Of a stretch of DNA of 38,623 nucleotides, positions 1 to 38,623 are shown piece after piece. A program made the translations under genes and the position numbers. The stretch's first letter is position 1. Each line of letters begins with the position of its first letter. The DNA comes from Bacteroidaceae bacterium. GTDB taxonomy: Bacteria; Bacteroidota; Bacteroidia; Bacteroidales; Bacteroidaceae. The notes below the pieces were generated by a model. The model did not search any database. It was given only the letters and a program-made list of their open reading frames with translations, and was not told the origin of the DNA. Where the stretch lies: positions 179,729 through 218,351 of the forward strand of contig JAFTNZ010000009.1 in NCBI GenBank assembly GCA_017451645.1. The letters are read 5' to 3'.

Positions 1-1
1 G

Positions 2-274
2 AAGGATACTGAGGAGGTTGCGAAGTTCTATAATATAAACGGACGTGAAGGAACCATCCCCGCAGGCAAGTGCTGGCTGAATGTTACGACTACAACTGAC
101 GCTGCGACTGTGACTTGCCTGTTCCGCGGTGGTATAGCCAACAACATCGACGAAGTGATGGTGGACAAGACCACACCGGACGGTGCCATCTACACCCTCG
201 ACGGAAAGCGTGTGAGCCGCATGGAGCGCGGAAAAATCTACATCATCAACGGACAAAAGATAATGGTGAAGTAA
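2..274 (+). CDS. C-terminal end of a secreted or surface protein (partial)
   Basis: The frame is open from the left edge to a TAA at 272-274, giving 90 residues with no start, so the gene begins outside the window. The last ~40 residues read as short beta-strands with the pattern IYTLDGKRV, a turn, GKIYIINGQKIMVK. This terminal module (xYxLDGxxV...GxYIxNGxKxxxK) is common at the ends of large secreted Bacteroides and Prevotella proteins and resembles type IX secretion C-terminal domains. Whether it is a sorting signal here cannot be seen. The catalytic or binding part of the protein lies outside, so no function is offered. The small peptide gene at 324 follows by 49 bp on the same strand and is probably co-transcribed. 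Confidence 0.75.
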   Translation, partial: KDTEEVAKFYNINGREGTIPAGKCWLNVTTTTDAATVTCLFRGGIANNIDEVMVDKTTPDGAIYTLDGKRVSRMERGKIYIINGQKIMVK

Positions 275-323
275 GGAGAACTGACAGAAAAAAGAATTAT
301 AAACAGACAAAAAACAGAATAGT

Positions 324-470
324 ATGAAAAAAGAATTTGTATATGAGGCTCCCAAAGTGGAGGTGATTGAAGTGGCTGTGGAGAAAGGCTATGCCAATTC
401 GTACAGCATCGAAGTGGCAAGCGATGAAGAGGTTGATGTTGACGAGAATGACAAATGGTGGTGCCTCTAA
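324..470 (+). CDS. 48-residue acidic peptide of unknown function
   Basis: ATG at 324, TAA at 468-470. The N-terminus is MKKEFVYEAPKVEVIEVAVE, then KGYANS, then an acidic run (SDEEVDVDEND) and the end KWWCL. There is no signal peptide or membrane segment. From memory, short proteins beginning MKK.Y..P..EV..V..E.G[FY]A.S are frequent, mostly unannotated, next to secreted-protein genes in Bacteroides and Prevotella; this one fits that pattern. It lies 49 bp after the upstream secreted-protein gene and just before two strong hairpins, so it is probably the last gene of that transcript. A substrate peptide of a modification or export system is possible, but no such enzyme is in the window. Function is unknown. 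Confidence 0.7.
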   Translation: MKKEFVYEAPKVEVIEVAVEKGYANSYSIEVASDEEVDVDENDKWWCL

Positions 471-485
471 AGATGTGAGTTGCCA

Positions 486-518
486 CACCTGCAGCGGAAC
501 CGGGTTCTGCTGCAGGTG
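486..518. other. 33-bp near-perfect palindrome (hairpin)
   Basis: The left arm CACCTGCAGCGGAACC and right arm GGTTCTGCTGCAGGTG are separated by a single G. Pairing is complete apart from one G-U wobble, although a few central bases must open to form the loop. It starts 15 bp after the stop codon of the small peptide and 13 bp before the second hairpin. No T-run follows it directly, so it is not an intrinsic terminator alone. It may protect the 3' end of the message or help the following terminator. Confidence 0.6.
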
Positions 519-531
519 ACACATACAAAAG

Positions 532-577
532 AAAAAGAGTGGATGCGCGAAGTGAAGCCGCATCCACTCTTTTTTTC
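532..577. terminator. bidirectional intrinsic terminator
   Basis: A perfect 16-bp stem pairs 532-547 with 559-574 around an 11-nt loop. The outer pairs are A5/T5, so each strand ends in a T-run (T at 570-576 on plus; the A-run at 532-536 on minus). It lies between the plus-strand peptide gene ending at 470 and the minus-strand ATPase gene ending at 606, as expected for a terminator shared by converging genes. Confidence 0.85.
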
Positions 578-605
578 GTATGCTATGGGGGAGGGAATCT
601 GTGAC

Positions 606-1925
606 CTACATGTCTGCCAGTGACAAACCGCTGCAGGTGATGGCGTAGTCTTTGAACTGCCCCGTGGCCTGCAGGAATACCGATGCCTTGGCCTCCAGAG
701 ACGAAGGGATGTATTTGTCGATATTCCGCTTGACCTCAAAAAATGCTGCCGTATTGTCCAACTCGTTTTCGGCCACAAGGTCTATCTCGTTCTCCCCCTT
801 GCGGTCCCACCAACTGCCTATCCGGGTATAGGCATGCTGCCCAATCAGCACCTGCTTGAAGTAGCGCTCGAGCATCAGTCCGCTAAAGACTTCGTAGTCG
901 CGGTTGATGATGGTCTTCAGCCCTTCGTAGTTCTCAATCTCCAACATGTAGTTGTACTTGTAAATGAATCTGAACCAGAAGGTGAAGAAGTTGTCTGCAA
1001 TCGTGTAGCGCACATTCTTTGTTGCGCTCCGCTCAAACAGGGGTTGCCGTTTGGCTATGATTTCGTATTCACTCTCCAACTTGGTGAGGTAGCCGCCAAT
1101 CTGCCTGCCCACAACATCCTCAATGGCGGAGCGTGAGGTCTTGCCTCTGGCAATGGCGGAGAGGATGGAGAAGTAGATACCATAGTCCTTGCCGAACTCT
1201 TCGATGAGGATGGCCTTACCCTCGCCCAAGAATACGGAATCGGCTTTGACAATCTGGTTCAGCATCCTGGTCCGGGTAGTGGCGCCGGCATCGACCAACA
1301 GTTGCACATATTTGGCCACACCTCCCGTAAAGGAATATAGCGCCAACAAATCTTCGGACGTGTAATGGGGATTGTATTCACCCAAGATGTCCTTGAGTAC
1401 AAGGGGAGTAAAGGGACGCACCGTCATGAAGCGGGACTGACGATTATACAGCGGCTCTTTCTTATCCTTGAATATCTTGGTCATCATTGAATAGATGGAA
1501 CCGCAAACGATGAGGTTGATACGCGCTCTTGTATGGTACATGTCCCAAATGCGCTGCATCTCACCATAGATGGCCTTGTTCACACGGAAGAATTCCTGGA
1601 ACTCATCGATGAACAGTGTGATGGGGCGCTCGACTGACAGCTTCATCAGGAACTCGAAGATGACGGGGAAACGCTCGACACGCCCCATAGCAGGGATGCC
1701 AAGTTTATGCTCTACCTCCTGCATATAGTCTTCGCACAGCTCGCTTTCTGCCTTGCGCACAACGAAGAAGTAGAGTATAGGCTCGTCCTCGTAGGCTTTC
1801 CACACAAGCGATGTCTTGCCTATGCGACGGCGACCGGTGACTACGGTAAACTGTGCATTGCTCATGGCCATTCGGCGTATCTCACGCAGCGATGCTATCT
1901 CTTCTGTCCTATCAAAAAATCTCAT
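606..1925 (-). CDS. ATP-binding protein, ATPase_2/AAA_14 type with DUF234-like C-terminus
   Basis: 439 residues from the ATG at 1925. The P-loop GRRRIGKTSL lies near residues 31-40 and Walker B ITLFIDEFQEFF near 103-114. The C-terminal third has EIDLVAE followed about 10 residues later by FFEVKR, the PD-(D/E)XK-like arrangement seen in DUF234 domains. These are STAND/AAA-related NTPases common in archaea and in multiple copies in Bacteroides; their cellular role is unclear. The frame stays open upstream to a TTG at 2003, but that TTG is part of the promoter -7 box (2001-2008), so it cannot be the start. ATGs at 1949 and 1925 remain, and 1925 gives the usual N-terminus MRFFDRTEE. The gene appears to be transcribed alone and ends at the shared terminator. 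Confidence 0.85.
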   Translation of the reverse strand: MRFFDRTEEIASLREIRRMAMSNAQFTVVTGRRRIGKTSLVWKAYEDEPILYFFVVRKAESELCEDYMQEVEHKLGIPAMGRVERFPVIFEFLMKLSVERPITLFIDEFQEFFRVNKAIYGEMQRIWDMYHTRARINLIVCGSIYSMMTKIFKDKKEPLYNRQSRFMTVRPFTPLVLKDILGEYNPHYTSEDLLALYSFTGGVAKYVQLLVDAGATTRTRMLNQIVKADSVFLGEGKAILIEEFGKDYGIYFSILSAIARGKTSRSAIEDVVGRQIGGYLTKLESEYEIIAKRQPLFERSATKNVRYTIADNFFTFWFRFIYKYNYMLEIENYEGLKTIINRDYEVFSGLMLERYFKQVLIGQHAYTRIGSWWDRKGENEIDLVAENELDNTAAFFEVKRNIDKYIPSSLEAKASVFLQATGQFKDYAITCSGLSLADM

Positions 1926-1964
1926 ACGGCAACTCGTTTTGCTATTCATTAGACAATCATTTCC

Positions 1965-1994
1965 GAAACGGCTGTTTCCGAAACGGCTGTTTCG
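1965..1994 (-). repeat. two 15-bp direct repeats, each a mini-hairpin, in the ATPase leader
   Basis: GAAACGGCTGTTTCC occurs twice back to back (1965-1979 and 1980-1994; the second copy ends TTTCG). Each unit is GAAAC-GGCT-GTTTC, a 5-bp inverted repeat with a 4-nt loop. With the -7 box at 2001-2008 on the minus strand, transcription should begin near 1994-1996, so the transcript would start with these two small hairpins. They could be an operator, an mRNA 5' stabiliser, or chance. Confidence 0.6.
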
Positions 1995-2000
1995 CAACTG

Positions 2001-2031
2001 CAAATATAACGCACTTTATTGATATGGCCAA
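2001..2031 (-). promoter_or_regulatory. Bacteroidales promoter for the ATPase gene
   Basis: On the minus strand, TTG (2031-2029), 20 bp, then TATATTTG (2008-2001) match the TTTG-N19-21-TAnnTTTG form. The -7 box overlaps the first possible TTG start of the frame, which excludes that start. Confidence 0.65.
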
Positions 2032-2056
2032 GCGATGAGCCGAGAATGTTGCTTTT

Positions 2057-2386
2057 TAGTGACTAGCGGATAGTGACTAGCGACTAGCGGATAGCGACTA
2101 GGGGATAGCGGATAGTGACTAGCGACTAGCGGATAGTGACTAGCGACTAGCGGATAGCGACTAGGGGATAGTGACTAGCGACTAGCGGATAGCGACTAGG
2201 GGATAGCGGATAGCGATTAGTGACTAGCGACTAGCGGATAGTCACTAATCACTCTAGTCACTAATCACTAGTCACTCTAATCACTAGTCACTAGTCACTC
2301 TAATCACTAGTCACTAGTCGCTAGTCACTAGTCACTAGTCGCTAGTCACTAGTCACTCTAATCACTAGTCGCTAGTCGCTAGTCAC
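2057..2386. repeat. 330-bp bidirectional heptamer array (46 units)
   Basis: Every unit begins with TA. Bases 2057-2238 are 26 uninterrupted heptamers of the form TAGYGAC, TAGCGGA or TAGGGGA, with a higher-order order (TAGTGAC-TAGCGAC-TAGCGGA recurs). Bases 2239-2386 are 20 heptamers TARTCRC with four TC dinucleotides inserted (2253, 2276, 2299, 2357). TAGTCAC is the reverse complement of TAGTGAC in repeat register, so the second arm is inverted relative to the first and the whole could fold into a long imperfect hairpin. The array ends inside the ribD coding frame, supplying its last codons and stop. There are no spacers, so it is not a CRISPR array. It lies just upstream of the ATPase promoter. 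Confidence 0.95.
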
Positions 2387-3380
2387 TAAAAAAGCTCGGT
2401 GCCGGCACGCCACTCCCTAAGGAGAAAGGAGCCGTCTCGATGCGGACTTCATCCCAAAGCCCTGCATCCAAGAAACTCTGCAGCAGGGTGGTGCCTCCCT
2501 CTACAAGCAGCGACTGTACCCCACGGGCATAGAGGAAGGAAAGCATCTGAGGCAATATGTCGCGACTGAAATCGAGGGTGCAATACTCCACCCCCGGACG
2601 GGAAGGCAGATGGGAGGAACGTGAGGTGAAGACCAGGGTGGGATGTGCCCCATCGAACAGATGAAGTCCGGCAGGCAAGGTAAGGTCGCGGTCGATGACC
2701 AGCCGCAAAGGCTGCGGGCCGGACCAATGGCGCACGGTGAGCGAAGGATTGTCGAGCAGTGCCGTCCGCCTGCCCACAAGGATGGCCTGCACACCGGCAC
2801 GCAAGCGGTGTACCTGCATGGCGGTGTAGGGGGTGGAAAAGACTACCGGCGGCTCTTCGGAAGAACTCCGCACACGGTCGATGAAGCCGTCAGCCGACTG
2901 TGCCCACTTCAGCAGGATGTAGGGCCGGTGCTGCAGATGAGAGGTGATGAAACGGCGGTTGATATTCAGACACTCCTGCTCCAACACACCCACGGTGACC
3001 TCCACACCCGCACGGCGGAGTTTCTCTACCCCACGACCCGAGACTTCTGAAAAGGGGTCGATACACCCCACCACCACACGGGGGATGCCCCGCGAAAGAA
3101 TCAGGTCGGCACACGGCGGAGTCTTGCCATGATGGGAACAAGGCTCCAGACTGACGTAGATGGTGGACCGGCTGAGCAAGGGCTCGTCCGCCGGCTTCAC
3201 CGAACGCACGGCATTGACTTCGGCATGGGCCTCGCCGCAACGGATGTGATAACCTTCTCCAATGATGCGACCGTCGCACACGATGACAGCCCCCACCATC
3301 GGGTTGGGAGCTGCGCCACGCCTGCCGCAACGGGCCAGTTGCAGGCAACGGGCCATGTATTTCTCGTCTTCACTCTTCAT
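2379..3380 (-). CDS. ribD: riboflavin biosynthesis deaminase/reductase RibD, C-terminus altered
   Basis: RibD converts the GTP-cyclohydrolase II product by deamination and then reduces the ribosyl chain, a cytoplasmic step of riboflavin synthesis. From the ATG at 3380 it has 333 residues; a GTG at 3401 would add seven. The N-terminal deaminase zinc site is complete: H52-A-E54 and PCSHHGKTPPC with C81 and C90. The reductase domain follows from about residue 145 (RPYILLKWAQSADG) to LLVEGGTTLLQSFL and LGSGVPAP. The protein then ends at once with SFFSD, whose last two residues and TAG stop are encoded by the heptamer array. Family members usually continue some 15-40 residues, so the last strand looks lost or replaced. 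The divergent neighbour is prmC. Confidence 0.92.
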   Translation of the reverse strand: MKSEDEKYMARCLQLARCGRRGAAPNPMVGAVIVCDGRIIGEGYHIRCGEAHAEVNAVRSVKPADEPLLSRSTIYVSLEPCSHHGKTPPCADLILSRGIPRVVVGCIDPFSEVSGRGVEKLRRAGVEVTVGVLEQECLNINRRFITSHLQHRPYILLKWAQSADGFIDRVRSSSEEPPVVFSTPYTAMQVHRLRAGVQAILVGRRTALLDNPSLTVRHWSGPQPLRLVIDRDLTLPAGLHLFDGAHPTLVFTSRSSHLPSRPGVEYCTLDFSRDILPQMLSFLYARGVQSLLVEGGTTLLQSFLDAGLWDEVRIETAPFSLGSGVPAPSFFSD

Positions 3381-3395
3381 TTTCTTATTCCTTTC

Positions 3396-3427
3396 TTGCA
3401 CGATTCAGGGCAAATTCACTATCTTTG
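3396..3427 (+). promoter_or_regulatory. Bacteroidales promoter for prmC
   Basis: TTG at 3396-3398, 21 bp, then TATCTTTG at 3420-3427, matching TAnnTTTG. It lies 31 bp before the prmC ATG, in the space shared with divergent ribD. Confidence 0.7.
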
Positions 3428-3458
3428 CCCGCAAAACAAACTCTGATATTATCCCGCT

Positions 3459-4310
3459 ATGCCCCATCTCATCGCCCGCATACGCACTGCCCTACAAGGC
3501 ACCTGTCCGCCCGAAGAGGCCACAGCCATCGCACGGCTGCTGGCGGAAGAGCTGTACGGACTCAGCCAACCGGACATTTACATGGGCAAAGATAGGAAAT
3601 TATCGGAAGAAGAACTGCATAATCTGGAAAATATTCTCGCACGGCTGCAGAATCATGAGCCGGTACAGCATGTCTTGGGCTATGCCGACTTCTGCGGGGG
3701 GAGGTTCAGAGTGAACGGCCACGTGCTGATACCACGCCCGGAGACAGCCGAGCTGGTAAACCTTATCCTGCAGGACTACCCTTCTCCACCGGCACGGGTG
3801 CTCGACATCGGCACGGGCAGCGGCTGCATCCCCATCACACTGGCACGCCACTGGCCGGAGAGCGACATCCATGCCTGGGACATCTCGCCCGAAGCGATAG
3901 AGACCGCACGCTGCAACAATGCCCTGCATGCTACCCGAGTGACCTTCCGGGAGTGCGACATCCTGCACGGCGAGAGTGGTGACGTGCCCCCCTTCGACCT
4001 CATCGTCAGCAACCCTCCCTACATCAAGGAGACCGAGCGGACAACAATGGAGCGCAACGTGCTCGACTGGGAGCCTCATCTGGCCCTCTTCGTGCCCGAC
4101 AACGACCCGCTCTGTTTCTACCGCGCCATAGCCTCTCGCGCTGCTGCCGGCCTGCTGCTCTCCGGAGGAAGGCTCTATTTTGAAATCAACCGTGCCCACG
4201 GGGCCGACACTGCGGCCTTGCTCGAAGCATACGGGTTCGCAGATGTGGAGCTGCTGAAAGACCTCTCGGGCAACGACCGCATCGTGCGGGGCATCCACCC
4301 ATGGGAATAG
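3459..4310 (+). CDS. prmC: release factor glutamine methyltransferase PrmC (HemK)
   Basis: PrmC methylates the glutamine of the GGQ motif of peptide-chain release factors using S-adenosylmethionine. The 283-residue length is usual. The family start of the catalytic domain, IPRPETAELV, is at 91-100. The SAM site DIGTGSGC is at 116-123, and the catalytic NPPY is at 185-188. The N-terminal ~80 residues form the helical release-factor-binding domain. The start is the ATG at 3459, 31 bp after a good promoter. The gene appears to be transcribed alone and ends 35 bp before a strong hairpin facing the converging DUF2795 gene. Confidence 0.95.
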   Translation: MPHLIARIRTALQGTCPPEEATAIARLLAEELYGLSQPDIYMGKDRKLSEEELHNLENILARLQNHEPVQHVLGYADFCGGRFRVNGHVLIPRPETAELVNLILQDYPSPPARVLDIGTGSGCIPITLARHWPESDIHAWDISPEAIETARCNNALHATRVTFRECDILHGESGDVPPFDLIVSNPPYIKETERTTMERNVLDWEPHLALFVPDNDPLCFYRAIASRAAAGLLLSGGRLYFEINRAHGADTAALLEAYGFADVELLKDLSGNDRIVRGIHPWE

Positions 4311-4345
4311 AGGATAATCTTTCCTTCAGCATACAGAGAAAATGA

Positions 4346-4389
4346 GGGGCTGCATCCTGCCTGCCTGACGGCAGACGGGATACAACCCC
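4346..4389. terminator. hairpin between convergent genes
   Basis: A 20-bp stem (17 of 20 pairs, one of them G-U) joins 4346-4365 to 4370-4389 with the loop TGAC. It lies between prmC (ending 4310) and the minus-strand gene ending at 4433. No strong T-run follows on either strand, so termination is inferred from position and stem strength. Confidence 0.55.
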
Positions 4390-4432
4390 ATATCCGGATT
4401 GTTCTTTCAATGACTCTCAGTGCCGAGCCTCA

Positions 4433-4654
4433 TCAATATTCATCTTCGTCGAAGAAGAAGTCCTCCTTGCTGGGATAGTCCGGCCAAATATCCTCTATCG
4501 ATTCGTAGATTTCACCTTCGTCTTCTATTTCCTGCAGGTTCTCTATCACTTCGAGGGGAGCGCCTGAACGCACCGCAAAATCAATCAATTCATCCTTGGA
4601 AGCCGGCCAAGGAGCATCCTCCAACTTGGATGCCAATTCCAATGTCCAATACAT
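4433..4654 (-). CDS. DUF2795-type small acidic protein
   Basis: 73 residues starting MYWTLELASKLEDAPWPASK and ending in a very acidic tail (EDFFFDEDEY). The core KDELIDFAVRSGAPLEVIENLQ is the DUF2795 pattern, a short helical domain. I recognise it as a conserved Bacteroides protein of about this length; its function is not known. There is no signal peptide or membrane segment. It follows the cobalamin adenosyltransferase gene by 47 bp and also has its own promoter overlapping that gene's 3' end, so it may be expressed both ways. Confidence 0.85.
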   Translation of the reverse strand: MYWTLELASKLEDAPWPASKDELIDFAVRSGAPLEVIENLQEIEDEGEIYESIEDIWPDYPSKEDFFFDEDEY

Positions 4655-4681
4655 AATTCTCGCTATTTATTAATTAGGCCG

Positions 4682-4711
4682 CAAAAATAAACAATTTATT
4701 CTCAATTACAA
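4682..4711 (-). promoter_or_regulatory. probable promoter for the DUF2795 gene
   Basis: On the minus strand TTG (4711-4709), 19 bp, then TATTTTTG (4689-4682). It lies across the 3' end of the adenosyltransferase gene, with the ATG 28 bp further on. Confidence 0.55.
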
Positions 4712-5259
4712 GCTTTATCCCAGAAAAAATCACTGCAATGGGCCATACTGTTCGTTTTACGTGCCAAAACAAACAAATAGTCCGACAAACGGTTCAAGAA
4801 TGAGAGTATTTCCACCTCTACCCGGACACCGGCTTCGGCCATGGCCAACACGCGCCTTTCCGCCCTGCGGCAGACGGTGCGGCAGACATGGGCCACAGCG
4901 CCGGCATGGCACCCGCCCGGCAAGATAAATGAATGCAGGGGAGGAAGACCTTCCTGCCCCTTGTCTATCATCTGCTCGATGCGGACAACATCCTCTCCGG
5001 TCAGGCGGGAGAGTTTCGCCCAGTAGGGAGAGTCTTCCTCGGTAGCCAACCGCGTGCCGGCCACAAAAAGCATACCCTGTACCCAACGCACATCCGCCAC
5101 GTCGGACTCTTCGGACAAGAGGGAGGAGAGCAGCCCCAACTGGGCATTCAACTCGTCGAGCGTGCCGTATGCCTCGAGGCGCACGTGGGTCTTGGCCACA
5201 CGTGCGCCTCCAACGAGGCTGGTTGTCCCTTCATCTCCGGTTCTGGTATATATCTTCAT
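4702..5259 (-). CDS. pduO: PduO-type ATP:cob(I)alamin adenosyltransferase
   Basis: This enzyme transfers the adenosyl group of ATP to cob(I)alamin, making coenzyme B12 for enzymes such as methylmalonyl-CoA mutase. 185 residues is usual. The N-terminal ATP-binding pattern TRTGDEGTTSLVGG is at 5-18, then R27-L-E-AYG-T-LDELNA. The C-terminal RRAERRV and LNRLSDYLFVLAR are the other two signature regions of the PduO/MMAB family. It is five bases downstream of the GH28 gene and probably co-transcribed. No cobalamin riboswitch is visible in front of it. PduO type, rather than CobA or EutT type, is certain from these motifs; the gene name is a family label. Confidence 0.93.
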   Translation of the reverse strand: MKIYTRTGDEGTTSLVGGARVAKTHVRLEAYGTLDELNAQLGLLSSLLSEESDVADVRWVQGMLFVAGTRLATEEDSPYWAKLSRLTGEDVVRIEQMIDKGQEGLPPLHSFILPGGCHAGAVAHVCRTVCRRAERRVLAMAEAGVRVEVEILSFLNRLSDYLFVLARKTNSMAHCSDFFWDKACN

Positions 5260-5264
5260 TGCGC

Positions 5265-6881
5265 TTAAAGTTCTACGCTCTGTGCCTTGAAGCCTATCTC
5301 GGCATATTCCTTGCCATCCACTTTCAGGTTCTTGGCATTGTTCACCCGCAGGAGGTCGCTGCCATCCACCGTTTCGATGCGCACATTCTCGAATGTCACA
5401 TCCTCGGCCTGACTGACAACAATACCTTTCTTGGCATCGGTGATTACCACATTCTTCACCACCACATTCTTCACAGGCATCTCAGGCAAACCGTTGAAGA
5501 ACATTGCCCGTCCGTCGGTGCCCTTGCAATTGACGTTGGAGATGAAAATGTTGCGGAAAGCCGGGGTCTCTTCCGTAACAGCCGGAATGGCAGCACGCAT
5601 GCGGGCAGCCACTTCCTCGTCGGTCTCCTCTCCGGCTCCCTTGCCTCCATAGAAGAGGTCGAAAAGGAGCGGCTCGTTGGGAATGTCAATCATGTTGATA
5701 TTGTCGATGTAGATGTTCTCCACCACGCCACCGCGTCCGCGTGTGCTCTTGAAGCGGAGACCCACATCGGTGCCCAGGAAAGAGCAGTCGGACACGTAGA
5801 TGTTCTTCACACCGCCTGACATTTCGCTACCTACCACGAAACCACCATGCCCGTGGAGCACCACATTGTTCTTCACCACTACGTTTTCACAAGGGATTCC
5901 ACGCTCACGCCCGTCCTTATCCTTTCCGGACTTGATACAGATGGCATCGTCGCCTGCATCGAACAGGCTGTTGATGACCAAGGCATTCTTGCACGACTCC
6001 AGGTCGAGGGCATCGCCATTCTGCGAATACCAGGGGTTGAACACCTTCACACGGTTGAGTGTGATGTCTTCACACATCAGAGGATGCAGACACCATGCGG
6101 GAGAATTCTTGAAAGTGGCATCCTGCAACAACACGCGCTTGCAACGCACGAAACTGAGGAGTACGGGGCGCAGCCAGGGGCGAACTTCGTCCCACTCGGC
6201 TTCTGTGGTGAGTCCTTCGGGGGTGTTGAACTGCTTGGTGGCCTTGGCTCCCTTCAGCGAACCTTCGGTAGGATACCACACATTGCCTTCGACCACACCG
6301 CCACCATTGACGAGTTTCTTCCACTGCCCATCGGTCATCTTGCTCTTCTTCACAGGACGCCAGCTGTCGCCTGAACCATCGAAAACACCCTGTCCGGTGA
6401 TGGCAATGTTCTCGGCATCATAGGCGGACAGAGGTGACTGGCAACGACGTGTGTTGAGTCCCTCGAACGAAGTGTCCAGAATGGGATAGAGCATGAAATC
6501 GTCAGAAAACACCACCAGGGCATTTGCCTCGGCATGCAGATTGACATTGCTCTTCAGCACAATGGGACCGGTGTACCAGATACCGGCAGGGATGACGACT
6601 TTTCCGCCACCTTTTTCACTGACAGCGGTGATGGCCTTGTTGATTGCCTCGGTATTGAGAGTCACCCCATCACCCTTGGCACCGAAATCCACGATGCTCA
6701 CCTGGTAATCGGGGAAAGAGGGCTGCTTCACAGCCTCCATCTCGAACGGAAGATTTTCATACACCGAGGGACAGATTCCCTGCTGTTGGCAAGTGGGTTG
6801 CTGCGTAGGGACTTGTGTGCAAGCCTGGAGTGCCGCAACGGCAAGTAGCATCATGGCTACGTTCTTGAGCGTTTTTTTCAT
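5265..6881 (-). CDS. GH28 polygalacturonase-like lipoprotein
   Basis: 538 residues. A lipoprotein signal ends at LQAC with C21, so the protein should be anchored in the envelope. VSIVDFGAKGDGVTLNTEAI (61-80) is the usual start of the right-handed beta-helix of family 28. The catalytic set is complete: N288-x-D290, D311-D312, H345 in GHG, and R376-x-K378. Family 28 members cleave galacturonan or rhamnogalacturonan from pectin, exo or endo; the exact substrate cannot be told. No SusC/SusD pair or other pectinase is nearby. It sits in a run of housekeeping genes (46 bp after the methyltransferase-like gene, 5 bp before the adenosyltransferase), which is odd for a polysaccharide enzyme. Confidence 0.92.
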   Translation of the reverse strand: MKKTLKNVAMMLLAVAALQACTQVPTQQPTCQQQGICPSVYENLPFEMEAVKQPSFPDYQVSIVDFGAKGDGVTLNTEAINKAITAVSEKGGGKVVIPAGIWYTGPIVLKSNVNLHAEANALVVFSDDFMLYPILDTSFEGLNTRRCQSPLSAYDAENIAITGQGVFDGSGDSWRPVKKSKMTDGQWKKLVNGGGVVEGNVWYPTEGSLKGAKATKQFNTPEGLTTEAEWDEVRPWLRPVLLSFVRCKRVLLQDATFKNSPAWCLHPLMCEDITLNRVKVFNPWYSQNGDALDLESCKNALVINSLFDAGDDAICIKSGKDKDGRERGIPCENVVVKNNVVLHGHGGFVVGSEMSGGVKNIYVSDCSFLGTDVGLRFKSTRGRGGVVENIYIDNINMIDIPNEPLLFDLFYGGKGAGEETDEEVAARMRAAIPAVTEETPAFRNIFISNVNCKGTDGRAMFFNGLPEMPVKNVVVKNVVITDAKKGIVVSQAEDVTFENVRIETVDGSDLLRVNNAKNLKVDGKEYAEIGFKAQSVEL

Positions 6882-6927
6882 TTTTCAAAGGTTTATTGTT
6901 TGGTTAGTATGAATGTTTTGTCTGTTC

Positions 6928-7542
6928 TCAGAAATCCACTACATAGTGTTGCTTGTTCTTCGTATGGTCGAAGAAGACAAGCCCCACATCGTAAAGGTCA
7001 AAAGTAACGCCCGTGCGTTCATCGGCTACCACCTGCTGCCACCACTCGCGCTTCTCGCGGCTGTCGTAGATGCCCTCGATGACGAACAGGGTACGCTCGC
7101 CGACACGGACAATGCCATAGTCGAAAGCCTCGCGATAATGTCCGGTACGGGCAATGTGCAGCAGGTCTATCTGCTGATGCCCGTCCAGCTTGTGCTGCAA
7201 CAGCTCTTCGTCCGCCACGGCGGCACACACGGCCCGGGAACAGCCGGCAGACAGATAGCGGAGAGTGAGGCCATCGGACACACCCACCTCCACAACCTGA
7301 CGAGGCTGGAAGCGGTTGGCCAACCGGAAAAGCAACCGGCAGACCCGACGGGGATAGTGCCGGTGGAGAGAAGACTCCAGAAGGCGTAACTCGCGATAGG
7401 CATAATAAGGAAGATGCTCATAGACCACATCCGTCAGCAAACTGAAGGCAAAGGGAGAATGCACTCCATGCCCCCGGCGGTGTCGGATGCGACGACACCG
7501 GATACATATCCGCTTCAAAAACTGGATGATAGTCTGTCGCAC
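6928..7542 (-). CDS. methyltransferase-like protein of Bacteroidetes type
   Basis: 204 residues from a GTG at 7542; no in-frame ATG is available upstream. The basic N-terminus leads to RRGHGVHSPFAFSLLTDVVY, a motif I associate with a conserved Bacteroidetes family. VVEVGVSDGLTLRYLS (about 88-103) resembles the first strand and glycine loop of class I SAM-dependent methyltransferases of the O-methyltransferase type. The rest is divergent, and no catalytic residues can be named. It lies 30 bp after the thioesterase gene and 46 bp before the GH28 gene on the same strand. Substrate and activity are unknown; loss of methyltransferase activity is possible. Confidence 0.7.
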   Translation of the reverse strand: MRQTIIQFLKRICIRCRRIRHRRGHGVHSPFAFSLLTDVVYEHLPYYAYRELRLLESSLHRHYPRRVCRLLFRLANRFQPRQVVEVGVSDGLTLRYLSAGCSRAVCAAVADEELLQHKLDGHQQIDLLHIARTGHYREAFDYGIVRVGERTLFVIEGIYDSREKREWWQQVVADERTGVTFDLYDVGLVFFDHTKNKQHYVVDF

Positions 7543-7572
7543 GGTCTTATTGCTCGTAAAATGGTTATCTTG

Positions 7573-8022
7573 TTACCGTTTCTTTTCCAATTCTCCCAAA
7601 GTACGCCCTTCGTATTCGCAGATGGCCTGTTTGTAGTCGTCCGGTATCTGCATGGGAGTCTGCGAAGCCAAGTCGAACACGACCATCACCGTGCGGCACT
7701 CACACTTCACCTCGCCGGTGGATGGCTTCACCGCCCGCTGCAGCAGGGTGAAACTCTTGTTGCCAAGTTCAATGGTAGTGGTCTCGATGTTCACCTCTTC
7801 CATGAAAAAGATGGGCTTCATGAAATTGGCATTGATGTTGGCTACCACAATACCCACTTCGTTCCACTTCATGCGACCCGAAAGCACCTCCTTCACGTAA
7901 GTGGTCTTGGCCAAATCGTAGAGCGAGAAATAGACCGAATTGTTGACGTGTCCGAACTGATCGACATCACTGAATCTGATTTGTGCAGGCATCGTATGCC
8001 TGAATGTAGCGTCCTGTATCAT
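7573..8022 (-). CDS. hotdog-fold acyl-CoA thioesterase (4HBT family)
   Basis: 149 residues from the ATG at 8022. A TTG at 8049 would extend it by nine residues but lies only 7 bp from the metK stop, and the ATG at 7992 (MPAQIRFSD) is also possible. The signature IRFSDVDQFGHVNNSVYF is the 4-hydroxybenzoyl-CoA thioesterase pattern, with the catalytic Asp and the GHVNN loop. The family hydrolyses acyl-CoA or acyl-ACP thioesters in the cytoplasm; the acyl substrate cannot be read from sequence. It directly follows metK and is probably on the same transcript. Confidence 0.88.
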   Translation of the reverse strand: MIQDATFRHTMPAQIRFSDVDQFGHVNNSVYFSLYDLAKTTYVKEVLSGRMKWNEVGIVVANINANFMKPIFFMEEVNIETTTIELGNKSFTLLQRAVKPSTGEVKCECRTVMVVFDLASQTPMQIPDDYKQAICEYEGRTLGELEKKR

Positions 8023-8056
8023 TTGTATGTAGTTTTTTGATAAGTTCAAGAAGTGC

Positions 8057-9349
8057 TTACAGCCCGAATGCCTCTTTTACCTGCTCCACATAGTCGAGCT
8101 TTTCCCAAGTGAAGAGCTCCACTTCGATATCCTTATCACCTTCGTAGCGGCTGCGGAACTGCTTGGTGACCACTTCAGGCTTGCGCCCCATATGGCCGTA
8201 AGCTGCGGTCTCCTGATAAATGGGGTTGCGCAACTTCAGACGGTCTTCGATGGCACGCGGGCGCATGTCGAAGAGTTCGTCCACCCGACGTGCAATCTCG
8301 CCGTCGGTCATACCAACATGGCTGCGGCCATAGGTGTTCACATAGATATTGATGGGGCGTGCCACACCGATGGCGTACGACACCTGCACCAAAACCTCGT
8401 CGCTGACACCGGCAGCCACCAGATTCTTTGCTATATGACGGGCTGCATAGGCGGCACTGCGGTCCACCTTCGAAGGATCTTTGCCAGAGAATGCGCCACC
8501 TCCATGAGCACCCTTTCCGCCGTAAGTATCTACGATAATTTTGCGTCCGGTCAACCCGGTGTCGCCGTGAGGTCCTCCAATGACAAACTTGCCTGTAGGA
8601 TTCACATGGTAAGTGATGTGGTCGTTGAAGAGGGCCAACACCTTCTCGGCATGAATGGAGGCAATGACACGCGGCATCAGAATATTGATGACATCCTGAC
8701 GGATGATGGCCAGCATCTCTTCGTCAGCCTTCAGTCGGGCCTCTTCGGTATCGTCTGCCGGCTGTATAAAGTCGTCGTGCTGGGTAGAGACCACGATGGT
8801 GTCGATGCGCACGGGACGGTTGTCGTCGTCGTACTCAATGGTCACCTGACTCTTGGCATCGGGACGCAGATATGTCATCACTTTGCCCTCCTTACGGATG
8901 TCGGCCAGCACTTGCAGGATACGGTGTGAAAGATCGAGCGACAGGGGCATATAGTTCTCCGTCTCGTTGGTGGCATAGCCGAACATCATGCCCTGATCTC
9001 CGGCGCCTTGCTCCATGGGGTCCTGACGCTCCACACCGCGATTGATGTCGGGACTCTGCTCGTGAATGGCACTCAACACACCGCAAGAGTTGCTCTCGAA
9101 CATATATTCGCCTTTGGTATAGCCTATCTTCTTGATGACCTCGCGGGCAATGAGTTGCAAATCCACGTAAGCCTTGGTCTTCACCTCGCCGGCTATCACC
9201 ACCTGCCCGGTGGTCACCAGTGTTTCGCAAGCGACCTTCGACTGAGGGTCGTAAGCTAATAATTTGTCCAATACCGCGTCCGAAATCTGGTCGGCCACTT
9301 TGTCGGGGTGTCCCTCAGACACCGATTCGGATGTAAACAGATATCCCAT
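8057..9349 (-). CDS. metK: S-adenosylmethionine synthase MetK
   Basis: MetK makes S-adenosylmethionine from methionine and ATP. The 430 residues are longer than the ~385 of E. coli, as is usual in Bacteroides. Visible signatures are [13 protein letters not shown] from residue 13, [12 protein letters not shown] near 116-127, and the P-loop-like [16 protein letters not shown]. The start is the ATG at 9349 ([13 protein letters not shown]). The 5' leader is about 160 nt and carries a SAM-II-like aptamer near its 5' end, which would give feedback control by the product. It is the first gene of a minus-strand block extending to 4433. Confidence 0.97.
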
Positions 9350-9447
9350 CTTTCTCTTTCTTTTAGTTAAGTGTAATAAATGAACCTGAGAAACTTCCTG
9401 GGGAAACGAGAGTGGGTAGTAAATGATGCACGCAATCGTCTTTCCGA

Positions 9448-9500
9448 CTGTTTTTTAGCATTTTTTACTGTGGTTGCAAGCTGCCCAAATCTTTCCACAT
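9448..9500 (-). ncRNA. candidate SAM-II (metA-type) riboswitch in the metK leader
   Basis: Read on the minus strand, P1 is UGUGG (9499-9495) pairing with CCACA (9473-9469). The 21-nt loop contains GAUUUG (9492-9487) and CUUGCAA directly before the closing arm. After P1 come GUAAAAAA and GCUAAA (9459-9454). This order (P1, GAUUU, about 8 nt, UGCA, P1', A-rich stretch, GCUAAA) is what I remember of the SAM-II consensus and of the Sargasso metX structure. The pseudoknot arm is weak by eye; only 3-bp options (GCA/UGC or AGC/GCU) are seen. Position before metK and at the predicted 5' end of the transcript supports the call. A covariance search is decisive. Confidence 0.68.
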
Positions 9501-9513
9501 TGGTTTTCGGCTG

Positions 9514-9521
9514 CAAATATA
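9514..9521 (-). promoter_or_regulatory. -7 box of the metK promoter
   Basis: TATATTTG on the minus strand (9521-9514) matches TAnnTTTG. The -33 element is not clear. Transcription would start near 9507, just before the riboswitch P1 stem. Confidence 0.55.
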
Positions 9522-9684
9522 GTGCAAAAAAAAGGAACTGAGGAGAAAAACAGGATAATTTTTAATGATGGCCGGCAAAACTCCTACGGTCCATTTCGAA
9601 TTCTGCCCCACACCTTATCGGTTTCTCTACTTGCAGATGTCCCTCTGCCACAGACGTTGGCTGGCATTTTGGCGACAGAAACCC
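9522..9684. other. intergenic stretch between the HhH gene and the metK promoter
   Basis: Apart from an A-rich run at 9526-9533, I see no gene, repeat or convincing terminator here. Short frames present overlap the real genes' ends and have no family features. An intrinsic terminator for the seven-gene ftsX operon would be expected but none is evident. Confidence 0.5.
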
Positions 9685-11760
9685 TCACAGCTTCCAACGG
9701 AGCTGCAGAGTCAGCTCCTCGCGATGCGGTGCGTTGATAAGCTCGGTGCCGGTACCGATAGCAGACTGATTGAGGTAACAGGTGTGTGAGATTTTAACAA
9801 GAGCTGTTAATAACTTGTTGATATCCCAGTGGACAGTGGCACTCCCATGCCACCCGTGTCCATACAACGACTGATACGAATAGCTGTACAACAGGCCACG
9901 CTCATAGGTGCTGATGCGTGTGTCATAATCGTCGGTATAGAAGTAACAGACATTGGAATACAGCGAGACAGGAAGCCGGGAGGATTGCCACGCCACCCGC
10001 CCGGTAAGCATGACACCTTGCTTGAAGGAGTGAAGCCTATGGCTACAGTCGTAATCAAGAATGGCTGTCCACTGTAAGCTGCTGACCGGTGAATAAGTCT
10101 GTTGATAACGTATCCGGTGAGTGAGGTGAGTGATCAGATATTTCTTCCCGGCACTTGACTGATAGTCGCACTCACGCATCTTCAGCCGATAGCGGAGGGT
10201 GCTTTTGTGCTTTGTATTGTGACTATAGGCGGCCTGTACCATGGCTTCGCCACTGAAAGACGATGCTGAAACCTGATATTTCAACCACGGGTAATAGATA
10301 AAGTCCATATAGGCGGAAAGATGCCATTTCTTCTGAGGTATGCCCTCTACACCGATATAGATACCACATTCGTTGCGTATATCGCTGTTTTCGGAAAAAG
10401 AGTTGGCATAGAGCGCCCAATAATCCTTGGCATAATAACGCTGTACCAATGTGAAGAACCAATCATCCCATGCCCGCAACTGAATCCGGTTCAAGGTTAC
10501 CCACCCACCGTTGCCGCTAAAGGCTGTTTCACCAGAAAGATTCAACCGGTAAGAATTATACATGTAATCGGCTCCCATTGTGAAAAAATGCCTCCCACGC
10601 GGATGGTATCGCTTATAGGCTTGCGGGGCAGGATTCAACAGGGTGTTGAATGAGTTATAAACAGTTGTCAAGCCACAGTTGAAAGCGCCTTTCCTATAAG
10701 TCAAGTTGCCGCCATACAACGTGTTATCTACATTTCCCCGTTTGGAATATTCCAATGGAGTACGGTGTTTGCCATCAGTTTTCAACGATGTTATCAACAG
10801 ATTATCATCCAAGTTGGCATCCTGTTTGTGAAACGAGAAAAAAGCAGTAGCCTCCACATCTCCAGTCCGGAAGGTGGCTGCCGCTCCACGGAAAGCATTG
10901 TGCTCGCTGGCAGACGAATGTTTCTTTATTCCCCGGCTACCCCAACCCAACGAGGAAAGGGCTGCCATTTTTCCAAGACTGAAATCGGTATTCATTACCA
11001 GGCCCTGTCCGAAGCGGAGCCGATAGTTGCCGACAATCAGCGACTTCAAACAACCGATGTTACCCAGTTGAAGGTAAACGGAGTGATAGTCGTAGGTGCG
11101 TGTACCATGAGCAAAGAAGGGTTCTCCGGCATCCTGCTCCAGCACGAAGCCTGCTTGAAGATGGTCGGCACTACGGAAATTGTAACGCAGGAAATGACGC
11201 AACACCCCTCCCAAATAACGCCGGTTGGGATAACGATCCAGAGTACTTTCGGAAAAATCGCCATAGCCGGCTTTCTCGTAAAAAGGGATTTCCACACCTG
11301 CCACCGCCTCATGTTGTCCATACCGCCACAGAGATTTCCACTGCCATTTCTCTGCTGCGTCCTGCCCGGATGCCGATGTCTCTACCCGAACAAAATGGCG
11401 CAGCAACTGTCGGGTATCGTAGTCCACCCCCTCTATTAACGTGAGTTCGCCCATCGTCTCCATAGGACCGTATGCCTGTATATAAGACACTATGCGCTCT
11501 GCCTGTGTTGACGAAAGAAAAGGCAGACACTCCAGTTCATCCAGAGTAGCAGTGTTAAGGTCTAACGGGTGGAGATACAGGTCGTGCAAGGTTTCATAGA
11601 GATGTTCCAAAGCGACAGCCCCCGCATCTTCGCCCGCATCTTCGAGCAACCTCTCATAAAGCTGCTCCCAATCTTCCTGCGCACAAAGCCTGACAGGACT
11701 GAGAAACAATAGACCAAACAAAAATAACAAGGAGAACCGCTTCACGCTATAACATCCCAT
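9685..11760 (-). CDS. helix-hairpin-helix protein with predicted outer-membrane C-terminal part
   Basis: 691 residues from the ATG at 11760; ATGs at 11766 and 11769 are alternatives inside the folK end. A signal peptide (KRFSLLFLFGLLFL...RLCA) is followed by a ComEA-like helix-hairpin-helix region at about 70-130: LDLNTATLDELECLPFLSST, then GELTLIEGVD. The remaining ~550 residues are rich in alternating aromatic and polar residues, contain many Tyr-rich strands, and end in a hydrophobic strand (LTLQLRWKL), as in beta-barrel proteins. Function is unknown. ComEA itself binds DNA for uptake, so a DNA-related surface role is only a guess. It overlaps the 3' end of folK by 14 bp and is the last gene of the ftsX operon. 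Confidence 0.8.
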   Translation of the reverse strand: MGCYSVKRFSLLFLFGLLFLSPVRLCAQEDWEQLYERLLEDAGEDAGAVALEHLYETLHDLYLHPLDLNTATLDELECLPFLSSTQAERIVSYIQAYGPMETMGELTLIEGVDYDTRQLLRHFVRVETSASGQDAAEKWQWKSLWRYGQHEAVAGVEIPFYEKAGYGDFSESTLDRYPNRRYLGGVLRHFLRYNFRSADHLQAGFVLEQDAGEPFFAHGTRTYDYHSVYLQLGNIGCLKSLIVGNYRLRFGQGLVMNTDFSLGKMAALSSLGWGSRGIKKHSSASEHNAFRGAAATFRTGDVEATAFFSFHKQDANLDDNLLITSLKTDGKHRTPLEYSKRGNVDNTLYGGNLTYRKGAFNCGLTTVYNSFNTLLNPAPQAYKRYHPRGRHFFTMGADYMYNSYRLNLSGETAFSGNGGWVTLNRIQLRAWDDWFFTLVQRYYAKDYWALYANSFSENSDIRNECGIYIGVEGIPQKKWHLSAYMDFIYYPWLKYQVSASSFSGEAMVQAAYSHNTKHKSTLRYRLKMRECDYQSSAGKKYLITHLTHRIRYQQTYSPVSSLQWTAILDYDCSHRLHSFKQGVMLTGRVAWQSSRLPVSLYSNVCYFYTDDYDTRISTYERGLLYSYSYQSLYGHGWHGSATVHWDINKLLTALVKISHTCYLNQSAIGTGTELINAPHREELTLQLRWKL

Positions 11761-12253
11761 ACGCATCATCTGTACAAGTGGGCATTTTCAGACATTCGGC
11801 CAGCAATGTACGTACATCCTTAAACAACAGGGGGTGCAGCAAATCCGGAGCTATAGCGGCCAAAGGCTCCAATACAAAACGACGCAAATGAAGAAGCGGA
11901 TGAGGAAGCTGTAACCTTTCGTGACGCATAACCAAATGGTCGTAAAAAAGCAAATCAATATCTATCAGGCGATCAGCGTATTGGAGATTGACGGTTTTTT
12001 TTCTGCGTCCCAATTGCTTTTCTATCTGCTGGGTGGCATCCAACAGAGCAAGAGGAGACAAACGTGTCTGCACCTCTATGGCAGCATTGAGGAAACTGTT
12101 GGCAGACTCGAACCCCCAAGGTGCTGTAGCATAAAAAGCAGACCGGGAGGTAATCCTCCCAATCTGCTTTTCAATCTGATGCATGGCTGCCTGCAGGTTC
12201 TTCTCTTTATCTCCCAGATTTGTCCCGAGCGAGAGATAGACCGTGTGCTCCAT
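11747..12253 (-). CDS. folK: HPPK, 2-amino-4-hydroxy-6-hydroxymethyldihydropteridine pyrophosphokinase
   Basis: FolK transfers pyrophosphate from ATP to the pterin precursor of folate. 168 residues is usual. YLSLGTNLGDKEKNL is at 6-20, PWGFESANSFLNAA is at 45-58, and the metal- and ATP-binding signature DRLIDIDLLFYD is at 94-105. HPLLHLRRFVLEPL follows from 118. It begins 9 bp after queA and its stop lies inside the start region of the next gene, so translation of the two is probably coupled. Confidence 0.95.
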   Translation of the reverse strand: MEHTVYLSLGTNLGDKEKNLQAAMHQIEKQIGRITSRSAFYATAPWGFESANSFLNAAIEVQTRLSPLALLDATQQIEKQLGRRKKTVNLQYADRLIDIDLLFYDHLVMRHERLQLPHPLLHLRRFVLEPLAAIAPDLLHPLLFKDVRTLLAECLKMPTCTDDAYGML

Positions 12254-12262
12254 CGTCTTTTG

Positions 12263-13318
12263 TCACTTATTGATAATCAACATGGCATCTCCATAAGTAC
12301 CAAAACGGTACTCCTCCTTGACAGCCTGCTGGTAGGCTTCCATTATCAGGTCGTAACCTCCGAAAGCCGCCACCATCATCAGCAATGTGGAGAAGGGCAT
12401 GTGGAAATTGGAAACCATGCTGGTAGCAACATTGAACTCATAAGGAGGGAATATGAACCTATTGGTCCATCCCTCAAATTCTTTCAGATTGCCATCGGTG
12501 CCCGATGCTGTCTCCAATGCACGCATGGTGGTAGTGCCAATGGCACAGACTTCGTGACCACCCATCTTGGCTGCATTCACATGCTCGCATGCTTCACGCT
12601 CCACGAACATCTGTTCGCTGTCCGTCTTATGCTTGGTCAAATCCTCGACATCGATGTCGCGGAAGTTACCCAATCCGGCATGAAGTGTGATAAAAGCCTT
12701 GTCCACTCCTTTTATTTCCATACTCTTGAGAAGTTCCCGACTGAAATGCAGACCGGCAGTGGGAGCCGTCACCGCACCTTCGTGCTGCGCAAAAAGCGTC
12801 TGAAAACGCTCGGCATCCTCTTCTTCTACCGGACGCTTGATAAACGATGGCAACGGAGCCTCGCCCAAAGCATAAAGAGACTGCTTGAATTCTTCATGCG
12901 GACCATCGTACAAGAAACGCAACGTGCGACCACGTGAAGTGGTGTTGTCTATCACCTCGGCTACCATAGAGTCGTCCTCACCAAAATAGAGTTTGTTTCC
13001 GATACGAATTTTACGTGCCGGATCCACCAACACGTCCCACAAGCGGAACTCTTCGTTCAACTCGCGCAACAGAAAAACTTCAATGCGTGCTCCGGTCTTC
13101 TCCTTATTACCATAAAGGCGCGCAGGAAAAACTTTGGTGTCATTGAAGACGAAGACATCCTTTTCGTCAAAATAATCCAGAATTTCTTTGAATGTACGGT
13201 GTTCGATATCACCCGTCTTCTTGTTGACCACCATCAGACGCGATTCGTCACGATGGAAAGTCGGATGTTGGGCTATCAGCTCTTCGGGGAGCTTGAATTT
13301 GAATTGTGAGAGTTTCAT
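12263..13318 (-). CDS. queA: tRNA preQ1(34) S-adenosylmethionine ribosyltransferase-isomerase QueA
   Basis: QueA adds the ribosyl part of SAM to preQ1 in the tRNA wobble position, making epoxyqueuosine. 351 residues is usual. Recognised stretches are [14 protein letters not shown] at the N-terminus, [15 protein letters not shown] near 57-71, and [13 protein letters not shown] in the middle. [11 protein letters not shown] and a C-terminal [15 protein letters not shown] complete the family pattern. It lies 43 bp after truB and 9 bp before folK. No preQ1 riboswitch is visible in the gap. Confidence 0.96.
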
Positions 13319-13361
13319 AATTCTATCATTATTTTAAGGTGGGCACTGAACAACCCACAGA

Positions 13362-14069
13362 TTATTCGTTTTGTGTTATTTCTTGATGATCAAGCCAATC
13401 AGGAAACTCCTCCAAGCTAAGGCAGTCTTCTATACGTACATCACCCACCCGAGTCCTACAGAGTCCTATCAAATGCGCACCGCTTTGCAATGCCACTCCG
13501 ATATCGCGTGCCAAAGCACGGATATAGGTCCCTTTGCTACAGACAACCCTGATCTTGATGACCATTTCTTCCAAATCGCATTCCTGCAGTTCGATTTCAT
13601 CGATAACCAATGTCTTGGCCTTCAACTCCACTTCTTTTCCTTTACGGGCCAAATCATAAGCCCGCTTGCCATCAACTTTGCATGCCGAAAATGCCGGAGG
13701 CACCTGCTCGATGGTTCCGACAAACGTGGACAACACCTCTTCCACCATCGGACGGGTGATGTGTGCAGTAGGATAGGTGGCATCAATTGCCTTTTCCAAA
13801 TCGAAAGACGGAGTGGTAGCCCCCAACTTCAATGTCGCAACGTACTCCTTGGTGTGATATTGGAACTCTTCAATACGCTTGGTCGCACGACCGGTACAAA
13901 CAATCATCACTCCAGTAGCCAAAGGGTCAAGCGTGCCGGCATGCCCCACCTTCATCTTCTTGATACCCAATTTGCGGCAAAGATGGTAACGCGCCTTGCC
14001 CACAACTGCAAATGAGGTCAATCGCAACGGCTTGTTAAAACAAAGGATTTCTCCTGCTATAAAGTCCAT
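13362..14069 (-). CDS. truB: tRNA pseudouridine(55) synthase TruB
   Basis: TruB makes pseudouridine 55 in the T-loop of tRNAs. 235 residues is short compared with E. coli (314) but usual for Bacteroidetes, which lack the C-terminal PUA extension. The catalytic motif [13 protein letters not shown] has the nucleophile D48. KPLRLTSF (13-20), [20 protein letters not shown] and [13 protein letters not shown] are also present. Its ATG shares one base with the uppP stop (TGATG), indicating coupled translation. Confidence 0.96.
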
Positions 14070-14914
14070 CAGATAATTTCCAGGCTATGTCCCGTCATAC
14101 AAAGAATAAGGATAACGGCTCCGATAATGATACGATACCAACCGAAAGCCTTAAAACCGTACTTGGTGACGAAACTGATGAAAAATTTGATGGCCAGTAA
14201 AGCCACAACAAAAGCCACGACATTTCCTATGACAAGCGCTGAGAGATTATCCATGATGATTTCTGTACCCCCTTCCTTCAGCAGCTTGTAAACCTTATAG
14301 ACAGTAGCTCCAAGCATGGTAGGAACAGCCAAAAAGAACGAGAATTCAGCAGCCGCCTTGCGGGTCATACGCTGCGCCATACCACCTACAATGGTAGCCA
14401 TGGAACGTGAAACTCCCGGAATCATGGATATGCACTGAAAAAGTCCGACCATGAATGCACGCCTTTCAGTAAACTCCGTCTGCTCGCTCCCCTTATTGAA
14501 TATGCGGTCGCAAAAAAGCATGAAGATGCCCCCCACAACAAGCATGACAGCCACGACTTCCACCCGCTCAAGCATGGCATCTATCGCATCGCTAAACAAC
14601 AATCCCAAGACTGCTGCCGGAATAAAGGCAATAAACAGTTTCCAATAGAAATCAAAAGTGTGCAGAAAACGACGCAATCCCGATGCGTCCTCCGGTGCCG
14701 GAGCCTGATTGAGTTGAAAAAAACGCTTCCAATAGAGACAGACTACGGACAAAATGGCACCAAACTGAATGATGAAAGTGAAAGCCTTGACGAAAGGAGT
14801 ACTCTCTACACCCAACAGATTCTGAGCAATAATCATATGCCCCGTGGAAGAAACAGGAAGAAATTCTGTAAGTCCTTCCACAATGGCTATTATAACGGTC
14901 TGTAATGTATCCAT
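14069..14914 (-). CDS. uppP: undecaprenyl-diphosphatase UppP (BacA)
   Basis: UppP removes a phosphate from undecaprenyl diphosphate to recycle the lipid carrier for peptidoglycan and surface polysaccharides; it confers bacitracin resistance when abundant. 281 residues, polytopic, with about eight membrane helices. Catalytic signature EGLTEFLPVSSTGHMI is at 13-28 and the second, PGVSRSMATIVGG, lies near 166-178. It starts 4 bp after the DUF3098 gene and overlaps truB by one base. Confidence 0.96.
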   Translation of the reverse strand: MDTLQTVIIAIVEGLTEFLPVSSTGHMIIAQNLLGVESTPFVKAFTFIIQFGAILSVVCLYWKRFFQLNQAPAPEDASGLRRFLHTFDFYWKLFIAFIPAAVLGLLFSDAIDAMLERVEVVAVMLVVGGIFMLFCDRIFNKGSEQTEFTERRAFMVGLFQCISMIPGVSRSMATIVGGMAQRMTRKAAAEFSFFLAVPTMLGATVYKVYKLLKEGGTEIIMDNLSALVIGNVVAFVVALLAIKFFISFVTKYGFKAFGWYRIIIGAVILILCMTGHSLEII

Positions 14915-14918
14915 GATG

Positions 14919-15176
14919 TTACTTCTGGCAAATTGTCACTTCATCTTCAGACTTTTTTCCCGGTTTGCTCACTATAGCATAAATCATGAAGATAAAGCCA
15001 AAGAAGCATACGGCAGGAGCAACCTTTATACGGCGTACACTGAAAATGTCCGGTTCAAAAGTTGTCTCTGTCGAGCCCGGCCCAGTCATCAACAGAAAGC
15101 CAATGATAATGATGGCCATACCAATGGCCAACAAGATAAAATTCCTTTTCCCAAAAGCTAAGTTTTCTTTGTTCAT
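14919..15176 (-). CDS. DUF3098 small membrane protein
   Basis: 85 residues with two hydrophobic helices (about 14-30 and 55-70) and a charged tail. FGKRNFILLAIGMAIIIIGF and FEPDIFSVRRIKVAP are typical of DUF3098, a Bacteroidetes family almost always found between ftsX and uppP. Function is unknown; the position suggests a link with cell-envelope synthesis or division. It lies 62 bp after ftsX and 4 bp before uppP. Confidence 0.9.
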   Translation of the reverse strand: MNKENLAFGKRNFILLAIGMAIIIIGFLLMTGPGSTETTFEPDIFSVRRIKVAPAVCFFGFIFMIYAIVSKPGKKSEDEVTICQK

Positions 15177-15238
15177 AGATTTTTAATATCCTTATCGTAA
15201 TACAATTGTTTTTCTTACTTCCTTACCACACTCCGAAG

Positions 15239-16114
15239 CTATGCATAATAGAGCGTCTCTGACTTCATACGCAAATAGCGGTTGATGGAGATGTAGGCAC
15301 ATAGCAAAGTGATAGTTATACCCGATAACAACACCGTCAGTATCACCGTCAGCATTGTGTGCGTGGTAATGACATTGATAAGTTCCGGCTCATAACGTAC
15401 CAACCAATAACCACCGGTCATCAACAGTCCATCAGCGCAAAGAGCAGAGATGAGACCAACCCATAAGTTGCGCACCAGGAAAGGTTTGCGGATGAAATTC
15501 CAATCGGCTCCCACCAACTTCATCGTGTGTATCAGAAAGCGCTTGGCATAAATGGTCAACCGAATGGTATTGTTTATCAATGAAAACGAAATGATGGTCA
15601 ACAACGCAGCTAACGTCAGCAATACAAGACTGATTTTACGCACATTCTTATTGACAACGTCAATAAGCTCCTCAGGATAGACAATCTCCACCACTTTTGC
15701 CATTTGCATGACAGACTTTTCAATCCAAGCGATACTGTCAGCATTGGCATAATCCGAATGAAGATTAATTTCAACAGACGCAGTGAACGGGTTGTGTCCG
15801 ACAAACTCTTGGGGATTGGTACCCATTGCTTCCGTCTCCTCTCGCAAAGCCTGCTCTTTGGAAATATAGGCCGTTGATTTCACATAGGGTTCTGCCTCCA
15901 ATTTTTTTTGGAATTTCAAAATATCCGCTTCACGCATATCATCGCTCATCAGAGCCGAAAAACTGATATTCTCACGTACATAGACAGACAAATTACCGGC
16001 CGACTGCACGAAGAAGACGACCATCCCCAACAACAAAAGTACCATCGTAGTACTGATGCAGGAGGTGACAAATTGCATATCAAACCGTGAACGCTGTCTC
16101 ACGAATGTATTCAT
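15239..16114 (-). CDS. ftsX: cell-division ABC-type permease FtsX
   Basis: FtsX with the ATPase FtsE forms an ABC-like complex at the septum that activates peptidoglycan hydrolases. 291 residues from the ATG at 16114; the frame is open 24 residues further but that part is not family-like. There is one N-terminal membrane helix (about 21-42), a periplasmic domain (about 45-165), then three helices near 172-195, 220-242 and 258-280. ftsE is not in this window, as is common in Bacteroides where the two are separate. It is the first gene of the operon continuing through HhH at 9685. Confidence 0.92.
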   Translation of the reverse strand: MNTFVRQRSRFDMQFVTSCISTTMVLLLLGMVVFFVQSAGNLSVYVRENISFSALMSDDMREADILKFQKKLEAEPYVKSTAYISKEQALREETEAMGTNPQEFVGHNPFTASVEINLHSDYANADSIAWIEKSVMQMAKVVEIVYPEELIDVVNKNVRKISLVLLTLAALLTIISFSLINNTIRLTIYAKRFLIHTMKLVGADWNFIRKPFLVRNLWVGLISALCADGLLMTGGYWLVRYEPELINVITTHTMLTVILTVLLSGITITLLCAYISINRYLRMKSETLYYA

Positions 16115-16249
16115 TTGGAATAAAGATACAGTACACCTAAATTTGGCGCAAAATAACAAATTATTCGCTGATTTCACTACCTCCATTAGATATATTTAAC
16201 TCAAAAAATGATTTAAAGGAGCCTAAACACTTTCTTTTTGATGGAAATG

Positions 16250-16280
16250 TTGCAGTTTATGAAAAGTTTGTCTATATTTG
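16250..16280 (+). promoter_or_regulatory. Bacteroidales promoter for the DUF4254 gene
   Basis: TTG at 16250-16252, 20 bp, then TATATTTG at 16273-16280, 43 bp before the ATG. It matches TTTG-N19-21-TAnnTTTG. Confidence 0.7.
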
Positions 16281-16323
16281 CCCGTTCAAACTTCATGTTT
16301 CATTGTATTCATTAATATAAAGT

Positions 16324-16929
16324 ATGACTTTTACAGAACTGGGCAAACGCATTTTTGAGCAAGCAATAGCCGATTATCATGTAACCGACAGTGTGGACAC
16401 CCCCATACAGAACCCTTATCCATTGAAAAGTATCGAATATTATCTTTATCTGAAAAATTGGATAGATACTGTCCAATGGCATTTTGAAGATATCATCCGA
16501 GATCCGCAAATCAACCCAACCGAAGCTTTGTCGCTCAAACGCCGTATAGATAAAAGCAACCAAGACCGTACAGATCTGGTAGAACTGATAGACAGTTATT
16601 TCCTCGACAAATACAAAGACATCAAGCCAAACCCGGATGCAATAATCAACACCGAGAGTCCGGCATGGGCTATTGACCGACTTTCTATTTTGGCTCTGAA
16701 GATTTATCACATGCAGCAAGAAACAGAGCGTACAGACACAACAAGCGAGCACCGGACTGCCTGTCAAGCAAAATTAAACGTATTGCTCGAACAACGAAAA
16801 GATTTGTCCGAGGCTATCGACCAACTGATTACCGACATAGAGGCGGGCAGAAAGTATATGAAGGTGTACAAGCAGATGAAAATGTACAATGACCCGGCAT
16901 TGAACCCCGTGCTCTACGGCGGCAAATGA
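16324..16929 (+). CDS. DUF4254 protein
   Basis: 201 residues, largely helical and soluble, without signal peptide. LKNWIDTVQWHFEDIIRDP, RRIDKSNQDRTDLVELID and a C-terminal MYNDPALNPVLYGGK match the DUF4254 family as I remember it. The family commonly lies beside glycosyltransferase family 9 genes in Bacteroidetes, as here, where the stop TGA overlaps an ATG of the next frame. A role in lipopolysaccharide core assembly is inferred only from that pairing. Confidence 0.88.
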   Translation: MTFTELGKRIFEQAIADYHVTDSVDTPIQNPYPLKSIEYYLYLKNWIDTVQWHFEDIIRDPQINPTEALSLKRRIDKSNQDRTDLVELIDSYFLDKYKDIKPNPDAIINTESPAWAIDRLSILALKIYHMQQETERTDTTSEHRTACQAKLNVLLEQRKDLSEAIDQLITDIEAGRKYMKVYKQMKMYNDPALNPVLYGGK

Positions 16930-16976
16930 TGTATTCTCCCCAACATTGCCATCATTCATCTAGAAGAAAAAAGACG

Positions 16977-18017
16977 ATGCATGTCCTCGCAATCCGTTTT
17001 TCGGCGTTCGGTGATGTAGCCATGACGATACCGGTTATTTGGTCGGCTGCCAAACAGTATCCTCAGCACCAATTCACGGTGTTGAGCAGGGAATCTATGA
17101 GACCCCTATTCTTGCAAATGCCCGAAAATGTAACATTCCGAGGTGTCAATCTGAAACAAACCAAGTATAAGGGGATAGGCGGCATGTGGCGACTGGCAGG
17201 AGAACTGATAGAAGAAAACCGGTTTGATGCAGTAGCCGACCTGCACGATGTATTGCGCAGCCAAATGCTCCGTCTCTTCTTCCAATTAAGAGGAATCACC
17301 TGCTGCCACATAAATAAAGGTAAGACTGCCAAACGTCGGCTTACGCGCTCCCACCACAAAATCATGCAACAATTGCCAACCTCTTTTGACCGTTATCGTG
17401 ATGTCTTCTCCCTCTTGGGACTCCCCATACAAATAGATTTCACATCAATATATGCAGCCGGACAGAAAGGAGACTTTTCATGCATCGCTTCTGCCGTGCC
17501 TGCCCGCCAACCTGACGAAAGATGGATAGGCATAGCACCCTTTGCTGCCCACCAAGGCAAAATCTATCCTTTGGAGATGATGGAACAGGTGGTCATTGGA
17601 CTCGGACATCACAAAAGTATACGCATCTTCCTTTTCGGCGCCGGCGAAGAGGAAGAGAAAGTGTTGTCTGATTGGGCTACCCGCTACCCATGGACTACCC
17701 GTCCAAAAGATTTACGAATGGAAAAAGAGTTGATATTGATGAGTCATCTTGACTTGATGGTCTCCATGGATTCAGCCAATATGCATTTAGCTTCACTGGT
17801 AAATACCCCTGTACTTTCTATTTGGGGAGCCACTCACCCTTACTGCGGGTTTATGGGCTATGGGCAACCAGAAGGTAATGCATTACAGATTAACGGCTTG
17901 ACCTGCCGACCTTGTTCTATCTTTGGCAACAAGCCTTGCTTGCGCGGCGATTATGCCTGTCTCCGGAACATCACTCCGGAAAGGGTAATACAGCGTGTTT
18001 TGTCATTGTTAGCCTGA
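16977..18017 (+). CDS. glycosyltransferase family 9 (ADP-heptosyltransferase-like)
   Basis: 346 residues from the ATG at 16977 (MHVLAIRFSAFGDVAMTIPV). Another ATG at 16926 overlaps the DUF4254 stop and would add 17 residues unlike the family. IRFSAFGDVAMT is the N-terminal signature, IGIAPFAAHQGKIYP introduces the nucleotide-binding half, and MDSANMHLASLVNTPVLSIW is the conserved C-terminal block. The family adds heptose to the lipopolysaccharide inner core. In Bacteroides the sugar is uncertain, so WaaF/WaaC names are not given. It converges with the GNAT gene 12 bp away. Confidence 0.9.
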   Translation: MHVLAIRFSAFGDVAMTIPVIWSAAKQYPQHQFTVLSRESMRPLFLQMPENVTFRGVNLKQTKYKGIGGMWRLAGELIEENRFDAVADLHDVLRSQMLRLFFQLRGITCCHINKGKTAKRRLTRSHHKIMQQLPTSFDRYRDVFSLLGLPIQIDFTSIYAAGQKGDFSCIASAVPARQPDERWIGIAPFAAHQGKIYPLEMMEQVVIGLGHHKSIRIFLFGAGEEEEKVLSDWATRYPWTTRPKDLRMEKELILMSHLDLMVSMDSANMHLASLVNTPVLSIWGATHPYCGFMGYGQPEGNALQINGLTCRPCSIFGNKPCLRGDYACLRNITPERVIQRVLSLLA

Positions 18018-18029
18018 CAAAAGGAGTCC

Positions 18030-18569
18030 TCATTCCTTATAATTGTACACCACCCGATAAATAAGGCCTCTCACTCTGTCAAAATCAGTAGCCTCATCCA
18101 ACGGTCCATACGCCATCAGAAAAAGAGGAAAAAAACATCCACCAAGACGGTAAGGGGGCTGCAGATAGGCACGCTGCCAAAGTTGGAATCCTTGGCGTTG
18201 ATAAAAAGCGACACGACGTTTGGCAGCCTCTTCTACAGGCAACTCAACCTCCAAAACAATAGAGCCATTGATTCTTGTCTTCAGATACTCTAATACTTCA
18301 CAGCCATACCCACGGCTACGCATACCCGGCAGAATAGCAAAATGTTCTACATAACAAAACTGATCCATATCCCAATAAGTAATAAAACCTACAGGTACAC
18401 CGTCATCAAAAATCAGATTGTTATGAAAGCGCGATTCGTACATCGTGAGAAAGCGGAAATCCGCTAACTCACGATACTCTTCCGTTGGAAATGCTTCGGT
18501 CAATAGCTTTTCTATGAAACGATAATTATCCGTCTCTATAGTGTTGACCCGGCATATATTCAGACCCAT
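18030..18569 (-). CDS. GNAT-family N-acetyltransferase
   Basis: 179 residues. The acetyl-CoA-binding segment ILPGMRSRGYGCEVLEYLK (motif A, R-x-x-G-x-G) lies near 80-98, preceded by a central YVEHFAILP strand, and FYQRQGFQLWQRAY gives the usual C-terminal strand. The substrate is unknown. It begins 14 bp after the beta-galactosidase gene on the same strand and is probably co-transcribed with it, although no functional link is obvious. Confidence 0.88.
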   Translation of the reverse strand: MGLNICRVNTIETDNYRFIEKLLTEAFPTEEYRELADFRFLTMYESRFHNNLIFDDGVPVGFITYWDMDQFCYVEHFAILPGMRSRGYGCEVLEYLKTRINGSIVLEVELPVEEAAKRRVAFYQRQGFQLWQRAYLQPPYRLGGCFFPLFLMAYGPLDEATDFDRVRGLIYRVVYNYKE

Positions 18570-18583
18570 TCTATCCCTTACGG

Positions 18584-21067
18584 CTACTTCACCTGTATCT
18601 TCAATTTACCGGCTTTTACACCACTTGCCGTAGCCGTAAGCGTCAATTCACCTGCCTGCTCGCCAGCCTGTACAATAGCAGTAAGCTGGCCACTGAAAGT
18701 TGTCATCTGAGGCAGATGAAACTGTTCCAAATTAGTTGCATCACCATTAGCTGCCGCACGGAATTTGCCAGCCCCCTTCACATTGAACTTTACCTTCCGG
18801 TTATCAGTGGGACAAAGGTTTCCGTCCTTATCCACAACCCGCACGGTGACATAAGCCAAATCCTTACCGTCAGCCTGTAAGGTCTCGTGACGAGTAACAA
18901 GTTCCAGATGATGAGGTTTTCCTGCCGTACGGAGCACTTTTTCTGCAGCTTTATTTCCTGCTGCATCATAAGCCACGACTTTCACCTCGCCAGGTTCATA
19001 GGTAACATCCATCCACATCAGACGGTAGCGTTTCAACACCTCCGGGTCATAAATTTTACCCTGAGCGACCGGTGCATTAATCACCTTACGTTGCTTGCCA
19101 TAACTTTTACCATTGATGAAAAGTTCCGCTTCAGGATAGTCTGTGTAAACAAAAACAGGCACATTTTCCCCTTCACGTCCTTCCCAATTCCAATGTGGCA
19201 GAATATGCAAAGTATGCTCTTCTGTGTTCCATACACTTCTATAAAGATAATAACGATCCTTAGGAATAGAGGCCAAATCTATAATACCAAACATCGAGCT
19301 ATGGTTTGGCCATGCATCCGTATCATAAGGAGAAGGCTCACCCAAATAATCAAAACCAGTCCAAACAAATTGTCCCATAGTCCATTCATGATCATCAGCA
19401 AGAGCAAAATCCACATCGGGCACATTGCTCCAACTGCAATATTCCACGTCGTACCCGCTACACTGGTTATCATCATAAATAGCCTGTGGCTTGAGTTGTA
19501 CTGGAAATTTATATACCCCACGCGAGCTGACGGTGGATGCCGTCTCACTGCCGAGCACCACACCTTGAGGCAATTGATCATAGCCTTCCATATAACGATG
19601 AGTACGATAGTTCAATCCCACCACATCCAAAACAGCAGCAAAACCATTCTTCAAGACACATGACACCTGATCCATTCCACAAGTTACAGGTCTGGTAGGG
19701 TCCTCACGATGGCAGATATTCTGCAAAAACGATGCCACTTGTGCACCCCGTGTACTACATTGGGTAGGCACCTCATTACCAATACTCCACATCACTACAC
19801 TCGGATGATTACGATAGTTATGCAACATATTTACCATGTCGCGTTCAGCCCATTCCTTAAAATAACGATGATACCCATTAGCACATTTGGCTACATCCCA
19901 TTCATCAAAGGGCTCGACCATCACCATCAACCCCATTTCATCACAGAGGTCTATCAATTCTGGAGCCGGCATATTATGAGCTGTACGGACGGCATCACAC
20001 CCCATTTCCTTCAACAACTCCAACTGGTGCCGTAATGCCTTCACATTTATAGCAGCGCCTAACGGACCTAAATCGTGGTGGTTGCACACTCCTTTGAATT
20101 TTCTGCGTTGTCCGTTCAGATAGAAGCCCTTTTCGGCTACCACCTCTACTGTACGAATACCGAAACGTGTCTCATAACGGTCCACCTCTTTGCCACTGAC
20201 ACAGACCGTAGTCAAAGCCGTATAGAGCGTAGGAGCCTCAGGACTCCACAGTTGCGGATGCTCCACCAACATACTTTGGTCAACGACCACTGTGTCAGCA
20301 GAGGCCTTGAACGAATTACTCTTGCTACCTACCTGCTGACCATCCTTTCCATATAATTTGGTAGTTACTGTCAGTTCTTCCCCTTTGCATGTAGCCACGC
20401 TGGTGCGTTGGCGCACAGTAGCAAAACTCTCTTCCACATGAGGGGTAGTCAGATAAGTGCCCCATACAGGGATGTATGTCTTTGCCGTTGTAATAAGGTG
20501 AACATGCCGGTAAAGCCCAGCTCCGGGATACCAACGTGAAGACTGTTCACGATTCTCCAAACGAACGGCCAAAAGATTATCCGCTCCGTCCTCATTAAGT
20601 AATCCCGTCACATCGCAATGGAACGAATTGTATCCGCAAGGCCAAAAGACAGCCTCTTTTCCGTTAATATAGACATGGGCTTCACTCATGGCTCCGTCAA
20701 AAAGCAATGTCACACGATTATTCTCTTTGGAAAATTCAGGTACAGAAAAACGGGTGCGATACCATCCTACACCAGTGTACGGCAATCCGCCCGAGCGTCC
20801 GGTTTTCCAAGTAGCCACCTTTTCACCATTCTGAGTAACAGCCACCTTCTGCAAATCATGCTTCCGATCGAAAGGTCCATAGATGGCCCAATCGTGTGGC
20901 ACTATCACCTGTTCCCATCCGTTATCATCATAATCAGGATTCATTGCCATCGGAACATCTTGATGAATAAACGTCCATCCTTTTTCCAATGAAGTCTCGG
21001 TACGTTGCGCACCGGCGGGAAGCATTCCCCAAACCAGCATAGTAGCCAGCAATGCGAAGTTTCTCAT
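18584..21067 (-). CDS. GH2 beta-galactosidase, secreted
   Basis: 827 residues with a signal peptide (cut near PAGAQ, 17-21). The order is sugar-binding jelly roll (about 22-200), an Ig-like domain (200-305), the TIM barrel (305-600), then a DUF4982-like and an invasin-like Ig domain to the end. The acid/base is E432 in WSIGNEVP and the nucleophile E508 in VVLGSETAS, the usual GH2 pattern. Most such Bacteroides enzymes remove terminal beta-galactose in the periplasm, but beta-glucuronidase or other GH2 activities cannot be excluded. No SusC/SusD pair or sensor is adjacent. Confidence 0.93.
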   Translation of the reverse strand: MRNFALLATMLVWGMLPAGAQRTETSLEKGWTFIHQDVPMAMNPDYDDNGWEQVIVPHDWAIYGPFDRKHDLQKVAVTQNGEKVATWKTGRSGGLPYTGVGWYRTRFSVPEFSKENNRVTLLFDGAMSEAHVYINGKEAVFWPCGYNSFHCDVTGLLNEDGADNLLAVRLENREQSSRWYPGAGLYRHVHLITTAKTYIPVWGTYLTTPHVEESFATVRQRTSVATCKGEELTVTTKLYGKDGQQVGSKSNSFKASADTVVVDQSMLVEHPQLWSPEAPTLYTALTTVCVSGKEVDRYETRFGIRTVEVVAEKGFYLNGQRRKFKGVCNHHDLGPLGAAINVKALRHQLELLKEMGCDAVRTAHNMPAPELIDLCDEMGLMVMVEPFDEWDVAKCANGYHRYFKEWAERDMVNMLHNYRNHPSVVMWSIGNEVPTQCSTRGAQVASFLQNICHREDPTRPVTCGMDQVSCVLKNGFAAVLDVVGLNYRTHRYMEGYDQLPQGVVLGSETASTVSSRGVYKFPVQLKPQAIYDDNQCSGYDVEYCSWSNVPDVDFALADDHEWTMGQFVWTGFDYLGEPSPYDTDAWPNHSSMFGIIDLASIPKDRYYLYRSVWNTEEHTLHILPHWNWEGREGENVPVFVYTDYPEAELFINGKSYGKQRKVINAPVAQGKIYDPEVLKRYRLMWMDVTYEPGEVKVVAYDAAGNKAAEKVLRTAGKPHHLELVTRHETLQADGKDLAYVTVRVVDKDGNLCPTDNRKVKFNVKGAGKFRAAANGDATNLEQFHLPQMTTFSGQLTAIVQAGEQAGELTLTATASGVKAGKLKIQVK

Positions 21068-21111
21068 GAAATAGTCAATGTTAAATTATCAATTTGCGTT
21101 CTTTTATGGGA

Positions 21112-21142
21112 CAAATGTAAGGATATTCCTCGGTTCAACAAA
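21112..21142 (-). promoter_or_regulatory. Bacteroidales promoter for the GH2 operon
   Basis: On the minus strand TTTG (21142-21139), 19 bp, then TACATTTG (21119-21112), 44 bp before the GH2 ATG. Confidence 0.65.
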
Positions 21143-21180
21143 GTCTTTCGACAAAAAAAGAAAAGTTTCCAGCTTTTTAT

Positions 21181-21211
21181 TTGGCAGTTTCACAAAACTG
21201 CCTTATCTTTG
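21181..21211 (+). promoter_or_regulatory. promoter for tRNA-Gln with an inverted repeat in the spacer
   Basis: TTG at 21181-21183, 20 bp, then TATCTTTG at 21204-21211, 33 bp before the tRNA. The spacer is nearly filled by GGCAGTTT (21183-21190), CACA, AAACTGCC (21195-21202), a perfect 8-bp inverted repeat. Confidence 0.7.
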
Positions 21212-21244
21212 CACTCGCTTTTTAACAGAAAGCACCTTGATGTT

Positions 21245-21315
21245 TGGACTATGGTGTAATGGTAACACAACAGGTTTTGGTTCTGTTTTTCCAGGTTCGA
21301 ATCCTGGTAGTCCAA
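21245..21315 (+). tRNA. tRNA-Gln (UUG anticodon)
   Basis: The cloverleaf can be drawn: acceptor TGGACTA/TAGTCCA, D-arm GTGT...ACAC, an anticodon arm with the loop TTTTGGT giving TTG, and a T-arm CCAGG-TTCGAAT-CCTGG. The discriminator base is A at 21315, and CCA is not encoded. It is 71 nt. Confidence 0.96.
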
Positions 21316-21319
21316 CATG

Positions 21320-21364
21320 AATGAGAGGGATTTTCTCGCAGGGAAGATTCTTCTCATTTTTTCT
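21320..21364 (+). terminator. probable terminator after tRNA-Gln
   Basis: AATGAGA (21320-21326) pairs with TCTCATT (21352-21358), followed by a T-rich run to 21362. The interior is partly paired. It lies 4 bp after the tRNA. Confidence 0.5.
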
Positions 21365-21458
21365 TATCGTAACATCTTATTACCATGCCAAAAGTAACCT
21401 ATACCCCATAAATAGAGTAGCTAGAATAGAAAATCTTATAAATTTCCCCTTAAAAACC

Positions 21459-21489
21459 TTTGTAAAGTTCTTAAAAACATCTAATTTTG
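21459..21489 (+). promoter_or_regulatory. Bacteroidales promoter for the SulP gene
   Basis: TTTG at 21459-21462, 19 bp, then TAATTTTG at 21482-21489, a full match. The leader would be about 45 nt. Confidence 0.75.
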
Positions 21490-21539
21490 CAGCCGTTTAG
21501 GTATTATTTAGGTATAAGTTTTAAGGTAAAAGCATCAAA

Positions 21540-23306
21540 ATGAAAGGTTTTGTATTCAAGCCTGCGCTCTTCACCTCCCTTAAGGGATATAGGAAAGAGA
21601 CGTTCATGGCAGACCTGATGGCCGGTATCATTGTAGGTATCGTAGCATTGCCATTAGCCATTGCATTCGGTATCGCTTCCGGTGTATCACCAGAGAAAGG
21701 AATCATCACAGCCATTGTAGCCGGGTTCGCCATCTCGGTTTTTGGAGGAAGTAAAGTGCAGATTGGTGGTCCTACGGGTGCATTCATCGTTATCATCTAT
21801 GGCATTATCCAACAGTACGGTTTGGAAGGGTTGACCATTGCCACCATTTTGGCCGGAGTGTTCCTTGTTTTATTAGGAATATTTCATTTGGGTACGATTA
21901 TCAAATACATTCCCTATCCCATCGTAGTGGGGTTCACCAGCGGTATAGCACTCACTATCTTCACCACACAGATCAGTGACGTGTTGGGACTGACTGAGAC
22001 TGTGATTGACGCCAACGGACAAGAAATTATAGCTCCGCTGAAGACTCCAGGTGACTTTTTAGGCAAATGGATGTGCTATATTGAACATATCGATTCTATC
22101 AATTGGTGGAACACTGCTATTAGCATTGCCAGTATCATCATCATAGCTCTGACACCCAAGTTCAGCAAGAAGATTCCAGGTTCGCTCATTGCCATTATCA
22201 TCATGACTGTTGGGGTATATTTGCTGAAAATGTATGGAGGCGTGAGCTGCATCGAGACCATTGGCGACCGCTTTACCATCAACAGCACATTGCCTGATGC
22301 AGAGATGCCCACCATGACGTGGGAAACAATCAAACAACTCATTTCACCGGCCATCACCATTGCCGTATTGGGAGCTATCGAGTCGCTATTATCAGCAACT
22401 GTAGCTGATGGTGTCACCAGCGACCACCACGACTCTAATCAGGAACTGGTAGGGCAAGGCATAGCCAATATCCTTTCACCCATTTTCGGAGGTATCCCAG
22501 CTACCGGAGCCATTGCTCGCACCATGACCAACATAAATAACGGCGGTCGCACCGCCATTGCCGGAATCATCCACGCAATCGTACTGTTGCTCATATTTCT
22601 GTTCCTCATGCCGTTGGCACAATACATTCCCATGGCTTGTTTGGCCGGAGTTTTAGTTATTGTGTCATACAACATGAGTGGATGGCGCACTTTCAAACAG
22701 TTGCTAAAGAATCCGAAATCGGACATTACCGTATTGCTCATCACTTTCTTGCTAACCGTCATTTTCGACTTGACTATCGCTATAGAAGTGGGGTTGGTCA
22801 TTGCCTGCCTACTCTTCATGCGCCGAATGGCTGAAACCACCCAAGTATCTGTCATCACGGACGAAATTGACCCCAATACCGAAAGCGATGTACAGCTACA
22901 CGAAGAGCACCTCATTGTACCTGACGGAGTAGAAGTATATGAAATCAACGGACCTTATTTCTTCGGCATTGCCAACCGCTTTGAGGAAGTGATGCAACAG
23001 ATGGGAGACCGTCCGGTCGTACGCATCATTCGTATGCGTAAGGTTCCCTTTATCGATTCTACAGGCATACACAATCTGACCAATCTTTGTGAGATGTGCC
23101 AACGCGAAAATATACACGTCATACTTTCCGGTGTAAACGAAAAGGTACATCGGGTACTGGAAAAAAGCAGGTTCTACAACATATTGGGTAAAGAAAATAT
23201 CTGCCCCAATATCAATGCTGCTTTGGAAAAGGCTCAAGAGGTACTTCATCGTGGTGTCGGGCAAGCACCCGATGGGGGAAGTGACCATGTCCAAGCAACT
23301 CAATAG
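21540..23306 (+). CDS. SulP-family anion transporter with STAS domain
   Basis: 588 residues. About twelve membrane segments lie between 20 and 430, including the family blocks GIIVGIVALPLAIAFGIASG and GPTGAFIVIIYGI near the start. A cytoplasmic STAS domain occupies about 465-570, with IDSTGIHNL holding the usual Ser-Thr-Gly. SulP proteins carry sulfate, bicarbonate or other anions across the inner membrane; the substrate is not decidable here. The last 32 codons (23212-23306) lie opposite the 3' end of the converging ZnuC-like gene. The ~20-residue tail after the STAS domain is low-complexity. Confidence 0.93.
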   Translation: MKGFVFKPALFTSLKGYRKETFMADLMAGIIVGIVALPLAIAFGIASGVSPEKGIITAIVAGFAISVFGGSKVQIGGPTGAFIVIIYGIIQQYGLEGLTIATILAGVFLVLLGIFHLGTIIKYIPYPIVVGFTSGIALTIFTTQISDVLGLTETVIDANGQEIIAPLKTPGDFLGKWMCYIEHIDSINWWNTAISIASIIIIALTPKFSKKIPGSLIAIIIMTVGVYLLKMYGGVSCIETIGDRFTINSTLPDAEMPTMTWETIKQLISPAITIAVLGAIESLLSATVADGVTSDHHDSNQELVGQGIANILSPIFGGIPATGAIARTMTNINNGGRTAIAGIIHAIVLLLIFLFLMPLAQYIPMACLAGVLVIVSYNMSGWRTFKQLLKNPKSDITVLLITFLLTVIFDLTIAIEVGLVIACLLFMRRMAETTQVSVITDEIDPNTESDVQLHEEHLIVPDGVEVYEINGPYFFGIANRFEEVMQQMGDRPVVRIIRMRKVPFIDSTGIHNLTNLCEMCQRENIHVILSGVNEKVHRVLEKSRFYNILGKENICPNINAALEKAQEVLHRGVGQAPDGGSDHVQATQ

Positions 23307-24006
23307 GACACCCCAGATGTTCCTCTATCCACGAAGCGCTGATAGAGTCGGTAGAAGGATGATAATCTATCGTAGTATCTACACAGGCTATGGAGCGAAC
23401 ATTCTGCAGAACGGTGCCAATGTCGTGACTTACCAACACGATAGCACAACGCTTGTTCATATCTGCCAACAACCGATAAAGCTGTGACTCAGAGCGCCTG
23501 TCGAGATAGGTGTCCGGCTCATCAAGGATAAGCAACTCTGGATCGGACACAACTGCACGTGCCAACAAGGCACGCTGCAGTTGTCCGCCACTGAGCGAGC
23601 CGATAGCACAGCGTTCCACCCCCTCTAACCCCACTTCATGAATGACATTCCCTACACGCTCATGCTGTTCACGGCTCAATCGGACAGCAAGTCCTGCCTG
23701 AGAAGCAAGCCCAGAACATACTGTATCATAAACAGAAATGGGAAAACGATGGTCTATCCTGCTGTATTGTGGCAAATAGCCCATGCGTACACCTGCCACC
23801 GGATTGCCATCACGATAACAAGTGACAGTGCCTGAAACCGGGCTCATCAATCCGAGGAGAATCTTTACCAACGTTGTCTTTCCTCCCCCATTAGGACCTA
23901 TTATACCTAGAAAATCACGCTCATAGATTGTTAATGATATGTCGTGTAATACTTCTTTGGTATCATAAACGGCTGCAATATCTTGCAATGTCATTAACGG
24001 TGTCAT
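23212..24006 (-). CDS. znuC: metal ABC transporter ATP-binding protein (ZnuC/MntB type)
   Basis: 264 residues from the ATG at 24006, 4 bp after the ZnuA stop; ATGs at 24021 and 24030 overlap that gene. Walker A GPNGGGKTT is at 37-45, the Q-loop is in MGYLPQYSRID, the ABC signature is LSGGQLQRA, Walker B is LLILDEPDTYLD, and the switch His is in VLVSHDIG. The sequence closest in memory is the zinc/manganese (ABC-3) subfamily, consistent with the adjacent binding protein. The C-terminus ...CPIELLGHGHFPHRVL is family-like; the final residues overlap SulP on the other strand by 95 bp. No ZnuB permease is in the operon. Confidence 0.9.
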   Translation of the reverse strand: MTPLMTLQDIAAVYDTKEVLHDISLTIYERDFLGIIGPNGGGKTTLVKILLGLMSPVSGTVTCYRDGNPVAGVRMGYLPQYSRIDHRFPISVYDTVCSGLASQAGLAVRLSREQHERVGNVIHEVGLEGVERCAIGSLSGGQLQRALLARAVVSDPELLILDEPDTYLDRRSESQLYRLLADMNKRCAIVLVSHDIGTVLQNVRSIACVDTTIDYHPSTDSISASWIEEHLGCPIELLGHGHFPHRVLARHHDEVPLEPFPKQH

Positions 24007-24010
24007 ACTG

Positions 24011-24913
24011 TCACTCCTCATTATTGTCATTCACTTTCAGTGCTTCTGCAATACGAATCATCACTGCAGGCCAATCATATCCTAAAGGATCTATTTCCAC
24101 CACACGTGCTCCCACAGCATGAGCAACAGCTTCTGCACTGCGCTTGTCGAAACCTCTTTGTATGAAGATAACCTTTATTCCATGGTGGAGAGCCTCATCA
24201 GTGACTGTCTTCAAACGGGAAGGGGATGGTTCTTTCCCATCTTCTTCCAGACAATAGGAACACAATCCATAATCACGGGCAAAATATCCAAGTGAAGGAT
24301 GATAAAGCATAAAAATCTTCGAAGCCTCCGGAGAGGAAAGCATGGTACGGATATGCCGGTCGGTCTCCACTACCACACTGTCAAGCCGTTGCCATCTCCG
24401 GAATATTGCAGCACTATCCTCCGGTGCAAGACGACACAACGCACGATAAAGATTGTGCGCCATCAATCTGACATTGGCCGGAGAGGTCCAAATATGCGGG
24501 TCGGATACCCCTTCGTGACGATGATTACCGTGAGAATGAGTCGTATAAATAAATTCTACCCCTTCGGACAGATCCACGACCTCCATGTGAGGGGCATTCT
24601 CCCGAAGCCGAGGAAGCCAAACCTGCTCAAATTCAATAGGCCCCACCCGCAAATATGCTTCGCTTCCAACCACATCAAGCATTTGTCTTGGAGTAGGTTC
24701 ATACGTTTCCGGACTACTCCCCTGCGGCACCATGCAGTTGACTTGAAACAAGTCTCCTCCAATCTGTTCTGCCAAATAACGCACAGGCTCGATACTGACC
24801 GTCAGTACCCGTTTCTTAGCATCCGAATCTGCAGGCATATGGCAAGAAACGAACAATCCTGCCAACCAAAGAAAAGCCCAGATTGGCCATTGACCAAAAT
24901 TACAGTTCTTCAT
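24011..24913 (-). CDS. znuA: metal-binding lipoprotein of a zinc/manganese ABC transporter (ZnuA type)
   Basis: 300 residues from the ATG at 24913, which gives a good lipoprotein signal ending FVSC (C24). ATGs at 24940 and 24943 abut the previous stop and are possible. It belongs to the cluster A-I solute-binding proteins. The His-rich loop THSHGNHRHEG precedes DPHIWTSP. Expected metal ligands are seen at DPH and YHPSLGYF and as an Asp in IDPLGYDW. The first ligand position has Glu (PETYEPTP) where E. coli-like proteins have His; from memory this is common in Bacteroidetes. It is probably envelope-attached, delivering zinc or manganese. Confidence 0.9.
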   Translation of the reverse strand: MKNCNFGQWPIWAFLWLAGLFVSCHMPADSDAKKRVLTVSIEPVRYLAEQIGGDLFQVNCMVPQGSSPETYEPTPRQMLDVVGSEAYLRVGPIEFEQVWLPRLRENAPHMEVVDLSEGVEFIYTTHSHGNHRHEGVSDPHIWTSPANVRLMAHNLYRALCRLAPEDSAAIFRRWQRLDSVVVETDRHIRTMLSSPEASKIFMLYHPSLGYFARDYGLCSYCLEEDGKEPSPSRLKTVTDEALHHGIKVIFIQRGFDKRSAEAVAHAVGARVVEIDPLGYDWPAVMIRIAEALKVNDNNEE

Positions 24914-24943
24914 TCTATTTTTCACTGATAATAACACCATCAT

Positions 24944-25405
24944 TCAAAACAGCGAAGCTGCCCCTTCTGTAATATAAATCAATACCGCGTAACGGATGAA
25001 TTTGCCCAAAGCCATAGAAACTACCGTTATGGGGATGTTGGCACGCATCATACCCAACACGATAGAAATGGCACTACCAAGGATAGGAACAAAACCAAAA
25101 AATCCCATCCAGGCACCACGACCACGGACAAACCTTTCAGCACGGGCTATCTTCTGCGGGCTGACTCTAAAATAGTGCTCTATCCAATGCATATTGCCTA
25201 AATGCCCCAACCAATAGCAGGTCATGCCACCCACTACATTGCCAAATGTGGCAAAAAGGATGGTCAACATAGGATCCAGCCCCATTTTGACGAGGGTAAC
25301 AAGCACAACCTCCGAGCTGAACGGAACGACCGTTCCCGCCAGAAAAGCAGCCAACCACATACCGAGATAGCCGTAGTCTAAAAGGAATTGTACAATGGCA
25401 TCCAT
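24944..25405 (-). CDS. DedA/YqaA-type (VTT domain) membrane protein
   Basis: 153 residues with four to five hydrophobic segments. FLAGTVVPFSSEVVLVTLV near 21-39, GNVVGGMTCYWLGHLG near 55-70 and GFFGFVPILGSAISIVLGMM near 98-117 are the VTT (SNARE-associated) pattern, close to the YqaA subgroup. Relatives move phospholipids or undecaprenyl phosphate between membrane leaflets; the role here is not known. The start at 25405 lies 28 bp inside the preceding gene, and the stop directly touches the ATG of the next frame, so the gene is embedded in a coupled operon. Confidence 0.85.
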   Translation of the reverse strand: MDAIVQFLLDYGYLGMWLAAFLAGTVVPFSSEVVLVTLVKMGLDPMLTILFATFGNVVGGMTCYWLGHLGNMHWIEHYFRVSPQKIARAERFVRGRGAWMGFFGFVPILGSAISIVLGMMRANIPITVVSMALGKFIRYAVLIYITEGAASLF

Positions 25406-26316
25406 AAGTTACAAACAATTAAGATTAACAGAGTAACAATTGAGAACATGAAAAAGATGTTGCACAAACGGCCTCCAGCCAGCGTAAACAAATGAACAGA
25501 AAGGATACAACACACCGAAGACATCACCCCCGACACATACAGAAAGGCCGAAGGCTGAAAAAGAACAAGAAGCAGAAGTATCCCCTGTAACCATAAAAAG
25601 AAACGCAAGAAAACGCGTGTACGAATTTTGTCATGAAAACCATTTATTGTAGCATATACAGCCCCGACACCTGAAAGCAACGAAATGAACCCCAACGATA
25701 CCCAACCACCAATAGGAAGCGCTCCCGAACCTATTCCATCATAATCAGCCAAAACGCGCAGAGGCGTGTAGAACAACTCCAAGTCCTCCTCATAAAAAGC
25801 ATAGACAAACAACAGCCAATAAGGGAAAAGCAGCCCGATAATTCCAGCAAAGAAACTTCTCGGTTCCAAAGCTTTGAAAATCATTAGAAAGAAATAAAAG
25901 AATGGGACTGTCCACAAGACTTGAGGTATCAACAAAGAGGTTGCACTAATAATCAAGAAAAGGCAGAACACACGGCTTACGGGCACAACAGCCTGATAGC
26001 TTCGAAAAAGGAAATAGACCGTCCACAACAAAGCAAAAGCCAATAATGCACTTTCGGCCAAATGTGCCCCCTGCGGAACAGACATCCACATCAGCGGGAA
26101 AAGTACTGCATGAAAATTCGTCCGCCTCCCCAACAGTGAAAAGGCATTATTCAACTCCACCAACAGATAGACGGAAGCAACCCCAAACAATAGACACACC
26201 CCCTCCATGTCCCATGATGTATTCACACCGAATAACCAAAAAGACACAACCAAAGCCACGAACACCGGAGTTGTGGCTTTGGACGAGATTACTATTTGTT
26301 GGAATCGCTGCCTCAT
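25378..26316 (-). CDS. polytopic membrane protein of unknown function
   Basis: 312 residues from the ATG at 26316 (a TTG at 26319 is the only other choice). Around nine or ten hydrophobic segments occur, with a charged hinge near 175-190 (YEEDLELFYTPLR). No named motif is seen. I recognise it only as a conserved type next to purD in Bacteroides. Its ATG shares a base with the purD stop (TGATG), so translation is coupled. It is unlike the ABC-3 permeases by eye, though it is the only unassigned multi-spanning protein beside the ZnuA/ZnuC pair. Confidence 0.8.
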   Translation of the reverse strand: MRQRFQQIVISSKATTPVFVALVVSFWLFGVNTSWDMEGVCLLFGVASVYLLVELNNAFSLLGRRTNFHAVLFPLMWMSVPQGAHLAESALLAFALLWTVYFLFRSYQAVVPVSRVFCLFLIISATSLLIPQVLWTVPFFYFFLMIFKALEPRSFFAGIIGLLFPYWLLFVYAFYEEDLELFYTPLRVLADYDGIGSGALPIGGWVSLGFISLLSGVGAVYATINGFHDKIRTRVFLRFFLWLQGILLLLVLFQPSAFLYVSGVMSSVCCILSVHLFTLAGGRLCNIFFMFSIVTLLILIVCNLWMPLYNSF

Positions 26317-27587
26317 CAAAGGTCCGCTCCGATATCTGAACGGAAATATTTCTTCTCGAATTGAATTTTTTTGGCTCCTTCAAACGAACGCGCCAGAGCT
26401 TCAGCCTTGTCCGTACCATAAGAACTGACGGCTATCACACGGCCTCCGGCAGTCACAACCTGACCTTCTTGCATAACCGTTCCCGCATGAAAGACAATGC
26501 TTTCAGGGTTCACGTCACCAATACCCGTAATAGCATACCCCTTATCGTAAGCCTCAGGATAACCACCTGACACAAGCATCACGCATACAGCAGCACGAGA
26601 ATCAAATTCCAATGTCTTTTCATCCAGATTACCTGCAGCTACCCCTTCGAACAGGTCCACCAAATCGCTCTTGATGCGCAACATCACACTCTCAGTTTCA
26701 GGATCTCCCATACGCACATTGTATTCTATTACCATCGGTTCTCCCTTCACATTGATAAGACCGAAGAAAATGAAGCCTTTATAAACAATGCCTTCGGATG
26801 CCAATCCCTCCACTGTGGGGCGAATAATACGCTCTTCCACCTTCTGCATCCATGCTTTGTCGGCAAACGGTACGGGTGAGACAGACCCCATGCCACCAGT
26901 ATTCAAGCCTGTGTCTCCCTCACCAATGCGCTTATAGTCTTTGGCTTCGGGCAGAATCTTATAGTTCTTGCCATCAGTCAATACAAATACAGAGCATTCG
27001 ATACCACTGAGGAACTCTTCAATGACCACCGTAGAAGAGGCATTGCCGAACATTCCTCCCAACATTTCTGCCAATTCTTTTTTGGCTTCAGCAAGCGTAT
27101 CAAGGATGAGCACCCCCTTACCCGCACAGAGTCCATCAGCTTTCAGTACGTAAGGAGCCTGAAGAGTCTCCAAATAAGCCAGTCCTTCTTCCAACTGTCC
27201 GCCCGTAAAGCTACGGTATCCGGCTGTAGGAATTCCATGACGCTGCATGAAACCCTTGGCAAACTCCTTACTACCCTCCAATACGGCACCGGCTTTGGAA
27301 GGTCCGATAACAGGAATCTTTTTCAGTTCCTCATCCTGCTGGAAGTAATCATAAATGCCTTTCACCAACGGATCTTCAGGTCCCACCACCACCATATTGA
27401 TATCGTTCTCCAATACGAACCGGCGGATACCATCAAAGTCATCTCCTTTGATAGCCACATTCTCGGCTACATTACTCGTACCGGCATTACCCGGAGCCAC
27501 ATACAGTTTTTCAATCTTCGGGCTTTGGGCAATCTTCCAAGCCATAGCATGCTCACGTCCGCCACTACCCAACAATAACAATTTCAT
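26316..27587 (-). CDS. purD: phosphoribosylamine-glycine ligase PurD
   Basis: PurD (GARS) joins glycine to phosphoribosylamine in purine synthesis. 423 residues is usual. The N-terminus [20 protein letters not shown] and [16 protein letters not shown] are signatures of the first domain. The ATP-grasp part shows [18 protein letters not shown], and [20 protein letters not shown] is the active-site block. A strong promoter lies 40 bp upstream. It is the first gene of an operon of five overlapping or abutting genes running to the ZnuC-like gene. Confidence 0.97.
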
Positions 27588-27626
27588 ATATAATACTCTT
27601 TAGTTTGATTATTCATAAAACGGGGA

Positions 27627-27657
27627 CAAAGATAGTGCAAGTTGAGCGGAGGACAAA
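27627..27657 (-). promoter_or_regulatory. Bacteroidales promoter for the purD operon
   Basis: On the minus strand TTTG (27657-27654), 19 bp, then TATCTTTG (27634-27627), a full match, 39 bp before the purD ATG. No purine-type riboswitch is seen. Confidence 0.75.
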
Positions 27658-27733
27658 ACAAATCATTCATTTTTTATCCTGTTTTCTCCCTCAAGTTGTG
27701 GACTGATTCATCTTTCACGCGGCCTTCCATATA

Positions 27734-27752
27734 TTCGCACTACCAGTGCGAA
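27734..27752. repeat. perfect 8-bp inverted repeat upstream of the esterase promoter
   Basis: TTCGCACT, ACC, AGTGCGAA. It ends 15 bp before the -33 element of the plus-strand promoter and 77 bp upstream of the purD -33 element, so it could be an operator for either or a small hairpin. Confidence 0.55.
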
Positions 27753-27767
27753 GTTTATAGCCTCTTC

Positions 27768-27799
27768 TTTGTCGTTTCTGAATAATATTTGTACTTTTG
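27768..27799 (+). promoter_or_regulatory. Bacteroidales promoter for the double SGNH gene
   Basis: TTTG at 27768-27771, 20 bp, then TACTTTTG at 27792-27799, a full match. The TTG inside the -33 element opens the longest frame, which shows that start is not real. Confidence 0.75.
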
Positions 27800-27849
27800 C
27801 ACAAACAAAAGAATCGTTACGACACCCTCGCTTGAAATTGTATTCAATT

Positions 27850-29379
27850 ATGGTAAGAAAATTCTATTTCAGTCTCTGTTTGGCCGTCGTTTGCAGTCTC
27901 CCCCTCATAGCAAGCCGCCCTGCCCGTGTGATTATCACTGCCGGGCAATCCAACACCGATGGCCGGTGTCCCAATACCGAATTGCCTGCTTATATCAAGG
28001 CTTTAGCCAAAGATACCACCACCTTCCAGCGTGGTGCCTACAACTTTTGCCGCATATCCCAAAATCGCACGGATGGACAGTTTGAACGCTTTTGGCCCCA
28101 AGCCACCAAGCAGGGTGTAGAGAATTCGTGGGCTTACGATGCCGTCACCTATCTGTGGCTCGACCAGATGGTGCGCGACCCTTTATATATTATCAAATGG
28201 GCCGTTGGGGGAACTTCCATCGCTATCGACAAGGATTCAGAGAGCAGTGCCCATTGGAGTGCCGACAGGCGTTGGTTGAAACGCACCCGTAGTACCGCTG
28301 AAGGCGGGCGCTCACTCCTTTTGTCACTCACCCGGCAGATAGATGCTTGCATAGACAGTACTCTCTCTGCATTGAAAGATGGCTATCAGGTCGATGCCCT
28401 CCTTTGGCATCAGGGCGAAAGCGACTACAAACAAGGAAAAGCCTATTACAAGAATTTGAAGGGCGTCTTTGCCCACATCCGCCGCCATCTGACCGAGAAG
28501 ACGGGCAAGGACTATTCCCGTTTGCCCATCATCATGGGCACCGTAGCCCGTAGCAACAAGTGTTATAGTGCAGAGGTAGAAGAGGCCATGAGACGGTTGG
28601 CCGACGAAGACCCCGACATTCACCTGATAGACATGGGCAAGGCTGGTCTTCAGCGCGATCGCCTGCATTTCGATGCCCAAGCCGCTGAGTACTTGGGCAT
28701 ACAGGTGTATGACCGCCTGCTGAAGGTGGCTTATGCCCCCGAGGGAGTGCAGACAACTGAAGAGGGACCTTTGGCCGGCAAACGCATTGCTTTTCTTGGA
28801 GACAGCTATGTTCGCAACCATCGGGAACCCGCCATGCTCACCTGGCAATACAAATTCGCCCGCAAGCATGGCATGACCTACTTCAATTATGGGCGCAACG
28901 GTAGCAATGTGGCCTACAATAGCCAACAATGGGGACCTGCCATGTATGTGCGCTACAAGGATTTGCCCGCCCAATTGGACTATATCGTAGTGGTGGGCGG
29001 ACACAACGACAGTTGCCACCCCAATATAGCAGAAGAGATGGAGACGTACAAAGCACGTCTGGCCGAACTCTGTGAAGGACTTATAGCCCGCTATCCTACC
29101 GCACAGATTTTCTTCTTTACCCGTTGGGTGACGGCCGACTTTGCCGGAAGCAATTTTGAGAAAGTGGTGGATGCCACGTTGGAAGTGTGTGGCAACTATA
29201 GCATCCCGGTGTTCGACAGTGCCCGCCGGGGAGGCATCTATATAGGTAATGATACTTTCCGCAAGACATTCCTCCAACCCAAGAAGGGGAACACCGATAC
29301 AGCCCACCTCAATGCACGCGGGCACGACCGCTTCCTGCCCGTGGCCGAAGCATTCCTGTTGCAATACATGCCACGGTAA
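27850..29379 (+). CDS. secreted protein with two SGNH/GDSL esterase domains
   Basis: 509 residues from the ATG at 27850, which begins a signal peptide (FYFSLCLAVVCSLPLIAS). The first domain (about 25-300) is of the sialate O-acetylesterase (SASA) type: S34 in GQSN, G in the WAVGGTS strand, HQGESDY with H187, and D270-x-x-H273. The second (about 308-505) is a GDSL-type SGNH domain: S319 in GDSY, G in YGRNGSN, N386 in GGHND, and D483-x-x-H486. Both catalytic sets look complete, so two ester-cleaving sites on one secreted protein are likely. Substrates could be O-acetyl groups of sialic acid, xylan or pectin; which is unknown. It stands alone between its promoter and the converging AraC gene. 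Confidence 0.88.
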   Translation: MVRKFYFSLCLAVVCSLPLIASRPARVIITAGQSNTDGRCPNTELPAYIKALAKDTTTFQRGAYNFCRISQNRTDGQFERFWPQATKQGVENSWAYDAVTYLWLDQMVRDPLYIIKWAVGGTSIAIDKDSESSAHWSADRRWLKRTRSTAEGGRSLLLSLTRQIDACIDSTLSALKDGYQVDALLWHQGESDYKQGKAYYKNLKGVFAHIRRHLTEKTGKDYSRLPIIMGTVARSNKCYSAEVEEAMRRLADEDPDIHLIDMGKAGLQRDRLHFDAQAAEYLGIQVYDRLLKVAYAPEGVQTTEEGPLAGKRIAFLGDSYVRNHREPAMLTWQYKFARKHGMTYFNYGRNGSNVAYNSQQWGPAMYVRYKDLPAQLDYIVVVGGHNDSCHPNIAEEMETYKARLAELCEGLIARYPTAQIFFFTRWVTADFAGSNFEKVVDATLEVCGNYSIPVFDSARRGGIYIGNDTFRKTFLQPKKGNTDTAHLNARGHDRFLPVAEAFLLQYMPR

Positions 29380-29440
29380 TTACCGCAAGCGTTTCGTGAT
29401 GTAGTGCTATTTTTATGATGAGAATTATACCAAACAGGAA

Positions 29441-30271
29441 TTAATCCTCGTTGCGGTAGTGCAAGGGAGAGACACCTGTGTGTTTCTTGAAATACCGACC
29501 AAAAAAGGACTGATCGGGAAAATGCAACCGGTTTGCTATCTCCTGCACACTGAGGGCTGTCGATTTCAGCATGGCTTTACTCTCCAGCAGGACATGCCTG
29601 TCGATGATACTTTTGGCTGTATTTCCTGTCACATTCCTCACAATGGTAGACAAATAACGTGGACTGATACACAACCTCTCTGCATAGAATGCCACTTCAC
29701 GGTGCTCGCTGCAATGGTCGTGCACAAGCCGGACGAAGCGTTTGAACAGTTCTTCCTGCCGATTGACTCCTTCCGGATATTGTTCCATAAACAAGCGGTG
29801 GGTCTTGTCGTAGATGTCAAGTAGAAAACTTTGAATATGGTTTTGAAATATTTGCTGGCGGAAACAGTTTTCACCATCCAAATACAGTTCCTCCATTACA
29901 GTCATCATGCGTTTGATACTATGATTTCTCTCGTCCGGCAAATTAACTACAGGAGTATCTTTCAGAAAACGATAGAAAGAAGGTTCCAGCCTGGCTGTCA
30001 CATCATGGAAGAGGTGTTTAGAAAACAAAACATAACTTGCAACGAAATCATTACTGATTTGTGCATTGCCAATGATTGTACCAGGCAGAAGGACCATGTG
30101 AGTACCGGCATGGAGGACGTATACTTCCGAATCGATTTCCACTTTGGCTTTACCTTGTTTGCAGAGAAAAATACAGGCATCATCCAATTTGGAGAATTGG
30201 TTGAGTACCAAGTGACAATCATCTGTCTGTACAAGAAAAGAGTTCGGATTCATATCCCCACCATTATTCAT
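29441..30271 (-). CDS. AraC-family transcriptional regulator
   Basis: 276 residues from the ATG at 30271 (30253 is possible). The N-terminal half is a cupin-like sensor (HAGTHMVLLPGT near 54-65). The C-terminal ~100 residues hold two helix-turn-helix units: RLCISPRYLSTIVRNVTGNT, then LSVQEIANRLHFPDQSFFGR and FKKHTGVSPLHYR, the standard family end. It is divergent from the RND efflux operon with 160 bp between them, so it probably controls that operon, itself or both. The inducer is unknown. Confidence 0.92.
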   Translation of the reverse strand: MNNGGDMNPNSFLVQTDDCHLVLNQFSKLDDACIFLCKQGKAKVEIDSEVYVLHAGTHMVLLPGTIIGNAQISNDFVASYVLFSKHLFHDVTARLEPSFYRFLKDTPVVNLPDERNHSIKRMMTVMEELYLDGENCFRQQIFQNHIQSFLLDIYDKTHRLFMEQYPEGVNRQEELFKRFVRLVHDHCSEHREVAFYAERLCISPRYLSTIVRNVTGNTAKSIIDRHVLLESKAMLKSTALSVQEIANRLHFPDQSFFGRYFKKHTGVSPLHYRNED

Positions 30272-30299
30272 TGTTGTTTCCTTTTTCTTTTTTTGACGG

Positions 30300-30307
30300 C
30301 AAAATTA
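30300..30307 (-). promoter_or_regulatory. -7 box of the AraC gene promoter
   Basis: TAATTTTG on the minus strand (30307-30300), 29 bp before the ATG. No convincing -33 element. Confidence 0.45.
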
Positions 30308-30395
30308 ATGTTTCTTTCGGACATATCGGCCCTACTGTTCCGTTTTTGACCAATCTCGGCTAAATTTATCTTCCGCTCTTCTGCCAAAAACCCCG

Positions 30396-30403
30396 TACCT
30401 TTG
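30396..30403 (+). promoter_or_regulatory. -7 box of the RND efflux operon promoter
   Basis: TACCTTTG at 30396-30403, 29 bp before the first ATG. The -33 element is weak, which would fit dependence on an activator such as the divergent AraC protein. Confidence 0.55.
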
Positions 30404-30431
30404 CGCCCGAATTTTAAACGAGTTAAATCCA

Positions 30432-31547
30432 ATGAACAAAATGAAGAAAAATTGGATGCCACTGGCTCTGTACGTCGGTGGCATGTTACTGTTTGCGGCT
30501 TGTCAAGAACCCCCCACTGCCCACCCCGAGGCGGAATACAAGGTACTGACTGTAACCACATCAGACAAAGTGTTGACTTCCACCTATTCGGCAACAATTC
30601 GTGGCCGACAGGACATTGACATCTATCCGCAGATTTCCGGTACACTGACCCGCCTATGTGTGTCTGAGGGAGATGAAGTGCACAAAGGACAAGTATTGTT
30701 CGTCATCGACCAGGTGCCTTTCCAAGCAGCTTTGAATACGGCTGTCGCCAATGTACAAGCAGCCAAAGCAGGGGTAGCCACGGCCCAACTGAACTACGAG
30801 AGTGCCAAAGAACTCTATGCCAAGAGGGTAATCTCGGAGCACCAACTTCAAACGACAGAGAACGGTTATCTCACAGCACAAGCCCAATTGGCACAAGCCG
30901 AAGCACAAGAGGTGAATGCACGCAACAGCCTATCCTACACGGAGGTGAAGAGTCCAGCAGACGGTGTGGTAGGCATGTTGCCCTACAGAGTGGGAGCATT
31001 GGTCAGCCCAGCAGGGATGCCACACCCCCTGACCACAGTGAGTGACAACAGCGACATGTATGTCTATTTTTCGATGACAGAAAACCAATTGTTGGCTCTG
31101 ACCCGCCAATACGGTTCGAAGAAAGAAGCGTTGAAGAATATGCCTGCCGTCCGGTTGCAATTGAACGACGGATCGGTCTATGCGGAAAGCGGACGAGTAG
31201 AAAGCATCAGCGGAGTGGTGGACCGTTCGACCGGTACAGCCGGTCTTCGGGCTGTTTTTCCCAATCGGAACGGATGGTTGTATAGCGGGACATCGGGCAA
31301 CGTTCTGCTACCGGACCACCGCACCGGAGTGATCGTCATTCCCCAAAACCTGACATTCGAGATTCAAGACAAGACCTATGTATATAAGGTAATCGATGGG
31401 AAAGCCACGGCATCGCCTGTAGTGGTGAACCGCGTAAATGGCGGACAGGAGTACATTGTAGAGAGCGGTCTCCAGCCCGGCGATGTAATAGTAGCCGAGG
31501 GAGTGGGGCTGCTACGTGAAGGAACACCGATTAAAATCAAAAACTGA
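30432..31547 (+). CDS. RND efflux periplasmic adaptor lipoprotein (AcrA/MexA type)
   Basis: 371 residues. A lipoprotein signal ends FAAC. The order is the usual one: beta-barrel/lipoyl strand DIDIYPQISGTLTRLCVSEG near 55-74, an alpha-hairpin about 95-160, the second lipoyl half VKSPADGVVGMLPYRVGALV, then the barrel and membrane-proximal domains to the end. It links the inner-membrane pump and the outer-membrane channel. First gene of a three-gene operon; the pump follows 5 bp later. Confidence 0.94.
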   Translation: MNKMKKNWMPLALYVGGMLLFAACQEPPTAHPEAEYKVLTVTTSDKVLTSTYSATIRGRQDIDIYPQISGTLTRLCVSEGDEVHKGQVLFVIDQVPFQAALNTAVANVQAAKAGVATAQLNYESAKELYAKRVISEHQLQTTENGYLTAQAQLAQAEAQEVNARNSLSYTEVKSPADGVVGMLPYRVGALVSPAGMPHPLTTVSDNSDMYVYFSMTENQLLALTRQYGSKKEALKNMPAVRLQLNDGSVYAESGRVESISGVVDRSTGTAGLRAVFPNRNGWLYSGTSGNVLLPDHRTGVIVIPQNLTFEIQDKTYVYKVIDGKATASPVVVNRVNGGQEYIVESGLQPGDVIVAEGVGLLREGTPIKIKN

Positions 31548-31552
31548 GATTC

Positions 31553-34500
31553 ATGAATTTAAGAACATTTATCGAACGCCCGGTACTTTCGGGTGTCATC
31601 TCCATCGTCATCGTCATTTTAGGACTTATCGGACTGAAAACACTGCCGGTGGAACAGTATCCCGACATTGCACCGCCCACCGTGATGGTGATGACCAATT
31701 ACTATGGTGCAAATGCCGAGACATTGCAGAAAAGTGTGATAGCTCCATTGGAAGAAGCCATCAACGGAGTGGAAAACATGACCTATATGACCTCGACAGC
31801 CACCAATGCCGGTTCGGTGGAGATCATGGTCTATTTCCGCCAAGGAACAGACCCTGACATGGCAGCGGTGAACGTGCAGAACCGTGTGGCAATGGCTACT
31901 GGACAACTTCCTGCCGAAGTGACGCAAGTGGGTGTAACCACCATCAAACGGCAAAACTCCATGCTGCAGGTGTTCACCCTCAGCAGTCCCGACGACAGCT
32001 ACGACGAGGAGTTCCTCAGCAACTATATCAGCATCAACCTGAAACCCGAAATCCTTCGTCTGGAGGGGGTGGGACAGTTGGTCGTTCTAGGTGGTAACTA
32101 CTCCATGCGTGTATGGATGAAGCCCGATGTCATGGCACAATACAGGCTGATACCATCGGATGTCATTTATGCTTTGGCAGAACAGAACATCGAATCTGCG
32201 ACCGGTGCGTTCGGAGAAAACTCGAAAGAGACTTACCAATATACAATGAAGTACAAGGGACGCAAGCAGACTCCTGAAGAGTTCGGTGAAATAGTCATCC
32301 GCAGCACCGACAAAGGTGAAGTTCTCAAACTGAAAGACATTGCCGACATCGAATTGGGTATCGACAGTTATTCGTACGTGGGTAAGCTGAACGGACATCC
32401 GGGCATAGGTTGTCTGGTCTTCCAGACCGCAGGAAGCAATGCCACGGATGTGAATGCCCGTATCGATGCTTTGCTGGAAGAAGCCAAGAAAGATTTACCG
32501 AAAGGAGTAGAGCTGAAGCAGGTGATGTCGTCTAACGACTTCCTGTTTGCCTCTATTCATCAGGTGATACAGACGCTGTTGGAAGCCATCTTTCTGGTCA
32601 TTCTGGTAGTGTATGTCTTTTTGCAAGACATACGTTCTACACTTATTCCGCTGGTAGGCATTGTAGTGTCACTTATCGGCACCTTCGCTTTCATGGCAGT
32701 AGCCGGTTTCAGTGTCAATCTCATCACGCTGTTTGCCTTGGTACTGGTCATCGGCACGGTGGTTGATGATGCCATCGTGGTGGTCGAAGCCGTCCAGGCG
32801 CGTTTCGATGTGGGATACAAATCCTCCTACATGGCCAGCATCGATGCCATGAAAGGTATCAGTAACGCGGTGATAACCTCCTCACTTGTCTTTATGGCAG
32901 TGTTTGTCCCAGTGTCATTCATCGGTGGCACTTCGGGTACATTCTATACACAATTTGGTCTGACAATGGCAGTAGCTGTCGGCATTTCGGCCATCAATGC
33001 CCTGACATTGAGTCCGGCTCTATGCGCCCTGTTATTGAAACCCTATATCAACGAAGACGGTACGGAGAAAAACAATTTCGCAGCCCGTTTCCGCAAGGCA
33101 TTCAACACCGCTTTTTCCACCATGGTAGAGAGATACAAAGGTGGTGTGCTGTTCTTCATCAAACGCCGTTGGTTGGTGTGGAGTCTGCTGGTGGCATCAG
33201 TAGTGTTGCTGGTTGTGTTGATGCACAACACCCAAACAGGTCTTGTACCCGATGAGGACCAGGGTGTGGTACTGGTCAACGTCACCACCCCTTCGGGCAG
33301 TTCACTGGCCACAACAGACAAGGTGATGGACGAACTGCGCAAACGTCTGGAGACCCTTCCGGGACTGGAGAATCTTTCCAGCACCACCGGTTTCGGTCTG
33401 ATTTCCGGTCAAGGCAATTCTGCGGGTATGTTCATTGTAGGCCTGAAAGACTGGAGCGAACGTAGCAAAGACGAGGAGCAGGTGCAGGCAATCATCAACC
33501 GGATTTATGCCGTAACTGCTGATGTGAAGGACGCCAGTGTCTTTGCCATGGCTCCGGGTATGATTCCCGGATATGGAATGGGCAATTCGCTCGATCTCAA
33601 CATACAGGACAAGATGGGAGGAGACCTCGGAGAGTTCAATCGTCATACGTGGAACTACATTGCAGCCCTGAACCAACGACCGGAGATAGCCCGTGCCTAT
33701 TCGACCTTTGCCATCAATTATCCGCAATGGGAGGTAGATGTGGATGCCGCCAAATGCAAGCGTGCAGGCATCTCCCCGAACGCGGTATTGACCACGTTGG
33801 CCGGATACTACGGCGGCCAGTACGTATCGGACTTCAACCGGTTCTCCAAAGTCTATCGTGTGATGATTCAGGCCGATCCGAAATACCGTCTTGACGAGGC
33901 TTCGCTGAACAACACCTTCGTACGCATGGGCAATGGAGAGATGGCTCCGCTCGGCCAATTCGTCACATTGAAGCGTGTCTATGGAGCCGAAACTTTGAGC
34001 CGGTTCAACATGTACAATTCCATTGCCGTGAGTGTGATGCCTGCTGATGGCTACAGCACGGGCGATGCGCTGAAGGTGGTAAAGGAGGTGGCCACAGAAA
34101 CACTTCCCAAGGGCTATGGCTACGACTTCGGCGGAATTACCCGCGAGGAAAATGAGGCCAGTGGAGGCACAGCCGCCATCTTCGGTATCTGCATCCTGAT
34201 GGTTTACCTCATCCTTTGTGCACTCTACGAGAGTTTCCTCGTTCCGTTTGCCGTCATTCTTTCCGTGCCTGCAGGTCTGATGGGGTCATTCCTCTTTGCC
34301 AAACTGATGGGATTGGAGAATAACATTTACCTTCAGACAGGACTCATCATGCTCATCGGTCTGTTGGCCAAGACTGCCATTCTCCTGACCGAATATGCAG
34401 CCGAACGACGCAAAGCCGGCATGAGCCTGACCTCGGCAGCCTTGAGCGCGGCCAAAGCCCGTCTGCGTCCCATCCTGATGACAGCAGGGACTATGATTTT

Positions 34501-34786
34501 CGGTCTGTTACCGTTGATGGTAGCTACAGGTGTAGGGGCCAATGGCAACCGTTCGCTCGGAACAGGTGCGGTAGGTGGCATGATTCTCGGTACATTGGTG
34601 CTGCTGTTCCTTGTTCCTTCACTCTTCATTGTCTTTCAATATTTGCAAGAAAAAATCAGGCCAAACCAACCAGAGTCTTCGCACGACTGGCAGATTCAGG
34701 AAGAGTTTGTAGAGATGGAAACCGAACGCAGACACCATCTGGAAGAGAAAAAAAATCACCAGACTCTTACCAACGTTTCTGAATGA
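31553..34786 (+). CDS. RND multidrug efflux pump (AcrB/HAE-1 type)
   Basis: 1077 residues, with the N-terminus FIERPVLSGVISIVIVILGL as the first membrane helix and eleven more expected. The proton relay is present: GTVVDDAIVVVEAV with the Asp pair of TM4, and LLAKTAILLTEYA with the Lys of TM10. The large periplasmic loops between TM1-2 and TM7-8 have the expected lengths. It exports hydrophobic or amphipathic compounds using the proton gradient. A charged tail of about 45 residues after the last helix (EEFVEMETERRHHLEEKKNH) is longer than in AcrB. Confidence 0.96.
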   Translation: MNLRTFIERPVLSGVISIVIVILGLIGLKTLPVEQYPDIAPPTVMVMTNYYGANAETLQKSVIAPLEEAINGVENMTYMTSTATNAGSVEIMVYFRQGTDPDMAAVNVQNRVAMATGQLPAEVTQVGVTTIKRQNSMLQVFTLSSPDDSYDEEFLSNYISINLKPEILRLEGVGQLVVLGGNYSMRVWMKPDVMAQYRLIPSDVIYALAEQNIESATGAFGENSKETYQYTMKYKGRKQTPEEFGEIVIRSTDKGEVLKLKDIADIELGIDSYSYVGKLNGHPGIGCLVFQTAGSNATDVNARIDALLEEAKKDLPKGVELKQVMSSNDFLFASIHQVIQTLLEAIFLVILVVYVFLQDIRSTLIPLVGIVVSLIGTFAFMAVAGFSVNLITLFALVLVIGTVVDDAIVVVEAVQARFDVGYKSSYMASIDAMKGISNAVITSSLVFMAVFVPVSFIGGTSGTFYTQFGLTMAVAVGISAINALTLSPALCALLLKPYINEDGTEKNNFAARFRKAFNTAFSTMVERYKGGVLFFIKRRWLVWSLLVASVVLLVVLMHNTQTGLVPDEDQGVVLVNVTTPSGSSLATTDKVMDELRKRLETLPGLENLSSTTGFGLISGQGNSAGMFIVGLKDWSERSKDEEQVQAIINRIYAVTADVKDASVFAMAPGMIPGYGMGNSLDLNIQDKMGGDLGEFNRHTWNYIAALNQRPEIARAYSTFAINYPQWEVDVDAAKCKRAGISPNAVLTTLAGYYGGQYVSDFNRFSKVYRVMIQADPKYRLDEASLNNTFVRMGNGEMAPLGQFVTLKRVYGAETLSRFNMYNSIAVSVMPADGYSTGDALKVVKEVATETLPKGYGYDFGGITREENEASGGTAAIFGICILMVYLILCALYESFLVPFAVILSVPAGLMGSFLFAKLMGLENNIYLQTGLIMLIGLLAKTAILLTEYAAERRKAGMSLTSAALSAAKARLRPILMTAGTMIFGLLPLMVATGVGANGNRSLGTGAVGGMILGTLVLLFLVPSLFIVFQYLQEKIRPNQPESSHDWQIQEEFVEMETERRHHLEEKKNHQTLTNVSE

Positions 34787-34836
34787 AAAGTGTCAGACAC
34801 TGAGAGCTACATATAATCTTAAGACTTTTATACGAT

Positions 34837-36267
34837 ATGAGCAAAAATATATATCACATGATGTACGGTACTCCTTTTTCTCTCTTGTGCAGAGAAGGAA
34901 GGAACTGGGGAATTCGTTGTATTTTCCTTTCCCTGATTCTCAGTAGCTGTGGCATCTACACCCGCTACAAACCAGCCAAGGAAGTACCCGAAAGCCTCTA
35001 TGGCGAAGAAGTGGCAACAGACGACAGTACCAGTCTGGCAGACCTGAAGTGGAGAGAGATTTTCAGCGACCCAACTTTGCAGGAATTGATTGAACGGGGC
35101 TTGCAGCAAAATGCGGACCTGCGCACGGCACAGCTTCGCGTAGAAGAGGCCGAAGCTGCCCTGCTGACGGCCAGATTAGCCTACCTGCCATCATTCGCAC
35201 TTGCTCCACAGGGCACAGCCAGCAGTTTTGACCGCATGAAGGCCACACAAATCTACCAGCTTCCCGTAGTGGCGAACTGGCAGCTCGACCTCTTCGGCAG
35301 CATCCGTAACTCCAAAAGACAAGCTGAAGCCATATATGAGCAGAGTGAGGACTACCGTCAGGCTGTGCAGACGGGTGTCATCTTTGGCATTGCCAACTTG
35401 TACTACACCCTGCGTATGCTCGACGAGCAACTGGACATTGCAGAACATACAGAACACTCGTGGGGAGAAACGGTAGAAGCCATGCGAGCCTTGATGGAAG
35501 CAGGCATGAGCAGTGAGGCCGCTGTGGCTCAAATGGAGGCCGCCCGCTATGGTGTACAGTCGTCTGTACTTGATTTGAAGGAACAGATCAATCAGGCAGA
35601 GAACTCGCTGGCACTGTTGTTGGCAGAACCTCCCCACGCAGTGTCACGTAAATCTTGGGCAGAAGAGTCCTTTGTTTTTCCCGACAGTCTGTCAGCAGGT
35701 GTACCAGTGCAGTTGTTGGCTCGCAGACCTGATGTAAGAGCAGCCGAACGTGGACTGGAAGCCGCATTCTACGGAGTGAATGCAGCCCGTTCCGCCTTTT
35801 GGCCAAATATCACCTTAAGTGGCAGTGCCGGGTGGACCAATTCGGCAGGAACAATGATTGTCAACCCCGGCAAGCTGGTTGCAGCCGCTGTAGGACAACT
35901 CACCCAGCCACTATTCGCCCAAGGTAAACTGAAAGCCGGATACAAAATAGCCAAAGCTCAATATGAAGAGGCCTCATTGGCTTTTCAGCAAACCGTTCTG
36001 AATGCCGGAGCTGAGGTAAACGAAGCCCTTGTAGCCTGCCAGACAAGCCGTAAGAAGTCGGAGGTGGTATCTGCACAAGTGGCCTCGTTGCAACGAGCTT
36101 ATGAGACGACTTCACTGCTGATGAAGCACGGCAATACCAACTATTTGGAGGTGCTCACTGCCCGCCAGGCTTTGCTTGGAGCACAGCTTCAGCAGTCGGC
36201 AGTCCGTCTTATACACATACAAAGTGTCATCAGGCTATATCTGGCATTGGGTGGTAGCTGCGAATAA
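34837..36267 (+). CDS. outer-membrane efflux channel lipoprotein (OprM/TolC type)
   Basis: 476 residues from the ATG at 34837. A lipoprotein signal ends LSSC at C38, so the N-region before the hydrophobic stretch is unusually long (about 26 residues). Later ATGs (34858, 34861) would shorten it. Two repeats of the RND outer-membrane factor follow: LKWREIFSDPTLQELIERGL near 69-88, and the second from LLARRPDVRAAERGLEAA near 290. It forms the trimeric exit duct for the preceding pump, 50 bp upstream on the same strand. Confidence 0.94.
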   Translation: MSKNIYHMMYGTPFSLLCREGRNWGIRCIFLSLILSSCGIYTRYKPAKEVPESLYGEEVATDDSTSLADLKWREIFSDPTLQELIERGLQQNADLRTAQLRVEEAEAALLTARLAYLPSFALAPQGTASSFDRMKATQIYQLPVVANWQLDLFGSIRNSKRQAEAIYEQSEDYRQAVQTGVIFGIANLYYTLRMLDEQLDIAEHTEHSWGETVEAMRALMEAGMSSEAAVAQMEAARYGVQSSVLDLKEQINQAENSLALLLAEPPHAVSRKSWAEESFVFPDSLSAGVPVQLLARRPDVRAAERGLEAAFYGVNAARSAFWPNITLSGSAGWTNSAGTMIVNPGKLVAAAVGQLTQPLFAQGKLKAGYKIAKAQYEEASLAFQQTVLNAGAEVNEALVACQTSRKKSEVVSAQVASLQRAYETTSLLMKHGNTNYLEVLTARQALLGAQLQQSAVRLIHIQSVIRLYLALGGSCE

Positions 36268-36294
36268 CCCTTTCATTTATTATATATTCTTTGT

Positions 36295-36335
36295 AAAAGA
36301 AAAAAGAGACCCTGACTTGTGAAAGCCGGGGTCTC
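36295..36335 (-). terminator. intrinsic terminator of the MutS-like gene
   Basis: GAGACCC (36306-36312) pairs with GGGTCTC (36329-36335). On the minus strand the stem is followed by a T-run (A-run at 36300-36305). It lies 60 bp after the minus-strand stop. On the plus strand no T-run follows, though the hairpin may also cap the efflux message. Confidence 0.8.
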
Positions 36336-36394
36336 ATCGTTATGATGAAAGTCCACGTAGATCCATCGGGCATATTCATTATAAGGAACCAGAC

Positions 36395-38284
36395 TTACCA
36401 CTCACCTTCTCCGATGCCCATCTGTTGCATCAGGAAGCAGGCGTTCATGTTTTGGGCGATACCCGACCGGAGGCGGTAGGCGAAGGTGAGCTGGTCGTTC
36501 CGGATGTCGGCCTCGAAGCAGAGGTTGTGTACGTGAGTGGGATAGAGGTCGGCCAGTGTGCCGAGGAGCAGGTCGTGGGTGGCAATGATGCCGTTGGCCC
36601 GAAGGCGGACAAGCTGCCGCAGCAGTGCCAAAGAGCCTTTCTGCTTGTCCACCGAGTTGGTTCCGCGCAGAATCTCGTCGAGCACAATGAAGAGCTGTTC
36701 GCCCTGCTTCAGGGAATCGATGATGAGCTTCAGCCGCTTCAGTTCGGCAAAGAAGTACGACTCACCATCGCTCAGGCTGTCGGCCGTGCGCAGACTGGTG
36801 AGCAGGCGGGCAGGGGTAAACGTCACATCTGTGCCACAGACGGGCAGCCCCACGCAAGCCAGCAGGTAGTTGGCCGACACGGTGCGCAGGTAGGTACTCT
36901 TGCCCGCCATGTTGGCACCGGTGATGACCAAGAAGTCGGGTCGTCCGTCAATCTCTATGGGGTTGGGCACACAAGTGCCGCGCCGCATCAGTGGGTGGCT
37001 CAGGGCTGTAGCAGTGTAGGTGAAGCCACCGTCGGCCTCCAATGCTTCGGGCCACGTGTAGTCGGGGTGGTGGCGGACAAACAGTGCCATCGATACGTAG
37101 GCATCGGCCTGTGCCAACGCAGCCATCCAAGCAGGAATATGGCACGCGTAAAGGCATTTCCACCCCTCGAGCCGAATCATTTGGCGGATTTCCCAAAAGA
37201 AGAGTCCGTTCAGTAGGAAGAGCATCACGACGTTGTTTCGGCGATCCAGATTGTCCATCAGGCTGCGCAACCGACGGATGGCCGACGAGGCAACCACTCC
37301 TCCCCTCTCCTGCCCTACTCCTTGGGTAATCTGTTGCCATGCTGCAAACTCCTTGCACGGGGCCTGCTCCACCAGTTCCAAGACCGGAAACGCCAATGAC
37401 AAGGTGCGCAAGCGACGGCTGTACTCCTGCTGCTTGCGCGTGATGCGGGCGGTGAAGGCAGACGATACGATGGCGAACAGGATGGTGACCAACGTGGCCA
37501 ATGAGTAAGGCAATAGCCCTGCAATGGCCGCTCCCCACACTAACAGGTTCATACCGGCAGCCAAGGGGGTGAGCAGGCGGTAATACCATCGGTTTGCAAA
37601 TTCGTCGGGCGAAGCTGTCCATGCCTTCCAATCGGCATTGCCCAACGTGAGAAACCGTTCATCCCCTTTGTGCCCGTTGGTGGCATAGTCTTCCGCTGCC
37701 GCACAGAGCATCTCCACACGGAAACGGGTCAAGAACTCCTTTTCATCCCTCATGGTCTGCAGCAACTGTTGCCGTTGGCGGATGGAGGCATTTTCTCTCA
37801 AAGGTTGTCCCAATACTTCGGCCAGCCGGTGACTGCCCATATCGCTGCACGTGCGGTTCAGCATCTGGAAGAGCGAATGGCGACCGTAGAGGTCAATGTC
37901 GTAGGCAAAGTCGTGTGTCGCATCCACGTACTCCTCCCCTGCCCTTTGCTCCGAATAGTCTTCGTCGAGGTGTGCCAGGTCGGTGTGGCAGACGGCAAGT
38001 CTGATTTCACCGCGTGAGTAGCGGGTGAACAGGCGGGTGTGATATTTCACCAATGCCAAGAAGAGCAGCAGCCCTACAGCGCTGACGATGGGTAGTTGGA
38101 TGAACTTTTGTCCTGCAATATAGAACGAAATGCTCAGCAGGGCCGTCAGGAAGAGCACCACCCGCAGTGTACTCACCCATCGGATGCGTCGCCGCAACCG
38201 GCTCTGTTCTGCTTCGATGAGGGCTTTTTCCCGTTGGCTCTCGCTTTTCATCTCTGCATAGTCTTGCATATATTTCCTTTCCAT
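36395..38284 (-). CDS. membrane-anchored MutS-like ATPase
   Basis: 629 residues. The last ~230 carry a complete MutS ATPase domain: Walker A VITGANMAGKSTYLRT, then SLSDGESYFFAELKRL, Walker B LFIVLDEILRGTNSVD and IIATHD. The mismatch-binding N-terminal domain of MutS and the Smr nuclease of MutS2 are absent. Two adjacent hydrophobic helices lie near 36-58 and 61-84, and two more near 235-275. A lever/clamp-like helical region joins them to the ATPase. Such membrane-type MutS relatives are known in Bacteroidetes but their function is not. Mismatch repair is unlikely. It is alone between its own promoter and terminator. Confidence 0.88.
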   Translation of the reverse strand: MERKYMQDYAEMKSESQREKALIEAEQSRLRRRIRWVSTLRVVLFLTALLSISFYIAGQKFIQLPIVSAVGLLLFLALVKYHTRLFTRYSRGEIRLAVCHTDLAHLDEDYSEQRAGEEYVDATHDFAYDIDLYGRHSLFQMLNRTCSDMGSHRLAEVLGQPLRENASIRQRQQLLQTMRDEKEFLTRFRVEMLCAAAEDYATNGHKGDERFLTLGNADWKAWTASPDEFANRWYYRLLTPLAAGMNLLVWGAAIAGLLPYSLATLVTILFAIVSSAFTARITRKQQEYSRRLRTLSLAFPVLELVEQAPCKEFAAWQQITQGVGQERGGVVASSAIRRLRSLMDNLDRRNNVVMLFLLNGLFFWEIRQMIRLEGWKCLYACHIPAWMAALAQADAYVSMALFVRHHPDYTWPEALEADGGFTYTATALSHPLMRRGTCVPNPIEIDGRPDFLVITGANMAGKSTYLRTVSANYLLACVGLPVCGTDVTFTPARLLTSLRTADSLSDGESYFFAELKRLKLIIDSLKQGEQLFIVLDEILRGTNSVDKQKGSLALLRQLVRLRANGIIATHDLLLGTLADLYPTHVHNLCFEADIRNDQLTFAYRLRSGIAQNMNACFLMQQMGIGEGEW

Positions 38285-38312
38285 TTCTGTGTTTTTCCTT
38301 TTTTTTGCCCGG

Positions 38313-38344
38313 CAAAGTAATGGCTAATAAGTGGGTTATGCAAA
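38313..38344 (-). promoter_or_regulatory. probable promoter of the MutS-like gene
   Basis: On the minus strand TTTG (38344-38341), 20 bp, then TTACTTTG (38320-38313), one mismatch from TAnnTTTG, 28 bp before the ATG. Confidence 0.5.
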
Positions 38345-38425
38345 TATTTTACACTTTTTTGACGAATGAAGGCTTGCCCGGAGGTTCCTCTTTACCCTTA
38401 TTCATTCTCTCTCCACCCTAAAATC

Positions 38426-38492
38426 AGTTTGCCTTACGTCTTTTTTTAGTTTGCCTTGCTCTTTTTAAAATTTGGCTTTAATTGTCTTTTTG
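38426..38492 (+). repeat. three imperfect 22-23-bp direct repeats
   Basis: Copies start at 38426, 38448 and 38470. The first two share AGTTTGCCTT and then a short GC-containing stretch with a T-run. The third is weaker (ATTTGGCTTT). Each begins with a TTTG element at 22-bp steps. They end 31 bp before the ATG of the partial gene at 38524. Confidence 0.6.
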
Positions 38493-38523
38493 TAGAAAAG
38501 GTTGACTCCTAAGATTCAACCCA

Positions 38524-38623
38524 ATGAAAGGAATTAAAATCCCAATCAATCGTAGCACATCAGAAAAGAATGCTCTATTGCGTGACTTATTGGAAGATTA
38601 CTACTGCAATCATTTAAATTTTC
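38524..38623 (+). CDS. start of an unidentified gene (partial)
   Basis: An ATG at 38524 opens a frame that runs to the right edge without a stop: 33 residues beginning MKGIKIPINRSTSEKNALLR, rather hydrophilic and with no signal peptide. I do not recognise the family. The AT-rich composition of 38430-38623 differs from the preceding genes and would fit a recently acquired gene or the edge of a mobile element, but nothing here proves that. Confidence 0.5.
   Translation, partial: MKGIKIPINRSTSEKNALLRDLLEDYYCNHLNF

Follow-up and report, generated by a model that had tools for sequence, protein, structure and literature searches.

A large inverted heptamer array at the 3' end of ribD and related extragenic palindromes in Bacteroidaceae

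The stretch of DNA that we analysed (the window, 38,623 nucleotides at its full length) carries, at the 3' end of a ribD gene, a large array of heptamers arranged as two inverted arms. We estimate a probability of about one half that this array is a large member of a dispersed set of Bacteroidaceae extragenic palindromes, which act as 3'-end hairpins in the manner of REP/BIME elements, have grown by slippage and have been kept paired. Our analysis identified a palindrome, an inward polarity of TAG-type arms, a placement mostly at the 3' ends of genes, and one site that is free of an array in relatives. We also observed that the two arms of one site share units and usually pair better than arms taken from different sites, and that a 23-nt apex is common to stems of different 7-mer families in Bacteroides. 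The stem sequence changes from site to site; the seven-letter rhythm and the pairing of the arms persist.

We propose that a transcript of either strand would fold into a long stem with its foot at the stop codon of the preceding gene, because the arms are inverted copies of 7-nt tandem arrays, and that one DNA palindrome could in this way provide a hairpin at the end of either transcript. The hairpin would slow 3'-5' decay and damp read-through. Slippage would add or remove 7-nt units of the stem, and complementarity would be maintained either by selection for pairing or by template switching between the arms, a process described in PMC8794818 as creating and maintaining hairpins. TAG-type units hold TAG and in many cases TGA as well. 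Repeated at a period of 7, they would give a stop in every frame, so that arrays could survive in intergenic gaps and would often provide a gene with its stop codon. In the window, the ribD message would end with the palindrome, before a promoter-like site of an ATPase gene is reached. An effect of the hairpins on mRNA, if real, would mean that a 3'-end device has been overlooked in common gut bacteria.

Architecture and setting of the window array

Parsing of the sequence into units placed the array at positions 2057-2388 (332 bp), with the following arms:

2057 to 2238, plus strand: left arm, 26 tandem 7-mers of the TAGYGAC/TAGCGGA/TAGGGGA type in unbroken register (unit parse, TRF)
2239 to 2388, minus strand: right arm, 20 units of the same unit family, an inverted copy of the left arm (alignment, fold, inverted repeats)

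The sequence-only reading had described 46 heptamers, 26 of them in one sense in unbroken register and 20 in the reverse-complement sense with four TC insertions, and a switch of sense at 2238/2239. The unit parse agrees on every one of these points. Read as its reverse complement, the right arm consists of sixteen 7-mers and four 9-mers (TAGAGTGAC three times and TAGAGTGAT once), the 9-mers being the four insertions, and its innermost 7-mer is followed by two extra bases at the switch. That reading had also given an extent of 2057 to 2386 (330 bp), of which the start is right and the end falls short by two positions. The left arm is made up of TAGCGGA (8 units), TAGCGAC (8), TAGTGAC (6), TAGGGGA (3) and TAGCGAT (1). 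We counted 35 occurrences of TAGYGAYTAGYGAYTAG at up to two mismatches in the window, compared with 0.03 expected, and none of 100 shuffles reached the observed count; a chance origin of the repeats is excluded. TRF scores of the array ranged from 150 to 207.

For most of their length, the two arms can be aligned as inverted copies that have a higher-order register of ~35 bp in common, with a TAGGGGA unit of the left arm facing a TAGAG insertion in the right arm. RNA folding of the minus strand, the direction of both ribD and the next gene, gave -207.9 kcal/mol, compared with -103.4 kcal/mol (sd 5.5) for 100 dinucleotide shuffles (z -18.9). The arm alignment and the fold together confirm the earlier description of the locus as self-complementary. 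That description had not noted that each arm is an inverted copy of the other, nor the uniform polarity, the stop codon that the array gives to a shortened ribD, or the larger family with one apex and varied stems. The innermost 42 nt of the arms paired no better than swapped arms in an arm-swap test, and the apex core discussed below is absent from the window array. The array is an oversized member of its hairpin family, with a copy number that rests on a draft assembly (72.6% complete, 38 contigs, 2.5 Mb).

The array is bordered by the following features:

2379 to 3401, minus strand: ribD (deaminase/reductase), shortened at its C-terminal end (ORF list, profiles, alignment of relatives, TIGR00326)
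606 to 2003, minus strand: ORF with domains ATPase_2 and DUF234, located downstream of the array in the same direction as ribD (ORF list, domain profiles)
2003 to 2031, minus strand: promoter-like site, TTGGCC-17-TATATT then TG, between the array and the ATPase gene

The ribD frame enters the array and ends at the TAG of the second unit (2379-2381). The match of the window RibD to TIGR00326 ends at position 307 of 343, its match to the RibD_C profile ends at 170 of 197, and the RibD proteins of all 11 aligned relatives extend 18 to 33 residues further, as counted from the alignment. Since RibD is longer in relatives and both profile matches are short, the comparison indicates that the end of ribD was removed by the array or by the event that made it. 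The window therefore shows what an array can cost: RibD, an enzyme of the riboflavin pathway, ends early inside it. Such shortening is not the rule. Among 31 proteins whose stop comes from an array, we scanned 10, and nine of these reached to within 4 positions of the profile end; the tenth, an LRR protein, was uninformative. We rejected truncation of proteins by arrays as a general effect on the basis of these nine, the window RibD being an exception.

Translation of the ATPase ORF probably begins later than the listed TTG at 2003, more likely at an ATG at 1949 or 1925. The promoter-like site may resemble the Bacteroides -7 box. A 15-mer repeated 2.3 times without mismatch lies at 1960-1993, between the promoter-like site and the probable ATPase start. 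Past the ATPase gene, at 532-574, an 11-nt loop separates the halves of a perfect 16-nt inverted repeat that has A/T ends and looks like a terminator. Between positions 1700 and 2700 of the window we found no intrinsic terminator-like site, and no T-tract at the array.

We observed a strong ribD match in 11 relatives from the same genus, and an array at none of these 11 loci. The relatives' ribD loci have 65-74% DNA identity, and the sequence on the ATPase side was unmatched within the ~1.5 kb fetched, indicating that the array site is a synteny break; we therefore rejected it as a clean empty site. Plasmid carriage of window positions 1-6000 was unsupported by megablast.

Polarity, placement and occurrence of related arrays

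We measured the relative orientation of adjacent opposite TAG-type arms in loci that had been fetched with one-arm patterns and are hence unbiased with respect to order. All 31 pairs pointed inward and none outward. A pattern for the inward order was found at 9 places in 8 of 301 genomes, and a pattern for the opposite order in 0 of 301; in viral contigs, the inward order was found at 4 places in 3 contigs and the opposite order at none. The opposite-order pattern served as the control because a reversed TAGTGAT pattern reads the same backwards and is unfit for that use. Inward polarity, as measured on TAG-type arms, was constant in convergent, co-directional and divergent gaps. In the L288 and GAGCTAC stems, we read the stops as lying on the 3' arm. 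Inward heptamer palindromes also occur in contigs filed as viral (L300 and L301, IMG/VR).

The gaps that hold arrays were classed for 64 of 69 sites, five having been dropped: 46 were co-directional, 12 convergent and 6 divergent, compared with 10, 3 and 11 of 24 array-free control gaps of at least 60 bp from the same loci. Divergent gaps were thus rarer for arrays than for controls (Fisher p 3.4e-4). Within co-directional gaps, the median distance of the array was 1 nt to the upstream stop codon and 55 nt to the next start codon, with ORFs taken from longest-ORF calls, such that single distances may be wrong. The array was nearer the 3' end in 36 of these 46 gaps (p 1.6e-4) and supplied the stop codon of the gene in 20 of them. 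Of 35 one-arm arrays in co-directional gaps, 24 were in sense orientation (p 0.04). The sequence-only reading had proposed that a dispersed element would be supported by the same arrays at other intergenic sites, always at 3' gene ends; such sites were found, and most are at 3' ends, but "always" is too strong, with 6 of 64 sites in divergent gaps.

The source draft genome contains 7 array sites. Within the genus, a strict C-type three-unit pattern matched only this genome (1 of 15), a looser three-unit pattern matched G002 as well, and relatives are mostly without such arrays. Across the family, three tandem TAGYGAY units were found in 10 of 399 genomes, and in Bacteroides a two-unit pattern gave 63 matches in G268, 95 in G327 and 38 in G375. 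The suggestion of an expanding, dispersed repeat family is thus supported by the seven sites of the source genome, the dozens of matches in some Bacteroides and the placement at 3' ends, though within the genus the strict C-type pattern was restricted to one genome. Named contigs contained at least 119 stretches with inward TAGTGAY pairs, a pattern that plain 10-bp hairpins also match; Bacteroides, Flavobacterium, Parabacteroides, Selenomonadaceae, Oscillospiraceae and others were among the matches listed.

Some loci depart from the architecture of the window. Three Candidatus Nomurabacteria MAGs among the matches listed (L061, L098 and L110) have palindromes in which another 7-mer, TAGGTTC, flanks TAGTGAC units. 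Arms can be very unequal, as in the bipartite array of a Prevotellaceae MAG (L150), where a 3' arm of 31 units is set against a 5' arm of 4. In G327, a TAGTGAT-type arm often stands opposite an arm of the 8-mer CTACTTGA (L228, L230, L232, L236 and L238), and AT-rich 7-mers (AATTCAT, AATTTTT) directly precede start codons, indicating that whole gaps can be filled by arrays of period 7 or 8.

Arm pairing and a shared apex in Bacteroides

Rare units were common to both arms of a site more often than in shuffled data (Jaccard index 0.247, compared with a mean of 0.082 and a maximum of 0.150 in 1000 shuffles). In 34 of 48 TAG-type sites, own arms had stronger pairing than the average swap, with a mean difference of -3.6 kcal/mol over the sites (Wilcoxon p 4.6e-5). 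G375 and G268 share an orthologous gcvH gap, with flanks that are 86% identical. The units in this gap differ between the two genomes, the arms match within each, and the own pairings (-70.8 and -50.6) are stronger than the swaps (-64.7 and -37.3). An orthologous site with different units in different species amounts to a natural repeated experiment on the origin of stems and on the upkeep of their pairing, by template switching or by selection.

We also examined Flavobacterium, in which hairpins recur at the same operon gaps (L087, L113, L126 and L134; L067, L128, L131 and L178). We read these gaps as atpA-atpG and clpP-clpX, names taken from the ends of the sequences and not from a profile search. 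At the atp gap of four species, own arms had no advantage over swapped arms (-26.5 versus -26.7). Double (compensatory) pair changes were seen at 4 of 22 pairs in one of three Flavobacterium gap alignments, at 2 of 23 in another and at 0 of 21 in that of the clpP-clpX gap.

A 23-nt apex, GGCTGCGCTATNATGCCGCATGG, was found at up to two mismatches in 11 of 60 Bacteroides genomes, at up to 16 places per genome. The 38 apex sites, which include orthologous duplicates such as L290/L295, carry at least six 7-mer stem families (TAGTGAT, GTTGAAA, ATGAAGA, GAGCTAC, TATTAGG and TTTGAAT) and one 8-mer family; one site, L333, lacks periodicity. The best period of the left arm was 7 in 33 of the 38 and 8 in three, and at 31 of these sites own-arm pairing ranked in the top 10% of swaps. 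The 8-mer stems, of AATGTGCC type, had no stops in the listed arms. None of 37 loci had the apex inside an ORF. After two of these were dropped, the remaining 35 sites fell into 14 convergent, 18 co-directional and 3 divergent gaps, and the apex lay 20-39 nt past the stop codon in 15 of the 18 co-directional sites. At a further site in the source genome (L003), pieces resembling GCCGCATGG lie between the arms of an array.

Alternative explanations and known systems

The main rival to a hairpin with a function is a selectively neutral by-product, in which a 7-mer that stands near a stop codon by chance is expanded by replication slippage, one arm is copied onto the other by template switching on hairpins, and the resulting DNA survives only between genes, mostly past stops, without a function. 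The patchy occurrence of the arrays in the family and of the C-type pattern in the genus, the turnover of units between species at the gcvH gap, the early end of ribD at the window array and the capacity of template switching to make and maintain hairpins (PMC8794818) are all consistent with this origin. We nonetheless consider it rather unlikely, given an apex that is conserved across stems of different sequence, a near-constant distance from apex to stop codon, the constant polarity of TAG-type arms, and hairpins at the same gap in several Flavobacterium species.

Spread of a non-autonomous, REPIN- or MITE-like palindrome by a transposase, with arms that later drifted by slippage, is improbable in our view. 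The L265 element of G268 is absent from five relatives inspected, whose gap is a clean empty site (other genomes also match both flanks), and several genomes hold dispersed matches to the element alone, some 80-90 bp long and about 75-90% identical; these observations, and the presence of up to 16 apex copies per genome, are as expected for mobility. In several relatives the L265 gap holds another hairpin (L304: CCCCTGCAAAA-TTTTGCAGGGG), part of which is replaced by the L265 element, followed by T8, so the change looks like the substitution of one 3'-end hairpin for another. Copying of whole elements would not give different stems around one apex, and an informal look revealed no constant end sequence or target duplication. 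The RAYT/Y1 transposase domain PF01797 was found in only 3 of 20 genomes (G375, G414 and G403), was absent from the array-rich G268, G327, G426 and G413, and was not found in the source genome (G000, 72.6% complete). A RAYT mobiliser is thus unsupported, as PF01797 does not track the elements.

About as improbable is a distinct genetic element with a fixed 23-nt apex (in Bacteroides) and paired stems that the cell or a dedicated enzyme builds in 7-nt steps, with a new stem sequence at each site. Either the 7-nt steps would be synthesised on hairpins in a templated or ratcheted way, or a factor would bind the apex and require a stem that is paired, has a period of 7 and is anchored at a stop codon, whatever its sequence. 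The array of the window would be a runaway product of this process, lacking the core.

We attach very little weight to the possibility that the arrays are stop-codon buffers, whose period-7 stops in all frames catch frameshifted or read-through ribosomes, with pairing being incidental. The TAG and frequent TGA of TAG-type units, the array-supplied stops at 20 of 46 co-directional sites and the sense-direction bias of one-arm arrays would fit such a role; the stop-free 8-mer stems of AATGTGCC type and the 3'-arm location of stops in L288 and in GAGCTAC stems would not, and pairing and apex would be left unexplained. An assembly artefact or wrong copy number in a short-read draft, in which a 332-bp repeat exceeds the common read length, is hardly credible, since the units are rich in variants and the same architecture is found in single-contig G268 and in named isolate records.

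The preferred reading, a REP/BIME-like 3'-end hairpin, has its nearest parallel in REP sequences. Counting against it are the scarcity of T-tracts, the six sites in divergent gaps, own arms that pair no better than swaps at the Flavobacterium atp gap and in the inner 42 nt of the window array, the 0 of 21 double changes at clpP-clpX, a window array that lacks the apex core, hairpins in Flavobacterium operon gaps and genus relatives that are largely free of arrays. Like REP, BIME and REPIN elements (PMC3733652 and PMC3116915), the palindromes are extragenic, present in many copies and able to form hairpins, as fold, placement and copy counts attest. The TAG stop codon of an ORF beside a REP is often part of the REP terminus (PMC3733652), and TAG arrays of the window type likewise supply TAG stop codons; REPIN pairs are kept by compensatory changes (PMC3116915). 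By contrast with all three, the stems described here consist of tandem arrays with a period of 7, and these vary between sites. The GTAG (or CGTC) tag of REP was lacking beside the apex, where the bases are variable (gtta, aatt, aagt, agta and others, in 38 rows compared by eye), as was an associated RAYT (Y1) transposase in the 20 genomes scanned.

PMC4679880 describes TAACTGA repeats as intergenic direct repeats of a 7-nt unit with stops in all forward frames, located mostly near start codons in the main genome described, and of patchy occurrence that includes some Bacteroidetes, with long arrays in a few of these. The arrays studied here share the 7-nt period, the intergenic site and the stops in all forward frames. 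They differ in being inverted pairs, mostly at 3' ends, with other units and many unit families, and they have neither the TAACTGA unit nor its direct-repeat arrangement near start codons.

A hairpin after a stop codon or between convergent genes also resembles an intrinsic (Rho-independent) or bidirectional terminator, as at L265, where the element stands at the place of a different hairpin in relatives and is followed by T8. The hairpin is stable by folding. A T-tract directly after the stem was absent at the window array, and elsewhere one lay within 18 nt of the 3' arm in 18 of 76 cases, a count made without a control set; we therefore found no support for a U-tract terminator as the rule. 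Some Flavobacterium hairpins lie within what we read as operon gaps, where full termination is unlikely. By the marks tested, the arrays are members of neither the REP nor the U-tract terminator family.

The heptanucleotide STRR sequences of cyanobacteria are 7-nt tandem repeats between genes, and the arrays resemble them in this respect. Earlier work has described both extragenic palindromes and tandem arrays of 7-nt units. We found no description in the open-licence literature of a family with a conserved apex and differing paired 7-mer stems, which supports novelty weakly. At Rfam 15 gathering scores there was no match in 16 array or apex loci and none at the window array, the only matches elsewhere in the window being to tRNA and SAM-II. 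The SAM-II riboswitch (56.6 bits, 9445-9504, minus strand) lies ahead of a minus-strand ORF at 8057-9349 that we read as metK, and a short tandem repeat of a 21/22-mer is located near the end of the window, at 38426-38478.
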